A stretch of 64,000 nt of DNA from an uncultured Oligoflexia bacterium (GTDB lineage Bacteria; Bdellovibrionota; Bacteriovoracia; Bacteriovoracales; Bacteriovoracaceae). The stretch covers positions 124,001 to 188,000 of the forward strand of contig CAJXPQ010000008.1 of NCBI GenBank assembly GCA_913058265.1, in the 5' to 3' direction. The notes beneath the pieces were generated by a model. It saw only the letters and a program-made list of their open reading frames with translations. It was not told the origin of the DNA and did no database searches. Shown in pieces: positions 1 through 64,000 of this stretch. The position numbers were made by a program, and so were the translations under genes. The number at the start of each line of letters is the position of its first letter. The first letter of the stretch is position 1.

Positions 1-170
1 TTCGGTTATTTCATTTTTTAGAAACTTACCGACAAGGGAGAATTTGATCTTATGAAGCTTTTTCATCTACTGTATTAAACACTCATTTCAAATTTAAGGC
101 TATATAGCTCAATAATGAATGGATAGGGGTTATTCTTTTGATAAGTGAATTCTTTACAATCGTAATTCCA

Positions 171-278
171 CTACGTTTTCTTTTTCTTCTTATTCTTCTC
201 AGTATCTTTCGGCTTACCTATATCTAGAAAAAGCTTAGTACCGATAGCAAGTATCACTAGGACAATAGCTATCAGCAT
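171..278 (-). CDS. Possible 35-residue single-membrane-span micropeptide
   Basis: A short reading frame starts at ATG 278 and ends at TAG 171-173. It encodes a hydrophobic stretch of about 18 residues (MLIAIVLVILAIGTKLFLDI) followed by a lysine-rich tail ending in KKKKKT. A stop lies a few codons before the first possible upstream start, so this is not the end of a longer gene. There is no clear ribosome binding site. The inside-positive single-span layout is like many small bacterial membrane proteins, but nothing identifies a function. The rest of bases 1-335 shows no other gene that I can see. Confidence 0.25.
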   Translation of the reverse strand: MLIAIVLVILAIGTKLFLDIGKPKDTEKNKKKKKT

Positions 279-335
279 GAAGTTTGTTTGTGGATGGTGA
301 CTTAGATCACCTTGAAAGTGATTATAATCATTTTG

Positions 336-653
336 CTAGTGGGTTTTAATTTTAGGGCAAGGACCTTCTGCGGTTACCTTCACTTTATCACATCCGGCCT
401 GACAGCTACTCGGGTACGTCCTTCCGTTTTCGCCGCAAACTGGCTTCCACTCTTTAGTACAAATACACATATCATTTTCTTCAACAAAGCCAGAAGGTGC
501 GGCAGTCTCTGCATTGGCATTATTTAAAGCTTTTGCTTGCTCAATCGCTGCATTTGGATTGATTACTGTTGTCGCTGCTTTCTTGTTGGTTTCAGCATCA
601 TTATTACAACCAATGATTATTAGGGATAAAGTTATTAGTATAATCGATTTCAT
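336..653 (-). CDS. Kazal-domain lipoprotein (putative serine protease inhibitor)
   Basis: The start is taken at ATG 653, not further upstream, because GAGGTG lies just before it and the product then begins with a lipoprotein signal ending in the lipobox IIIGC. After an Ala/Asn-rich linker, the last 45 residues carry a cysteine-rich Kazal-type fold: C-x-C-TKEWKPVCGENGRTYPS-x-C-x3-C, ending EGPCP. Kazal domains are canonical inhibitors of serine proteases; the reactive-site loop lies around the second and third cysteines. The product should be anchored in the outer or inner membrane and face the periplasm or outside. The gene lies 7 bases downstream of glyA on the same strand, probably in one transcript. 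The domain call is good; the actual target protease is unknown. Confidence 0.8.
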   Translation of the reverse strand: MKSIILITLSLIIIGCNNDAETNKKAATTVINPNAAIEQAKALNNANAETAAPSGFVEENDMCICTKEWKPVCGENGRTYPSSCQAGCDKVKVTAEGPCPKIKTH

Positions 654-660
654 TTTCACC

Positions 661-1881
661 TCATTTATATACTGGATATTCACTACATAATTTTAAAACT
701 TCTGCTTTAACAGATTCTCTTTTTGATTCATCAGTAAGCGCTGTATGGATCCATCCAGCAAGTTGCTTCATATGATCTTCTTTTAGTCCTCGAGTTGTCA
801 TCGCTGGAGTTCCAAGTCTAATTCCAGAGGTAACAAAAGGAGAACGAGAGTCTTTAGGGATCATATTCTTATTACAAGTTAAATTTACGGATTCAAGTAT
901 CGCTTCTGCATCTTTTCCTGACATATTTACCGAATCAGTCTTAACTAAGACAAGGTGATTATCAGTACCGTTTGATACGAGATCAATACCTTTATCCATA
1001 AGTCCTTGAGCTAGTGCTTTTGCATTTTTTATAACTTGTTCTTGATAAGTTTTGAACTCTGGTTGCAGAGCTTCTTTAAATGCTACTGCCTTTGCTGCAA
1101 TAACATGTTCAAGTGGACCACCTTGAATACCAGGGAAGATATTTGAGTTTAATTTCTTACCCCATTCTTCAGTTGAGAGTATAATTCCACCTCTTGGACC
1201 CCTTAGTGTCTTATGAGTTGTACTAGTAACAAAGTCAGCAACTCCAACTGGGCTAGGGTGAACACCAGCAGCAACTAGTCCTGCAATATGTGCCATATCT
1301 ACCATGAAAAGAGCATCAACAGAGTCTGCGATCTCTTTCATTTTATTAAAGTCAATAACCTTAGAATAGGCGGAAGCTCCACCAACAATAAGCTTTGGCC
1401 TATGTTCTTTGGCGAGCTTTGCCATCACTTCATAATCGATTTCTTCAGTTTCTGGATTCAGTCCATATGAGACAAAGTTAAATAGCTTTCCAGAAAAATT
1501 AACAGGAGACCCGTGAGTCAAGTGACCACCTTCATCTAATGACATTCCAAGAACAGTGTCACCTGGCTTTAAGCAGGCAAAGTATACGGCCATATTTGCT
1601 TGAGAGCCAGAATGGGGTTGAACATTTGCATATTCAGCTCCAAAGAGTTCTTTTAGTCTATCTATCGCAAGCTGCTCGGATTGATCAACAAACTCGCAAC
1701 CACCATAGTACCTTTTAGTAGGATAACCTTCTGCATATTTATTTGTCAGACAACTTCCTTGAGTTTCCATAACCGCTTTTGAACAATAGTTCTCTGATGC
1801 GATAAGTTCCAGACCTTCTTCTTGTCTATTTTGTTCTAAGTTAATAATTTTAAAGACTTGTGGATCGGTAGTTTCAAGCAT
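661..1881 (-). CDS. glyA: Serine hydroxymethyltransferase
   Basis: This PLP enzyme interconverts serine and glycine while charging tetrahydrofolate with a one-carbon unit, in the cytoplasm. The 406-residue length is close to the usual 415-420. The active-site lysine is K224 in the family motif [13 protein letters not shown]. Other family blocks are visible: IASENY near residue 28, [14 protein letters not shown] at 48-61 and [12 protein letters not shown] near 195. The start at 1881 follows an AAGGAAGG ribosome binding site. The Kazal lipoprotein follows in the same direction. The gene upstream (2013) is divergent, so regulation probably lies in 1882-2012, where I see no convincing promoter or riboswitch. 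Confidence 0.97.
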
Positions 1882-2012
1882 GGTGTACGCCTTCCTTGCA
1901 AAGAGGTTTATAGGGCTATGCTAGTGAATTTTTTACAATATGAGAAGAGTATTTGTGGCCGTTTTCTATTTGTATGTTATCTATGCTGCGAACCGCTATT
2001 TAGGAGTTATAC

Positions 2013-2426
2013 ATGAAATTATTCACTACTTTATTATTACTGGCCGGGTCATTAAGTGCAGTGGCTTATGATGCTCAAATTATTACTTCTACTACTAACG
2101 GGAAAGTGACAATTGGCTTTTCAGATTCGAGTTTTGACTATGCTCAGGATGCCACAAAACACGAAAAGAACTTCTGCTACACTGGAAGAATCACTGAAGT
2201 TTGTAAACAACTTGCATTTGATGCAAGTGTGATTACTGAGAGATACCTTCAAGGTGCGCATGACGATATAGAAATTAAAAGCTGTTCTATTACTGAAGAT
2301 ATGGACTCAGATGGTTACCATCCTGTATTTGGATCTGAGAGAGTTGTCACTACATACAGGCTAAGTGATGATTACGGATCAGATTTTGAAGTTACTAGAG
2401 AAATTAGAAAGTGTTCAAGCATTTAG
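2013..2426 (+). CDS. Secreted protein of unknown function
   Basis: A 137-residue protein with a typical signal peptide (MKLFTTLLLLAGSLSAVAYDAQ, likely cut after AVA). The mature part has four cysteines (residues ~52, 60, 89 and 134), which would form disulfides in the periplasm, and is rich in Asp, Glu and Thr. The gene stands alone, divergent from glyA and followed by an intrinsic terminator. I do not recognise a family. It has the look of the small lineage-specific exported proteins seen elsewhere in this window (4762, 62751). The start follows AGGAG at a good distance. Confidence 0.75.
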   Translation: MKLFTTLLLLAGSLSAVAYDAQIITSTTNGKVTIGFSDSSFDYAQDATKHEKNFCYTGRITEVCKQLAFDASVITERYLQGAHDDIEIKSCSITEDMDSDGYHPVFGSERVVTTYRLSDDYGSDFEVTREIRKCSSI

Positions 2427-2456
2427 TAAATTATAAATTAAACTAATACCAAACTC

Positions 2457-2491
2457 AGGCTTAACTCTTTCAGTAGTTTAAGCCTTTTTTT
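2457..2491 (+). terminator. Intrinsic terminator after the 2013 gene
   Basis: The stem AGGCTTAA (2457-2464) pairs with TTAAGCCT (2478-2485) across a 13-base loop and is followed by a T run. The right arm overlaps the last codons and stop of the minus-strand gene at 2478. In the opposite direction the hairpin would lack a T tract, so it serves mainly the plus strand. Confidence 0.7.
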
Positions 2492-2966
2492 GTATCTTTC
2501 CACTAGCTGAGATATGTATAGCGAAGTTAGCAGCTGATCCGAAGTAAGAGGAAATTTGCTCAGCGATTTCAGGTTTTGTTTCCTTCAGTTTATTTAGAAC
2601 AAGATTAACTTGAGCATATGAAATACCTTTCTCAAACTCATCTTCGACTGTAGAGATAATGGCCGCTTTATCTTCCTCAGTAAGGGTTAAGGCAGCAAGT
2701 TCAGCCTTACATTCTTTACTTATCGTATCATCAACATCTAACTCAGATTCAAATAGACTAAGCAAGTCCTCAGCAGATTTTTCACCCTCCGGCCAGTCAC
2801 CGTGATTTCTTTTTTCTTTTTCATTCTTTATGAAATTAGCTGTTTTTTGCTTTAAAGCATTTTTAAACTCTTCTTGGTGAAAATTAGCTTTAAAGTCTTT
2901 GTGCACTTCAAGTTTGGTCAGCTCATTAAAATAAATATCAATAAGTTCATCTTTTGAGTTACTCAT
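2478..2966 (-). CDS. Conserved acidic helical protein of unknown function, downstream of fabF
   Basis: A 162-residue cytoplasmic-looking protein without signal peptide or membrane span. It is highly charged and probably mostly helical, with many Glu/Lys pairs and a final stretch GSAANFAIHISASGKIQKK. The start has a good GGAGA ribosome binding site (minus strand, just upstream of 2966). It lies 29 bases downstream of fabF on the same strand and probably belongs to the acpP-fabF transcript, which hints at a link to lipid synthesis, but I recognise no family and propose no function. Confidence 0.65.
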   Translation of the reverse strand: MSNSKDELIDIYFNELTKLEVHKDFKANFHQEEFKNALKQKTANFIKNEKEKRNHGDWPEGEKSAEDLLSLFESELDVDDTISKECKAELAALTLTEEDKAAIISTVEDEFEKGISYAQVNLVLNKLKETKPEIAEQISSYFGSAANFAIHISASGKIQKKA

Positions 2967-2995
2967 ACCATTCTCCGAAATTTATTTTAACAGTA

Positions 2996-4240
2996 TTATT
3001 TACTATATTTTTTAAATATAGTCGTCGAGTTTGTTCCACCAAATCCAAAGGAATTATTTAAGGCATATATCATGTCTTTTTCAACGGCCCTGTTAGCGGT
3101 GTAGTTTAGATCACACTCAGGATCTTGATTCTCAAGATTGATTGTAGGAGGTATTACTCCCTCTATTAAAGCCTTAATACAAATAACAGACTCAAGTCCA
3201 CCTGCAGCACCAAGTAAATGACCATGCATTGATTTAGTCGAAGAGACAGTTAGTTTGTATGCGTGATCCCCAAATACGTTTTTAATCGCATTTGTTTCTG
3301 CAATATCTCCAAGAGGAGTTGAAGTTCCATGAGCATTAATATAGTCGATGTCTTCTGGTTTTATTCCAGCATCTCGTAAGGCTTGTTGCATACAAGGAAC
3401 AGTTCCTTCACCTTCTGGGTGAGGAGATGTTATATGGTAGGCATCTGCTGTGGCACCATGGCCGACAAGTTCGGCAAGGATATTTGCTCCACGAGCTTTA
3501 GCTTTTTCTAAATTTTCTAAAATGATTATTCCTGCACCTTCACCCATAACAAAACCATTTCTATCTTTATCGAATGGTCTAGAGGCTTCTGATGGTTTAT
3601 CGTTCCACTTTGATAATGCTTTCATTGATGAGAAGCCGGCCATCGATAAGTTTGTTAGAACCGCTTCAGACCCACCGGTAATAACAGCGTCTTGTCTACC
3701 AAGCATAATCTCATTTGCTGCAGCTCCAATGGCATGAGAAGCCGAAGCACAAGCTGAAGATGTTGCATAGTTCACACCCTTAAAACCATATTTCATTGAA
3801 ATCATTCCTGGCGCCATATTTGGGATAAACGCAGGAATAAAGAAGGGACTAATTCTTCTTGGACCTTTCTCATGTAAAGTAATTGCTGTCTTTTCTATCT
3901 CTGGTAAACCACCAAGACCAGTACCAAAAATAGAGCCAACCATTAATGGGTCATAAGCATTCTCTAGGTTGGCTTGTTTCATGGCCTCATCAGTACAATG
4001 AAGAGCAAAGTGAATAAAGCGATCGAATCTTTTTTGTTGTTTCTTGTCGAGAATATCTTCTGAGATTTCAAAATCTTTAACTTGGCCTGCAAACTGAACC
4101 GGCCAGTTCGTGAGGTCAACATTTTCCATCGTAGAGATCCCAGATTTTCCAGCGATTAAGTTTTTCCAAACTTCATCCATTGAATTTCCAAGACCACACA
4201 TTGCACCTATACCGGTGATAGCAACTCTGTTCGTTTCCAT
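2996..4240 (-). CDS. fabF: 3-oxoacyl-ACP synthase II
   Basis: This condensing enzyme of type II fatty acid synthesis extends acyl-ACP with malonyl-ACP, including the temperature-sensitive elongation of unsaturated chains. The 414-residue length is exactly that of the family. The catalytic triad is visible: nucleophile C164 (TSSACASASHA), H304 (NAHGTSTPLGD) and H341 (MHGHLLGAAGG). The gene follows acpP after about 60 bases that contain a stable hairpin. A FabF rather than FabB assignment rests on the acpP-fabF order, which is the classical arrangement. Confidence 0.96.
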   Translation of the reverse strand: METNRVAITGIGAMCGLGNSMDEVWKNLIAGKSGISTMENVDLTNWPVQFAGQVKDFEISEDILDKKQQKRFDRFIHFALHCTDEAMKQANLENAYDPLMVGSIFGTGLGGLPEIEKTAITLHEKGPRRISPFFIPAFIPNMAPGMISMKYGFKGVNYATSSACASASHAIGAAANEIMLGRQDAVITGGSEAVLTNLSMAGFSSMKALSKWNDKPSEASRPFDKDRNGFVMGEGAGIIILENLEKAKARGANILAELVGHGATADAYHITSPHPEGEGTVPCMQQALRDAGIKPEDIDYINAHGTSTPLGDIAETNAIKNVFGDHAYKLTVSSTKSMHGHLLGAAGGLESVICIKALIEGVIPPTINLENQDPECDLNYTANRAVEKDMIYALNNSFGFGGTNSTTIFKKYSK

Positions 4241-4256
4241 TTCTAAACCCTACAAA

Positions 4257-4281
4257 TAACAAAGGCCACCCGTAGGTGGCC
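4257..4281 (-). terminator. UACG-loop hairpin between acpP and fabF (attenuator or partial terminator)
   Basis: On the minus strand the arms GGCCACC and GGGTGGCC close a C(UACG)G tetraloop, a very stable RNA loop of the UNCG class. The hairpin is followed by TTTGTTATTT, a weak U tract. It lies just upstream of the fabF ribosome binding site. It could cut transcription partially so that acpP mRNA exceeds fabF mRNA, which matches the known high cellular demand for ACP, or protect the acpP 3' end. Confidence 0.6.
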
Positions 4282-4303
4282 TAGTAAAAACAAAAATTAT
4301 AAA

Positions 4304-4537
4304 TTAGTTAGCGTTATTTTTTAAGTAAACAGTAACATCATTAATAGTTTTAAGATCTTCAGTTTTTTCTTCTGGGATCTCAACTCCAAACTCTTCTTCC
4401 ATCTTCATCATCATTTCGACCATGTCTAAAGAATCTAAGTTTAAATCGTCTACGAATGAAGTTGTAGCACTGATATTTGCTGCTTCAACATTTGCTGCTT
4501 CACTTACTATTGCAATGACTTTATTTTGCATTTCCAT
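4304..4537 (-). CDS. acpP: Acyl carrier protein
   Basis: A 77-residue acidic protein carrying the 4'-phosphopantetheine attachment serine S36 in the motif DLNLDSLDMVEMMMKMEEEF. It shuttles acyl chains between the Fab enzymes in the cytoplasm. The start has a perfect GGAGG five bases upstream. A good sigma-70 promoter lies directly upstream (4565-4594), so acpP and fabF have their own transcript although the fabH-fabD-fabG genes are just beyond a small opposite-strand gene. Confidence 0.97.
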   Translation of the reverse strand: MEMQNKVIAIVSEAANVEAANISATTSFVDDLNLDSLDMVEMMMKMEEEFGVEIPEEKTEDLKTINDVTVYLKNNAN

Positions 4538-4564
4538 TATGTCCTCCGGATAAAAATTAATCGT

Positions 4565-4594
4565 ATTGTATTTAATTCATTAAAGCACCGTCAA
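4565..4594 (-). promoter_or_regulatory. Predicted sigma-70 promoter of acpP-fabF
   Basis: On the minus strand, a -35 box TTGACG (4589-4594) and a -10 box TACAAT (4565-4570) are separated by 18 bases. The -10 lies about 27 bases before the acpP start codon. Each box differs from consensus by one base. Confidence 0.65.
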
Positions 4595-4761
4595 CCATAT
4601 TTATCTTAACATTTGTAAAAATTACCGATATTTAGCCCCTTTTATGGTAAATAGTAGCTTTTTGATCTACGCGTAATATTAAATAGTTAACAATAGTTAA
4701 TAAAAACTCTCAGCTAAGGCTTTTACCCATAATCTCCGATATTAAAACTAGGAGAATTCGT

Positions 4762-5346
4762 ATGAAAAAGTTATCACTAATTTTAGGTCTATTGCTAAGT
4801 CTTAACGTCTTCGCTGGAAAATGTATTTTCGATAAAAAAGGAATGGGACAAGACGATCCAAACGGAGATCTAAGTGAAATATCAGACTTATTGGAAGAGA
4901 GTAATCCAAGTTGTGATTTTCCGAATAAAGAGCAATGTGAAGCCTATCAAATGACAAATCTTTTTAATATGGAAGTCAGTCCATGCTTATGGAAAGAATC
5001 TAAAGTAGGGCAAGCCACTTCTACAGCAAAGTGTGGATCTAGCAACTCTGACCAATCTAAATGTATGTCTTATCCTCTAGAGTGTAGAAGTATCGGTAAA
5101 GGTAAAATTTCTTGTAAAAATGGTAATAGATATAAACTGATCAAAGAGCTGAGTGCAAAAGATTTCTCAGGCCTAGTTGACCAGTTAGAAAATCTAAATA
5201 GAGGTGAGAGAAGTGATAGACACTATTGGCCTGATCCGTCATTAGGATCAGAGCAAGACTATGAGGACCGCTATCGAGGTCGTATAGATGCTAACGAACC
5301 ACAATCTACCGATGAAGTTGAAAGTGGCGCTGTTCCTTATAATTAA
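4762..5346 (+). CDS. Cysteine-rich secreted protein of unknown function
   Basis: A 194-residue protein with a clear signal peptide (MKKLSLILGLLLSLNVFAGK, cut after FAG or VFA) and about ten cysteines in the first 120 residues of the mature part, suggesting a disulfide-stabilised fold. The C-terminal 50 residues are polar and probably disordered. The start follows GGAGAATTC. It sits on the opposite strand inside an otherwise continuous fab cluster, and its stop codon overlaps the fabG stop by 3 bases (5344-5345 shared). No family recognised. Confidence 0.75.
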   Translation: MKKLSLILGLLLSLNVFAGKCIFDKKGMGQDDPNGDLSEISDLLEESNPSCDFPNKEQCEAYQMTNLFNMEVSPCLWKESKVGQATSTAKCGSSNSDQSKCMSYPLECRSIGKGKISCKNGNRYKLIKELSAKDFSGLVDQLENLNRGERSDRHYWPDPSLGSEQDYEDRYRGRIDANEPQSTDEVESGAVPYN

Positions 5347-6098
5347 ATATACAATCCACCATCAACTTTGATGGTTTCACCGGTAATATATTTCGAAGCA
5401 TTACTTAAAAGAAATAAAGTTACATTGGCAACGTCTTCAGTAGAGCCGTAGTCTCCAAGAGGTATAGCTTGCATATATGCTTCTTTGGCTTTTTCTTCTA
5501 ATCCCTCTGTCATCTCTGTAGCAATAAAGCCAGGACAAACAGCATTAGATCTAAATTTCCTAGAAGCTAATTCTTTTGCATATGATTTAGTATATCCAAT
5601 CATGCCTGCTTTAGACGCAGCGTAAACTGTTTGTGCAGTATTACCCATAAGTCCTACAACAGAACTCATATTAACTATAGATACATCTTTTGCTTTTAAA
5701 AATTGGCGAGTTAAATGATTCGTTAGAACCATTGCCGATTTTAGATTTGTATCAAGAATATTTTGGATATCGTCAGGCTTCACTCTTAAACATAATTGAT
5801 CTTTCGAGATCCCAGCATTATTTACAAGTCCTGAAATAGGACCATTTTCTTTAACAAAGGCGTCTAGGTTTGATTTCATGGCATCATAGTCATTAATATC
5901 AAACTGAACAGCTGAGACTTTACTGGCACCCATGGATGCAAAGTGTTCTTTAAGCTCATTGGCTTTTTGTTCATCACCTCTATAATTGAAGACAACATGT
6001 GCTTTTTGTTTTGCTAAGGCTTCACAGATTGCTTTTCCAATTCCGCGACTAGCTCCTGTCACTAAGACTGTTTTATTTTCTAGGTCATTATAGATCAT
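5343..6098 (-). CDS. fabG: 3-oxoacyl-ACP reductase
   Basis: A short-chain dehydrogenase that reduces 3-oxoacyl-ACP with NADPH, the second step of each fatty-acid elongation round. The cofactor loop TGASRGIG lies at residues 14-21, NNAG near 93, and the catalytic Ser146, Tyr159 and Lys163 are in order (YAASK). The C-terminal block GETIKVDGG is typical. Length 251 is normal. Its ATG overlaps the fabD stop in an ATGA arrangement, indicating translational coupling within fabH-fabD-fabG. Confidence 0.95.
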   Translation of the reverse strand: MIYNDLENKTVLVTGASRGIGKAICEALAKQKAHVVFNYRGDEQKANELKEHFASMGASKVSAVQFDINDYDAMKSNLDAFVKENGPISGLVNNAGISKDQLCLRVKPDDIQNILDTNLKSAMVLTNHLTRQFLKAKDVSIVNMSSVVGLMGNTAQTVYAASKAGMIGYTKSYAKELASRKFRSNAVCPGFIATEMTEGLEEKAKEAYMQAIPLGDYGSTEDVANVTLFLLSNASKYITGETIKVDGGLYI

Positions 6099-7039
6099 GC
6101 TAAGAACTCCTCTAAACCAGCAAATGATAGATCGCTGTCCAGTGTGTATGTTTTAAATGTTTTATTTATTCTTTTGTTTAAACCCGAAAGTACTTTTCCA
6201 GGACCGACTTCAATACAGATCGTCTCATCAGGTAGTGTTTGCATACTTTGCGTCCATAAGACTGATCCACAAACTTGATCAATGAGATTCGACTTAATTG
6301 TTTCACCATCGGTGATATATTCTGTTGCATCTATATTGGCGATATAAGGAGTTGAGTTCACGGCCATAGGAACGTTCTTTAGAAATGAGGCTAATTTTTC
6401 TTCGGCTGGCTTCATTAAGCTTGAATGAAAAGGAGCTGATACAGGTAATTCTTTTGCCATCTGCTTACCTTCAAAATTTTCTTTAAGCCAAGCTATTGCT
6501 TTTTCACAAGCAGCTGCATGACCAGAAATTACCACTTGAGTAGGGTCATTAAAGTTTGCACACATAACTTGCTCACTATCATCACTAACTGCACTACAAG
6601 CCTGAGCTACGATTTCTCCAGGCACTCTAAGAATTGCATACATGGCACCTTTTCCAGCTGGAACAGCTTCTTGCATATATTTCCCTCGAAGATTGACGGC
6701 CTTTACTGCATCCTCAAAGCGAAGAGCACCAGAAGCGACTAGAGCTGAGTATTCACCTACTGAATGGCCAAGCACTCGTTCTACTTCAATCCCTTTTTTA
6801 TCTAGAATCGTTTTAAGCTTTTCATAAAGAGCGACAGAGTGAGTAACAATTGCAGGCTGAGTAAACTCAGTAAGCTTGAGTTTTTCTTCTGGGCCTTCAT
6901 GACAAAGGTTTGAAATTGAAAAGTCTAATGCCTGGTCAGCCTGATTAAAGATAGCGCTACACTCTGGGTACTCGAGAACTTTATCTCCCATTCCAACGTA
7001 TTGCGATCCCTGTCCGGGAAAAATTAAAGTAACTTTCAT
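6095..7039 (-). CDS. fabD: Malonyl-CoA:ACP transacylase
   Basis: This enzyme moves malonate from CoA to ACP to supply the elongation substrate. The N-terminal PGQGSQYVGMG block and the catalytic serine S93 in GHSVGEYSAL are visible, with the partner histidine in the SAPFHSSLM block further on. The 314-residue length is standard. It lies 9 bases after fabH and overlaps fabG by 4 bases, so it belongs to the fabH-fabD-fabG unit. Confidence 0.96.
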   Translation of the reverse strand: MKVTLIFPGQGSQYVGMGDKVLEYPECSAIFNQADQALDFSISNLCHEGPEEKLKLTEFTQPAIVTHSVALYEKLKTILDKKGIEVERVLGHSVGEYSALVASGALRFEDAVKAVNLRGKYMQEAVPAGKGAMYAILRVPGEIVAQACSAVSDDSEQVMCANFNDPTQVVISGHAAACEKAIAWLKENFEGKQMAKELPVSAPFHSSLMKPAEEKLASFLKNVPMAVNSTPYIANIDATEYITDGETIKSNLIDQVCGSVLWTQSMQTLPDETICIEVGPGKVLSGLNKRINKTFKTYTLDSDLSFAGLEEFLA

Positions 7040-7048
7040 TATTATCTC

Positions 7049-8050
7049 CTAGAATTTAAGAAGGGTCGCACCCGAAGTAAGACCAGCGCCGAAGGCTGCA
7101 AATAAAACTGTCTGTCCTCTTTTAATTCTTCCATCAGTTACAGCTTCATGAAGAGCTGCAGGAATTGAGGCGGAAGAAGTATTGGCATACAACTCTACAT
7201 TAATAATAACTTTTTCTTCAGGACACTTTAAAAGTTTTCCTGTGGTTTCTATTATTCTTAAATTTGCTTGATGAGGTATAAACCAATCAACATCATCAAT
7301 GGTCATATTATTTCTTTCTAATAGTGTGGCACAGTGTGATGACATAGTTTTAACCGCATTTTTGAAAACGACCTGTCCATCCATTGACATCCATTGAGCA
7401 TCTTCGTCTAGAACATCTTGTCTCACAGGTCTTTTAGAACCACCTGCCGGAAGTATTAGAGAATCCTTTTTTGTGGAATCACTTGTAAGTATAGAATCTA
7501 AAATTTGTGATGAGTCTCCATCTTGCGCTCTTTGCAGAACGACTGCTCCCGAGCCATCACCAAAAAGAACACATGTATTTCTGTCGCTCCAATTATTAAA
7601 CTGTGAAGCCATCTCTGTTCCACATAATAAAATATTTTTATAAATACCAGTTTGAATTAAACTGTTCGCCATTGTTAGACCGTAAACCCAACCAGTACAA
7701 GCAGCATTTATATCTAATGCTCCACATTTATTTGTAATGCCAAGCCTTTCTTGCAAGCAACTTGCAGAGTTAGGAAACATCATATCAGGTAGGGTACAAG
7801 AAAATAAAATAAGATCTATATCATTTACTTCGATTCCAGCATTCTTAATAGCAATTTTTGCGGCCCTCTCGGCCATACCACTTGGAAATTCTTCTTTTTC
7901 AATACTTCCAACTCTTCTCTCTTTTATACCAGTTCTTTGAACTATCCATTCATCACTTGTATCAACCGTCTCTGAAAGTTCAGCGTTAGTCATGATTCTT
8001 TCTGGGTGATATTTCCCAGTACCAGCTATTTTAGTTTTGAATAATTCCAT
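7049..8050 (-). CDS. fabH: 3-oxoacyl-ACP synthase III
   Basis: This enzyme starts fatty acid synthesis by condensing an acyl-CoA primer with malonyl-ACP. The active cysteine is C118 in DINAACTGWVYGL. The histidine and asparagine of the catalytic triad lie in IPHQANLRI and ELYANTSSASIPAAL. Length 333 is slightly above the usual 317-330. It is the first gene after a strong hairpin that separates it from rpmF, so its transcription either reads through that terminator or starts in the 100-base gap. plsX, which usually lies between rpmF and fabH, is missing. Confidence 0.96.
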   Translation of the reverse strand: MELFKTKIAGTGKYHPERIMTNAELSETVDTSDEWIVQRTGIKERRVGSIEKEEFPSGMAERAAKIAIKNAGIEVNDIDLILFSCTLPDMMFPNSASCLQERLGITNKCGALDINAACTGWVYGLTMANSLIQTGIYKNILLCGTEMASQFNNWSDRNTCVLFGDGSGAVVLQRAQDGDSSQILDSILTSDSTKKDSLILPAGGSKRPVRQDVLDEDAQWMSMDGQVVFKNAVKTMSSHCATLLERNNMTIDDVDWFIPHQANLRIIETTGKLLKCPEEKVIINVELYANTSSASIPAALHEAVTDGRIKRGQTVLFAAFGAGLTSGATLLKF

Positions 8051-8071
8051 CTCAATCCCTTTTAAATAATA

Positions 8072-8116
8072 TAAAAAAAAATGCCTTCAAATCACAGTGT
8101 AATTTGAAGGCATTTT
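8072..8116 (-). terminator. Strong hairpin terminator between rpmF and fabH
   Basis: On the minus strand a 12-base perfect stem, ATGCCTTCAAAT with ATTTGAAGGCAT, encloses a 9-base loop and is followed by eight or more Ts. It is the strongest intrinsic terminator in the first 10 kb. It separates the ribosomal-protein gene rpmF from fabH, which are co-transcribed in many bacteria. Confidence 0.8.
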
Positions 8117-8164
8117 TAGATATTCTATTCTTTTGTTTAAGCTTTAGTCAAACCAGAAAAGCTC

Positions 8165-8377
8165 TTAAGCGTTAGCTTCAGGTGCTTCTTCTTTAACTTT
8201 GATATCAAAGACTTGCTTACCTTTGTAAGTTCCACAGCTTGCACAAGCCGTACTAGGCATAGTCAAATCTCCACAATTAGGGCAACTCATAGGATGCTTT
8301 CTATATAGTTTGTGATGTTGACCTGCTCTTCTTAAACCTTTTCTCGATACAGATGTTTTCTTCTTAGGAACAGCCAT
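8165..8377 (-). CDS. rpmF: 50S ribosomal protein L32
   Basis: The start is set at ATG 8377 (MAVPKKKTS) because GGAG lies eight bases before it and all L32 proteins begin this way; an upstream in-frame ATG is unlikely. The 70-residue product has the basic N-terminus, the SRKGLRRAGQHH block and a zinc ribbon of four cysteines, CPNCG and CASCG, so it is the zinc-binding (C+) form. It follows the DUF177 gene, the usual partner in rpmF operons. Confidence 0.95.
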   Translation of the reverse strand: MAVPKKKTSVSRKGLRRAGQHHKLYRKHPMSCPNCGDLTMPSTACASCGTYKGKQVFDIKVKEEAPEANA

Positions 8378-8486
8378 TTTATACTCCAATTATTCATTTA
8401 AAATTTATAAATCTCTTATTTAAAGAGTGTAAGTTGTAATATACTTTGACTATGTTGCCAACAGTTATTTTAGTAAAAAATAATTC

Positions 8487-9020
8487 TTAATGCTTTGTTC
8501 CACTATCTGGAAGGGGAGCATCTACATCTTTTATAGGATATTGGTTGATATTTAGAAAGATTTGCTCGTGAATCATCTCATATATATCAGCAGATCCTTT
8601 CTGAAAGTAGTAAAGTTCATACATATCTTCAGTATCATATATTTCCATAACATCTCGAAATTCTTCTGTTTTTTCAAGGTGTCCGGCTAAGAATCCAGCC
8701 TTTATTTCAACTTCTACCGACTCATCAGTCGCTTCAAGAGTTCGTACACATTGAGCTAAGTAGTTTGCTTTGACTGTTCCCTTAACCAGGAGGTAGTCCC
8801 CATATTCTTGCTTGAACTTTTTTGTGATTTCTAAGTCAGAAATTATATCTGTCTTTTCGAGTTTTTGTTCTTCAGTAAGATCATCAACTTTTTCATTTAG
8901 CTCAACAAGTAAACCTTTTAGCCAGTCCTGACTCTCGTCTAGCTCATAGAATTTTGTTGTATCCGCTGGAAATTTATTGATATTAATTTGACCAACCAAT
9001 TGGTTTTCTGCTTTATCCAT
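8487..9020 (-). CDS. DUF177 (YceD-family) protein
   Basis: A 177-residue acidic protein lying immediately upstream of rpmF, the conserved position of the YceD/DUF177 family, which has been linked to 23S rRNA accumulation. The central part, with the block QCVRTLEATDESVEVEIKAGFL, fits the family pattern of a conserved Cys-x-R followed by beta strands with acidic residues. The assignment relies on context plus this weak motif. The second conserved cysteine of the usual CxRC pair is absent (CVRT). Confidence 0.7.
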   Translation of the reverse strand: MDKAENQLVGQININKFPADTTKFYELDESQDWLKGLLVELNEKVDDLTEEQKLEKTDIISDLEITKKFKQEYGDYLLVKGTVKANYLAQCVRTLEATDESVEVEIKAGFLAGHLEKTEEFRDVMEIYDTEDMYELYYFQKGSADIYEMIHEQIFLNINQYPIKDVDAPLPDSGTKH

Positions 9021-9085
9021 TGTTCTTACCTCAATAATATTTTTGTGATATATAACGCAAAGTGTATTAAGTGAAAAGGAAAAAT

Positions 9086-9565
9086 GTGAACTACTTTATC
9101 TGTGGATTCTCTGGTGCGGGAAAAAGTACCATTTTAAAAGAAATAGCATCTCATTCTGAAGTTAAGTTGAACTGTATTGACTTGGACGACTATATCTTTC
9201 TAAATCATGGGCACGGTTACGAGAAACTTGGAGATTTTATTGAGGCAGTGGGCCTTGATCACTTTAGAGCACTAGAATTCTCGACTCTTATGAGTTTGAA
9301 CATCAATGACAATCAACTCGTGTCTCTAGGTGGAGGGGCCCTCAACGAGCAAACTATAGGTATTCTTTCAGGTTGGAGCGGATTTTGGTTGAATACTGAC
9401 TTTGATACTTGTTGGGAGAGAATCTCTCAGGATGAATCCAGGCCATTAGCTAGGCTGGGTAAAGAGGGGATGCGTGAGCTTTATAATCAGAGGCTAATCA
9501 TGTTCAAAGGGTATCCTAAGCTAGTTTCAATCTTGCAACTTACTGAAATCTCAAAAGACAGCTAA
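9086..9565 (+). CDS. aroK: Shikimate kinase
   Basis: A P-loop kinase (CGFSGAGKST, residues ~5-14) that phosphorylates shikimate in chorismate synthesis. Family features are the DLDDYI segment for Mg2+ and shikimate binding, the GGGAL glycine-rich loop (LVSLGGGALN) and the lid-region RPLARLGKEG. The start is taken at GTG 9086, which has AGGA five bases upstream; a GTG at 9071 has none. With 159 residues it is slightly short (usually 170-175). A degenerate N-terminus relative to E. coli AroK leaves some room for another small-molecule kinase. Confidence 0.8.
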   Translation: MNYFICGFSGAGKSTILKEIASHSEVKLNCIDLDDYIFLNHGHGYEKLGDFIEAVGLDHFRALEFSTLMSLNINDNQLVSLGGGALNEQTIGILSGWSGFWLNTDFDTCWERISQDESRPLARLGKEGMRELYNQRLIMFKGYPKLVSILQLTEISKDS

Positions 9566-9653
9566 GTAATTCTGCTGTGACTTGTCAGATAATATTCTTA
9601 AATGACATAATATTGATGGACTAAACTGTCCAAAGGTATTCTAAGGAGAGAAT

Positions 9654-11075
9654 ATGAGAAAGACTCAGACAACTAAAGACTTCCAGGTAGCAATTTTGAT
9701 GGACGACGTTGTGGAAGCAAAAGCCGTATCCGATAGTTTGCGTGAGATTGGAATTTTTGCTCACTACTATCAAGAGCTTGATGATCTTTGGGTTTCTTTA
9801 AATACTTATACTCCTGACCTTTGTATTGTTGATGTCACAAAAATGTCTCAGGGTACTCTTCTTTTTAAAAACCATGCAAAAGTAAAAAGCCATTCTTTAA
9901 AATTTTGCTTCTATTATAAAGATGAAACAAAGTTTTTGATGAACTCTTGTTTTGGTTTGAATCATTATGGATTCGTTAGAGCGGAGCTTGATCTTCTTGA
10001 TCAGTTGAAGTGTATTCTTCGTCGCAGAAATGAAGAGCTTAGACTTATCGAGCAAAACGAAACCATGGAAGGACGAATTGAACGACTTAAGTTGAGAGGT
10101 CAAAGACTTACTGACTCTCAAGAATTAAATGATACTCAAATTAAGCATAACAATGAAGCGCTGGGGTTAACCCAACGCTTTGGAAGGGTAAACTCCATAG
10201 AAGATTTTGAGCAAAGGCTCATTACGGTATTTAGTCAGTGGGTACCTTGTCTTGACTTTGGTGTTTATAAGTTAAACTCAACTCATCAAAAGCTTGTCTC
10301 TCCTAAAAAAAGAATTTCAACATATAGAACTCTACCAGACTTATGGCTAACTTCTCCATGTGAGAATGGCATTGAAGACTATGCTGCTGAAATGGCTTTT
10401 GATGTTTGCTACGGTCTTATTGATGGAAAATTAGTTGCACTTAGAATTGAAGGTATAAATGATGGCCCGGATATGCTTTTGATCGCACACTTTGATGAGG
10501 AACAAACAAAGCATATCGATTGGTCTATTATTGAAAATAAATTAAGTTCCGAGTACAGAAGGGCCTATGCAAATCATTTAAGAAAAGATGAGAGAGCTGG
10601 ACACAAAGATAGCATCTTCTCAACTTTACAAGCGATGGACGATGTCTCTTTTCATAAAGCAGATTCAAATTATAGATACGCCATGGTTGATTTCTCACAC
10701 TTAGTTAATATGATTAAGCAAAGAAGTGGAAATCGTTTTTACTGGCAAGCATTCGCAAATGAGTTTGAAAATGAACTTCTAAGCTTCTTAAGTGGAGAGA
10801 CTCGTATTTCAACTTATGGAGCGGAGTACTTTGTGGTCGCAATTGATAAAACTTATATCGAAGCTGACTATCATAAGTTAAAAGCTTTTGTAGAAGACTT
10901 TCAATTCTGGAGATACTTTGAAGATTCAACTTTAGTCGTGGCAAGTGATCTGGCCCCGACAGTTAAATTCTTAGCACCTTCTTCAGTTAATTTGATCAGA
11001 CAGGCCCACGATGAAACATCTGACTTTATGCAAATGCCTCAAAATCCAATAAGAGAAAGACAAATAGAAGTATAG
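9654..11075 (+). CDS. Pseudo-receiver protein with coiled coil and unknown C-terminal output domain
   Basis: A 473-residue cytoplasmic protein. Residues ~10-125 resemble a response-regulator receiver (acidic pair D17-D18, strand ending LCIVDV with D60), but the conserved lysine near the end of the fold is not visible, so phosphorylation is doubtful. Residues ~125-175 form a charged coiled coil (RRRNEELRLIEQNETMEGRIERL). Residues ~185-300 look like a sensor-type alpha/beta domain, and the last 170 residues are of unknown type. The gene is 3 bases upstream of alr and probably co-transcribed. No function is proposed beyond signal transduction. Confidence 0.6.
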   Translation: MRKTQTTKDFQVAILMDDVVEAKAVSDSLREIGIFAHYYQELDDLWVSLNTYTPDLCIVDVTKMSQGTLLFKNHAKVKSHSLKFCFYYKDETKFLMNSCFGLNHYGFVRAELDLLDQLKCILRRRNEELRLIEQNETMEGRIERLKLRGQRLTDSQELNDTQIKHNNEALGLTQRFGRVNSIEDFEQRLITVFSQWVPCLDFGVYKLNSTHQKLVSPKKRISTYRTLPDLWLTSPCENGIEDYAAEMAFDVCYGLIDGKLVALRIEGINDGPDMLLIAHFDEEQTKHIDWSIIENKLSSEYRRAYANHLRKDERAGHKDSIFSTLQAMDDVSFHKADSNYRYAMVDFSHLVNMIKQRSGNRFYWQAFANEFENELLSFLSGETRISTYGAEYFVVAIDKTYIEADYHKLKAFVEDFQFWRYFEDSTLVVASDLAPTVKFLAPSSVNLIRQAHDETSDFMQMPQNPIRERQIEV

Positions 11076-11078
11076 AAT

Positions 11079-12197
11079 ATGAGATATAATTCAGAGCTAG
11101 TTGTTAACTTAGGTCTGCTAGCTCATAATTACCAATTATTAAAAAAACTCACTAAAAACAACGAAACAATTTTTATGGTTAAGGCCGATGCTTATGGGCA
11201 TGGTATTAAGGAAATTGTTTATTATGCATTCAATGAGCTTAAGATAAGTCGCTTTGGTGTTGCCTCTCTTGGCGAGGCGATGAATATTCGAGAATCGCTT
11301 CCGACATTAAATTGTGAAATATGGGTTTTTTCAGATACAGAATTAGATAGTGAAAAGTATAAAGAATATTACCTCGACTATAATATTATCCCTGTTATTC
11401 ATGATCTTAGTGACCTCCAAAATATTTTGGATGATAAGGATTATGCTCGAATGCCAATTGTCATAAAAATTGATACGGGGATGTACCGTTTAGGTATAAG
11501 TGAGTCGGATATTGAAAAGATGATTTCTCTTATTAAGGAGAGTGGTCGAAGTTCTATTCATCATCTTTGCACTCACTTCTCCGGCTCATATATAAAATTA
11601 AAGAACGGCGACAAGACCTCTAGGCAATACGAAAAATTTCTCAAAATAAAGGAAGTGCTTCATGACTCTGGAATTTCAATAGAGGAAAGCTCTTGTGCTA
11701 ATTCTGGTGCAATTGAACAAGGTTTCTCTTTAGATGAATCTCATGTGAGACCAGGACTTATGTTGTATGGACCGAGCTCGACGATTTCTAGTTTTAGTCA
11801 GTGGCAAGGAAAGACAATTTCTAGCTTTAAGACAAAAATTATGAAAGTGATAGAAGTAAAGAAAGGTATGCCTATTGGTTATGGTGGACATGTTTGTGGA
11901 AAGGACGGATATGTTGCCTACGTTCCAGTTGGTTACGGTGACGGAATCTTGACCTATTACTCTGGACTTAAGCATAAATATTTGGGAGAAGATTATCAGA
12001 TATTGGGGAGAATAAATATGGATCTTACCGCGATATTCTTTGAAAATAGACCTCCTGAATTAAAGCGAGGGAGTGAATTCTTCTTCTGGGATTCAACAAA
12101 TAACAATATAGCGGAGCTTTCCGCTCAACTTAAGACCATACCTTATCAACTTTTTACTGGCATCACTTCTAGAGTTCCTAGACGATATATAAATTAG
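11079..12197 (+). CDS. alr: Alanine racemase
   Basis: This PLP enzyme makes D-alanine for peptidoglycan. The PLP lysine is K35 in FMVKADAYGHG, and the C-terminal block YVAYVPVGYGDGIL contains the catalytic tyrosine region typical of the family. DTGMYRLG is the conserved helix near residue 130. Length 372 is normal. The gene lies 3 bases after the pseudo-receiver gene and 16 bases before the lipid-transport permease. Confidence 0.95.
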   Translation: MRYNSELVVNLGLLAHNYQLLKKLTKNNETIFMVKADAYGHGIKEIVYYAFNELKISRFGVASLGEAMNIRESLPTLNCEIWVFSDTELDSEKYKEYYLDYNIIPVIHDLSDLQNILDDKDYARMPIVIKIDTGMYRLGISESDIEKMISLIKESGRSSIHHLCTHFSGSYIKLKNGDKTSRQYEKFLKIKEVLHDSGISIEESSCANSGAIEQGFSLDESHVRPGLMLYGPSSTISSFSQWQGKTISSFKTKIMKVIEVKKGMPIGYGGHVCGKDGYVAYVPVGYGDGILTYYSGLKHKYLGEDYQILGRINMDLTAIFFENRPPELKRGSEFFFWDSTNNNIAELSAQLKTIPYQLFTGITSRVPRRYIN

Positions 12198-12213
12198 CTG
12201 ATTAAATGACTGT

Positions 12214-13005
12214 ATGATTAATCCTGTCTCAAAGCTGATCTCATCAATTGGTGCAACAGTTCTACATTTTACACCGGCACTTGGGCGGATTTCCATCTAT
12301 ATGTATCATTCATTTTTATGGTTTATAAGGCCTCCTTTTCGCCGCAAACTATTTGTAGATGAAATGGTTTTTATGGGGAATAAAAGTCTTTTTATCGTAT
12401 CTCTAACAGCATCATTTTCTGGAATGGTTTTTGCCTTCCAAATCTATGCAGGATTTACCGCCTTTAGTGTTGACTCTTTTGTAGGACCTATCGTTGCAAT
12501 CGCCGTTTGTAAGGAGCTTGCTCCTGTTTTTTGTGGACTTGTAGTTGCTGGAAGATGTGGGGCCGCAATGGCTGCACAAATTGGGACTATGAAAGTCACG
12601 GAGCAGGTAGACGCACTAGAAGTTATGGGTGTTAACTCAATACAATACCTCGCTGTTCCGAAAATATTTGCTACAGTTGTGACGATGCCAATGCTAGCGG
12701 CTATCTATATGGTTATTGCGAATGCAGGTTCATATATAGTTGGGACAAAAGTTCTTGGAATTGATGAAGTGATGTACTTTGCAAAACTGAGCGATTTTAT
12801 GAATTTCAATATGGTTTTGGAAGGACTTATTAAGGCCGCAGTCTTTGGATACTTAATTGCTATTGTTGGTACTTATCAAGGTTTCGCTGTTAAGGGTGGA
12901 GCAGAAGGTGTTGGTAAAGGCACAAATATGGCGGTTGTTTGGGGAATGATATTAGTACTAGTTGTTGACTTCTTTTTAACAGCACTATTATCAAAGTTAT
13001 TATGA
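12214..13005 (+). CDS. mlaE: Mla-type ABC lipid transporter permease
   Basis: A 263-residue inner-membrane protein of the MlaE/DUF140 family. Typical blocks are visible: the FVGPIVAIAVCKELAPVFCG helix, then AGRCGAAMAAQIGTMKVTEQ, then VDALEVMGVNSIQYL and a C-terminal region GGAEGVGKGTNMAVVWG. These form the permease that moves phospholipids or related lipids between inner and outer membrane with the MCE protein. Its stop overlaps the start of the ATPase gene by 4 bases (ATGA). Confidence 0.93.
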   Translation: MINPVSKLISSIGATVLHFTPALGRISIYMYHSFLWFIRPPFRRKLFVDEMVFMGNKSLFIVSLTASFSGMVFAFQIYAGFTAFSVDSFVGPIVAIAVCKELAPVFCGLVVAGRCGAAMAAQIGTMKVTEQVDALEVMGVNSIQYLAVPKIFATVVTMPMLAAIYMVIANAGSYIVGTKVLGIDEVMYFAKLSDFMNFNMVLEGLIKAAVFGYLIAIVGTYQGFAVKGGAEGVGKGTNMAVVWGMILVLVVDFFLTALLSKLL

Positions 13006-13766
13006 TGGAAAATATGAATCAAGAATATACAATTGAGTTTAATGACGTCACAAAATCATTTGGAGAACATACTGTTCTAGATCATCTAGACTTTAAAATT
13101 CATGAAGGTAAAATTACCACTTTGTTGGGATTTTCAGGTGCTGGTAAATCAACTATTCTTAAACATATCCTTGGTATATATCATCCAACTGAGGGGCATA
13201 TAAAAGTACTTGGAAAAGAACTTATAAATATGACTGATCGAGAAATTCGAGAATTTAGAACCAGTTTTGGAATGAGTTTTCAGTATTCCGCCCTCTTTGA
13301 TTCAATGACGAACTTTGGAAATGTGGCTTTCCCGCTAAAAGAATTTACTAAACTATCAGATAAAGAAATTAACGAAAAAGTACTCGATCTGATGGAGCAG
13401 GTAGGTTTAGAGGAACATGCTCACCAAAAACTTCCCTCTGAAATCTCCGGCGGTATGAGAAAAAGAGTTGGACTTGCAAGAGCACTCGCACTTGAGCCTA
13501 AGATTATGCTTTATGATGAGCCCACAACTGGCCTTGATCCAATTACCACACATATGGTTGATAACCTAATTAAGACGACACACAAAAGGAATGCTCATAT
13601 TCCTATGACTACAGTTATCATTTCCCATGATATTAACGCCACACTTCGAATTTCTGATTATGTTGCATTTCTAGAGAAGGGACGTGTTGTTGAACACTCT
13701 TCCGTTGAAGACTTTAAAAAATCAAAGAACCCAGTCATTCAAAAGTTTTTAGAGCTATCCTTGTAG
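13002..13766 (+). CDS. mlaF: Mla-type ABC lipid transporter ATPase
   Basis: A 254-residue ABC ATPase. Walker A is GFSGAGKST at residues 43-51, the Q-loop region follows, the signature is ISGGMRKRVGLARAL and Walker B is KIMLYDEPTTGLDP. The signature and the block SFQYSALFDSMTNFGNVAFP are characteristic of the MlaF subfamily. It pairs with the overlapping permease gene and the MCE gene about 100 bases downstream. The gap 13767-13873 holds no gene. Confidence 0.94.
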   Translation: MMENMNQEYTIEFNDVTKSFGEHTVLDHLDFKIHEGKITTLLGFSGAGKSTILKHILGIYHPTEGHIKVLGKELINMTDREIREFRTSFGMSFQYSALFDSMTNFGNVAFPLKEFTKLSDKEINEKVLDLMEQVGLEEHAHQKLPSEISGGMRKRVGLARALALEPKIMLYDEPTTGLDPITTHMVDNLIKTTHKRNAHIPMTTVIISHDINATLRISDYVAFLEKGRVVEHSSVEDFKKSKNPVIQKFLELSL

Positions 13767-13873
13767 TGGAGTATTCTGGTCAGAGACATAAATAAATCAT
13801 AGTTATTTCTAGCAATATTGTCTTCTATTGGTACAATATTACTATGTTTTCTGTGTAAAATTGAGGTTATCTT

Positions 13874-15268
13874 TTGAACGAGTTAAAAGTTGGTTTATTA
13901 ACATTATTAGCAATAGCCTCCATGGTTGTTGTGACTTTAAAGATCACATCTAATAAGGCCACATTCGGTGAGTTTATTGAGTACAGAACCATCATTAACG
14001 ATGCAACTGGAATCTATGAAAATTCATCGATCAAAGTTGCTGGAATTGTAGCCGGTAAAATTAAAACAATAGAGCTAAGTGGATCTAAAGCATTAATCAA
14101 ATTTGATGTTTTAAAAACTATAAAGATGACTGACTTCTCAAGACTCAGAATTAAAAGTGTTGGTTTCCTTGGTGATAAATATATTGATATTTACTTAGGG
14201 AATCCGGACTCACCTAGGCTTAAAGAGTTTGCCATGATTAAAGCTGATACGGGAGCTGGCTTTGAACAGCTAGGTAAAGATGCTTCTGAAATCTTAAAAG
14301 ACGTTAAAGTTATCGCCAAAGTCATTAAAGACTCACTCTATACAGAAGACAAAGAAAATGCAATTAAACTTATAGTCGATCAAATTAATGAATTTAGTCA
14401 TAATGCTAATGATATCTCTAATTCTCTTAAGCGTGTTTTAAGCGGGAACGAAGGGAAGATTAACGATATTGTAGAAAACTTGAAGAAAGTAAGTGAGCAG
14501 ATAGCTTATGAAACAGATCGGTATCAAGACGGTTCATTCATGAATGATCTCGATCAAGTAGAGCCAATTCTTGAAAAGGTAGATCTTGCTATGGCCGATC
14601 TACAACAAATTATGGCGGATGTTAAGGCAGGTAAGGGAACAGTCGGTAAGCTACTTCGTGATGAGGAAGTTATTGATCAAGTGACTGAAACATTATCAGG
14701 AGTAAATAGAATTGTTGGACGCGTGAATAGTTTTAAAACGGACATTGCTATATATAATGGAATAAATGATAAGCAAGGATCGAAGACAGAGGTTGAATTA
14801 GATCTTATGCCAAGTCCAGAAAGATTTTTTCGTTTTGGTGTAATTGTTGGTGATGGAACGGCGATGCAAAGAATCACAACCACAAGTCGTACTGTTGATG
14901 ACGGAACAGCTGTTGTTACAAGAGAAGAAGAAACCGATGAGTCAGCATATAGATTTAACTTACAAGTAGGAAGAAGAATCAACCGTATTGCTTTAAGAGC
15001 CGGACTTATCGAGTCCACAGGTGGACTTGGGGTTGATTATATTATTCCTGAATATGGATTTAGAGGAAGTGTTGAGGCTTATGATAACCGTGACGATATC
15101 GGCATGAATTTAAGGTTAACTACAGAGCTACGGGTTTGGAATCTCTTATATGCTAAGGCCATGGCCGAAGACTTAGGACGATCAGATGAGTTTCGTATAT
15201 ATACTATTAGTGCAGGGCTAAAATTCAGTGATGAAGATTTAGCTTCATTAATAGGATTGGCACTATAG
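13874..15268 (+). CDS. mlaD: MCE-domain lipid transport protein with C-terminal beta-rich domain
   Basis: The start is TTG 13874 with GAGG eight bases upstream; no ATG gives a complete signal anchor. An N-terminal membrane helix (residues ~4-24) is followed by one MCE domain (~35-115, with GIYENSSIKVAGIVAGKI and VGFLGDKYIDIYLG). A long helical region with repeated charged segments spans ~120-290. The last 165 residues are beta-rich with alternating pattern and read like an outer-membrane-interacting domain (FRFGVIVGDG, RFNLQVGRRINRIALRAGL). At 464 residues it is far longer than E. coli MlaD (183) and may bridge the periplasm. Confidence 0.88.
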   Translation: MNELKVGLLTLLAIASMVVVTLKITSNKATFGEFIEYRTIINDATGIYENSSIKVAGIVAGKIKTIELSGSKALIKFDVLKTIKMTDFSRLRIKSVGFLGDKYIDIYLGNPDSPRLKEFAMIKADTGAGFEQLGKDASEILKDVKVIAKVIKDSLYTEDKENAIKLIVDQINEFSHNANDISNSLKRVLSGNEGKINDIVENLKKVSEQIAYETDRYQDGSFMNDLDQVEPILEKVDLAMADLQQIMADVKAGKGTVGKLLRDEEVIDQVTETLSGVNRIVGRVNSFKTDIAIYNGINDKQGSKTEVELDLMPSPERFFRFGVIVGDGTAMQRITTTSRTVDDGTAVVTREEETDESAYRFNLQVGRRINRIALRAGLIESTGGLGVDYIIPEYGFRGSVEAYDNRDDIGMNLRLTTELRVWNLLYAKAMAEDLGRSDEFRIYTISAGLKFSDEDLASLIGLAL

Positions 15269-15270
15269 CG

Positions 15271-17222
15271 ATGGAAAAGAATTGGTTAATTCGTACGAAA
15301 AATAACCATATCCTAGGGCCTGTATCTAAGGCAAAAGTTCAAGAACTTATACTTAAAGGTTCAATCAAAGGCGATGATGAAGTTTGCTCTGGCAACGGTT
15401 ATTGGCTTTATGTGAGAGAACAAGACCTAGTCAAAAAATATATAACAGATAGTAATCCCCAAGACTTTAATCCTGTCACCGAGGCAGAGACACTGGGTGC
15501 GATATCACCTATAGAGAGTGACTTAGAATATCCAGATATAGAGAGTATTACAGGGCGAAAAGAGAGCGTCATCGCTCATAGCGCACCCGAAGTTAAAACA
15601 CCTTCAACTCCAACTCCTAAAGAGGTTGCTGAGGAATTAAACCTTCAACCTGAGGAGACTTTTGGTACGCCACTTGACGACGACTTTGAAGAAAGCCCAG
15701 AAGTTTTGCCTGAAGAGGATGATCTTGAGTATCCTGATGAGCCCTCGGTAAACTCAGCTGAAAACGTTGTGCCAATTAAAGCCTCTACACCTGCAAGAAA
15801 AAAGAAGGGAAGTGTACCCAAGCTTAAAAAACGAAAAAAGACACCAGTTCCTGTGCCAGAGGTTAAAAGAGATTCGAAGATCTCTGTTAAGCTAATCTAC
15901 CTTATGGTTGTTCTTTTTTTTATTATGGCCGTGATCGCCGTACTTAAAAGAGAGCAAATAATGAATGAAATTAATAAAAGAGTTTCAATTAGTTTCATCA
16001 ACTCTGCGATTGCCCAAGATACTCTAAGCGAGAATAAAAAAAAAAGTGGATTAACTTCGAGCTTCTTGAAGTTGAAGGCTTTGAGCTCAAGTACAGTCTA
16101 ACTCCTTATTCATTTACATTAATAAGTGAATTAAATAACTTTAAGTGTTCTACAATCATTACTGCGAAAAGCTTATTCCTTGGTTTATATCTAAATGATC
16201 CAAAGGATAGTGAAGAATTTTTCAATTGCTATAATTCTCAAAATCAAAGTATTAAAAGTCAGCTAATCTATAAAGGCAAAACTCTTAATATTAAAGTTAG
16301 TAATAAGCTAAAGCAGGACCTTGAAAGTATTCAGGAACAAGACAAATCCAAAGAATTACTTATATTATTAAATAAAATATTTAGTCAAAAATACAAGCTA
16401 GAAGAAGCATATCAAACTTCTAAAAAGCTAGATTCTTATAATAATATTTTGGCCAAGCTTGCTAATGTTTATTTGTATCGAATCCTCGGCAATACATCAA
16501 AGTCGGAAAGCTTAATCAAGGAGATTCTAGGTAAAGAGATTTTCTTTCACTCAGTTAATTCCGATATTTTCCTTATGAGTGAAGAACAACAAATGGAGCA
16601 AACATTTTTAGTTCTAAATAAAATTAAAGATGAAATGGATACACCTTATTTTAATATTTTACTTTTTTACTTTTATAGCCAAACTAAGGGCGAGTTTCAG
16701 GTCCAAATGAACTCTAAGTTTCAAATTAATAGTAGTCTAAACTATGCTCGTAATAACTATAATTCTCAGACTTACGGTTTTAGATATCCATTTGTTTGGG
16801 GACCAACTATTTATAATGATGGATCTCACGTTGAGCTTAAAATCTTCTTAGACAAAACAAGCGTTTGGAATTCTCCAAACTTGTCTGGGGACTCTATGCT
16901 CTTTTTAAGAAAAAAGAATGGAATCAACAAAAAACTTAGAACTAAAATTATAAAAAAAATTAACAGCATTCATCAAACGAAGAATTTTTATGATCGGATG
17001 ATATACTTTAGACTCATTGATGATGAAGACTTTTATCAATATATTTCAGCAAATATGAAAATAAAATTAGGGTTAGTAAGTAATGATAAGCGTAAATTTT
17101 TAAAAGAGAGAATTAAACAGAATAAAAATATAACATTGAGTGCATTACAGTTGATGCTTCTTGGTGATTACAATATAGAAACGATACTAAAGGCTTTGTC
17201 CCATGAGAAAGCAAGACTATAG
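15271..17222 (+). pseudogene. GYF-like membrane protein, reading frame shifted at a ten-A run
   Basis: Two reading frames join into one protein of about 650 residues if a -1 shift occurs at the ten adenines 16036-16045. The first part (15271-16101 as read without shift, 276 residues) has a GYF_2-like domain (NWLIRTKNNHILGPVSKAKV, then GYWLYVREQDL), a long acidic and proline-rich linker and one membrane helix near residue 215 (LIYLMVVLFFIMAVIAVL). From 16044 the next frame is open without any stop to 17222 (about 392 residues, beginning WINFELLEVEGFEL) and has no good start codon or ribosome binding site at its beginning. It may be translated through slippage, be a real frameshift mutation, or reflect a sequence error in the A run. 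Function unknown. Confidence 0.7.
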
Positions 17223-17775
17223 TCAGCCTGATTTCTATCACTTCTCTGAAGATGTTATTAAATTTAGCGATTTCTTAGTTCAAAAATATAGTCATCGTTC
17301 GGACATGACTGTCGTCGATCTATTTGCAGGTAGTGGTGTTCTTGGCATAGAATTTTTTAATAAAACTGATCTTTGTGGAAAGCTAATTGCAATTGAAAAG
17401 CAAATTGAATTTACAAAACATCTTAAAGAAAATTTAAAAAGACTTAAATCTGGTATTAAATCAGAGGTTATCCTTAGTGATATTGAAAGAATTTCCTTAC
17501 CGGAGAATGCAGATCTCTTCGTATTTAATCCCCCTTTTTATGAAATTGGTGAAGGACGAACTCCAAACGATTTACATAAGAAAGCATGTCACTTTATGGA
17601 ACAAATAACTTGGGACAGATTTGTTCTTCAGCTACATGAAATAGTAGGAGAAACTAGAGAGTGTTTTTTTATTATGAGAGCGAATTCAAAACTCATCAAA
17701 AATTCAAATTCAAGAGAATATATAGAAGAAGTGAGTCGCTTGAATGAAAAGGTTTCGGTTTTTAAGATTCAATAA
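17203..17775 (+). CDS. TrmN6-like adenine-N6 methyltransferase
   Basis: A 190-residue class I SAM-dependent methyltransferase. Motif I is VVDLFAGSGVLGIEF near residue 38, and the catalytic motif IV NPPFYE near residue 110 marks methylation of an exocyclic amino group of adenine. NPPFYE followed by a short acidic/basic segment is like TrmN6, which methylates A37 of tRNA1Val, rather than a DNA methylase. It overlaps the end of the preceding frame by 20 bases and the convergent dciA-like gene by 14 bases. The substrate is inferred, not shown. Confidence 0.7.
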   Translation: MRKQDYSQPDFYHFSEDVIKFSDFLVQKYSHRSDMTVVDLFAGSGVLGIEFFNKTDLCGKLIAIEKQIEFTKHLKENLKRLKSGIKSEVILSDIERISLPENADLFVFNPPFYEIGEGRTPNDLHKKACHFMEQITWDRFVLQLHEIVGETRECFFIMRANSKLIKNSNSREYIEEVSRLNEKVSVFKIQ

Positions 17776-18301
17776 GGAAGTCAGTTAATATTTTTCTAAT
17801 CTCTTCGTCTTCAATGCCTTCAAATAGTTTTTCTGCTTTTACTTTTCTTTCAATAAACGCTGGTGAGTAGGGATGCAACTTTGCTTTTACTTTTTTTTGT
17901 TTAGATTTTTCCTCAGTACTTTTATTTAACTCTGCTGCCGATACTTTAGAATGAACAAACTTTATACCATTAACATGAGACTGAAGTTCAGGGAATCTCG
18001 CATGAATCTTTTCAATGATTTTTGGGACTAAAAAGCTTAATTCATTTGCAAAAATGGCGTGCTTAGTCGAGATAACTAGATTCTTCTGGCGGATTTTTAA
18101 GGGAGTTGTATTCATCGCCATCATTTTTCCAACAATTTCTTCCCACGCCTTAATAAGATGAATAAATGAAAATATACCCTCTTCGCGAGTAAAACGGCCG
18201 TGCTGTGCTCGGTACTGGCGCTTTTTTTGGTCAGATGTATAGACTTCTTCATTATCATCGTCGCGGGATAAAATTTCACCTAAAGACTTTATATTCTTCA
18301 T
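17762..18301 (-). CDS. dciA: DUF721/DciA-family protein (putative helicase loader)
   Basis: A 179-residue basic protein. Residues ~45-120 carry the DUF721 signature: AWEEIVGKMMAMNTTPLKIR, then LVISTKHAIFANELSFL and IIEKIHARFP. DciA members load the replicative helicase DnaB in bacteria lacking DnaC-type loaders. The C-terminal 70 residues are lysine-rich. The gene is divergent from the lptE gene and overlaps the methyltransferase gene tail to tail. Confidence 0.8.
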   Translation of the reverse strand: MKNIKSLGEILSRDDDNEEVYTSDQKKRQYRAQHGRFTREEGIFSFIHLIKAWEEIVGKMMAMNTTPLKIRQKNLVISTKHAIFANELSFLVPKIIEKIHARFPELQSHVNGIKFVHSKVSAAELNKSTEEKSKQKKVKAKLHPYSPAFIERKVKAEKLFEGIEDEEIRKILTDFLIES

Positions 18302-18399
18302 ATTAAAGAGTTAGCATAGTGAGGGCTTTCTGTATATTGGCAAGGTCTATGGAGAGGAGCGTTATTTGTCTATATCTATTAAATGAAGTAAAAAAACTT

Positions 18400-19050
18400 A
18401 TGATAAAACTTTCACTTATATTGGTATTACTTGTAGCGACTTCATGTGCAGGTTACAGAATGCAGAGTCGTACGAACCCATTTTCTCAATATGGAATCCG
18501 CTCAATTCATATCCCTATGTTTTATAACCAAAGTAGCCTCGCAAATGTAGGTAGCGTCTTTACTAAAGAAGTGACAAAAGTTTTATCTGGTTTTAAAAAT
18601 TTAAAACTGAGTCAGGGTTATAATAATAGCGATGCTGTGCTGATCGGGATCGTGACTTCTTCAAAGAAACTTAGAGAAGCTGTTAGAACTAAGAGTTCAA
18701 ATAGAGTTGTTAATATTTTTGGTGAAGATGCTATCGGAGATAAGAGGGAGGACTTCCAAATCCCAAGCCGTAATAGTATCGACCTTGCTCTTAGGATCAT
18801 TGTGATTAAGCATCCATCCGAAAGTGAGATCAAGTTCTTACAATCATCTTTAGGTCAAAATGTTAAGAATTCAAAGATAATTTTTAATGAAGTGATTAGC
18901 GCCACAGAAGACTATACTTTGAAAGAGTTAGAGCCCGAATCCATTCAAGTTCTTGGTTCTCAAAACATGGGAGTGCAGCGTGAGGCAAAGAAAGCATTAG
19001 CTGTAAAAGTATCTCGAAGTTTTAAGGATATGATCTTATATGCATTCTAA
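18400..19050 (+). CDS. lptE: LPS-assembly lipoprotein LptE
   Basis: The start is set at ATG 18400 because it gives a lipoprotein signal ending in the lipobox VATSC; codons further upstream add only an implausible leader. The product starts CAGYRMQSR and has the LptE block IRSIHIPMFYNQS near residue 43, with later segments typical of the family. LptE plugs the LptD barrel and helps place LPS in the outer leaflet. It overlaps holA by 11 bases, and lptE-holA adjacency is conserved in many Gram-negatives. Confidence 0.85.
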   Translation: MIKLSLILVLLVATSCAGYRMQSRTNPFSQYGIRSIHIPMFYNQSSLANVGSVFTKEVTKVLSGFKNLKLSQGYNNSDAVLIGIVTSSKKLREAVRTKSSNRVVNIFGEDAIGDKREDFQIPSRNSIDLALRIIVIKHPSESEIKFLQSSLGQNVKNSKIIFNEVISATEDYTLKELEPESIQVLGSQNMGVQREAKKALAVKVSRSFKDMILYAF

Positions 19051-20008
19051 GTGGAAAGTATGGGATCTTGTAAAATCAAGACCATCAGTCATCGATTCTA
19101 AGTTTAAAGTTATTTGTTTTCAAACCTTCAATCCTTTTGTTTTTTCAATACTTAAAGATAAAGTTGATATGAGTCTTTTTGAAGAGGATAGGCTTTTGCC
19201 GTTGATTGGAAAAGAGGTCAGTACTTCATGGGTTGATGATAATCTCAAGAGCCTAAACTTGTTTGGGAATAGTGACTCTTATCTTGTGCATTTTGCAGAA
19301 GAATTAAAAGATGATGTTTGCCAAGAATTACTAAATATCGATGAATTAATTCTGGATGGCCGTTATTTGATTCTAAGCTTTAATAAGGATTCTGCACTTC
19401 TCAGAAAACTAAAAAAGCTAGACAGCGACTTAGTGGAAGTTATTCACGTTCAACCCCCTGCTTTTTGGGAAGAAGGAGAGTTGCTAAACTTCTTTAGTGA
19501 TTACTTTAAAGTTTACTTAAGTTATGAAGCAGTTCAAGAAGTCAGAAACAAAGTGAAATTTGATTTTGGAGTTTATTTTCAATTATTTCAAAGTCTACAA
19601 ATTAATTTCAGTGAGAATAATAAAGAACTAAGTGCTTTAGATCTTGCCGACTTCCTTGCAGACGATAAGATCGATCAGTTTGAATTAGTCGAGCTTTTTG
19701 CAACAAAACGTTTTGGACTGTTTTATAAAAAGTTTGTTCGAGCATTTGAGAGTGGAGCAGATCTTGTTTCTTTAATTTACTTTATTGAGTCGCACCTTAC
19801 AAAGATCTATGATCCAAGTTTTTTATCTGGAAAAACGAAGTTAACTAAGTACGATAAGCAGATTCAGTCTCAACATAATATGTGGAAGCCAGAAGAAATT
19901 ATACGATCTTTAAACTATTTCGGAGAGTTACTTACCCTGGCAAAAAAGAAAGATCGCATGCTTGAATATAGAATAAAAACAGATTTTTTAAAAACCTTAA
20001 GAGTTTAA
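19040..20008 (+). CDS. holA: DNA polymerase III delta subunit
   Basis: A 322-residue protein placed directly after lptE, the conserved neighbour of holA. It shows the family layout: an N-terminal nucleotide-fold region with conserved hydrophobic blocks, an all-alpha middle and C-terminal helices ([31 protein letters not shown]). HolA is the clamp-loader subunit that opens the beta clamp. Sequence similarity is low by eye; the call rests mainly on length and the lptE-holA order. Its end overlaps the convergent glutaredoxin gene by 12 bases. Confidence 0.75.
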
Positions 20009-20383
20009 AACTTCTGCAAGGTCACCGCTTTCATACATTTCTGTAATAATATCATTTCCACCAACAAGCTTTCCGCCAATATAAAGTTGAGGGAATGTCG
20101 GCCAGTTTGAATACTCTTTAAGACCTTGGCGAATGTCCATATCTTGCAGAATATCAAAAGTAGAAAAAGATTTACCTAGGTGTCTAAGAATAGCAACAGT
20201 ATTAGCTGAAAAGCCACATTGTGGAGCATCAGCGTTACCTTTCATAAAAAGAACAACTTTGTCAGAGTTTAATACGCCTTCAATTCGCTCTTTAAGTTCA
20301 CCTTCCATTAGAGATGGATTAACCTCTTTAACTTCAGGTATGTCTTTGTTTAAAATTTTAAATGGGTTTTCATTTTCATTCAT
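19997..20383 (-). CDS. grxD: Monothiol CGFS glutaredoxin
   Basis: A 128-residue protein with the CGFS active site in [15 protein letters not shown] near residue 60 and the glutathione-binding [16 protein letters not shown] and DI blocks. CGFS glutaredoxins carry [2Fe-2S] clusters and act in iron-sulfur trafficking, usually with BolA. About 30 extra N-terminal residues ([20 protein letters not shown]) precede the fold. It lies 2 bases after a BolA-like gene on the same strand. Confidence 0.93.
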
Positions 20384-20385
20384 AA

Positions 20386-20637
20386 CTATTCCTTAATCGA
20401 ATTATATTTTTCTTTTGTCATTGTCTTGATTTGAACCGCATGAACTTGATCAGCTAGGGGGACCTTTAAAACATCCATAACTATTTGATGTTGATCAATT
20501 AGCATTTTGCCTTTAAAGGTATCGCTTACAACAAGGATTTCAAGGTGGTCCATAGTACCAGTCATATCCCCGACCATTACCATTGAGTCTTCTATTTTAC
20601 TTTCAAGTAATGTCTTGATTTCTTCCATTGGAGTCAT
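20386..20637 (-). CDS. BolA-like protein
   Basis: An 83-residue protein with the BolA/IbaG pattern: N-terminal helix, the [23 protein letters not shown] block (normally H..VIIVSDAFEGK..L..HR) and a C-terminal IHA-like [11 protein letters not shown]. It partners CGFS glutaredoxin in [2Fe-2S] cluster handling. Directly upstream of grxD, and overlapping the membrane protein gene by 4 bases, so the three are an operon. Confidence 0.88.
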
Positions 20638-21020
20638 ACTTTTACCTCTATAAGAAAACTAGTTATAAGAGTTAATATCCTTACCGTCAATGTGACAAGG
20701 CCTATCGGTTTATGAAATTTACGCGTTGATTCGTCTCCGTTGAGTAATTTTCTTCCACTTAGGTATACAACTAGGTATAGAAGCACTGTGCTAACTGCTA
20801 GTGTTACATGGATGTTAAGTATCATGGGATTGGTTGTAACTTTGCTTGCTGTCATTATTGCTTGTCGGGTTAATTCAATTTGCGCTACGAGTAATAGGTC
20901 CCATATAATGGCAGTCTTCATGATCTTTACATGTTTGTATCTGTTTTTACGGCTGTAAACACCATAAAGGAGCAAGCCTACAATGATAAACGATTGCACT
21001 TGGAATATAACTGAAGACAT
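20634..21020 (-). CDS. Four-span membrane protein, function unknown
   Basis: The start is placed at ATG 21020 (AAGGATC upstream); the longer frame would overlap the divergent helicase gene. The 128-residue protein has about four hydrophobic helices, with the pattern H near residue 67 (NIHVTLAVSTVLLYLVVYLS), then FHKPIGLVTLTVRILTLITS near the end. The two histidines in separate helices could bind haem, as in DUF420/cytochrome-like small membrane proteins, but this is only a suggestion. It is the first gene of the BolA-glutaredoxin operon. Confidence 0.65.
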   Translation of the reverse strand: MSSVIFQVQSFIIVGLLLYGVYSRKNRYKHVKIMKTAIIWDLLLVAQIELTRQAIMTASKVTTNPMILNIHVTLAVSTVLLYLVVYLSGRKLLNGDESTRKFHKPIGLVTLTVRILTLITSFLIEVKV

Positions 21021-21081
21021 ATTATGATCCTTTTTTTTATAACTTTGGAATATATTTTCAAACTTTACCTTGGAAGGCAAG

Positions 21082-23943
21082 ATGAATAACTTAGGCAGAT
21101 GGGCAGTCATTGATATTGAGACCACTGGCATGGATCCAAACTATGATCAAATAATTGACCTGGGGTTTTTGCAGTTCGAAGGAACTAAGCTAGTTAAGAA
21201 ATATTCATCTCTTGTTAAGTCAGAGGTAAAACTTTCGCAATTTATTCAGAAGCTCACCGGTATTAGGCCTGGAGATGTGAAGAATGCTCCAACTTGGTTA
21301 AAGGTTGAGCCAGACCTATTGGAGCTTGAGGGTCATAGTCTTATTGCTCATAGTGCAAACTTTGAGGAAATGTACTTGAAGAAGTACTTCGTGGATCTTG
21401 GTGAGGATAGAGACCTGGAAACATTTCAGGACTCTATTAATTACTTTACTTTATTGTTCCCAGAGAGAAGTTCACTTAATTTAGAAAGTATTCTCATTGA
21501 TTTACAGATTGCGGACAAGGAAGAGCACCGAGGACTAAGTGACTCTATTGATTTGTTAAAAGTGATGCTACTTAGTACTTATTTGGTTAAGCGAGATAAA
21601 GAGTTTGATGCCTTTCTACAAAATATTTGTCAGGATTTCTCCGCTGAGGAATTTTGGTTTAAGAAGTTCCTAAGACTTGAAATTTCAGATTTACTAGATA
21701 TCTCTGAACAAATTGATTTCGACCTGACAAAAACTTTTGATAAGTATTTGACCCATGTTAAAGGTGAAGATGTTGAGTATACGGAAAGCAAAAAGTACGG
21801 GTTAGAGTTCAGTGGAGCCAATATAAAGACGATCTTGCAGGATGAAGAGTACTTATCTGAAAGACTCTCTGGTTATCAGTTCAGAGAATCACAAGAGCAA
21901 TTATCTTTAAGAGTAGGGCAAGCATTTCAAAATGGAGTGCATGCTTTAGTTCAGGCCCCAACAGGAACAGGTAAGACATTAGGTTATCTATTACCTTCAG
22001 TGCTTTTATCAAAGTCCAAAGGTGAGCAGGTCGTCATCTCAACAGGAACTAAGGCGCTACAAAATCAAGCAATGCTTAAAGACATTCCATTGATTTTTAA
22101 AATGCTCGGACTGAAAAAACATGACTTAAACATATTGAGACTGGTTGGATCCGGTAATCACTACTGCGAACTTCAGTATCGCAACGACTTAAGTGAGAAC
22201 CAGGAGCTGCTTGATATTCGCTCTTTCTCTGAAAGAATTAGTCGAGCCTATTTTGAAACCCTATTCTTTTTCAATGAAAGAGTTTCAGATTATAAGGATA
22301 TTATTACTCGCGACTCTATTCCTTTTGTTATGAAGAAAAAGCATCAGGAGTTCTCAGACTTAGAAGAAGGCTTGAGAGTCGATTTTAGAGCATGTACAGG
22401 AAATAAATGTCCTTATCGTCATAACTGTACATACCTGCAGGGTATAAGAATGGCTAAAGAGGCAGATATTATTGTCGGAAATCATTCACTTTTATTGTCA
22501 TGGCCAAGAGGAATCGAAAAGCCAAACTATATTGTCATTGATGAGGCACACAAAATTGAAGAAGAAGCTACGAAAGCTTTCACACAAGAAGTTGGGTTTA
22601 AAGAGTTTGAAAGTTTCGGAAAAAATATGAATGCAATGGTAGCACCTGTTTTTTATCTCCTAAACGACGATAATAAAGGGGCAGAGCTAACAGCAAGTAT
22701 TAGAAAAGAAGTTTCATCGAGTGCAAAATTAATAATAGAGAACATTGTTGTTCTAAGTGACAGTATTGAGCGTTATACAAAGAAGCTACCTCGTTATACT
22801 GATATTTATTGGAATGAATTTCCCATGATCAAAGAAGGGGGAATGAACTCTAACTTAGAGGCTACAATTTTTAATCATATCGATTCCTTACGCTATATTT
22901 TTAGAGGAGTGTATGACCTGACTGCACCTTTATTGGAGAGATGGAATGCAAACTCTTTAAATGATGAAAGTGAAATTACCGCCTTCACTTTGTTTGAATC
23001 TTTTATTGCAAATATAGAAGATACTGTAAGTGCTCTGAATAATTTATTAGATAATCAAGAATCTAGAGCAGGTTCGATTAAGTTTCATGAGGAATATGGA
23101 TTTAATTTAATCTCTGCACCGGTTAATGTGGGTGAAATCTTTTACGATAAGGTTGTTAAAGATACCGAATCAGTTATTTTTACCTCTGCCACACTCTCGA
23201 ATGCTGATGGCTCTAAAGGAATGGGGCAAGTAGAGTGGATGACTGGCTATAACTTGCTTCCCGAAGAGAAAAGATTTAAATCAGGAATGTTCTTAAAGAA
23301 TAATTACGACTACCAAAACAATGCCAAGATATACTTATGTACCGATACACCAAGTCTTTACGACAGAACATTTGTTGAGACTGTCCTTGCAGAATTAACT
23401 CCTTTAATTAGGGACCTTGGAGGAAGAACTTTATTGCTATTCTCGGCCAGAGTTCGCTTTGAGAAAGCATGTGAACTTCTTTTAAGTTCTTTTGAGGGAG
23501 AGATACCTCTTTTTATTCAGGGCCTAGGTCATAATGTCGTTGAGGAGTTTAAGAAGTCTAACCATGGAATTCTTATTGGGATGGAGTCCTTTGGTGAAGG
23601 AATTGATATTCCAGGAAATAGTCTCGAATTTGTCTATGTAGATAAGGTTCCAGACTTAAGACAAGATATTGTTATTCAAAAACGCAGAGATTTCTATGAA
23701 GCTAATTTTGGCAATGAATTTAATGATTACTTTTTAGGGCACAGAACACGTGCATTACACCAAAAGTTGGGGCGCCTTATTAGGACTGATACTGACAAGG
23801 GCTGTGTCATCATAACAGACTCTAGACTAAAGAAGTGGAAAGGCAGAACACTTGAAAGCTTTAAGTCCATGATGAAGCCATACGATATCAATATAACTAA
23901 TTTAGAGTCAGCATGTGAAAGTACTCGAGACTTCTTAGTTTAA
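21082..23943 (+). CDS. dinG: DinG-family helicase with N-terminal exonuclease domain
   Basis: The start is ATG 21082, with GGAAGG upstream (a TTG at 21070 is less likely). Residues ~10-180 form a DnaQ-type 3'-5' exonuclease: Exo I DIETTG, Exo II around AHSANFEEMYL and Exo III HRGLSDSIDLL. The helicase follows: Walker A APTGTGKTLGYLLP, an iron-sulfur cysteine cluster (FRACTGNKCPYRHNCTY with an earlier NHYCE), VIDEAHKIEEE and the C-terminal motif DIPGNSLEF...RQDIVIQKRR. The fusion is common in Firmicutes DinG and here is 953 residues. It should unwind structured or damaged DNA. Its stop abuts the convergent gene at 23944 without a gap. Confidence 0.92.
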   Translation: MNNLGRWAVIDIETTGMDPNYDQIIDLGFLQFEGTKLVKKYSSLVKSEVKLSQFIQKLTGIRPGDVKNAPTWLKVEPDLLELEGHSLIAHSANFEEMYLKKYFVDLGEDRDLETFQDSINYFTLLFPERSSLNLESILIDLQIADKEEHRGLSDSIDLLKVMLLSTYLVKRDKEFDAFLQNICQDFSAEEFWFKKFLRLEISDLLDISEQIDFDLTKTFDKYLTHVKGEDVEYTESKKYGLEFSGANIKTILQDEEYLSERLSGYQFRESQEQLSLRVGQAFQNGVHALVQAPTGTGKTLGYLLPSVLLSKSKGEQVVISTGTKALQNQAMLKDIPLIFKMLGLKKHDLNILRLVGSGNHYCELQYRNDLSENQELLDIRSFSERISRAYFETLFFFNERVSDYKDIITRDSIPFVMKKKHQEFSDLEEGLRVDFRACTGNKCPYRHNCTYLQGIRMAKEADIIVGNHSLLLSWPRGIEKPNYIVIDEAHKIEEEATKAFTQEVGFKEFESFGKNMNAMVAPVFYLLNDDNKGAELTASIRKEVSSSAKLIIENIVVLSDSIERYTKKLPRYTDIYWNEFPMIKEGGMNSNLEATIFNHIDSLRYIFRGVYDLTAPLLERWNANSLNDESEITAFTLFESFIANIEDTVSALNNLLDNQESRAGSIKFHEEYGFNLISAPVNVGEIFYDKVVKDTESVIFTSATLSNADGSKGMGQVEWMTGYNLLPEEKRFKSGMFLKNNYDYQNNAKIYLCTDTPSLYDRTFVETVLAELTPLIRDLGGRTLLLFSARVRFEKACELLLSSFEGEIPLFIQGLGHNVVEEFKKSNHGILIGMESFGEGIDIPGNSLEFVYVDKVPDLRQDIVIQKRRDFYEANFGNEFNDYFLGHRTRALHQKLGRLIRTDTDKGCVIITDSRLKKWKGRTLESFKSMMKPYDINITNLESACESTRDFLV

Positions 23944-24669
23944 TTATCTCTTGGAGAATTGATCTTCAAAAGTTTTTAAGCTTTCAATCTCAATGGAGAC
24001 ATTATTTTGAAAGTTAGCTTTGTAGGGGATGTAGAAGTGTTTACTAAGGTAAATGTCATCTCCCTGAACTAAGTTGGTATCCTTGCTGGCAACATGAAAC
24101 ATTTTGCAGTGAGTTGCATTGAGTTTATTCCCTGCAAGCTCAATCTCCACTTGATCCAGGCTTTGCAATTCTAGAAACATCTCATTTTCATAAAAAGGCC
24201 CCTCGTAATCCCACAGATTGGAAGAAGAGATAACTTGATATGGTGTTTTATGAACAGGGTCCATTTTTCTGTGGTTAACCATGATCATTGATGTTAGGAA
24301 CGCAGGAGTTGAAATTGCCGTTTTACTATTTATAACTTGCTCATGAAAATGACGCTTTCCGTTGGTGTCCTCAAACTCGTAGCTCAAATTTTTAGATTTA
24401 ATATCCCAAGTGTAGGTCTCGGTGGAAGATTTATCTCCAAGACGCCTTTTAATACAGACCCTGAGAGGAATGAATTGATGAGTGAGTTCATAATCTACGT
24501 ATATTTTTAAAAATTCTCCTGTCCTTAATCTGCTTAGGATCTCCGAATGAAAAGTATAATTCCCTTGGGACTTATCCTCTTTTTCTACATGAAACTCCTC
24601 TTCCGAATAAACTGCACCATCTTTTAGGTAATTATATTTACCCTCTAGAAGTTTTTCTGCATAACTCAT
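23944..24669 (-). CDS. Conserved protein of unknown function
   Basis: A 241-residue soluble protein without signal peptide. It is rich in aromatic residues and beta pattern (LKIYVDYELTHQFIPLRVCI; YEFEDTNGKRHFHEQV), suggesting a beta-barrel lipid- or ligand-binding fold, but I recognise no family. The start has AAGGA five bases upstream (minus strand). It is divergent from nqrA by about 155 bases, in which I see no convincing promoter. Confidence 0.6.
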   Translation of the reverse strand: MSYAEKLLEGKYNYLKDGAVYSEEEFHVEKEDKSQGNYTFHSEILSRLRTGEFLKIYVDYELTHQFIPLRVCIKRRLGDKSSTETYTWDIKSKNLSYEFEDTNGKRHFHEQVINSKTAISTPAFLTSMIMVNHRKMDPVHKTPYQVISSSNLWDYEGPFYENEMFLELQSLDQVEIELAGNKLNATHCKMFHVASKDTNLVQGDDIYLSKHFYIPYKANFQNNVSIEIESLKTFEDQFSKR

Positions 24670-24824
24670 AAAATCCTTATAACAAGTACGAATGATAAAT
24701 TATTAAAAATACTTAATTTTTTTACTTTTGTCTGACCACGTTTCGTTGTCAACTGTATTAATAATATGATATTCATAACGCATATCCAATTAAATTTTAT
24801 TGTTTTAAAAAGGATTTTACATCT

Positions 24825-26159
24825 ATGATTAAGTTAAAAAAAGGGCTTGATTTGCCTATTACGGGGCAACCCATTCAGGAAATCGCTAACGGTCCGTCTG
24901 TTACACGTGTGGCGTTACTTGGTGATGATGTTGCTGGTATGAAACCAACAATGCATGTCAACATCGGTGATAAGGTAAAAACTGGGCAGCTGCTTTACTC
25001 TGACAAAAAAACAGTTGGTGTTGATTATACATCTCCTGCCAGTGGTGAAGTTATCGAAATCAATCGAGGCGCTAAAAGAGCATTTCAATCTATCGTAATT
25101 AAGGTAGAGGGTGATGAGCACAAAAGCTTTGATTCATATAAAGGAGCTGATGTTTCTCAATATAATGAAGAAGCTATGAAAGCACTTTTGATTGAATCGG
25201 GAATGTGGCCATCTCTACGAAGAAGACCATTTTCTAAGGTTGCAGATCCTGCTGAAAAACCATCAGCAATTTTTGTGACAGCGATTGATACTCATCCACT
25301 TGCAGCAAATCCAGAGGTCATTATAAAATCTAATGAAGCTGCTTTTGCTATGGGCATGAAGGCAATAAAGCTCTTATCTGATAAAACATTTTTGACAACG
25401 GCAGCTGGTTCATCTGTTCAAGCAGTTGAGGGCGTTACGAAAGAGGAATTTTCTGGTCCACACCCTGCTGGACTCGTTGGAACACATATTCATTTCTTAA
25501 GACCCGTTGGGGAAAAGAAGTTTGTCTGGCATACAAATTACCAAGAAGTTATTGCTATCGGTAAATTGATCCAGTCTGGTCAGGTCTCAACAGAGAGAGT
25601 TATCTCGGTTGCTGGTCCTGCTGCAAAGAACCCAAGACTTGTGAAAACAAGAGTTGGTGCTTGTGTAACAGAACTGATTAAAGATGAAAAAAATACTGAC
25701 GTCGAAGTTCGAGCAGTTTCAGGTTCTGTTTTTGGTGGAAGAGCTGCCGCTGGTAAAGTTTGTTATCTTGGACGTTTTCATCATCAGATTTCATTACTAA
25801 GTGAAGGACGTGATAGAGAGTTTCTAGGTTGGCATAGCCCTGGTTTTAACAGGTTTTCTGTTAAGAATATTTATGTTTCAAAACTTATGCCTAAAAAGTT
25901 TAACTTCACTACAAATGGTAATGGCTCACTTCGATCTATTGTTCCCATTGGATCATATGAGAAAGTAATGCCATTGGATATATTGCCAACATTTTTGCTT
26001 AAATCTCTTATGACTGGAAATACAGATAATGCAGTAAAGTTAGGAGTTCTCGAGTTAGATGAGGAAGATGTAGCTTTATGTACATTTGTTGATCCTTGTA
26101 AAAATGACTTTGCTCCAAGGTTGCGTGCAAGCTTAACGACAATTGAGAAGGAGGGATAA
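24825..26159 (+). CDS. nqrA: Na+-NADH:quinone reductase subunit A
   Basis: The cytoplasmic subunit of the six-subunit sodium pump that carries electrons from NADH to ubiquinone. The start [16 protein letters not shown] is the family's typical N-terminus; GYDHPL-like quinone site regions and the [17 protein letters not shown]-terminus are characteristic. 444 residues, normal. The nqrA stop shares one base with the nqrB start. First gene of the nqrABCDEF-apbE-nqrM run. Confidence 0.97.
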
Positions 26160-27358
26160 TGAAAATTTTACGAGATATCCTTGATAAACAAGAACCTTTA
26201 TTTCATAAAGGTGGAAAGTTAGAATTCTTTTATCCTCTATACGAAATGCTTGATACATTTGCCTTTACACCTGGTCATGCGGCTGAAGGAAATACACACG
26301 TTAGAGATGGAATAGACCTTAAACGAACAATGATTACTGTTGCCTTTGCTTTAGGCCCAGTAGTTCTTTTTGCTCTTTATAATACAGGTTTTCAAGCAAA
26401 CAACGCTCTTGCCTCAGCTGGCATGGAAGCTGCTGGATGGAGAGCTGATATCATTAGAATGATTGGGTTGGGCTTTGATCCAGCAAATATCATTCATAAC
26501 TTTTTTCATGGTTTAATGTGGTTTTTACCAATATTTATTGTGACTCAAGTTGCCGGTGGTCTCTGTGAAGTAGTCTTTTCAACAATTAGAAAGCATGAAG
26601 TTAATGAAGGCTTTTTAGTTTCAGGGCTTTTATATCCACTAATTTTACCACCCACTATCCCTTTATGGCAGGTTGCTATCGGGATTATTTTTGGTGTTGT
26701 TGTTGGAAAAGAAATTTTCGGTGGAACCGGAAGAAATATTTTTAACCCTGCATTAACTGCTAGGGCCTTTCTATTCTTTGCTTATCCAGCACAAATATCT
26801 GGAGACGCAGTTTGGACTGCTGTTGATGGATACACTGGAGCTACCGGTCTTGCACAAGCGGCAAGAGGTGGAGTTGAAGCTATTACTCATTCATGGAACG
26901 ATGCTTTTATTGGCTTTATTCCAGGTTCGATCGGTGAGACATCAACTCTACTTTGTTTCGTCGGAGCTGGTTACCTTATAATGACTGGGATTGGATCTTG
27001 GCGAATTATGCTATCAATGCTTTTAGGAATGATAGGAATGTCGCTAGTATTTAATTTAATTGGTTCAGATACAAATCCAATGTTTAGCTTAACACCTGCT
27101 TGGCATTTAGTGCTTGGAGGGTTTGCTTTTGCTTGTGTATTTATGGCAACGGATCCTGTTAGTGCTGCGATGACAGATACGGGACGCTGGGTTTACGGTT
27201 TTTTAATTGGAGCTTTAGGAGTTTTAATTAGAGTTGTGAATCCTGCTTATCCAGAAGGATGGATGCTTGCAATTCTATTTATGAATTCAGTAGCTCCTCT
27301 AATTGACTACTTTGTTGTTGAGAAAAACATTAACAGAAGGATGGCGAGAGATGTCTAA
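26159..27358 (+). CDS. nqrB: Na+-NADH:quinone reductase subunit B
   Basis: A 399-residue polytopic inner-membrane subunit that binds FMN and riboflavin. It has about ten membrane segments and the flavinylation region [12 protein letters not shown], where a threonine is covalently bound to FMN by Apb[22 protein letters not shown] and [20 protein letters not shown] are family hallmarks. The stop overlaps the nqrC start by 8 bases. Confidence 0.97.
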
Positions 27359-28109
27359 GAAAAATGATACATTAAAAACAGTTACTGTTGCTGGTCTCCT
27401 TTGTTTTGTCTGTTCGATTATCGTATCAGTTACTGTTGTGACTCTGAGACCTCAACAAGCAATAAACGCAGAGCTCGATATGAAGAAAAATATTCTTATG
27501 AGTGCGGGGATGCTTAAGAAGGGTGATGATATTAACGAAGTCTTTAGTACAATAGAGACAGTAATTGTTGATATAGAAACAGGCGAGAAAGTTGATATGG
27601 ACGTTGATTCTTTTGATCAAATTGCTGCATCAAAAGATCCAGCTCAAAATATCGACATTCCTGCAGATAAAGACGTTGGACGACTGAACACTAGATCTAA
27701 GCTAGCAAAAGTCTACTTAGAGAGGGATGAATCAGGAACAATTAATACTATTATACTTAATCACTGGGGAAAGGGTCTTTGGTCTACAATGTACGGCTTT
27801 ATTGCTCTTGCTCCTGATGCGAATACTATTAAGGGTTTTGCTTACTACTCTCACGGAGAAACTCCGGGACTAGGTGGAGAAGTAGACAATCCAAAGTGGA
27901 AGTCTCAATGGGTTGGAAAGAAGCTTTTTAATGATGCTGGTGCTGCCTCAATGATGGTTGCTAAGGGTCTTGGTAAAGGTGAACATCAAGTCGATGGACT
28001 TTCAGGTTCTACTATTACCTCAAATGGAGTGACTAGCTCTATGAAGTATTGGTTCGGCCCTAATGGTTATGAAAAAGTATTAGCTAATATTAAGAATGGA
28101 GGGCTATAA
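27351..28109 (+). CDS. nqrC: Na+-NADH:quinone reductase subunit C
   Basis: The start is placed at ATG 27351 ([19 protein letters not shown]), the position used by nqrC proteins; the frame upstream is inside nqrB. A membrane anchor precedes a periplasmic FMN-binding domain with the covalent flavin threonine in [13 protein letters not shown] (motif SGxTxT). Length 252. Its stop is one base before the nqrD start codon. Confidence 0.96.
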
Positions 28110-28110
28110 A

Positions 28111-28731
28111 ATGAAAATTAAAGAATTAATTTTAGACCCTATTATTAAAGATAATCCAATTGCACTCCAGATATTAGGTATCTGTTCTGCTCTTGCGGTT
28201 ACAGTGCAATTAAAAAACGTTTTCGTTATGTGTGCAGCAGTTACACTTGTTCTTGCTTTTGCGAATATGGGTGTTTCTATTATAAGAAACCATGTACCAA
28301 GTTCAATTCGAATCATTGTTCAAATGACGATTATTGCTTCTTTGGTTATTGTCGCTGAGCAATTATTAAAGGCTTATGTGTATGACCAGTGGAAAACAAT
28401 GGCAGTCTATGTTGGGCTTATTATTACTAACTGTATTGTAATGGGGCGAACTGAAGCCTTTGGTATGAAGAATGGCCCGATTGAATCTTTCTTTGATGGA
28501 ATTGGAAACGGTTTGGGGTATTCGTTTATATTAATTGTTGTTGGTTTTTTTAGAGAGCTTTTCGGTTCAGGAAAGTTATTTGGAATTGAAGTTTTTCAAC
28601 TTGTACAAGACGGTGGATGGTATCAGCCAAACGGCTTAATGTTACTACCACCAAGTGCATTCATTATAATTGGATTCATCACTTGGCTCATCAGGATGAA
28701 AGATCCAAGTCAAATTGAAGAAAGTAATTAG
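28111..28731 (+). CDS. nqrD: Na+-NADH:quinone reductase subunit D
   Basis: The start is ATG 28111, with GGAGGG eight bases upstream. The 206-residue product has six hydrophobic segments. Blocks [20 protein letters not shown] near the N-terminus and [18 protein letters not shown] (with the conserved cysteine that binds the membrane iron site) identify NqrD/RnfE. Together with nqrE it forms the membrane core that passes electrons between the flavins. Confidence 0.95.
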
Positions 28732-28739
28732 GAGAAGAT

Positions 28740-29351
28740 ATGTTAGAGCATTACGCTAGTTTAATTATTAAAGCGATATTTATTGAAAATTTGGCACTAT
28801 CTTTCTTTCTAGGAATGTGTACGTTTTTAGCAGTATCACAAAAAGTAAAAACATCATTAGGTTTAGGTGTGGCCGTAATTGTTGTTCAAACTATTACAAT
28901 ACCAGTCAATAATTTACTGTATACTTACTTTCTGAAAGCCGGAGCGCTTGAGTGGGCAGGGTATGGACATGTAGATTTATCTTTCTTAGGATTAATTTCT
29001 TATATTGGTGTTATTGCAGCAATGGTTCAGATCTTAGAGATGGCCTTAGATAAATTTTTTCCAGTTCTCTATAACTCGTTAGGTATTTTCCTTCCATTAA
29101 TCACAGTTAACTGTGCCATTCTTGGTGGATCATTATTTATGGTTGAAAGAGATTATAACTTTGGTGAGTCAGTTGCTTATGGTCTTGGATCAAGTATTGG
29201 GTGGGCATTAGCTATCGCAATCCTTGCTGGGATTAGAGAGAAAATGGATTATTCAGATTCACCCGAAGGTATTAGAGGTCTAGGAATGACTTTTATGGTG
29301 TGTGGCCTTTTAGCAATTGTCTTTATGTCATTTGCGGGTATTTCACTCTAA
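28740..29351 (+). CDS. nqrE: Na+-NADH:quinone reductase subunit E
   Basis: A 203-residue integral membrane subunit homologous to RnfA. The N-terminal block [21 protein letters not shown] and [12 protein letters not shown] contain the conserved membrane cysteines. The last cysteine region [12 protein letters not shown] is present. Start has GGAGAAGAT upstream. Partner of nqrD. Confidence 0.96.
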
Positions 29352-29375
29352 GAAAATTAATTAAAGGAATATACT

Positions 29376-30599
29376 ATGAATGTAATTATTTTAGGTGTTG
29401 TGATGTTTACAGGAGTCATTCTACTTTTAGTGACTTTGATTCTTGTAGCTCGTAGAAAATTAGTTCCTCAAGGGGATATTAAAATTAATATAAACGGAGA
29501 GAAGAATATTGTCGTTTCTCCAGGAGATAAACTCTTAGGTGCTTTGGCAGCTGAGAAATTATTCTTGTCTTCTGCCTGTGGTGGCGGTGGAACTTGTGGC
29601 CAGTGTTTGGCACAAATTACTGAAGGTGGAGGAGATATTCTTCCAACTGAGTTATCACATATTTCGAAAAAAGATGCCAAAGATGGCTGGAGACTTGCGT
29701 GTCAGGTTACTTGTAAGCAAGACATGAAGGTCCATGTTCATGATGAAGTTTTTGGTGTTAAAAAGTGGATGTGTAAAGTTAGATCTAATGATTCAGTAGC
29801 AACCTTTATTAAAGAGTTGGTTCTTGATTTACCTGCTGGAGAGTCAGTACCATTTAAAGCTGGTGGATTTATTCAAATTGAGAGACCTGGTGGGTTAAAT
29901 ATCGACTTTAAAGATTTTGATATTGAAGATGAGTATCGTGGAGATTGGGATAAATTTGATCTATGGCAATTTAAATCAAATGAGCCAGAAGAAACAATTA
30001 GAGCTTACTCAATGGCAAATTACCCGGAAGAAGAAGGTATGATCATGCTTAATGTTCGTATCGCGACTCCTCCTCCAGGTATGAATCACGTACCTCCAGG
30101 AAAGATGTCATCATATATCTATGGCCTTAAAACTGGTGATGATTGTATGATTTCAGGACCATTTGGTGAATTTTTTGCAAGAGATACTGAGAAAGAAATG
30201 GTCTTTGTTGGTGGTGGTGCAGGAATGGCGCCGATGAGATCGCATATCTTTGATCAGTTCAAAAGATTAAACTCAAAAAGAAAGACAACTTTTTGGTACG
30301 GGGCAAGATCAAAAAGAGAAATGTTCTATGTTGAAGATTTCGATATGATTCAAAGAGAGAATGAAAACTTTAAATGGCATTGTGCTCTTTCTGATGCTCT
30401 TCCTGAAGACAACTGGGAAGGTCAAACTGGATTTATTCATAATGTTTTATATGAGCAATACTTGAAAGATCACCCAGCGCCAGAGGATTGTGAGTATTAC
30501 TTATGTGGACCTCCTATTATGAATCAATGTGTAATTGATATGCTTCTAGACTTAGGTGTCGAGGCAGATGATATTATGCTTGATGACTTTGGTGGTTAA
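29376..30599 (+). CDS. nqrF: Na+-NADH:quinone reductase subunit F
   Basis: A 407-residue entry subunit: an N-terminal membrane anchor, a plant-type ferredoxin domain with [2Fe-2S] cysteines ([15 protein letters not shown], and later LACQVTC), then FAD- and NADH-binding domains ([31 protein letters not shown]). Electrons enter here from NADH. A sigma-independent terminator follows directly. Confidence 0.97.
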
Positions 30600-30625
30600 T
30601 AGTCAAAAGATAATTTGTGTAATAT

Positions 30626-30651
30626 AAAGGGACTTTAGGGTCCCTTTTTTT
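30626..30651 (+). terminator. Terminator after nqrF, overlapping the apbE upstream region
   Basis: AAAGGGAC (30626-30633) pairs with GTCCCTTT (30640-30647), followed by six Ts. The T run ends directly before ATG 30652, so transcripts reaching apbE either read through or start here. This could keep ApbE levels below the NQR subunits. Confidence 0.65.
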
Positions 30652-30663
30652 ATGGAGAAAGAT

Positions 30664-31668
30664 TTGAATAAATTAATCTTTATCATTTTAACATTACTTT
30701 TAATTTCATGTAACTCTGAGACAAAGCTCGTTATTGTTGAAGGCGAGACTATGGGAACTTATTATCGAGTTACCACGTACTCAGCAGGTGATAAAGCTGG
30801 CTTAAAGGTGGATATCGATAAGTTCCTTATGCTTTTTAATAATATTTTTTCCACATATATTCCGACTTCAGAAATTTCAGAAATAAATAACAATAAATAT
30901 GCCGAAGTCGGTGTTACAGATACGATGAAAAAGCTATTGGAGCTATCACAAGATATTTCAAGAAAATCAAAAGGCTACTTTGATATAACAGTCGCTCCAA
31001 TAGTTAATGCTTGGGGCTTTGGTCCCGCTGGCAAGGTGCTTAAGCGACCAAGTGAAGAGGTCTTAACCGAACTGAAAAAAAATATTGGTTATTATAAACT
31101 GAAATTTAAAGAAAAAATTCTTTATAGAGAATCCAAAGCTGTGCAGCTCGACATGTCTGGGATCGCAAAGGGGTTTGGAGTAGATGAATTAGTTAAGTTT
31201 TTAGAATATCAAGGTTATGGAGACTTATTAGTTGATATCGGGGGAGAGGTTAGATCTCGCGGTAAGAAGACTGATGGAAGTCTGTGGAGAATTGGTATCG
31301 AAGGTCCCACTGAAACCTTAGGGAGTTCGATTTCGAAGGTCGTAGAGTTAGATAATATGGCACTTGCCACCTCTGGGAACTATAGGAATTATGTGAAATT
31401 TGGTGATACGGTTTTTGGACATACCATCGACCCCTTAACAGGAAAGCCGGCTAAACATAGAACAGTATCAGTTTCAGTTCTGTCAGAGTTCTGCGCAGAT
31501 GCTGATGCCTGGGCAACCGCTTTAATGGCAATGGGTTCAGACAAGGGACTTGATCTGGCCAATAAATATAATTTATTGGTTTATTTTCAAGTCCAAAAGA
31601 ATGCTAAGTTAGAGGTATTGACGAGTAGGGCATTTGATAAGTATATAAATAAGAAGAAAGGACTATAA
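30664..31668 (+). CDS. apbE: FAD:protein FMN transferase
   Basis: ApbE attaches FMN to threonine residues of NqrB and NqrC. It is a lipoprotein (NKLIFIILTLLLISC lipobox). The start is uncertain: TTG 30664 has GGAGAAAG upstream and gives the tidy signal, while ATG 30652 sits right after the T run with no binding site. Family motifs are DMSGIAKGFGVD, LVDIGGEV, GNYRNY and HTIDPLTGKP. It follows nqrF, a typical position. Confidence 0.93.
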   Translation: MNKLIFIILTLLLISCNSETKLVIVEGETMGTYYRVTTYSAGDKAGLKVDIDKFLMLFNNIFSTYIPTSEISEINNNKYAEVGVTDTMKKLLELSQDISRKSKGYFDITVAPIVNAWGFGPAGKVLKRPSEEVLTELKKNIGYYKLKFKEKILYRESKAVQLDMSGIAKGFGVDELVKFLEYQGYGDLLVDIGGEVRSRGKKTDGSLWRIGIEGPTETLGSSISKVVELDNMALATSGNYRNYVKFGDTVFGHTIDPLTGKPAKHRTVSVSVLSEFCADADAWATALMAMGSDKGLDLANKYNLLVYFQVQKNAKLEVLTSRAFDKYINKKKGL

Positions 31669-31669
31669 T

Positions 31670-31885
31670 ATGGATACTTTACTTATTACTTGTGGCGTTT
31701 TTCTTATCGCATTTGCTGGTATGTCCGTTGGCGTGATCGTTGCTGACAAAACTATTAAGGGCTCTTGCGGCGGAATCAGTGCTTTATTTGGAAAATCGGC
31801 GTGCGACTTGTGTGCTTTGAAAGATAAGTGTGACTCTTCAGGCAGAGAAATCTGTGAAGAGGGCGAGGAAGAAACAAACTGTTAG
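31670..31885 (+). CDS. nqrM: Na+-NQR maturation protein
   Basis: A 71-residue protein with one N-terminal membrane helix and the cysteine pattern IKGSCGG...CDLCALKDKC, the signature of NqrM, which is needed to build the iron site of NqrD/NqrE. It directly follows apbE. The final three codons overlap the convergent barrel gene: the two stop codons share bases 31883-31884. Confidence 0.92.
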   Translation: MDTLLITCGVFLIAFAGMSVGVIVADKTIKGSCGGISALFGKSACDLCALKDKCDSSGREICEEGEEETNC

Positions 31886-32838
31886 TACAGTGAAATTCTA
31901 AAGTCTAATCCAATGGCAGATTTCTTTAATGATGCTTCTTCAATACCAACCTGTAAAAAGGTACCTGCGTACATTCCATAATCAATATTAAAGTCCAGCG
32001 CTATTTCTGCAACATCATCCATGTTTTTATTAAAGACTTCAGTATCATTTATTTCATCACCTTTCTGATCCCAGTCAAATATCAGTGACGATTTCAAGGT
32101 AGTGTAGTCATTTAATGAGTAGTTTGCATATGGACTTACAGATACCAGTAGAGTTTGGTATCTGTTTGGAACATTACATGGAACGCCTCCACAATCAGGA
32201 AACTCCACATTATTCTTAAAATAATTACGTTGGATAGAGGCTTGTAAACCTGTACTTAGTGCAGGGTTAGTATGGCGAAAACTAATTGTAGGCTCTATTC
32301 CAAGTCCATAAAGCCTTTCTTCATTAAGAGAAGAATTTGTAGAAGCAAATTCGTAGAAGTAATTGGAACTGATAGAGAAATTTTTATGAGTATAAATATT
32401 TGATACAAATAAATTAATTCTTTTATTGTTGTCTGAGATATCTCTTTCTCTCTTACTTGTGAACTTTGAGCCATCCCATTTGTTTTGATAAAACTCTATG
32501 TCTTTATTTATGTCCTCTTGAAAGGTGTATGTGTAGGACAAGGTGTAATCCTTAGCGATACCGTACCCCAGCTTTAAAGAGTGATAATATTGATTGGATG
32601 CCGTAGAGTCTTGATCGAGTCCAAAGATATCTTGGCCTGTTTTAAATCTATTATAAGTAGCACCATCTTGATAATCATTAGATAGAGAAGGGCCCAAGTA
32701 TCTTACGCCATAGTTAAAACTAAGTTTCTCTGTATAGTTTCTAAAGAGAGGTTTCTCTTGCTTCTTTGTCAGTGTATTTGTCACTGCAAATGAAGAAGTT
32801 GAAACAAGAACTGTAAGCAGCAGAGTAAGTTTTTTCAT
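31882..32838 (-). CDS. Putative outer-membrane beta-barrel protein (operon gene 3)
   Basis: A 318-residue protein with a signal peptide (MKKLTLLLTVLVSTSSFA). The mature part is made of alternating polar/aromatic strands (YEFAST, FDWDQKGDEI, LDFNIDY) and ends in FRISLY, an aromatic C-terminal residue as used for BAM recognition. This points to an outer-membrane barrel of perhaps 12-14 strands. Its start overlaps the stop of the 690-residue gene by one base, so the two are translationally coupled. No specific family is recognised. Confidence 0.7.
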   Translation of the reverse strand: MKKLTLLLTVLVSTSSFAVTNTLTKKQEKPLFRNYTEKLSFNYGVRYLGPSLSNDYQDGATYNRFKTGQDIFGLDQDSTASNQYYHSLKLGYGIAKDYTLSYTYTFQEDINKDIEFYQNKWDGSKFTSKRERDISDNNKRINLFVSNIYTHKNFSISSNYFYEFASTNSSLNEERLYGLGIEPTISFRHTNPALSTGLQASIQRNYFKNNVEFPDCGGVPCNVPNRYQTLLVSVSPYANYSLNDYTTLKSSLIFDWDQKGDEINDTEVFNKNMDDVAEIALDFNIDYGMYAGTFLQVGIEEASLKKSAIGLDFRISLY

Positions 32839-34910
32839 TATATTGTGCTGCCTTTTTGTTGCTCTGCTTGTGCGTAAACACCAGAGTTGAATAGTTTATC
32901 TCTTTCAATTAAATATTGCTTAATGTTGTTTATAACATTTTCACGAAGCTTAGCTTCATTATCGTACTTAAGATCATTAACAAGCTCTTTCTTAATGGAA
33001 ACGTATTCCATGGTAAGATTATGAAACATATTTTCCATATACTGATTCATAGAAGATTTTGCTGTTGTACTTTCTGCCCCAACATTGTCTAGGTTGTATC
33101 TATAAGTCATAGCGCCAATCTCACTTCTTTTTGCCGAGTAGATTGTTTGCATTAACCAGATGGCATTTCTTACTGACCATGTATAGGCCTGGAGAGCAAA
33201 TGATGAAGCTTCCTGCTTTTTATTTTGTTGCATGAAGAGAACTTCCCACTGTCTTTTCATATACTTTCTATGCTCATCAGAGCTTAAGAAATCTTTTTGT
33301 CTAAACAGTTTTGAATTTTTCTTCAGCGTATCTAGCACACTAGATCCCTCAATACGCATTTTTGCAAACTTCTTACCAAGAAGCTCTACGTTCTGATGTG
33401 TTTTTGGAGAGTTTGCTATACCGATTTGGCTTAGCTTCTCTGCCATTCTTTTAAAGAAAACAAATTGTCTACCAACGTAATAATTTCTTTCAGTTTGCTC
33501 ACCCTCTTCATCTACAACGATATATGGGTGATCAATAAAAAATTGTCCAACTTTCTGCCAAATATAGAATTGAAGTTCTAGAGTTCGTTCTTTTTCATTA
33601 TTTAAAAAGGCTAAAAACCTTGCATCAAGATTATTGTTAAACTTTATTTTTCCTTCAATATCTTCTAGGTATAGCTCCATCTCCATCCAAGCAGCCTCAG
33701 CAGTAAGAGGAAAGTTAAACTGAGTTTCAAATTGCTCAATACGTCCCATTCTTTCAGAGAAAACCATATCTTCCTCATAAGATATTTGCATAGCTTTGAA
33801 GTTACTCATACGCTCATCCCAAGACACTCGTTTGCCTAGTGGCATGGGTGCATTTGCGCTTGATTGCTTTGTTGAGACTTTATCAACCATATTTATGGAC
33901 TCTTCATTCTTCGCCATTTCAGACTGTGGTAACTCTTTACCTTCCATCACTTTTGTAATCGCGATATATGAATTTCTAACCTTTCCAACCGCCCACATGG
34001 CATGTGGATTCATAGGTTGAGTTATAAAGTAAAAAGTAAAGGGGCCGTATATCGCTAGGGCGACAGAGTATCCAAGGTTACTTTTAACGGTATTAGCAAA
34101 CCAAAAGAGGTTTCCAAGAGTATATTTATACATGGATCCAAAAAAATTATTCACAGGTCTTGCTTTAAATAACTGAAACTTTACTTTTAAGTTTAGAACC
34201 ATAACCACAAAGTCATATAGCATAAATTGGAAAGCATGAGCTCTCCTTTTAGTTGCTAGAACTTGATTTCGTAACTGTTTAAGTTGATCAAATATTATTT
34301 GACGCTCAGTCCATTTTAAAACAGCGTCTCGCTCGACTTTAAAAATTTCGATATTGATGTTCTTAAGAGCAGAATCTTTAATCCCATCATTTGCTGAGAG
34401 GTGAATTTTTTGTTCATTATAGAATACTTTTAGTAATTCTTCATAGAACTTAATTCTTCCTGTGTTTCCGTAATTAACAGTTGCACCTTGATACTCTACA
34501 TGCAGGATATTGTAGATATGATTAATGAATGGACTCGTTGGGTCCATAGCAATGGAAGTATAGTATAGACATTGACCATCAAGTGAACTCGATTTGTAGA
34601 AGAAGTTACCTTCTTGGTCATAATAGTCATATTCTTCATTTAAGTAATTGTTGATAAATGTTTTCTTATAGACAACATATGTACCACTTACAAGTGTTCC
34701 TAGATAAAGCTGTGCGATGAGCTCATCCTTTACCCAGTAGTTATAACCACTCATACCGTTGTAACCGTGAACATCATCAATTCTAATGGAATCAGGCAGT
34801 TTTGTATGACTACCATCATCCTTTAAAATACAGGCCAGTCGTTCTTCCAGAGTCTTGGTCTGTGACATCACTAAATCGGTAAGTTGAGTATATGCGTTTG
34901 CACTTCCCAT
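32838..34910 (-). CDS. 690-residue protein of unknown function (operon gene 2)
   Basis: The start at 34910 follows GAGGATAACAA. The product has no N-terminal signal. It is rich in aromatic residues and lysine; one or two hydrophobic helices lie near residues 240 and 285 (GYSVALAIYGPFTFYFITQ). The second half is helical and highly charged, with repeated Trp/Tyr/Phe. No family recognised. It lies 16 bases downstream of the ATP-grasp gene and 1 base overlaps the barrel gene, so the three genes form an operon and probably work together. Confidence 0.7.
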   Translation of the reverse strand: MGSANAYTQLTDLVMSQTKTLEERLACILKDDGSHTKLPDSIRIDDVHGYNGMSGYNYWVKDELIAQLYLGTLVSGTYVVYKKTFINNYLNEEYDYYDQEGNFFYKSSSLDGQCLYYTSIAMDPTSPFINHIYNILHVEYQGATVNYGNTGRIKFYEELLKVFYNEQKIHLSANDGIKDSALKNINIEIFKVERDAVLKWTERQIIFDQLKQLRNQVLATKRRAHAFQFMLYDFVVMVLNLKVKFQLFKARPVNNFFGSMYKYTLGNLFWFANTVKSNLGYSVALAIYGPFTFYFITQPMNPHAMWAVGKVRNSYIAITKVMEGKELPQSEMAKNEESINMVDKVSTKQSSANAPMPLGKRVSWDERMSNFKAMQISYEEDMVFSERMGRIEQFETQFNFPLTAEAAWMEMELYLEDIEGKIKFNNNLDARFLAFLNNEKERTLELQFYIWQKVGQFFIDHPYIVVDEEGEQTERNYYVGRQFVFFKRMAEKLSQIGIANSPKTHQNVELLGKKFAKMRIEGSSVLDTLKKNSKLFRQKDFLSSDEHRKYMKRQWEVLFMQQNKKQEASSFALQAYTWSVRNAIWLMQTIYSAKRSEIGAMTYRYNLDNVGAESTTAKSSMNQYMENMFHNLTMEYVSIKKELVNDLKYDNEAKLRENVINNIKQYLIERDKLFNSGVYAQAEQQKGSTI

Positions 34911-34926
34911 TTGTTATCCTCTTTTA

Positions 34927-37900
34927 CTATTGCTGAGTTTGGTTATAGCTACTTCCTACTGTCACCGGAGTGATAATTGGAACTAGTTTTAGGTTCTCTT
35001 CTTCACTATCAGCTCTATCAAAACTTACACCGTGATATTGGTGAGAAGCAATAATTCTTAATGCTTCCCAGTTTGCTATAGGCATTCTGGCAGCTTCTAG
35101 AATTTCATCTGCATAGTAGTTAATTTGGTTTTCATTTGCTGCTGGCATTGCCGCTGCTATGGCATCAATATTTATATTTAAGCCAAGCTCTTGAGCAAAT
35201 AATATGTTCTTTGTATTCTCAAGTGCAGGTAGTACTTCTTGTAACGCCTTAACCTTTGTCCCTGAACTCTTTGGCATTGTGTAGCCAAGTAGTGATCCAT
35301 ATTCATTAAGCATTGATTCCCAAGCACTATCACTAGTACGAATGGCCTTATCAAGGTCTTTCATAATATGCTTCTTAGAGTCACTTTCAATTCTATCAGC
35401 ATAACCGTAAAGAGGTTTTCTATCACTTGAGATATCAGCATCAACTTTTTCTAGTGTTCTCTGGTTAGATCCTAAAAAGTTTCCATAGTAATTTAAAAAC
35501 TTTGATATTGATAAACCACCATCTTTCAGTGCTCTTTTCTCAGCATTCATTGAGTGCTTAATTTGTTGATAGTGAATGAGCTCATGTCCTGCAGTATAGA
35601 TCATTACAAAAGGGTTGATCTGATCTCTTATCCATACATATACGTCACTGTCTGAGTAAAGTCCGTGTGATGCACGCTTCTTTGCAAAACATTCACCAGC
35701 AAATTCTCTTTTATCTAATTTATGCTTTTTCAGAGCACTCTCTTTTAGAATAGAAATTCTATTTGGAGTTAACTCTGAAGTAAAAATAGAATCTAATGTT
35801 AACCCTTGCTCTTTAGCAAAGTGCTCTATATTAAATTTTGCGTAAGGTGCAATATCTAGTAGAGATATTAGCGATTCCTTGTCTGTCTTATTTTGATCAA
35901 TAATCTCCTGGTACTTTGCTAGGATTGGAAACTTGCCAAAATGAACTTCTCTTTTCGAGCGAATAAAAGCTTCTCGTTTCTCTGGCGAAAGCGTGTTCGA
36001 AAGAGAAATTGTCTTTTTCCATTCATTTCTTGCTCTAAGTAGTTCTTTATCAATGTGTCCACTTTCAATTAAAGATTGCTTTGATCGCATCTCTAGTTGT
36101 GAAGCAACTTTTATTTCTTTATCAGTGTCTCGTTTTCCGAGATATAAAGTTTCAAATTGTAATTGAGTAACATCAGCATCAAGGTCAAAGAGTTCAGCGA
36201 ATGATGCTATCTTTGGCGAAGCATTTAGTCTTCCCTTAACTGTGGCACAAAATTCCTTAAGGTATCTCTTTATAATTTTCTTTGAGGACATTGTAATGGT
36301 AAAGTCCGGTCTTTCTTTAAGGATAACTCTCTTCAATAGTCGATCTACTCTTGTTAGAGTTGCCTTGAACCCATCGTCTTTTATGTAAGAGGATAGGGCA
36401 GACAGCTCTTCTAGCATTACAAGATCAAGTGCTCTATCTTCAGCACTATAGTTTAGTAGTACATGATCTGTGCTTATGACTCTCATATTGTCGATAATAT
36501 CTCTTATAGCTTTCATCTCTGGCTGAGTATCATGCTCTTTCAGAATTACTACCAACTTTAACTGTGAGTCACCGATGAATTCTTTGTACTCTTTGATATC
36601 TGCTTTCGAGATTTTCGTCTCTAATAGGTCAATAATTTTATAAATCGACTCGATTGATCTTGGGTGTACAAAAGATAAGATTTCTTTTAATTGTATTTTA
36701 ATTGCTTCTGCAAGGTTTAAGAACACTTGTCCCTGACATTGCTCAGTTGCTAGTAGTCTGTTTGCCTCTTTAAGCATTCTTGAAACTTGAACCATTTGAG
36801 CCGCTACAAATACTGGAAGACCTGTATCAATTCTTACAGCTTCAAGTTCTTTTACTAATTCTTTTGCTGTTACAGCTTCTTTATTTTGCGTATCATCTAT
36901 AATGACAAATGGGGCATACCCTCCACCTGCAGATGTATTTACAATCGAACTCATTCTTCCTTTTTCTTGAGGAGCATATCGAACAAGAGCATTGTGAGAC
37001 ATTCTTGGCAATTTTTGCTTTCCTGCACCAAAAAAGATCCATGTTCTAATATCGGCAGCCAAATTTGCAAATTTATACCCCTCTGCTTTTCTTTGTACAG
37101 CGACTGGTATTCTTGCAATCTTTACAAGCTGTTGGTAGGCAAAGTCTTCAGGATTCTCTCGAATCATTTCAAGAACTTCTTCTTTTACATTTTTTGGAAG
37201 TGTCTTTAAAATATAGACACCTTGGCCACCGGCGAGAGAAGGTGCTTTTACTACCCACTCATCTGGGTTTTGTTCGATGATCTCAACCGACTTTCTAGTT
37301 GGTGGTAGAGTTTGTGGAGGGCGTATTTGATTACCTTCCGTACTTAACCCTGCTTTCTCGATCTTATGTCCAAAAAACTTTGGAGCATAATACGTAAGTG
37401 TTGCTAGGATAATTTTGTTATCAACTATTCTGTTAAGGCCACCCATGTATATCTTTCTGTTGATTATGGCATCAATGATTCCTGGAATTGCGTAGTCTGA
37501 TTCCAGTGGAATTGGCTTTCCGCTTGAATCATAAACGATTTGACCTTCGTCTTCTTCGTCTTTGATAAGGTTATCTCTTAGAAATAGTTCTTCAGCTGAA
37601 TCTGGATCTTTCATAAATAGACCTTTTTCTGGGTCATAAAGAGCTGAATCAGCGTTGATTCTAGAATATACTCCTGTCACTATTGGATTCTCTGTTGATA
37701 CTGTTCGTAGTCTTATATAACCTTCATCATCTTGATAAAGTTGATCTGCATCTGTATAAATTAAACCAGAGTATGCAGCAAGTTGGTGAATTTCCGGTGC
37801 AGCACCATTTTGCCCACCTGGCGGTAATAATATTTGAATCCCATCTTTTCTTTTAGTCCAAGCTTCTCCGAGAGATTTATAAGTTTCACCTAGAATTTTG

Positions 37901-38655
37901 AAATGATCATTTGGCATCATATTACCAAGGTCATCAAGAATCTCTGGGTTATTATTATATATTCCTTGAAGGACATTTAAATTATTTGAAGCACCTGAAG
38001 GAGAACCTGCATTTAATTCTAGTATTCTAAACGGAAGCCCTGGTAACTCATCTTCATTATTTTTAGCTATGAGGTTAGGGAAGCTATTTGATTGTGTAAT
38101 ATAGTCATCAACTAATACAAGGTCTAGTCCGACGTTATCTAGAAATGGATACTTCTTCATATTAGGGTGATGTAACTGTGGAAAGTAGTTTGAAGACGAT
38201 TCAATTGCCGTAATAAAGACTTCTCTAACTGAGGTTGGAAGACTTTTAACAAACTTTGCTGAAGCAATATCTTTTGATCCATAAATATCTTGAAGTACTG
38301 CCCGTAGAGAAATAATTAGTTTTTGGGCCGCAAACTCCACATCATTAAAAAGAGACTTTTGAATTGGAACAATAGTCGTTGTACATGGAACGGTAAAAGT
38401 TTTATGTTCGCCACTAAGTGTCTTTTTAGAGAATGTTAAATCCCTTGCTTTTAAGAATTTGGTAAGTTTTTTACTTTCTTGGTAGTGGTTTGACACTTCC
38501 ATATTCAAGAGCCTATCGGTAATTGGCTTAGCGTGTTTGTAGCCTCTGCGAAGCTTAGCCTTGCTGAAAAGATAGTTAGATACCTGAACTTCAGATTTAC
38601 CAATAAATCCACGATTCGGGTTGTACAATGAATTTGTTCTAGTGTTGTCTTTCAC
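34927..38655 (-). CDS. Giant ATP-grasp protein with C-terminal HExxH region (operon gene 1)
   Basis: The start is placed at GTG 38655, which has GAGG five bases upstream (an in-frame TTG at 38736 has none). The 1242-residue product contains a circularly permuted ATP-grasp-like domain at about residues 200-600: RILELNAGSPSGASNNL, then LLPPGGQNGA, KAPSLAGGQGVYIL (phosphate-binding loop near 470) and LPRMSHNALVRYAP. Such enzymes usually form peptide-like amide bonds on a carboxylate. Residues ~700-1000 are mainly helical. Near residue 1025 lies HELIHYQQIKHS, an HExxH zinc-protease-type motif. The whole combination is not a family I recognise. First gene of the operon. Confidence 0.72.
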   Translation of the reverse strand: MKDNTRTNSLYNPNRGFIGKSEVQVSNYLFSKAKLRRGYKHAKPITDRLLNMEVSNHYQESKKLTKFLKARDLTFSKKTLSGEHKTFTVPCTTTIVPIQKSLFNDVEFAAQKLIISLRAVLQDIYGSKDIASAKFVKSLPTSVREVFITAIESSSNYFPQLHHPNMKKYPFLDNVGLDLVLVDDYITQSNSFPNLIAKNNEDELPGLPFRILELNAGSPSGASNNLNVLQGIYNNNPEILDDLGNMMPNDHFKILGETYKSLGEAWTKRKDGIQILLPPGGQNGAAPEIHQLAAYSGLIYTDADQLYQDDEGYIRLRTVSTENPIVTGVYSRINADSALYDPEKGLFMKDPDSAEELFLRDNLIKDEEDEGQIVYDSSGKPIPLESDYAIPGIIDAIINRKIYMGGLNRIVDNKIILATLTYYAPKFFGHKIEKAGLSTEGNQIRPPQTLPPTRKSVEIIEQNPDEWVVKAPSLAGGQGVYILKTLPKNVKEEVLEMIRENPEDFAYQQLVKIARIPVAVQRKAEGYKFANLAADIRTWIFFGAGKQKLPRMSHNALVRYAPQEKGRMSSIVNTSAGGGYAPFVIIDDTQNKEAVTAKELVKELEAVRIDTGLPVFVAAQMVQVSRMLKEANRLLATEQCQGQVFLNLAEAIKIQLKEILSFVHPRSIESIYKIIDLLETKISKADIKEYKEFIGDSQLKLVVILKEHDTQPEMKAIRDIIDNMRVISTDHVLLNYSAEDRALDLVMLEELSALSSYIKDDGFKATLTRVDRLLKRVILKERPDFTITMSSKKIIKRYLKEFCATVKGRLNASPKIASFAELFDLDADVTQLQFETLYLGKRDTDKEIKVASQLEMRSKQSLIESGHIDKELLRARNEWKKTISLSNTLSPEKREAFIRSKREVHFGKFPILAKYQEIIDQNKTDKESLISLLDIAPYAKFNIEHFAKEQGLTLDSIFTSELTPNRISILKESALKKHKLDKREFAGECFAKKRASHGLYSDSDVYVWIRDQINPFVMIYTAGHELIHYQQIKHSMNAEKRALKDGGLSISKFLNYYGNFLGSNQRTLEKVDADISSDRKPLYGYADRIESDSKKHIMKDLDKAIRTSDSAWESMLNEYGSLLGYTMPKSSGTKVKALQEVLPALENTKNILFAQELGLNINIDAIAAAMPAANENQINYYADEILEAARMPIANWEALRIIASHQYHGVSFDRADSEEENLKLVPIITPVTVGSSYNQTQQ

Positions 38656-38954
38656 ATATACCTCTGTTTTTAGCGATTTCAGTAGGTTACGGTCCGTGTA
38701 AAATACTTGATTGTTATATACAGTTAATATACACAATTATTTGATTCGGTGCAATAACTTTTTACACATTGCAATATTCTTGTTGATTTTTTCTACATTC
38801 TTGAGATATAAAAGTTGATTTTATTAAAAAGCGACCAATATATGGACAGTTTCAATCATTTATCGAAAATATTACTCCTGTGAATTATTTTTAGTCAGTC
38901 ATGATGTGGCAAGAATATATTTGTTCTTCGGATTTATTAGTATAAAGTGTCCTC

Positions 38955-39653
38955 ATGAATAATTCCGAAGCCATTGTGCTTGAAGATATTAAGCCGCAAA
39001 TATGTATCATTGAAGATGAAGCTGATATCGCTAATCTCCTTAAGGATCACCTTGTTCCTCAAGGTTACGATGTTAAAATATACCTTAGTGCTGAAGAATT
39101 TTTTGCAAATATTGAACCAAACTTTAAGGGACTGTATCTTATAGACTGGAACCTTCCTGGTGAATTAGGAATATCTATCGTTAGTAAAATCAGACAAAAA
39201 GATCATTTCTCTCCAATTTTTATGGTGTCTGGTTATGCACGTAATGAAGATATAGTTACAGGTTTAAATGCTGGAGCTGATGATTATATTACGAAGCCAT
39301 TCTCATTGGATGAGCTATCTGTAAAGATCAAAAATGCTAGTCGAAAATTCAAGAGACTTCTATCTGAAGTTAACACTGATGAAATAAAATTACTCTCTGA
39401 AGCAAATTCATATATCAAGGACAATACGACAGTAAGTTTAACTAAGAGAGAATTTCTCATTTTTGAATGTCTTTATAAGCATGTCTTAGAACCTGTTAAT
39501 AGAGAGAGTCTTTTAAAGTGCTTTGCTCAGGAGGAAGACATGACTATTCGAAATATTGATGTTCATATTTTTTCTTTGAGAAAGAAAATAAAAGCTACGA
39601 ATCTACTTATCGAAACACTATGGGGAAAAGGCTATAAATTAGTCGTTTGCTAA
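38955..39653 (+). CDS. OmpR/PhoB-type response regulator
   Basis: A 232-residue two-component regulator: receiver with acidic pair E20-D21, phosphorylation site D64 (LIDWNLPG), T/S at SGYARN and K114 (TKPFSLDE), then a winged-helix DNA-binding domain (SLTKREFLIFECLYKHV...NIDVHIFSLRKKI...WGKGYKLVV). No histidine kinase is in the window, so it is an orphan. It is divergent from the ATP-grasp operon across 38656-38954 (300 bases without a gene), so it may control that operon. Its stop overlaps the convergent barrel gene by 4 bases. Confidence 0.9.
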   Translation: MNNSEAIVLEDIKPQICIIEDEADIANLLKDHLVPQGYDVKIYLSAEEFFANIEPNFKGLYLIDWNLPGELGISIVSKIRQKDHFSPIFMVSGYARNEDIVTGLNAGADDYITKPFSLDELSVKIKNASRKFKRLLSEVNTDEIKLLSEANSYIKDNTTVSLTKREFLIFECLYKHVLEPVNRESLLKCFAQEEDMTIRNIDVHIFSLRKKIKATNLLIETLWGKGYKLVVC

Positions 39654-40873
39654 AAGTAAAATCTAAACTCAATTTCGGCTAAATCTGTCTTTGGAACATT
39701 TTTACCATCCATCATTTTTTGTAATGATAAATTTATTTGAGCCGGAAGGACAAACTTTTTTTTCTGGAATAATTTTAATGATGAAAACTGCGCTAACATT
39801 TTAATATTTTGAGAGTAGGACTCTGTGTCCTTAGCTAGTCTTCTATTCGCTTGTGCATCTGATGAGCTATACTCGGCCTCAGATATGAAGTCAAATACTA
39901 GGCCTGATTGAAGCTTAAACCAATCATTAATATAGTAATCAACGTTAGTACCAAATAAGATTTTGTTACCTAGTTTTTCCTCAAAACTTGCATTTTCGGC
40001 ACCTAAGTTTGTGTCACTCGCTAGTGGAACACGAAGTTTTTTTGTGGATGCAAATTGATATGTATATCTTGTCCATGCATTGATGGTGATATCGTCTCTT
40101 AATTCGTACCCACCTCCAAATTCAGCAAAGACATCCCATTGTCCGTCTCCAAAGCCTATATCCTGTAGAAGATCAGGGTCATCAACATATCCCGTAGGTG
40201 CGACAAGACCAAATGTTGCCATCATCCCATATTTTTTTTCACGAAGAAAATTGTACATAATTCCAAGTTCAGTATCTCCGAGGCCTTCACCCTGCCAATC
40301 ACCAAGCTCGTCGTATTCTAGTGCATTAACAATTCCGCTTTGAATAAGAGACTCATCAACTTCATAAAGATTTTCTACAATATTACCAATAGTCTGCGCT
40401 AGGTCATCGCCATTAGTATCTTGTAAAATATCTGATACTTCATCAAGAGAATCATTCTTTATTCTAGTATAATTAATATTTACATTTGCTTTGTAAATAG
40501 GAACGCCAACATACGCGGTTATTCTATCCGTGATTCCGTAGGCCAAGGCGTATACATCAACATTTACATCAGCTTTTGCATCAAATTTATGTGTTCCAAG
40601 TGATATAGCGCTGTAGGCATCAGGATAGGAATTAAAAACATCAAGGATGTCGTTAAGAGTTGGGTCGTTAATATCTTCTAGCATTTTAATGTCAGCATTA
40701 ACTTCAAAAGTAAAAGGAGAGAGAGTCTTACTTTGATTATAGCTGGAATTGATATCAGATTTAATATATCTGGAGACGAAGGAATTTACACCTTTTGGAA
40801 GGGTGTCATAGTAGTGAGCATAACTGTCCACAGATATATAACTTAAAATAAGTAAAACTAATAACTTATGCAA
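39650..40873 (-). CDS. Outer-membrane beta-barrel protein
   Basis: The start is set at TTG 40873, with GGAGG four bases upstream and a signal peptide immediately after (HKLLVLLILSYISVDSYA). A longer frame to 41041 would overlap the divergent gene and its promoter. The 407-residue product has strand-like repeats (DVYALAYGITDRITAYVGVP; YMFGLVAPTG-like; LRDDITINAW) and ends in EIEFRFYF, an aromatic C-terminus. It resembles transporter-type barrels of the FadL/MetA-pathway kind in pattern only. Function unknown. Confidence 0.7.
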   Translation of the reverse strand: MHKLLVLLILSYISVDSYAHYYDTLPKGVNSFVSRYIKSDINSSYNQSKTLSPFTFEVNADIKMLEDINDPTLNDILDVFNSYPDAYSAISLGTHKFDAKADVNVDVYALAYGITDRITAYVGVPIYKANVNINYTRIKNDSLDEVSDILQDTNGDDLAQTIGNIVENLYEVDESLIQSGIVNALEYDELGDWQGEGLGDTELGIMYNFLREKKYGMMATFGLVAPTGYVDDPDLLQDIGFGDGQWDVFAEFGGGYELRDDITINAWTRYTYQFASTKKLRVPLASDTNLGAENASFEEKLGNKILFGTNVDYYINDWFKLQSGLVFDFISEAEYSSSDAQANRRLAKDTESYSQNIKMLAQFSSLKLFQKKKFVLPAQINLSLQKMMDGKNVPKTDLAEIEFRFYF

Positions 40874-41031
40874 TGTTCCTCCAAGAAACCATGTCGCTAA
40901 GCATAAATCATATATTAGTTTAATCATCCATACATAAAAATCATCTAAACTATGTAAAAATGACACGACGCAATAAAAACCGTGAAGTAAATCTGAATAT
41001 AAACTAAGATTAGGACCAATTGGAGGTTTTT

Positions 41032-42354
41032 TTGCGTACATTACTATTATTTGTATTTATATTCTCGCTTTCTAGTTGTTCTCTTAAAGAGGCAGTCGAT
41101 AATGATTTTAAAACAAAAACTGAAGTGAAACCTTTCGCATCCTCTAAATCAACTGCTGATATATATGGTGACGGTAAGACATCTAAAGTCTCAATAAAAA
41201 TTCCCTTAACAGAAGATTCCGTTGGTTATTATGATGTAGATGATGTCCTCGGAAATGGAACAATTAGTGTGAAGGAAAAAAACTATATAGAACGCTTCAA
41301 GGATACAATTAAACTTAACCTTTATAAGCTAGGGGTAGGTCTTGGTTTTTCAAATAAAGTTAAATTTACATCAAGTTTTAATTTCGATTATATCAATCCT
41401 AAATTTATTAAATCAGCTAAGGTTATAAAAGTATTCTTTACGACAGATGATTGTCGGCCTGAAGATAAAACTTGTGATTCAAATGGAAGAGAAGCAAATA
41501 ACTTCAGCATTGTAGATAAATTCTTTGTAAATATTAAGCCTTCTCGAATTACTGAGACGGCGGATCCTTTTCAAAATCTTGATAATAAAACTTTTAAGGA
41601 AGCAGAGAAGTCATCATTTTCAGAAAGTAATCTCTCTGACAATAAGGCCAAGGTAAGTCGTTTCACAGGAGACGAGGACTCTGATATCCAGGATGACTTT
41701 GAAATCAACCTTGTTAAGTTTAATAATAATGTGCCTTATCTTAACCTAAATACTTTAAATGTTTCAGATGATGAAGACTACTTATTTTTAAAGATCAAGA
41801 AAAATAAGACGGAGATCTATCGATATCTTCGTAGTCTTAAATTTAGAAAATATATTAGAAAGATATCTAATACGAATGAAGGAATAGAAATAGAATTAAA
41901 GAGAAGAGCAAAGCCTTCCGATTTATTTAATGCTGTCGGTGCAGATCAGAATCCAACATTAAAACGAATGTTCATATATAGATTAAATACTGGAATGATC
42001 GAAGCTAAATCTTTATTCGAGTCTGAAAAATTTAGCGGCATAGTTAAAGAGACGAATCTTATAGGACGGTCTTTATTTGTAGAAGTTAAAGATGATGAGT
42101 CATTAGATGAATTTGTATTAAAAACGAGTGGAGATAAATCACTTATTAAAGACTTTGATCTCTTTCGTGTTGAGCGATGTGTTTATAATAATTGTATTGA
42201 TATAAAGGCAAGAGATCTGAATCTTGTTCCTATAATTGAAAAGAGCCCAAGGGTAGATATTGATACTTACTTATCTATAGATGCACTTCAGTCGAGAGAC
42301 TTTAAGTATAATGGTTATATTGAGGTTGAGTTAGAGATAAGCTTGCCGCTATAA
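41032..42354 (+). CDS. Lipoprotein of unknown function
   Basis: The start is TTG 41032, with GGAGG six bases upstream. The signal RTLLLFVFIFSLSSC ends in a lipobox, so the 441-residue product is lipid-anchored. The mature part is rich in Lys, Asp and Asn and mainly beta; no domain is recognised. It is divergent from the barrel gene at 39650 and both use TTG with strong binding sites, so they may be co-regulated and form an envelope pair. Confidence 0.7.
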   Translation: MRTLLLFVFIFSLSSCSLKEAVDNDFKTKTEVKPFASSKSTADIYGDGKTSKVSIKIPLTEDSVGYYDVDDVLGNGTISVKEKNYIERFKDTIKLNLYKLGVGLGFSNKVKFTSSFNFDYINPKFIKSAKVIKVFFTTDDCRPEDKTCDSNGREANNFSIVDKFFVNIKPSRITETADPFQNLDNKTFKEAEKSSFSESNLSDNKAKVSRFTGDEDSDIQDDFEINLVKFNNNVPYLNLNTLNVSDDEDYLFLKIKKNKTEIYRYLRSLKFRKYIRKISNTNEGIEIELKRRAKPSDLFNAVGADQNPTLKRMFIYRLNTGMIEAKSLFESEKFSGIVKETNLIGRSLFVEVKDDESLDEFVLKTSGDKSLIKDFDLFRVERCVYNNCIDIKARDLNLVPIIEKSPRVDIDTYLSIDALQSRDFKYNGYIEVELEISLPL

Positions 42355-42357
42355 AAT

Positions 42358-42729
42358 TTATTCAAGATCAATTTTTAAGGAATATTTTATACCCATTTTC
42401 TCTAGAGATGCCTTGAGCTCATCCTTAGAGAAAAGTAGCCCTATAACATCAACTCTATGTGAAACATTAATGACACATTTATTACTACAAATAAAGTCAA
42501 TAGAATGAGCTTCTACCGCCTTTATGGGATCTTTATTTTGGAATCCTGAATAATAAACAAAGTAGTCCTTGATCACCTTATCTAGTTTTTCAAGAAGGTC
42601 AGCTTCGTTATCTTGTGCTAAATTATAGAAGAATTGACTCGTTGATTTGGATTTACCATTAAAAGTAAACTTTACAACTCCACTGGAGCCTATTTTTAAG
42701 GTATCATATAAACACATTGGACAGTACAT
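42358..42729 (-). CDS. Small protein of unknown function with N-terminal CxxC
   Basis: A 123-residue protein beginning MYCPMCLYDTLKIG, a CxxC knuckle that could bind zinc, plus cysteines at residues ~78 and ~82 (ICSNKC). A four-cysteine zinc site is possible, though not shown. No clear ribosome binding site precedes the start. The gene ends 3 bases from the convergent lipoprotein gene. No family recognised. Confidence 0.55.
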   Translation of the reverse strand: MYCPMCLYDTLKIGSSGVVKFTFNGKSKSTSQFFYNLAQDNEADLLEKLDKVIKDYFVYYSGFQNKDPIKAVEAHSIDFICSNKCVINVSHRVDVIGLLFSKDELKASLEKMGIKYSLKIDLE

Positions 42730-42792
42730 AGTTAGATACTAAGTGATCTTAAAAGATATGGAAACAGAGAAAGTTTTACAAAGGATTTTAGA

Positions 42793-43656
42793 ATGATTAG
42801 TGAGCTTAAAGCAATCGAAATGAGAGATGGCGTTAAAATCCAAGCAGATATAGTTGAGAATGGAAGTCCAGTTTGGCTTGTAGTTACCCATGGACTTGGT
42901 GAACATGCCGGAAGACATAAGTATATGAACACTTTATTCTCTCACTACTTTAATATTTGTATTTACGATTTACGTGGCCATGGAAGGTCTGATGGTAAGA
43001 GAGCACATGTAGAGAATTTTAAAGACTACAGAGAAGATCTAACGGAAATTATCGATTATTTAGCAGATCAATATACGATGGAAAAGTTTGTCTTATTCGG
43101 ACACTCCATGGGTGGGCTTATAACGGCTTCTTTTATGCAAAATGATGTACAAGAAGACTTTTACCCTGAGAAAGTGTTTTTGAGTGGCCCTGCAATTGCT
43201 GGGACAGGCCTTATGGGAAAGGCTTTTAAGCTGGCTCCAATGTCTGTTATGAGCACTTTAAAGTCACTTCCAGTTTCTATCCCACTTGAGGGCCTACTTG
43301 ATCTTACAAAGCTTTCTCATGATCAACGAGTCTATGAGAATTATATTACAGACGAACTAAATTGCTTAAAAGTTCATACAAAGCTATTTATGGAAATTCT
43401 AAATGAAGGAAGAAACGTATTTTCTAGACCTCTGAGAATAAAGTCTGAGCTTTACTGTGCTACGGGGACGAGTGACGGCCTTGTTGATAGTCCTAGCATT
43501 GTTGAATACTTCTCTACAGTTGAGAAAAACTGTAACCTAGAAACTATTGAAGGTGGCTACCATGAACTTCATAATGAAATTGAAAAATATAGAGAGAAAT
43601 ATTTTAGTTTTCTAAAGAAGTCACTTCTTAGTTCACTCTTTGATCAATCCCTCTAG
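42793..43656 (+). CDS. Alpha/beta hydrolase (monoacylglycerol lipase/lysophospholipase-like)
   Basis: A 287-residue serine hydrolase of the Hydrolase_4 type. The nucleophile is S105 in FGHSMGGLI, the oxyanion region is VTHGLGEHAGR, and the acid and histidine lie in TGTSDGLVDS and GGYHELHNE. YDLRGHGRSDG is typical of lysophospholipases and monoglyceride lipases. The likely substrate is a lysophospholipid or monoacylglycerol. It overlaps the convergent peptidase gene by 24 bases. Confidence 0.88.
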   Translation: MISELKAIEMRDGVKIQADIVENGSPVWLVVTHGLGEHAGRHKYMNTLFSHYFNICIYDLRGHGRSDGKRAHVENFKDYREDLTEIIDYLADQYTMEKFVLFGHSMGGLITASFMQNDVQEDFYPEKVFLSGPAIAGTGLMGKAFKLAPMSVMSTLKSLPVSIPLEGLLDLTKLSHDQRVYENYITDELNCLKVHTKLFMEILNEGRNVFSRPLRIKSELYCATGTSDGLVDSPSIVEYFSTVEKNCNLETIEGGYHELHNEIEKYREKYFSFLKKSLLSSLFDQSL

Positions 43657-44895
43657 AAAAGTCACTCTCTCATTTGCTGGCGGATGAGAAAAATAGAATT
43701 TCGAGTATATAGGGTGTGGAGTAAGAGTGCTTGAGTTATCCTTGTACATTTTAATTAGTGCCGTTATTAAATCATCAGCATTCGCGTGTTGAGCGGCAAA
43801 GTAATCAGCCTCAAATTCATTTTTTCTAGATAGCAAAGAACTTAAAGGTGTAAGAAAATACAAATAGTAAGGAATGATCATCGTGAAGATAAGCATTGCC
43901 ATATACGGCTCTGAAGTATTCATTTTAAAAGCATTAAAAAGAGCTTGTTCCTGATAAATCTGTCCTAGAAAATAAAGACCAAGAAGCATTAATAGAGAAC
44001 TAATACAAATACTTTTCATAATATGTTTTTTCTTTAAATGGCCTAACTCATGAGCTAGTACGGCCACAACTTCATTAGCATTAAGAGTCTTAAGTAAGGT
44101 GTCAAAAAAGACAATTCTTTTATTTTTACCAAAGCCAGTAAAGTAAGCATTACCATGAGAACTCCTTAAAGAAGCATTCATAACAAAGTAGTCTTTAAAT
44201 GGAATTTTTGTTGAATCTGTTAATGTTTTAATTTTAACTTCTAGCTCTTCGTCAGATAATGGAGAGAACTTATTAAATAGTGGAGCAATAAATTTAGGAT
44301 AGGCCCAAATTAACACAAATTGAAAAACGATAATACTCGCCCAAGTATATAACCACCAGAGTGTTCCGGCAGAGTAAAGTAAGTAGAAAACTCCATATAG
44401 AAGAGGAATCATTATTACTAGTGAGAGTATGAGCTGCTTGAGAAAGTCTACAATGAATATTTTTGCAGTGACTTTGTTAAAGCCAAATTTTTCTTCAATG
44501 ACAAAAGTTGAGTATAGACTCTCTGGAATAGACAGTAGCGTATTAACCAAATTGAATACAATAAATAGCGCAACTCCAATTGAGACGGGAGAATAATCTG
44601 ATAAATAACCAGCAATGAAACTATTTAGTGAGCCAAGTGCACCGGCCTCTAGCCAGAAAAGTAAAATGACAGTGTTGAGTAAGATTGTGAATAAGTTAAA
44701 GTAATTCTTGGTAATCGTATACTTGCCAGCTTTTTGGTGGGATTCCAAGTCAATCTTTTCACGAAATTTTAAAGGAACTGAGGCCAAGTTTAACTTAACA
44801 TGTTTAATATTCAGCAATAATAGGGTAATTTTAGTAATAATTGTAAGCGCAAGAAATAGTATAAATGAGTTGTGGATTATTTGATCTAAATTCAT
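43633..44895 (-). CDS. M48 (Ste24-like) membrane metallopeptidase
   Basis: The start is placed at ATG 44895; the longer frame runs into the divergent gene. The 420-residue protein has several membrane helices and the zinc motif HELGH at residues 282-286, with the third ligand in RKNEFEADYFAA. Layout, with helices flanking the zinc site and a long N-terminal membrane part, matches CAAX-protease 1/Ste24 members. In bacteria these degrade or process misfolded membrane proteins. Confidence 0.9.
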   Translation of the reverse strand: MNLDQIIHNSFILFLALTIITKITLLLLNIKHVKLNLASVPLKFREKIDLESHQKAGKYTITKNYFNLFTILLNTVILLFWLEAGALGSLNSFIAGYLSDYSPVSIGVALFIVFNLVNTLLSIPESLYSTFVIEEKFGFNKVTAKIFIVDFLKQLILSLVIMIPLLYGVFYLLYSAGTLWWLYTWASIIVFQFVLIWAYPKFIAPLFNKFSPLSDEELEVKIKTLTDSTKIPFKDYFVMNASLRSSHGNAYFTGFGKNKRIVFFDTLLKTLNANEVVAVLAHELGHLKKKHIMKSICISSLLMLLGLYFLGQIYQEQALFNAFKMNTSEPYMAMLIFTMIIPYYLYFLTPLSSLLSRKNEFEADYFAAQHANADDLITALIKMYKDNSSTLTPHPIYSKFYFSHPPANERVTFLEGLIKE

Positions 44896-44916
44896 ATTCA
44901 ACCTTAGGGTGTATTG

Positions 44917-45627
44917 ATGATAGTTATTCAAAAGTATTTGGCAAATAGCCTTCGTAATTTTAACTATATAATATATAGTGAACAAACTAAAGAAGCAATA
45001 TTCATCGATCCCCTAGACTTGTCTCAAACATTACCCTTAGCACAAAAAGAGGGAGTCATACCAAAGTACCTTCTAAACACTCACCACCATCCAGATCATA
45101 TCAAAGATAATCATAACTTTTTAAATATTGATGGAACCAAAGAGCTAAAGCTAAAGGATGGCGAGGAATTTTATTTGTCTGAGAGTGAAAAAATTATCTG
45201 TAGAGACACTCCTGGTCATGTTATGGATCATCAATGCTTTTTTCTCTATGAGTCAGATCAATTAAAATCAGTCATTACGGGAGATACCATTTTCAACTCA
45301 GGAGTTGGGAATACCAGGCTTGGAGGAGACGTTAAGACGCTCTATGTAACAATTAAAGAGATTTTTGCCACCCTTGAGGATCATATAATAATCTATCCAT
45401 CTCATGATTATTTTATGACAAATTTGAAATTTGCGCAGTCAATCGATGGCTCAAATACTGAGGTCGATAAATATATGAAGAAGTACGCTGAGACAGTGAA
45501 TGACGATTACTATCTCAACACGACAATCGGCGAGGAAAAACTTTATAATCCATTCTTTAGAGTTTTAAATGAAGAAAATAGCTTAGATAAATTTATAGAA
45601 ATTAGATCACTGAGGGATCAGTGGTAA
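44917..45627 (+). CDS. Metallo-beta-lactamase-fold hydrolase (hydroxyacylglutathione hydrolase-like)
   Basis: The start is taken at ATG 44917 with AGGGTG upstream. Zinc ligands are visible in THHHPDHIKDNH near residue 56 and CRDTPGHVMDH and ITGDTIF further on, and YPSHDYF with the last histidine. Glyoxalase II and its relatives hydrolyse thioesters such as S-lactoylglutathione. At 236 residues it is near the family's usual 250. The substrate is inferred. Confidence 0.85.
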   Translation: MIVIQKYLANSLRNFNYIIYSEQTKEAIFIDPLDLSQTLPLAQKEGVIPKYLLNTHHHPDHIKDNHNFLNIDGTKELKLKDGEEFYLSESEKIICRDTPGHVMDHQCFFLYESDQLKSVITGDTIFNSGVGNTRLGGDVKTLYVTIKEIFATLEDHIIIYPSHDYFMTNLKFAQSIDGSNTEVDKYMKKYAETVNDDYYLNTTIGEEKLYNPFFRVLNEENSLDKFIEIRSLRDQW

Positions 45628-45641
45628 ATAAGGAGATTAAA

Positions 45642-46115
45642 ATGGCACTACCTAAGATTGGGAATTTAGCACCAGCGTTCACATTATTAGATCAAAAAGG
45701 AAAAAAAGTTTCACTTAAGGACTTTAGAGATAAGTATAATGTGGTGGTTTATTTCTACCCAAAGGCGATGACTCCTGGATGCACGGTACAAGCTGGTGGC
45801 ATCAGAGATTATAAGAAACAATTTGCTAAAATTAAGACTGTCGTACTTGCCCTTAGCCCAGATTCACCTGAACGACTTCAACGTTTTGCCGATAGAGATA
45901 GTTTAAATTTCACGCTTTTATCTGATGAAGACCACAAAGTGGCGGATAAGTATGGATCTTGGGGACCGAAAAAATTTATGGGAAAAGAGTATGATGGTAT
46001 ATTAAGGCAGACTTTTATTGTCGGGAAAGACGGCAAGTTAAAACAAATAATGCCAAAAGTTAAAACAAAGACTCATCATGAGGATGTTTATAATTACATC
46101 AAAGAAAATTTATAG
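45642..46115 (+). CDS. bcp: Thiol peroxidase, Bcp/PrxQ-type peroxiredoxin
   Basis: The start is ATG 45642, with GGAG seven bases upstream. The 157-residue protein has the catalytic peroxidatic cysteine in FYPKAMTPGCTVQAGG. In most Bcp proteins a resolving cysteine follows five residues later (TPGCTVQAC); here it is glycine, so this is probably a one-cysteine form needing an external thiol. It reduces peroxides in the cytoplasm. It overlaps the MBL gene slightly and is probably co-transcribed with it. Confidence 0.9.
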   Translation: MALPKIGNLAPAFTLLDQKGKKVSLKDFRDKYNVVVYFYPKAMTPGCTVQAGGIRDYKKQFAKIKTVVLALSPDSPERLQRFADRDSLNFTLLSDEDHKVADKYGSWGPKKFMGKEYDGILRQTFIVGKDGKLKQIMPKVKTKTHHEDVYNYIKENL

Positions 46116-46379
46116 ATCATCAATTAGGGCTTCTTCTTCAAGCACATCAAAAGAGATGAGGCCCTTAAGTCCCTTGCAGATAGTATCAAAGTAGGATTTT
46201 AATTCTGGAGTATAATAAACAACTACACTTCGACTGCTGATTCCTTTTTCAAAAGGAAGGGTGGAGTAAAAGCAAATATTGTCATTCGCTTCCAAGGTAA
46301 AATAGAATAAACTTGTGGCATCTTTACTCATGGTAAAGACCTGTCTATATAATTTCTTATCCTGATTATGCGTATACAT
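46110..46379 (-). CDS. Small protein of unknown function
   Basis: An 89-residue protein with GAGG upstream. It is a small acidic and aromatic protein with no membrane span or signal (KDATSLFYFTLEANDNICFYST). Its stop overlaps the bcp stop tail to tail. No family recognised. Confidence 0.55.
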   Translation of the reverse strand: MYTHNQDKKLYRQVFTMSKDATSLFYFTLEANDNICFYSTLPFEKGISSRSVVVYYTPELKSYFDTICKGLKGLISFDVLEEEALIDDL

Positions 46380-46489
46380 GACTGTTATCCTCGGTAAATA
46401 TTTAATATCATTGACTTAGCATTAGGACAAGCCTTAAAATAATAATGTAGTGCATTCACTTGCAAATTTCGCTCAGTCACGGAGGACTA

Positions 46490-47209
46490 ATGCGCGTTAA
46501 AAATTTCCTAGTTACGGTCTTAGTAGTTACCACCTTATATGGGTGCTCCAGTTTTGTTGAGAGCACAAGAAAATCTCTGCTTGGTGACGATAAGTCTCCT
46601 CGAAATAAAGTAAAGCAAGAACCTAAGTGGGTTTCAAAAAATCAATATGATGAACTCCTTACTAAGTATAAAAATCTCAATGATCGTTATCAAAATTTAA
46701 AAGAAGAAAAGTTAACGAGCAAGAAAACATTTAATCAACTAGATGAAATGGCAGCAAATAAAAGTGGTTCAGAATCAATCGATGTTTTTGGAGATAAGGG
46801 CCTTGCCGCGGCCGCAGCGGTTAAGTCTGCAAAAATACCTTCTAGTCCTGCTGTTAAGATAGATAAATCTCAATTCGATGAAGACCTCGATTACTATTCT
46901 AAAGGTGTTGCCTTGTATGATAATGGTAAAACAGACGAGGCCTTTAAAATCTTCCAATTCTTAGAGAACTCGAAAACAAGACAATTAAGAGTAAGAGCAA
47001 AGCTTAGAGTCGGTGAGCATTATTTGGCCAACGGACAATATGATCTAGGACTGCAAGTATTTGAATCAATAATAAGAGAGCATGCCTTTTCTGGAGCTGT
47101 AATACCTTCATTAAAGCATGCTGTCGTTTGTACAGAGAAACTAGGATTAACAGATAAAAAACTAAAATACGAATCAATCTTAAGAGATTTTTTCGAAGTA
47201 CAGGTGTAG
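46490..47209 (+). CDS. TPR-containing lipoprotein
   Basis: The start is ATG 46490, with GGAGG preceding it; the resulting signal ends in the lipobox TLYGC. The 239-residue protein has a coiled coil (KNQYDELLTKYKNLNDRYQNLKEE written shortly, residues ~35-60) and in the C-terminal half TPR-like helices (YYSKGVALYDNGKTDEAFKIF; YLANGQYDLGLQVFESII). It resembles CpoB/YbgF-type envelope proteins in shape. It is directly upstream of the LysM gene and shares its transcript. Confidence 0.75.
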   Translation: MRVKNFLVTVLVVTTLYGCSSFVESTRKSLLGDDKSPRNKVKQEPKWVSKNQYDELLTKYKNLNDRYQNLKEEKLTSKKTFNQLDEMAANKSGSESIDVFGDKGLAAAAAVKSAKIPSSPAVKIDKSQFDEDLDYYSKGVALYDNGKTDEAFKIFQFLENSKTRQLRVRAKLRVGEHYLANGQYDLGLQVFESIIREHAFSGAVIPSLKHAVVCTEKLGLTDKKLKYESILRDFFEVQV

Positions 47210-47215
47210 AAAAAT

Positions 47216-49408
47216 TTGAAAAATTTTAATAAATTTTTAAGTTTATATCTATTGGCATCAGTAAGCCTTTCGTACGGGCAGGATTTAAACGACCTTGAGT
47301 TGGAAGATCCTGAAGATATGGAATTACTGATGGACGAGTTTGAAAAAGATGATGTTCTTTCCGAAGATATGTCCAAAGAGCCTACCTTAAAGCCAAGTGA
47401 AATTGCAGAAATGGACGATCCAGATGAAACGGGTCTTGAAGATGATATTGCAGAAGTAGATTTTGATGAAGCTGTCACGATCGAGGACGATGATGACCTT
47501 GATTCATTAAAAGCTGACTTAGGTGAAATTGAATTTACACTTCCAGATGACATCGAAGGTGAGGTCAAGAACGCTGAAACACTTGAAAGAGCACGGTCAG
47601 GAAAAGTTAAAATTCTTAAAAATACAGATATGACGAGTAAAGAAGCTGCTATGGTTTTTGATGTGGGTAAGACTGAGAAGGACTTACTTGAAATGGCCAA
47701 GTCAATGCAGGGGAAGATTCCAAACAGTGAATGGAATGATATTGCCGGTAAATCTACAAGTGGTACTTATGAAGTACAAAGTGGAGACTGGCTATGGAAA
47801 ATATCTAAAAGTGTTTTTGGATCTGGTTTTTATTATTCGAAAATTTGGGCCTTAAATTCATATATTACAAATCCACATGAGATTGAACCTGGAATGATCC
47901 TTTCTTTCTCAACAGGCTCAGATAAAAACCTCCCTACAATTAGTATGGGAAAAGTAAGCAAGAAGAAGATAGCTCAAATAAAAGACGTAGGAGAGTTTGA
48001 TAAGTGGGGAGATGATGCAAAACCAGCTTGGATAGATGACCGTGAGAAACTTCTAGAAGACGGTATTTATCTTCAGTACTCATCAGGTGATACTCAAGAA
48101 GATCTAAAGCTTATTGGTAATGATTCATTAGTTAAAGAATATGAAGTTTATGAACCACCAAAGTTAGACTTTGCTATTGGTGTACCAGAAGATGAATTCG
48201 ACGAGTTTGGTTTTGATAAAAATGCTAAAGTTGTTTTTAACTTCAAGGAAGGATTTTATCTCAACACATTTCTTTCAACAAACGTGGTACAAGATTTTGG
48301 TAAAATCGAATCTGCAATTGAGGAGAGAGGTCTTTTTACGAAGCATGATCACTTCTACGTAAGATTTGATGATACATTAGATATTGTAGCCGGTGATAAA
48401 TTTTCAGTGTATGTTGCCGAAGGTGAGAAAAGTAACGAAAACTCAGACCGAAAAGGTTTTAAGTACACAATTACTGGAAGTTTTAAAACTATTCAAAAGT
48501 TAGAAGGTCTTTGGCAATCAGAAGTCATCGAATCCAGTGGAGTTATGAGCCGTGGAGATAGAGTTACTGTTTATACTCCAAAGATTGAAAGGATAACCAA
48601 AACTTATAATTCACGTCTAATAGAATCAGTTATCCTTGCCTCTAATAAAAGTTTACAACAAAATGTTTCATTTGGTGATGTCGTCTACCTTGACCGTGGT
48701 AGAGCTGATGGCGTTGAGCTTGGAAATGTATTTGAAGCCTACGGTTTTAAAGATAGAGGAACAAAGCTAAATATTGCCGCAAACCCAACTTATAAAAATG
48801 GAGAGTTAACTGTTATTACTGTGACTGATAACTTTGCAACTGCACTTATAACAAACTCAAGAAGAGATTTTGTCATTGGTGATATTGCTGTCACAAAAAC
48901 GAAAGCAGCAGCAGCTAGAATTACAAGGCTTAAATCGACAGCACTATCTAGTGATGCGGCCAGAATGTCTAATAAGGCACTCGATGAACTTGATGTCGTA
49001 CTAAATCTAGATGATTTAAATGATGCTCTTCTTGATAAAGCAGATAAGATTCAATTTACTGAAGACGAGTTAGCTGAATTAGAGCGACAAGAAAGAGAGA
49101 AGTCTATCATAACGGATAATGAAAAAGATCTAAGGTCTCTTGAACGTCTAGAATCTGAGCTTGAGACAGCTGAAAAAATGTTAAATGAAGCAAGACTTGA
49201 TGAAGATAAACTTCTTGAAAGTGAAGATTTAAATAAAGTTGAAAATAATTTTGGTGTAGAACAACAAGAATCACTTGATGAGATAGAAGAAAATTTCGGT
49301 CAAAGATTTTTAGATGAAGACCTTAATGACAAAGAGAATCCATACGGTTTAACAGAGTTTGATATCGAAGAAATCGACGAACTCTTAAATGCCGATAAGG
49401 AAAAATAA
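47216..49408 (+). CDS. Large exported LysM-domain protein
   Basis: The start is TTG 47216, with AGGTG upstream, giving the signal peptide NFNKFLSLYLLASVSLSYG. The 730-residue product has a very acidic N-terminal third (residues 25-130, Asp/Glu rich), one LysM domain at about residues 180-235 (YEVQSGDWLWKISKSVFG; LNSYITNPHEIEPG), which should bind peptidoglycan, a beta-rich middle (residues 330-560) and a C-terminal acidic coiled-coil region. It is co-transcribed with the TPR lipoprotein and with DUF368 gene downstream. Role in the cell wall is inferred from the LysM domain. Confidence 0.8.
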   Translation: MKNFNKFLSLYLLASVSLSYGQDLNDLELEDPEDMELLMDEFEKDDVLSEDMSKEPTLKPSEIAEMDDPDETGLEDDIAEVDFDEAVTIEDDDDLDSLKADLGEIEFTLPDDIEGEVKNAETLERARSGKVKILKNTDMTSKEAAMVFDVGKTEKDLLEMAKSMQGKIPNSEWNDIAGKSTSGTYEVQSGDWLWKISKSVFGSGFYYSKIWALNSYITNPHEIEPGMILSFSTGSDKNLPTISMGKVSKKKIAQIKDVGEFDKWGDDAKPAWIDDREKLLEDGIYLQYSSGDTQEDLKLIGNDSLVKEYEVYEPPKLDFAIGVPEDEFDEFGFDKNAKVVFNFKEGFYLNTFLSTNVVQDFGKIESAIEERGLFTKHDHFYVRFDDTLDIVAGDKFSVYVAEGEKSNENSDRKGFKYTITGSFKTIQKLEGLWQSEVIESSGVMSRGDRVTVYTPKIERITKTYNSRLIESVILASNKSLQQNVSFGDVVYLDRGRADGVELGNVFEAYGFKDRGTKLNIAANPTYKNGELTVITVTDNFATALITNSRRDFVIGDIAVTKTKAAAARITRLKSTALSSDAARMSNKALDELDVVLNLDDLNDALLDKADKIQFTEDELAELERQEREKSIITDNEKDLRSLERLESELETAEKMLNEARLDEDKLLESEDLNKVENNFGVEQQESLDEIEENFGQRFLDEDLNDKENPYGLTEFDIEEIDELLNADKEK

Positions 49409-49410
49409 TC

Positions 49411-50331
49411 GTGAAATTATCTAAAGAACAGCTAGGTCTTGGACTGAGAGGCTTTGCTATGGGGATGGCCGACATTGTTCCTGGAGTATCTGGGGGAACA
49501 GTCGCTCTTATAACTGGAGTCTATGATCGCTTAATAACTTCCATCAGCTCAGTAAATAAAGAATTCATCAAAAAAGTTTTAAACTTAGACGTGAAAGGTG
49601 CTTTGCTTCACCTAAATGCTCCTTTCTTAATCCCACTTGTTTGTGGAATCTTTCTAGCGATTTTATCAATGTCTAGAGTTATGCATTTTATGATGGGGAA
49701 TTACTCCATCCAAACGTGGTCACTCTTTTTTGGATTGATTCTGGCATCAATTGTTTTTGTAGGTAAGACAGTTGAAAATATTTTCACATCTAAGCATTTA
49801 GCTTTAGTGGCAGTGGGGACGGCTGTTGGTTATGCCATTGTTTCATTGATCCCAGTTGAAACACCTGAGTCATTACCGTTTCTTTTCTTTTCAGGATGTA
49901 TAGCTATATGTGCCATGATCTTGCCTGGAATCAGCGGTTCATTTATCTTGTTGATTCTCGGGAAGTATTTGTATGTAACCAGCGCACTTAAGAATCCTTT
50001 TAGCACTGACTCAATAACAATCATTATTATATTCGCGTCAGGCTGTCTCGTTGGATTACTTAGCTTCTCAAAGCTTTTAAATTATCTTCTAAAGAACTTT
50101 CATAACTATACTATGTGCGTACTTACCGGCTTTATGATCGGTTCTATGAAGAAAATCTGGCCATGGAAAGAAGTCATTGAGTCGAAGGTTATCCGAGGAA
50201 AGACCCATGTTTTACGCGAAGCTAATATATTGCCAGTAGAATTTAACTCAGAAGTATTCTTTGCTTTATCATTAATGATTATTGGGATAATATTAGTGCT
50301 TCTCTTAGAGAAAATTAGTACAAAAAAATAG
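49411..50331 (+). CDS. DUF368 (PopT-type) undecaprenyl-phosphate translocase
   Basis: The start is GTG 49411 with AAGGA upstream. The 306-residue protein is polytopic; its N-terminal FAMGMADIVPGVSGGTVALI and the later ILPGISGSFILLIL repeat form the pair of GxSGG/S motifs of the DUF368 family. DUF368 members return undecaprenyl phosphate, the lipid carrier of peptidoglycan and LPS synthesis, to the inner leaflet. The last gene before the tRNA region and the genomic island. Confidence 0.9.
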   Translation: MKLSKEQLGLGLRGFAMGMADIVPGVSGGTVALITGVYDRLITSISSVNKEFIKKVLNLDVKGALLHLNAPFLIPLVCGIFLAILSMSRVMHFMMGNYSIQTWSLFFGLILASIVFVGKTVENIFTSKHLALVAVGTAVGYAIVSLIPVETPESLPFLFFSGCIAICAMILPGISGSFILLILGKYLYVTSALKNPFSTDSITIIIIFASGCLVGLLSFSKLLNYLLKNFHNYTMCVLTGFMIGSMKKIWPWKEVIESKVIRGKTHVLREANILPVEFNSEVFFALSLMIIGIILVLLLEKISTKK

Positions 50332-50336
50332 TCCAC

Positions 50337-50376
50337 ACCGGGTTAGCTCAGCTGGATAGAGCTCTAGGCTTCGAAA
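50337..50376 (+). pseudogene. Truncated tRNA-Arg relic (5' half ending at the anticodon loop)
   Basis: ACCGGGT is in the place of the acceptor strand, followed by TA, a perfect D-arm (GCTC and GAGC at 50346-50362) and an anticodon stem CTAGG and loop CTTCGAA (50369-50375, anticodon TCG). After the loop the sequence does not form the second half of the stem or any T-arm. Twenty bases of the D-arm region are identical to the complete tRNA at 50487. The break at the anticodon loop is a usual crossover point of tyrosine integrases, and a truncated integrase lies just downstream. Confidence 0.7.
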
Positions 50377-50486
50377 AATGAAGCACCTTGTTGGAGAAGT
50401 GAATAAAAACAGTAGATTATGTAATTTACTGGATACAAAAAGTAAATTAATCTGGATAGTTAGTTCCAGTATATCAATCAAATTGT

Positions 50487-50563
50487 GGGCTGTTAGCTCA
50501 GCTGGATAGAGTAGGAGACTTCGAATCTCTTGGTCGGGGGTTCGAATCCCTCACAGCCCGCCA
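50487..50563 (+). tRNA. tRNA-Arg (anticodon UCG)
   Basis: A complete cloverleaf: acceptor GGGCTGT pairs with ACAGCCC, followed by discriminator G and encoded CCA at 50561-50563. D-arm GCTC/GAGT, anticodon stem GGAGA/TCTCT with loop CTTCGAA, T-arm GGGGG TTCGAAT CCCTC. The anticodon reads TCG, so it decodes CGA as arginine. T-rich sequence follows. D- and anticodon stems each end in one G-T pair. Confidence 0.93.
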
Positions 50564-50641
50564 TTTTTTCCTATCACGAACTCAAGGTATAAATTAATCA
50601 AGCTCTTTAGTCTTTAAATCGAAAAGGACTAGAGAGGAATT

Positions 50642-51508
50642 ATGTCAAAAACGAAAACTGTAAAAGAAACAAAAATGTGGAATGCTACTTGGGATAGTAG
50701 TGTAAATCGATTTCGTGTAAGAAGATTAATCTATTTTAGAGATGGAACAAGGAAATTAGAGAACAAGCCTCATTTGGAATATGGGACATTTGATAAGGAC
50801 GCTGAGAAGATTCAAGAGTATATAGAACGTGAGAACTACAGAAAGAAGCAGAAAGAGCTTGCTAGGCGTGAATACAATATTAGAACTTCATTCATTAAGG
50901 GAAATGACTACAACGAAGAGTTTGGAAATTGGATGCTCGATAGAACGAGTAATGAGGTTTATTCCAAGAATGTGGCAAGTTCTGTAAGGCAATACTTAAT
51001 AGGTTATCATCATACAAAACTTCAAAATTACGACTATAAAACTTGGATCTCAATTGAGTCACAATCAATTTTTGTAAAGTTTTTAAAGGGCAAAAACTTA
51101 GCCCATAAAACGATTATGACAATTAAAAATAACTCTAATATGTTTTTTCAGTTTTTACACGAAAAGAGTAAAGGTGAAATTGAACTAATGAGGTTCAGCT
51201 TCCCATCGCTTACGAGGTCAGGAACAAGAAGATATGAAAAAGTAAGAAAAGCAAAAGCAAGAAATACCGACAAAAGTTTGAGCGGAGAAGATTATATTAA
51301 CGTAAAAGACTTTAAGAAAATATATAATTTTTGCTTAAGAACTACTAAGAATGGAGACGAGAAAAGATATAGGAGTCTCTTACCAATGATTTGGCTTTCT
51401 TATCATTATAGATTAAGGCGATCTGAGTCAATGGCCGTAGATGCAGGTTGCTTACGTGGAGATTATTTAGAGATAACTAAGCGTGTGTCTTCAGCATTAA
51501 TTGGATAA
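50642..51508 (+). pseudogene. Truncated tyrosine recombinase (phage/island integrase)
   Basis: The start follows GAGGAATT. The 288-residue product has the SAM-like N-terminal domain and the first catalytic block (WLSYHYRLRRSESMAVDAGCL, with the first catalytic arginine), then ends. The HxxR box and the catalytic tyrosine are missing, so it cannot recombine DNA. It starts 78 bases after an intact tRNA-Arg, the usual place of an island integrase. The break is followed by an intrinsic terminator and IS3-type genes. Confidence 0.85.
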
Positions 51509-51532
51509 ACTGGGCGTAATAAATCAGACATC

Positions 51533-51558
51533 CCGAGTGCTGAACTCGGAATTTTTTT
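51533..51558 (+). terminator. Intrinsic terminator after the truncated integrase
   Basis: CCGAG (51533-51537) pairs with CTCGG (51545-51549) and a seven-T run follows. Confidence 0.55.
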
Positions 51559-51614
51559 CACCCTCCAGACTTCATTAGTTTTGACGTTTAAAATAAAACT
51601 AAGGAGTATTAGTT

Positions 51615-51932
51615 ATGAGTGCAAAAAATACAATTAAAGAAATTAAGAGGACGACCAAGAAAAGATTTACGGCCGAACAAAAGATTCAAATAGTTCTCGA
51701 AGGTCTTCGAGGAGAAATCCCTATAACAGATTTATGTAGAAGAGAAAATCTCGCTAAGCCAACTTACTATACCTGGTCCAAGGCTTTCCTCGAGGGTGGC
51801 AAATCCAGCTTGCAAATGGACTCTAAAAGAAATACTACCAGCGATGAAGTTAAGAGTCTCAAAGATCAGAACGCAGATCTAAGGCGAGCAGCAGCTGAGC
51901 AAATGCTTGAGAACATCCGACTTTACTACTAG
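51615..51932 (+). CDS. IS3-type transposase OrfA
   Basis: A 105-residue protein with an N-terminal helix-turn-helix of the transposase_8 type (KRFTAEQKIQIVLEGLRGEI; LCRRENLAKPTYYTWSKAFLEGGK) and a C-terminal coiled coil. The frame is complete, but the partner orfB is broken. Confidence 0.85.
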   Translation: MSAKNTIKEIKRTTKKRFTAEQKIQIVLEGLRGEIPITDLCRRENLAKPTYYTWSKAFLEGGKSSLQMDSKRNTTSDEVKSLKDQNADLRRAAAEQMLENIRLYY

Positions 51933-51934
51933 CA

Positions 51935-52855
51935 GTGGAGAACTGTGGGTTTAAGATTAAAGATGATTTGAAGCTTCTGGGTATGAGCTCTAGTACTTAT
52001 TATCATTGGAAGGCGAACTATAAAAAACATGGACGCGAAGGTCTTTGTGATAAAAAATCAGGTCCTAAGATTCAGTGTAATGCACTTCTTAAAGATGAGA
52101 GAAAAAAATCTTGGAGCTTGCGAGAGATAGGCCGGAACTAACTTCTAGAGAAATCAGTTATACGATTACGGATACTGCGGAGTTCAGCGTCTCTGAGTCT
52201 AGCGTTTATAGAGTTCTTAAAAAAGAAGGGTTGATTAGAGAGCATGATATTGTAAGCTTCCCAGCGAAAAAAGAATACGAATACAAACCAAGTAAAGTGA
52301 ATGAGCATTGGCAAACAGATGCCACTTATCTTTTTGTTGAAGGTTATGGTTGGTTCTATTTGATAAGTGTTCTTGATGACTTCTCAAGAAAGATTCTTGC
52401 TTGGGAGATTTGTTCTACCAATGAAGGAGAGGACTTTGTAAGAGTCATTGAGCTTGCATGTGTGAATGCAAAAGTGAATCCAGCTGACATGCCAAAGCTT
52501 GTCTCCGACAGAGGACCTGAACGAGGATTTAGATGAGGTTGGAATTTATCATATCTACGCAGCTCCTTATCACCCTCAGACAAATGGAAAGATTGAAAGA
52601 TGGCACAAGAGTCTCAAGATGAATGTCTATGTTCACAACTATAATCGACTGGATGAGCTGAAGAAAAACGTAGGAATTTTTATAAGTTATTATAATAAAA
52701 AGCGATATCATGAATCTCTGGGGAACGTGACACCAGATGATGTTTTTTATGGAAGACGAGCTGAAATTGTATCAAGAAGAAGTAGTAAGAAAATATTTAC
52801 AATGATGAATAGAAAGGAGGTGAATCAGATGAGAAATTATGCTATCAAGAGTTAG
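51935..52855 (+). pseudogene. IS3-type transposase OrfB with frameshifts
   Basis: Three frame pieces (51935-52141, 52111-52536 and 52499-52855) assemble into a DDE transposase: the N-terminal helix-turn-helix (GMSSSTYYHWKANYKKHG), then the integrase core with the three acidic residues in WQTDATYLF, KLVSDRGPE and QTNGKIERWHKS. The first break is in a seven-A run at 52103-52109, where a -1 shift restores the frame (giving DERKKILELARDRPEL). The second, near 52510, is a +1-type indel in no slippery sequence. The gene is therefore inactive. Confidence 0.85.
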
Positions 52856-52860
52856 GTAAG

Positions 52861-53867
52861 AAAATGGAGCTGGATTCCAAAAGATGCTGAAGACTTACAG
52901 TCGCAATGTACTCAATATTTTCATCGTTTAGAAGAGGAAGAATTCTATCCATATATTTATTCTTCCTACTGCCATTCATAAACTCGTTTAGTGTGAAGTC
53001 GAGGTATTCTTTCTTTTGACCAATTCGTCTTGGTTCCGCGTGGTGGAAACTAGCATGACAATGATACAGTTATTATTGTTAACTAGCTCTCTGCCTGCTT
53101 TATATTTCTCAATAAATCCTTCTGCTTTAGGATAAATGGGCATTTTAACGACACAAGGATCAATTCCGGCAACATATGCAGCAACTTCTTAATTAAGAAG
53201 AACCGCATTTCAAGGCAAGTAAACTGGCTCCAAACTCAAATGTTCGGTGTCATTTCACACTTTTCCTCCTAAAACTAATTATAATAGGGAAGATAATACT
53301 TTAGTATTTTCCAAAAAGGTGTCTAATTGTTCCTATCCTTATTAGAAGTTGGAGTGGTGGGAGAGTGGTACTTTTTGGGTTATGTGAATAGGGTGCTAAT
53401 TCGTCTTTCTGTGTGTATCGTCAATTAATTTAATTAACACTTTATAATATTTACAGCTTCTAACAAGGGCTTTAGCCGTTTTGTTGCTTTTATTTACCTT
53501 CCAAAAAGAGCACAAGTGTTCATCAACCAAGTATATTGATCAAAAAAATAAACCATGAACATCCTTCTATTCGTAGCCAAAAAAAAGTAATCTTTCCTTG
53601 CACAATTTGCTTTTACGTTCGATTATAAAAAAGCTATGACAAATCCTATACTACGTATTTATACGCTTGTTAGAATCACAGGCGAATTATCGTGGTCACA
53701 GCTAATCAAATCCCCATCCTATGTCTTTTAAGTTTTTTCTACTCTATTTCACCAATTACATAACATTGGTTATTTACAACAATTGAATGCATTCTATTTA
53801 TTAACTTTCTTGCCATTGCAATAATTACTTTTTTACAATTGCCAGAGTTTGTTTTGATTCTGTTGTA
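52861..53867. other. Gene-free debris, with one decayed minus-strand coding stretch
   Basis: On the minus strand, about 53190 down to 52860, interrupted frames encode recognisable protein-like sequence (VAGIDPCVVKMPIYPKAEGF; then FMNGSRKNKYMDRILPLLND), which I cannot assign to a family; it reads like a mobile-element remnant. The rest (53190-53867) is AT-rich and shows no gene or array. Confidence 0.3.
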
Positions 53868-54797
53868 TTATTCTTTCATAACAGGATCTTTCCCAATTAA
53901 AATCCACGAGGCATCAACTAGATAAGACCTTAGTAGTTTATTTCCTTGTCCCGTAATCCTGCCTTTATAAACATTATCTCCTGAAGAAAATTCTCTTGGG
54001 GTTAAACCAATATATGCAGCTAGTTTCTTTACGGGTGAGAATCTATTAAAATCCACAATTTCAAAGCACAACATACTTGCAGTAACTTCGCCAAGGCCTG
54101 GGATGGTATTTATACTTTTATAAGTATTAACATATTGTGAATTCATAACAGCAGAGTAGGCCTAGACTAGAGTTGTGTTCTTTGTTTGTTAAAAAGTTCA
54201 AGCTGATCAATGTATTGATTGATCGAGTGCAAACTTAGTATGCTCAGGTAACTCTAGATTTCTTAGCTCTTTCATTTTGGCTTCTGCAAGACCGACTTGA
54301 GTCATTTTGATTTCTTGTTTTAGAAGTAGCATTTTTATTCTGTTAGCAGTTTGAGCTCTTACTTTCGTTACTTTGCTTCTTAAACGAAGAATATTTCTAA
54401 AGTCACAAAGTTCAATTGATTGAATATATATTCCAACAATAAGGTTTTTTGATAATGAGAAGGCAATTTTTTTTGCAACTCTCTTATCAGTTTTACATAA
54501 TTTCTAACTTCAGTAGGAATTTTATTAGGGGAGACGATAATATTTTTAATATTGTCTTGCTCTAGGTGTCGATGAAGATAAAAACCAAGAAATCCAGCTT
54601 CGTATGCTGATAAAATGATAAACTTTTCATATCTTTTAAATAATGATTTGAGAGGTTGATAGTCACCGGGAATAGTATGACTTTCAATAACTTCGTCTTA
54701 ATAAATGATATAAACAGACCACTTTTTTTTGAACATCTAATCCTATGTAAACTTGTTGAGTTGAGCCGAGTTTATTGATAAGCTTATTTCTGGCCAT
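53868..54797 (-). pseudogene. IS110-family transposase, frameshifted
   Basis: The start is ATG 54797, with GGAGAAC upstream, and the N-terminus reads YIGLDVQKK, the RuvC-like DEDD part of IS110 transposases. The C-terminal piece (53868-54146) has the transposase_20 domain: INTIPGLGEVTASMLCFEI, PVKKLAAYIGLTPREFSSGD and GRITGQGNKLLRSYLVDASW. Several frameshifts and stops in between inactivate it. The total length of about 310 codons is normal. IS110 elements carry a bridge RNA next to the gene; bases 54798-55000 would be the place to look. Confidence 0.85.
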
Positions 54798-54973
54798 AAA
54801 GTTCTCCATTTTTTAATTAAATTAGTTCGGATTAATTTAATTTTCGGAGGTTTAATGGCTTTTTAATATTAGGTAATTACCTCCGCTTGAGATACTTCAT
54901 AACAATTATACTTTAAAGACAACAGGTGCTCCAGTTATATAAACTCTATTTTAATAGAAATGGAATCTTTCAG

Positions 54974-55008
54974 CTCAATTTAACCGAGCTATACTCGTTT
55001 AAATTGAG
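54974..55008 (-). terminator. Long hairpin downstream of blh
   Basis: CTCAATTTAA (54974-54983) pairs with TTAAATTGAG (54999-55008) and an inner CGAG/CTCG closes a five-base loop, giving a 14-pair hairpin. It lies about 40 bases after the blh stop. There is no long U tract on the minus strand, so it is either an inefficient terminator or an mRNA-stabilising structure. Confidence 0.45.
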
Positions 55009-55046
55009 TATCCATGGCAGTAAAAAGTAAGCAGGATTGTGCTTTA

Positions 55047-56012
55047 CTATCTGATTAATAGCCTCGACTTCCCAAAGCGAATAAGGATCGCGTGAGGTAA
55101 TGACAAAGAAGATAGGACAATAATAATATACTGAAAAATCCTCTCACTGAGAATGTCCTGATTTACAGAGTGCAGATAAAATAAAACAGGCAGACCTGAT
55201 AAGGGGATTAACCAGTAAGGCAAAATGGTTAGTGGAGAAGGAATTTTTATTGAAAGTAAGACATTTACCACATGTTTTATAGAATGAATAAAACAAAAAT
55301 ATATCCCAAAGGCAAATAGAGGATTAACTGAAATAAAGAGAACAGATATCACTAATGGCTCGAGAAATGTTATATCAGCTTCTTTTAAATTTTTAAAAAA
55401 CTTCAGAAGACCTAAGATTGTGTGGACCACAACAAACACTAAAGAAATATAACCTAAAACTAAAAAGATACTTTTGACTTGCGTAAGATTAACCTCTGGA
55501 TGTATCCATTTCACAATTTGAAGGGTCTCCTTTTCGTGAAATATAAAGGGAAGACAAAAAGGTAAACTGACTCTTGCCAGAAATTCGATGGCCCTTTTTT
55601 TCACTGAAGAGGCGGAATCCTGCATGTCACTATCGGCAAAGTGAATCAAAGAATAGCTCATAAAAAAAAGAAAACAGACAGTTGGGTAAATAGGCCAGAC
55701 AAAAAGAATAGGTATCGAAAATCCAATGTAGATCAATAGACCAATTAAAAATTGTTGTTTTGTTAGTAGTATTTTTCTAAGGATATAAACATCAAGTGCT
55801 CCATGAGGCATTCCTAGAAAAATGAGACCAGTAATAAGAAGATTCAGTCTAGAATCTAGACTTGGAAAATAATAACTAAGACTTAGAGTTAAAACAAACA
55901 CTAAAATCGCAACCGTAGTTGCGATCTTAGTCCAAAGTGCTATTTTGAAATTATAGAAAGGTGGCTTAAACGGCAAGCTGCTTTTCTTCAATCTGTGATG
56001 GAAGTGTTCCAT
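55047..56012 (-). CDS. blh: Beta-carotene 15,15'-dioxygenase (Brp/Blh family)
   Basis: An integral membrane enzyme that cleaves beta-carotene into two retinals, the chromophore of proteorhodopsin. Family marks are the histidine motifs GMPHGALDVYIL near the N-terminus and SYSLIHFADSDM and CFIHSIKHVVNVLLS later, and about eight membrane segments. The start is uncertain: ATG 56012 is used here, with TTG codons at 55985-55990 area as alternatives and an upstream ATG at 56042. All starts lie inside the rhodopsin gene, so the two are translationally coupled. Confidence 0.93.
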   Translation of the reverse strand: MEHFHHRLKKSSLPFKPPFYNFKIALWTKIATTVAILVFVLTLSLSYYFPSLDSRLNLLITGLIFLGMPHGALDVYILRKILLTKQQFLIGLLIYIGFSIPILFVWPIYPTVCFLFFMSYSLIHFADSDMQDSASSVKKRAIEFLARVSLPFCLPFIFHEKETLQIVKWIHPEVNLTQVKSIFLVLGYISLVFVVVHTILGLLKFFKNLKEADITFLEPLVISVLFISVNPLFAFGIYFCFIHSIKHVVNVLLSIKIPSPLTILPYWLIPLSGLPVLFYLHSVNQDILSERIFQYIIIVLSSLSLPHAILIRFGKSRLLIR

Positions 56013-56751
56013 CTTCACTTGATTTTTGGTAAGCAATTGCAAAAATCATCACACCGTAGAGACATTTTGCAGTGATATCAGCAATAGTGTAACCAACTTG
56101 TACCCCAACGATTGCTCCTGAAGTCTGAAGACCACCCCAAGTTCCGATGGCGTAAGCTATAGGGTAGAAGCCCCATGTTGCGATTAGTAGGTAACGTGTA
56201 TTAGTGAAGAGTCTTCTAACACTGTCACTTGCATCTGTAAGTTGAGCGCCAAGCTGTCCCCACAATACTATAAGTATGTAGATGAATGGGATTGTAGAGA
56301 GTACGCCCCATAAGTTTCTTGTGGCAAGGTCAGTTGAAACTTCACCTGGATAACCTAAACCTATCATAAGAACTGCGGCGACAATAAGTTTTTTGAGCAT
56401 AGGACCGGTTGAACCTTTGCTGATGTTAAGAACTAGAACTAACTCAACAAGTAAAAGAGGCACTGTAAGTAACCAGTCTACATAGCGGTAAGCATCGTTG
56501 AATGGTTTGCCACTTGGCTCATAAGAACCATTTACTAGAGTGAATGCATTTTCCCAACTACCCATTATTCTGTAGTAGTGGTAGCCAGCGATGAGTACAA
56601 CAAGTGAAGAAACGATCATCGATATTCTGTATTTGGCACCGATAATTTTTTGAGACATGACGAAAAAAGCGAATGATCCAAACATAGCCGCAACTGCTAA
56701 AGATAGCATGTTGAAGACAAGTGAATATTCACCGACTGTTAAAATAGGCAT
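55966..56751 (-). CDS. Proteorhodopsin, xanthorhodopsin-like proton pump
   Basis: A seven-helix light-driven pump of 261 residues, start with strong GAGGAG. Key residues: H58 (near the proton acceptor), R89, acceptor D92, T96, tuning residue L100, donor E103 (motif YRYVDWLLTVPLLLVE), D225 and retinal-lysine K229 (YTIADITAKCLYG). D/T/E identifies an outward H+ pump, and Leu at the tuning site indicates green absorption. Gly149 (NLWGVLSTIPFIYIL) is at the position of xanthorhodopsin Gly156, where a small residue opens a window for a carotenoid antenna. It overlaps blh by about 47 bases. Confidence 0.97.
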   Translation of the reverse strand: MPILTVGEYSLVFNMLSLAVAAMFGSFAFFVMSQKIIGAKYRISMIVSSLVVLIAGYHYYRIMGSWENAFTLVNGSYEPSGKPFNDAYRYVDWLLTVPLLLVELVLVLNISKGSTGPMLKKLIVAAVLMIGLGYPGEVSTDLATRNLWGVLSTIPFIYILIVLWGQLGAQLTDASDSVRRLFTNTRYLLIATWGFYPIAYAIGTWGGLQTSGAIVGVQVGYTIADITAKCLYGVMIFAIAYQKSSEDGTLPSQIEEKQLAV

Positions 56752-56794
56752 AAGATCTCCTCATTAATTCTATTTAATTGATATTGATTATATC

Positions 56795-56824
56795 ATTATA
56801 TATATTTATCATTCTAACAAGCAA
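56795..56824 (-). promoter_or_regulatory. Predicted sigma-70 promoter of the rhodopsin-blh operon
   Basis: On the minus strand a perfect -10 box TATAAT (56795-56800) and a -35 box TTGCTT (56819-56824) are 18 bases apart. The -10 is about 44 bases before the rhodopsin start codon. Confidence 0.6.
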
Positions 56825-57309
56825 GGTTAATCAGTATAGGTTTTGTCTTAGTTCTTCCTGTCCTGGCAAAAAATAGAAAATTAAGCATATGTATTTTCAA
56901 AAGTACTAAATAACCCATTCAAATGAGATTTTAAATCGAAATACAACGTTTTATTTTTATAGGTTTCATTGGCCAAGGAGGGAATCTCTTCATTTATCTC
57001 TTGATGGGTTCTTTTTTTTGTAATAAGATCTGTACTCTTTACAGACTCCTTGAATTTGATTTAAATTTATTGGAGCAACAGAGTCAAAAACTTCGTATTT
57101 AAGGACAGGTTAAACCTTTCATTGACCCATTGTGCCATGGCGATTTATAAGCCGTTTTCTTTATATTTATTTTAAAATAATCTTTCATCATAAAACTAAA
57201 CCAATTCGAAAAGATTTGACTTCGGTTACAAATACATAACGTTGGATATTGTTCTAAATCGAAGAACACATTTTTGAACTGTTGTGTAGTCCAAAAATTG
57301 ATGGCCTAG
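56825..57309. other. Gene-free stretch upstream of the rhodopsin operon
   Basis: AT-rich DNA without a reading frame, RNA gene or repeat array that I can recognise. It is probably eroded mobile-element DNA continuous with the transposase relic at 57310. Confidence 0.4.
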
Positions 57310-57600
57310 GGGTGTAATCTAGCAAGTGAAATCGATTGAGATTTTGAACTTGTGATTCGCCAGAAATTGAGACTATGTTAAGTTACCTGATTTTGGTGGT
57401 GACATCAGTCAATTAATCTCAAGGTATTTTAAAACCGTTGGTTTGCTAACTTGGGTTCCTACCTGTCTCAGTTCAAGTGAAATTCTTAGAACTCCCCATT
57501 TTGGATTAAGTTATTTCAATTGAATAATCAAATCAACGACCTTTTGAGCTAGAAGTTGCCTTCATGGTGAAATCGGTGCCCACATAATTCTTATTTTTCT
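57310..57600 (-). pseudogene. Decayed integrase-core transposase fragment
   Basis: Broken frames on the minus strand read NPKWGVLRISLELRQVGTQV and then SKPTVLKYL, the pattern typical of the part before the DDE core of integrase-like transposases (R/KW-G-RI...L...G..VS..TV..L). Further on, FKISIDFTC resembles the first Asp strand. Many stops interrupt it, so it is a relic. Confidence 0.45.
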
Positions 57601-57989
57601 GTTGGCCAGAGCAAACATTTTTTAAAATTATAAGGGTAATATATAATAAGAAGTAATCTCATCTATGGCTTGTTTGAAATAATAGAAATAGGTAAGAATC
57701 GTTTGAATCAACTTATTAAATTTGTTTCTCATGTGAAAAACATGTCATAAAGTTGATGAATTGTCTAAACCGATTCTCCTTGAATCTCCTGGAATTAAAT
57801 AGTTTAGAATTAGTTACCAGTACAGCAACGTAAACTTGTCCTATTTACAAACTCAAAACAATTCAAAAAGTTTTCTACTGTTAGTTTAATGTATTATTGT
57901 AAAAGAAAGAACTTAGTAAATTGCTCTTTGGAATCTTGGTATAAATATTAAAGGTTATATGGGATTGATAGAGGAAATAAAAAGTTAAA

Positions 57990-58320
57990 AAATTACAAAT
58001 CAAAATGGTTTAAGGGCTAAGGGAGTAGATGAGTATTGGCATAAAGAGATCAAAGTAATTAAATATGAAATTAATTTCAAAACTTCATTGCAAGTAGTAA
58101 TCGACAATTACTCAAGAATGATTGTCGTTTGGTAATTAAGCTTGAATAAAAAAATGGAGCTAATTTATAAATCTCTAATGAAATCATTCAAAGTATCTCC
58201 AAAACTTTTAGACAAAATTATCACTGATGCAAGTAATCTAGAGATGATTCATAGCTTACGGTTATCTAAACTTGTAACTAGTCAGCGTGATTCTTATTTT
58301 CTGACATCGATGTAGGGCCA
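57990..58320 (+). pseudogene. Decayed DDE transposase fragment
   Basis: Interrupted frames on the plus strand contain WHKEIKVIKYEINFKTSLQVV and IDNYSRMIVVW followed by MELIYKSLMKSF and KIITDASNLEMIHS, the D-to-D part of a rve-like transposase core. No intact frame remains. Confidence 0.4.
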
Positions 58321-58389
58321 TGTTAGATTATTTTTATAAGCCATGAGTATTTTTTTTTTTCATAATACTTCAATGACTATTGGAGATGA

Positions 58390-59297
58390 AATGTATTAGA
58401 GACAATTGAAGATATTAATCGTGAACTTACTTAAGATAAGTCCATCTCACCAACTCTCATTAAGTCGATTCAACTTCTGATCCTTGTAATCCAAACTTTA
58501 TTGGACATACAAAAAATGAACAGCACAAACAGCTCTCTTTCTCCTTCGAAAGATAAACTCAGACTCACTCGTCCAAAGAAGAAAAAGAAAGAACATAAAA
58601 AAAATAAGCCATTTGGAGGACAACCAGAGCATCCAGGTTCCACTCTCAATCAAGCTGACCTTTATGTATCCTCAAGAAAAAAAAGGAAAGGAAGCGATTA
58701 TGGATCTTGAATTATTCCAAAATATGACGGAGTTCTAGTTAATGACCATTGGAAGCCCTATTTAAGTTATGGGTGCCAACATGGACTGTGTAATGCTCAT
58801 TACCTGATAGAACTTCAATGGGAAATTGATTTTTAGAAGCAGAAATGGGCAAAGTCCATGAGACTATTCTTAGAAAAACTCAACAAAGAAGTCACCCAAT
58901 CTGGTGGGATTTTGTCTGCAGATATTCAAGCTCGAAGATCAAAGAGATTTGATGAGATCATTAAACTTGCTAAGGACGAAGCTGCTAAGATTATGCCTAG
59001 AGCTTGAAGCGGGAAGAAAAGAGTTGCTCAAACAAAAGAAAGAAATCTGCTGGATCGATTAGATCAATATAAAGATCAAACTCTATTATTTATGACAGCT
59101 AAAGATGTGCCTTTCACAAATAATCAAGCTGAAAGGGATATTAGAATGGTATAAGTTTATCAAAAAATATCAAGTCAATTTAACAGTATGAATCGTGCTC
59201 GCTGCTTTTGTAGAATCGGAAGTTAACTGATGACTTCAAAGAAACAAGGACTTTCTCCGCTCGATCAAATGAGCCATGTTTTTGACGATCTAAACTA
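58390..59297 (+). pseudogene. IS66-family transposase relic with internal deletion
   Basis: The N-terminal part (58440-58710) has the typical MNSTNSSLSPSKDK and KKNKPFGGQPEHPGSTLN segment (the short polar repeat before GGQ.GH.G). Then it jumps to the DDE core: PKYDGVLVNDHWKPYLSYGC followed by QHGLCNAHYLIELQ, and later [14 protein letters not shown] and KISSQFNSMNRARCFCRIGS. The central domain of about 180 residues is missing and several stops are present. At about 0.9 kb it is roughly 60% of a normal IS66 tnpC. Confidence 0.8.
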
Positions 59298-59433
59298 AAG
59301 CTCGCTGAAAAGTTACAACAAAGAATGCTTTTAGATGTGAGATGATAAATAGTATGTAATTTCTACATCATTAATCTTATTTCATCTAAGCTTTGGTAAA
59401 AGAACATTAAATACAACTTAAACCAAGGCCCAA

Positions 59434-61050
59434 ATGAAAATAGAGACTTTTAAAGAATTAAAACTACAAGAATCAATACTCAAGGTTTTAGTAGAGATGG
59501 GCTTTGATAAGCCCACAGAGATCCAAGCTAGCGCTATTCCAGTACTATTAAATACGAAAAAAGACTTCGTTGGACAAGCTCAAACGGGGACAGGGAAAAC
59601 AGCAGCCTTTGCAATACCTCTTTTAGAAAAAATTGACATGAGCAGTAATGCAGTTCAAGCACTGATCCTTGCTCCTACAAGAGAACTTGCCAATCAGGTT
59701 GAGAAAGAAATCAAGAAGTTTGGAAAATATATTGGCGTAAGGACAACATGTGTTTACGGTGGAACTAGCTATGAACCTCAAATCAGAGCATTAAGAAATG
59801 ATAAACCACAAATTGTTGTTGGAACTCCTGGTAGAGTTATCGATATGATTGAGAAGCGTTTATTAAAACTTGAAGATGCAAAGTTTTGTATTTTAGATGA
59901 AGCTGATGAAATGTTGAACATGGGATTTTTTGAAGATGTTCAGACAATACTTAGTAAGTTTGATGTTGAAAGACAATTAATGATGTTTTCGGCCACAATG
60001 CCAAAGCAAATTGTACGCTTAATTAATAACTCATTTAACGAGCCAGAGATGGTTAAGATAGACAAAAAATCATTAAGTAATGATGATATTGAACAAAAGT
60101 ACTTTGTTGTTAGAGAGAAGCATTTTAAAGAAGCGTTAGCAAGATTGATTGATGATGCTCCAGATATGTACGGAATTATTTTTTGCCGTACAAAGATTGA
60201 AACAAAAACAGTCGCTGACGATCTTAAGAAGAGAGGTCATACAGCTGAAGTTTTAAATGGTGATATGGGACAAGCAGAAAGAGACCTTGCTATGGATAAC
60301 TTTAAGACTAAGAAGGTTAGTCTTATGGTTTGTACTGATGTCGCTGCTAGAGGGATTGATGTGGATAACCTTACACATGTTTTTAATTACGGAATACCTA
60401 GAGATAACGAAAGCTATGTACATAGAATCGGAAGAACGGGGCGTGCTGGAACCAAGGGGAAAGCATTTACTATAACTGGTCCTAAGTCAGCATTTTTAAT
60501 AAGAGGAATCGAAAAACATGTAAACAAAAGAATTCCTCAAGAGCAGCTTCCAACAGTTGCAAAATTAAAGCAAAACTTAGTTGAAACTGAATTAGAAGCA
60601 GCAGCTTTTATTTATGAGGCGATAAAACTAAAAGGTGAAGACTTTAAGACAGAAGAATCATTCTCTTTGGTTGAAGAAAGCTTCAAAGATCTTTCAAAAG
60701 AAGAATTATTAAAATTAATGTTCGTGTGGAAGTTTAATAAAGATATGCGAAGATATAATAATCTTTCTGATATCGAGTCTGTAATGGATTCTGGCGGAAA
60801 GCCGGTACAGAGGAGTCGTGGACGTTCAGGCGGACGTTCTGGTGGTGGTCACCGTGGTAGTGGTGGTGGACGTAGTTCTGACAGAAGCTCTGATCGAGGT
60901 GGAAGTCGAGGCGGTAGCCGTGATGGAAATCGTATGAGAACTAGAAGTGTAAGCGGTGGATCTTCTTCTGAAGACAGTGGTGAAAGAAAAAGCGGTGGCT
61001 TTAAGAAGAAAAGAGATTTTAAGAAGAGTAGTGGATCATTTAAAAGATAA
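59434..61050 (+). CDS. deaD: DEAD-box RNA helicase with RGG-type tail
   Basis: A 538-residue ATP-dependent RNA helicase. Motifs: Q motif near residue 26, AQTGTGKT (48-55), PTRELANQ, DEAD (CILDEADEML), SAT (MFSATMP) and HRIGRTGRAG. Residues ~380-460 form a helical region, and the last ~75 residues are an Arg/Gly/Ser-rich tail (SRGRSGGRSGGGHRGSG) that binds RNA non-specifically and may drive condensate formation. It likely acts in ribosome assembly or cold response. First gene after the island. Confidence 0.95.
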   Translation: MKIETFKELKLQESILKVLVEMGFDKPTEIQASAIPVLLNTKKDFVGQAQTGTGKTAAFAIPLLEKIDMSSNAVQALILAPTRELANQVEKEIKKFGKYIGVRTTCVYGGTSYEPQIRALRNDKPQIVVGTPGRVIDMIEKRLLKLEDAKFCILDEADEMLNMGFFEDVQTILSKFDVERQLMMFSATMPKQIVRLINNSFNEPEMVKIDKKSLSNDDIEQKYFVVREKHFKEALARLIDDAPDMYGIIFCRTKIETKTVADDLKKRGHTAEVLNGDMGQAERDLAMDNFKTKKVSLMVCTDVAARGIDVDNLTHVFNYGIPRDNESYVHRIGRTGRAGTKGKAFTITGPKSAFLIRGIEKHVNKRIPQEQLPTVAKLKQNLVETELEAAAFIYEAIKLKGEDFKTEESFSLVEESFKDLSKEELLKLMFVWKFNKDMRRYNNLSDIESVMDSGGKPVQRSRGRSGGRSGGGHRGSGGGRSSDRSSDRGGSRGGSRDGNRMRTRSVSGGSSSEDSGERKSGGFKKKRDFKKSSGSFKR

Positions 61051-61064
61051 GGGAACTAATTAAA

Positions 61065-61337
61065 ATGAGTAAAATATCAGCACAGCATATATTAGTTGAT
61101 CAGAAGTTTGAGGCAGAAGATCTATTAAAAAAACTCGAATCTGGCGAGGACTTTGGCCAGCTAGCAAAAGACTATTCATCTTGTGGCTCAGCCTCAGATG
61201 GAGGAAATCTAGGCGAGTTTGGTAAGGGGATGATGGTTAAAAGCTTTGAAGATGCTGCATTTGCTCTTGAGGTTGGGCAGATTTCAAATATCGTTCAAAC
61301 TCAGTTTGGACTTCACTTAATAAAACGTACTAACTAA
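61065..61337 (+). CDS. Parvulin-type peptidyl-prolyl isomerase
   Basis: A stand-alone 90-residue PpiC/Pin1-like domain: SAQHILVDQKFEAEDLLKKL, LAKDYSSCGSASDGGNLGEF and EVGQISNIVQTQFGLHLIKR cover the whole fold. No signal peptide, so it is cytoplasmic. It follows deaD by 14 bases in one transcript. Its stop overlaps that of the convergent S51 peptidase. Confidence 0.92.
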   Translation: MSKISAQHILVDQKFEAEDLLKKLESGEDFGQLAKDYSSCGSASDGGNLGEFGKGMMVKSFEDAAFALEVGQISNIVQTQFGLHLIKRTN

Positions 61338-62017
61338 CAAAATTCCGATATATCCATTGAAGCATTAGTACTTAATTTGATTACTCCTGAAAAAGTAATC
61401 AAATAAGCTTTTTCGCTACCAAGTGAAGTTATAGTTTTTCTCTGAATCAAAACACCTGCAGGCTCGGGGAGGCTTATAACTGGGCTCCCTTTTTCGTATA
61501 GAAAGTCCTGTAGTTGTTCTTGCTCTTCTAAATCGTAATGAGCATGTACTGACCAATGGTCTAATATGTCTAGGCCTCGGTAATCTTGAAGTTTATTATG
61601 ATCTTCATCACCATCATCTCCTAAGAAAGCTGTTTGTACGCTATTTCCCAAGAGGATTGCTCCAGCGCTGTCGGCATAGATAATTTTATTATCATTTTTA
61701 AACTGACTGAGTAACTTAAAAAATGAGCTTGCACGAATGCTTTTAATTAGTTGAAAGGTATTTCCCCCTTCAATCATAATGGCGTCAAATGAACTCAACT
61801 CATCCCAAGTGATTTTGTTTGGATCTTTGAGTAATGAGAAGGAAGATATTTTTTTATGGTTAAAGGCGTCTTCAATTCTCTCAAGCACTTCATCATAATC
61901 ATCACATGCTTGAGGAACAACAAGAATGTTCGAATTATTGGGAAGTAGCTCTAAGAATTTTTTATCTAATAGGGCGAAGTCTTCTTGGTCTCCACCTCCG
62001 GTTAAAAAGATGGACAT
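61334..62017 (-). CDS. S51 family peptidase (peptidase E/cyanophycinase-like)
   Basis: A 227-residue alpha/beta protein whose nucleophile is Ser117 in IIYADSAGAILLG, the family GxSAGA motif. EGGNTFQL (residue ~83) and the later WSVHAHYDLEEQEQLQ with a histidine are also typical. Peptidase E cleaves Asp-X dipeptides; cyanophycinase is a relative. It lies 3 bases after the NYN-domain gene, so the two form a transcript. Confidence 0.85.
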   Translation of the reverse strand: MSIFLTGGGDQEDFALLDKKFLELLPNNSNILVVPQACDDYDEVLERIEDAFNHKKISSFSLLKDPNKITWDELSSFDAIMIEGGNTFQLIKSIRASSFFKLLSQFKNDNKIIYADSAGAILLGNSVQTAFLGDDGDEDHNKLQDYRGLDILDHWSVHAHYDLEEQEQLQDFLYEKGSPVISLPEPAGVLIQRKTITSLGSEKAYLITFSGVIKLSTNASMDISEFC

Positions 62018-62020
62018 GAC

Positions 62021-62596
62021 TTACTCTTTTCTCGTAACTTTCTTTGTAGTCTTCTTAGTTGTTTTCTTTGTCGTCTTTTTATTTGCATGACTTTGATTTT
62101 GACTCTTATTTTTTGAATTATTATAAGTGAAGATATCACTTCTCACTATAGGATGAAAAAATTCAGCTTCATCAATTAGTGCTCTTGAAGTGTTCTCTTC
62201 TACGGCACAGATCTCAACTCGGACACCCTCATTCTTTAGGTGCTTTACGAGGTCAATATAGTCGGAATCACCTGATAAAATCATCAGACAGTCGACCTTG
62301 TTGGCAAGCTGTGTCGCCTTAATTGTAAGGGGGATATCTGCTGATTTATGGCAAGGCTGAACCGAACCATGATAGTTTTGGTGTAATCTTTCAGCTAGTT
62401 TTGAAGAAATATTTTTTCCTTCTCGAAAATAGATAAGTCTATTTAATGCTCTTGAGCCTAAAAGTTTAGGGATAATTGTGTCAAAGTTAAGCATTCCATC
62501 GACTTTAAAAACGCCATCGATACTTCTTTCGATATTGTTCCCATCCACTAAGATTGCTACGTTTTGACTAATAAATACATCTGATTGTTCTTCCAT
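62021..62596 (-). CDS. NYN-domain protein (LabA/DUF88-like) with lysine tail
   Basis: The start is placed at ATG 62596; a GTG at 62611 is the alternative. Residues ~10-150 form a PIN-like NYN nuclease domain, with acidic residues in NVAILVDGNNIERS and MILSGDSDYIDLVKHL. Such proteins are putative RNases. The C-terminus is a lysine/threonine repeat, KKTTKKTTKKTTKKV, likely nucleic-acid binding. The neighbouring peptidase gene is downstream. Confidence 0.85.
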   Translation of the reverse strand: MEEQSDVFISQNVAILVDGNNIERSIDGVFKVDGMLNFDTIIPKLLGSRALNRLIYFREGKNISSKLAERLHQNYHGSVQPCHKSADIPLTIKATQLANKVDCLMILSGDSDYIDLVKHLKNEGVRVEICAVEENTSRALIDEAEFFHPIVRSDIFTYNNSKNKSQNQSHANKKTTKKTTKKTTKKVTRKE

Positions 62597-62750
62597 TACA
62601 TAAGGATACACCTTTAATTTAGTAAAGACGAGAGATTATGCATCTAAGTATCTGAAATATAGTCGACAGATCTATGAAGATATTTCAATATCTTTTGACT
62701 AAAATCAAATACTTAGCTATAAGTGAACTTCATATCTTAAAGGGTCTAAC

Positions 62751-63173
62751 ATGAAGAAAATCATTATAATCGCAGCAGTACTTATGAGCGTTCAAGCTTT
62801 TGCTAATAATCCTCAAATTAGAACATGTCGTATTAATAAGGCTTACTTTTGGTCTGTTAAGATTGAACAACCAGCAAAAGATTCAATTGGATTTTGTCGA
62901 TACGATGAATCTCTTATTGGATCTATAACGTTGATGAAACTTCTTTATGATAAAGTTAATACAGCAGCTCTTGATGCTTTTTATGGGACGATTAATAGTA
63001 AAGTTAAAGACTGTCAGGCAGCAGGTGCTCAAAGAATATCTTCTATTGATTCGGAAGGGGATAAGAGAAATTTATGTTACTTCAGTTCAGACTATTCTTT
63101 TATTCTGGAGAAAACATTAACTGAAGGTTGGTATTCAAATTTAAATGCGAAACTTATTGATATATTAAAATAA
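62751..63173 (+). CDS. Secreted protein of unknown function
   Basis: A 140-residue protein with signal peptide MKKIIIIAAVLMSVQAFA. The mature part has four cysteines and an aromatic-rich central segment (NKAYFWSVKI; IGFCRYDESLIGS). The gene stands alone between divergent and convergent neighbours. No family recognised; it resembles the other small exported proteins of this window (2013, 4762) in size and style. Confidence 0.7.
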   Translation: MKKIIIIAAVLMSVQAFANNPQIRTCRINKAYFWSVKIEQPAKDSIGFCRYDESLIGSITLMKLLYDKVNTAALDAFYGTINSKVKDCQAAGAQRISSIDSEGDKRNLCYFSSDYSFILEKTLTEGWYSNLNAKLIDILK

Positions 63174-63183
63174 CCTTTTTAAA

Positions 63184-63990
63184 TTACGAACTAAATTCCT
63201 TAGATATTTGAATTGATCTTTCAATAGCAGCATCAACGGCTTGAGATGTAATTTTATTTAAATCCTTTTCTTTATAGATATTCACTGCCTCGATAGTGAC
63301 TCCTCCTTTTGAGGTAACTTCTGAAATTAATGTGTCTAAATTTTTCTCGCCAGCGCTCTCAATAAGCTTAGTGGAACCTTGAATTAGCTCTACTACCATT
63401 TTCTTTGCAGCGCTCTCTGGAAGACCTAGTTGTTTTGCCTTCTCGACTAAGCCTTGTGCAAATAAAAATAGGTAAGCTGGCCCTGATCCCGATATGGCAG
63501 TAAGCTCATTAAATTCTTTTTCAGAGTTGAGTACATAAACTTCAGAGCAAGATTTAAAGTACATCTCGGAGAGGTTTTTTAACTCTTTTTTAAGATCATG
63601 CTGATGGTAAATTAGGCTTATTCCATTTCCCACAAGTGCAGGAGTGTTGGGCATGACTCTGGTTATATTTTTTGTCTCTAGTTTTCTCTCCAGCGTCTCA
63701 ATACTAATAGCTGCCATTATCGAAATGACATATTTTTCTTTGAGTGAGAAGGCATGGTTGAAGTCTTTGACGAGTTGATCAAATTGTTGAGGCTTACAGG
63801 CTATGATGAGAGTATGGGCCTCTTTCAAATCACTTAGTTTGCTCACTGCCTTTCCATTTACAGCTTTAGCTAGATTTTTCGCTCGAGTGTGAGAGGGGGT
63901 ATAAGTTAAAAATTTTTCATCAGGATACTTATTGTAAATACCCTTGATGATAGCATTGGACATATTCCCACACCCGATTACGGCAATCAT
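63184..63990 (-). CDS. proC: Pyrroline-5-carboxylate reductase
   Basis: A 268-residue NADPH-dependent enzyme for the last step of proline synthesis. The N-terminal Rossmann loop is AVIGCGNMSNAIIKG, MPNTPALVGNGISLI is the conserved middle block, and TAISGSGPAYLFLFAQGLVE with later TSKGGVTIEA is the dimerisation/substrate region. The start codon at 63990 is near the window end. Confidence 0.95.
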   Translation of the reverse strand: MIAVIGCGNMSNAIIKGIYNKYPDEKFLTYTPSHTRAKNLAKAVNGKAVSKLSDLKEAHTLIIACKPQQFDQLVKDFNHAFSLKEKYVISIMAAISIETLERKLETKNITRVMPNTPALVGNGISLIYHQHDLKKELKNLSEMYFKSCSEVYVLNSEKEFNELTAISGSGPAYLFLFAQGLVEKAKQLGLPESAAKKMVVELIQGSTKLIESAGEKNLDTLISEVTSKGGVTIEAVNIYKEKDLNKITSQAVDAAIERSIQISKEFSS

Positions 63991-64000
63991 ACTCTTCCTT

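Follow-up and report, generated by a model that had tools for sequence, protein, structure and literature searches.

A three-gene Bdellovibrionota module combining a circularly permuted ATP-grasp/HExxH protein, an obligate partner and a probable outer-membrane β-barrel

Results

Organisation of the locus

Three neighbouring genes lie on the minus strand at 31882-38655 of the stretch of DNA analysed here (64,000 nt, referred to throughout as the window); they encode proteins of 1242, 690 and 318 residues and are numbered 1, 2 and 3 in that order. Genes 1 and 2 are separated by 16 bases, genes 2 and 3 overlap by one base (a gap of -1), and one weak terminator-like sequence was matched on the minus strand, within gene 2 rather than between genes. 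An Rfam search of the three-gene region returned no family matches. The linkage of the genes is kept at identities down to about 28%, which argues that the set is more than a chance arrangement.

The open reading frame of gene 1 spans 34927-38736 (1269 aa) when read from a TTG, and 1242 aa when read from the ATG at 38655. Since alignments with homologues start at residue 11 of the ATG-initiated protein and an AGAGG precedes this ATG, 38655 is the likely start. The resulting protein (34927..38655) has no signal peptide and comprises a circularly permuted (CP) ATP-grasp ligase, an all-helical region, an HExxH metallopeptidase-like domain and a glutamine tail.

The ATP-grasp core and the C-terminal half of gene 1

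The CP ATP-grasp core occupies about residues 90-590 (36886..38388, minus strand) and matches CP_ATPgrasp_2 (PF14403; E 2e-16, 60.2 bits versus a curated cut-off of 32) and CP_ATPgrasp_1 (PF04174; E 2e-6, 27.8 versus 23.1 bits). Alignment of the gene 1 profile with the solved CP ATP-grasp structure 3n6x in the PDB spans both halves of the site. Moreover, the Mg/ATP residues D178, E213 and N215 (the ExN motif, 213-215), K470, the GGxG loop (476-479), R537, R559 and the NxSxGGG motif (573-579) are identical in 41/41 homologues drawn from three GTDB families. Judged on its sequence, the gene 1 product is a true CP ATP-grasp protein, and the retention of the Mg/ATP residues makes the enzyme look active.

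The AlphaFold model of the C-terminal 653 residues is confident (pLDDT 88.5, pTM 0.88), and consists mainly of helices, followed by a short beta section and then by the helix that carries the HExxH motif. A Foldseek comparison of this half with the PDB gave no match at E <= 0.001. The motif itself lies at residues 1024-1028 (35572..35586, minus strand); none of H1024, E1025 and H1028, or of the candidate third ligands E1039, E1140 and E1146, varies among the 41 homologues. In 19 of 26 gene 1 members there is a weak match to DUF6782, a putative metallopeptidase family; it remains below the cut-off (18.5 versus 27 bits). The domain is possibly metallopeptidase-like, the motif alone being no proof of peptidase activity. 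An Alpha-E domain (PF04168) in the helical middle of the protein was considered and rejected, with no match in the homologues or in this genome. A phage origin was likewise discarded, as no relative of the C-terminal half was found in phage records, nor of gene 1 in viral contigs, and a defence system was rejected, with no match in PADLOC-DB. One genome of family f8 (G353, L103:5678-6433) encodes a 251-aa stand-alone relative of the C-terminal region that contains neither HExxH nor ATP-grasp, and is perhaps a remnant.

The protein ends in the tail YNQTQQ (34930..34947, minus strand). QQ is terminal in 41/41 homologues, most of whose tails read YNQTQQ; many carry an additional Q, so that the number of Q varies. 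The majority residue has a frequency of 0.96 over the last six aligned residues, versus 0.59 over the preceding 25. We propose that this tail is a functional element serving as primer, acceptor or docking peptide. An exact codon-pattern search of this genome for other proteins ending in QTQQ found none; a second QTQQ-tailed protein was dismissed, the only other exact match falling outside any real gene.

Genes 2 and 3

Gene 2 (32838..34910, minus strand; 690 aa) encodes a large, helical protein for which the family search gave no match. Foldseek against the PDB also gave none at E <= 0.001, a result that says little as the query model is poor (pLDDT 61). This model is partial: a domain of moderate confidence covers residues 1-250, and residues 252-396 are poorly placed. 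The latter contain a stretch of strong conservation around residues 278-305, within which residues 279-297 are moderately hydrophobic. The top 19-residue hydropathy of 1.3 is borderline, and there is no clear transmembrane helix.

Gene 3 (31882..32838, minus strand; 318 aa) encodes a protein with a signal peptide, as do most of its homologues, and a beta-amphipathic periodicity of z = 4.0. Its C-terminal residue is Phe in most homologues and Tyr in the window copy. No Pfam barrel family matched over its cut-off, and the protein is a probable outer-membrane β-barrel.

These results agree with an earlier sequence-only reading of the locus, which had described three minus-strand genes with gaps of 16 and -1 and no intergenic terminator, a CP ATP-grasp core and a far C-terminal HExxH in gene 1, a gene 2 of no recognisable family and a gene 3 resembling an outer-membrane barrel. 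The absence of ATP-binding residues, which that reading had named as speaking against it, is not observed.

Distribution of the module

Gene 2 is carried by 58 of the 369 genomes of the phylum, belonging to 12 genera and three families. The gene 1 family is present in 58/58 of these, at full length where the contig permits, and occurs in none without gene 2. The order 1-2-3 is found in families f1 and f8; the f12 loci have gene 1 in divergent orientation to genes 2-3. Gene 3 nearly always directly follows gene 2; it was not detected beside the module in genome G101 (L119) or at L024. The expectation from the sequence alone that the unit would be conserved across Bdellovibrionota is borne out by the perfect co-occurrence of genes 1 and 2, and the search for co-occurrence that it had suggested, run here, shows the three-gene module recurring in dozens of genomes.

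The gene 1 and gene 2 trees agree (r = 0.91). In G101, which belongs to family f1, both genes group with family f8, suggesting that the pair has likely moved together as a module transfer.

Neighbouring genes and exported glutamine-acting enzymes

Comparison of neighbourhoods shows that the recurring extra neighbours of the module are exported Gln-acting enzymes and regulators. An OmpR-type response regulator gene (38955..39653, plus strand) is divergent from the module and is a conserved neighbour in the window's subclade, while a response regulator and a histidine kinase lie upstream of the module in much of the freshwater clade. The regulator of the window is a possible regulator of the module.

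In f12, most loci have a glutaminase gene (PF18626) between gene 1 and gene 2; in f1-g5 and in one f8 genome such a gene adjoins gene 1. Genes of the TGase_elicitor family (PF16683) are found one to four genes from the module in f1-g25 (downstream), f1-g26, f12 and two f8 genomes, and four to five genes away in f1-g5. In the window's subclade the Gln-acting genes are located elsewhere in the genome and none adjoins the module. Three places for glutaminase and four for TGase_elicitor are found in this way in the present genome; signal peptides are apparent in most of them, and one of these non-adjacent proteins is 37% identical to the module-adjacent form of another lineage.

Glutaminase is found in 57/58 genomes with the module versus 165/311 without it. 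The number of PF18626 copies has a median of 5 versus 1 in f1 (with versus without the module), and is 4, 3 and 3 versus mostly 0-1 in f8, in a comparison that ignores kinship and is thus confounded by relatedness, with counts hand-read from a table and the size of f8 estimated. PF18626 and PF16683 are frequent in genomes lacking the module as well. Throughout Bdellovibrionota exported PF18626 and PF16683 genes are widespread and often multi-copy, with up to 12 glutaminase matches per genome; the two families are absent from 14 well-known control genomes. Neither the conserved tail nor the linked exported Gln-acting genes figured in the sequence-only reading; the linkage and the raised glutaminase copy number are new in this analysis.

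Other genes surround the module. Two genes without confident family (463 aa, with a weak DUF2490 match, and 444 aa) occupy 39650-42354 of the window and are conserved module neighbours in its subclade. In part of the freshwater clade a gene for a 650-aa L,D-transpeptidase (YkuD_2; L025:16039-17991) directly follows gene 3 on the opposite strand. On the plus strand of the window, 29376-31668 encodes an oxidoreductase subunit, likely NqrF, in which Fer2, FAD and NAD domains are combined, together with an adjoining ApbE; this pair has the appearance of the last part of a Na+-NQR operon.

Discussion

Two features, the conserved glutamine tail and the linkage of the module to exported glutaminase and TGase_elicitor genes, favour glutamine/isopeptide chemistry located in the envelope over a diffusible product. 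We tentatively suggest, rating it somewhat short of even, that the module makes and trims an amide-linked, peptide-like modification of the cell envelope. In the cytoplasm, the CP ATP-grasp domain of gene 1 would use an ATP-activated carboxylate to form an amide bond, for which a peptide or protein tail is the probable site, and the fused HExxH domain would hydrolyse or edit the ligation product. Gene 2 would be a dedicated partner coupling gene 1 to the envelope, a role that is weakened by the lack of a clear transmembrane helix, and gene 3 would form the outer-membrane end of the pathway. The exported glutaminases and transglutaminase-fold enzymes would then deamidate or cross-link Gln residues. 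We infer this order, from ligation through editing and envelope transfer to outside modification of Gln. The envelope reading is based on gene content, co-occurrence, conservation of the catalytic motifs and of the tail, and linkage to exported Gln-acting families; against it stand the location of these genes away from the module in the window's subclade, and the DUF6782 match below cut-off.

The union in one operon of an ATP-grasp, a peptidase-like domain and an outer-membrane barrel would also fit the interpretation first given to this locus, in which gene 1 synthesises and then matures a soluble product, either a peptide or a small molecule, that passes the outer membrane through gene 3. 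However, neither a transporter nor a further tailoring enzyme recurs among the neighbouring genes compared (those encoding at least 70 aa), and the neighbours that do recur are the Gln-acting enzymes and regulators; we consider a soluble product unlikely. The tail itself could suggest that gene 1 extends or edits its own Gln residues as a switch, by analogy with RimK acting on S6, with genes 2 and 3 as client or anchor. Such self-modification has a precedent in RimK/RimB (PMC12239564), and is consistent with a ligase and a peptidase-like domain on one chain and with a tail that is always terminal, variable in its number of Q and conserved far above the preceding sequence. The tail could just as well serve for docking, though, and RimK is a different, non-permuted ATP-grasp; this explanation too appears improbable.

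Genes 1 and 2 could instead act as a scaffold or assembly factor for the barrel, their catalytic residues being kept for folding or regulation. The near-constant position of gene 3 directly after gene 2 and the large, helical nature of gene 2 are in its favour, but the 41 homologues show no variation at all at the ATP, Mg and HExxH positions, which implies catalysis and makes a scaffold role very unlikely.

A more specific form of the envelope reading would be a conjugation system, in which the ligase-peptidase, primed by its own Gln tail, produces an amide-linked tag, the tag is passed via the partner and the barrel to the outer surface, and exported glutaminases and transglutaminases fix it there. 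In all these particulars the scheme is a long shot. If true, the system perhaps belongs to the predatory surface of these bacteria.

Operons combining ATP-grasp, transglutaminase and peptidase have long been proposed as bacterial peptide-tagging systems without known substrate. The module represents this theme in a compact and strongly conserved form: its partner protein is of unknown type, ligase and peptidase are fused, the conserved Gln tail could be the substrate or a site of docking, and a component of the outer membrane is included. These features make its location and function testable.

The Anbu operon, as summarised in PMC5666114 and PMC6376114 after Iyer et al. 2009, contains an ATP-grasp, Alpha-E, a transglutaminase and the Anbu peptidase; it has been proposed to be a peptide-synthesis or tagging system (PMC5666114). 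Its ATP-grasp releases phosphate from ATP (PMC6376114). Similarly, the module groups an ATP-grasp ligase with peptidase-like and transglutaminase-fold proteins, but its peptidase-like part is the fused HExxH domain, Alpha-E is missing from both the gene 1 homologues and this genome, and the set is extended by an obligate partner of unknown type, an outer-membrane barrel and exported enzymes. In the rlo operon, the cytoplasmic ATP-grasp RloC, the inner-membrane inactive transglutaminase RloB and the secreted peptidase RloA take part in one envelope process, and envelope phenotypes are described (PMC12239564). The module resembles it in combining an ATP-grasp of the cytoplasm with transglutaminase-fold and peptidase partners of the envelope. 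Unlike gene 1, which is of another ATP-grasp class, RloC is RimK-like; the rlo peptidase is aspartic whereas gene 1 has HExxH, and gene 2 has neither a 7-TM region nor a transglutaminase match. RimK/RimB also pairs an ATP-grasp ligase with a peptidase on a C-terminal tail, but differs from the module in its non-permuted ATP-grasp, in acting on RpsF and in having no envelope parts. As the defining features of the Anbu and rlo operons fail (Alpha-E; the 7-TM transglutaminase; the class of peptidase), the module is better seen as a variant of the ATP-grasp/peptidase/transglutaminase-fold theme than as a member of either. Among the papers searched, none connected ATP-grasp and transglutaminase with Bdellovibrio, and none connected protein glutaminase with Bdellovibrio. 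Together with the family and structure searches, this accords with the earlier statement that no described system with this gene set was known.

Other CP ATP-grasp proteins of Bdellovibrionota (L104-L107 and L126-L130; 780-1175 aa) have apparent signal peptides or, in L127, a lipobox, and the ATP-grasp motifs are kept in those inspected. In five of them (L126-L130) a C-terminal HExxH is present as well, and QQ is terminal in three of these five. These five cousins resemble gene 1 in domain order and ATP-grasp homology, but differ from it in their signal peptides or lipobox and in the absence of genes 2 and 3; homology of their C-terminal domain with that of gene 1 was considered and found unsupported by hhalign profile comparison. 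An exported ATP-dependent ligase raises the question of its ATP source, which might be the prey.
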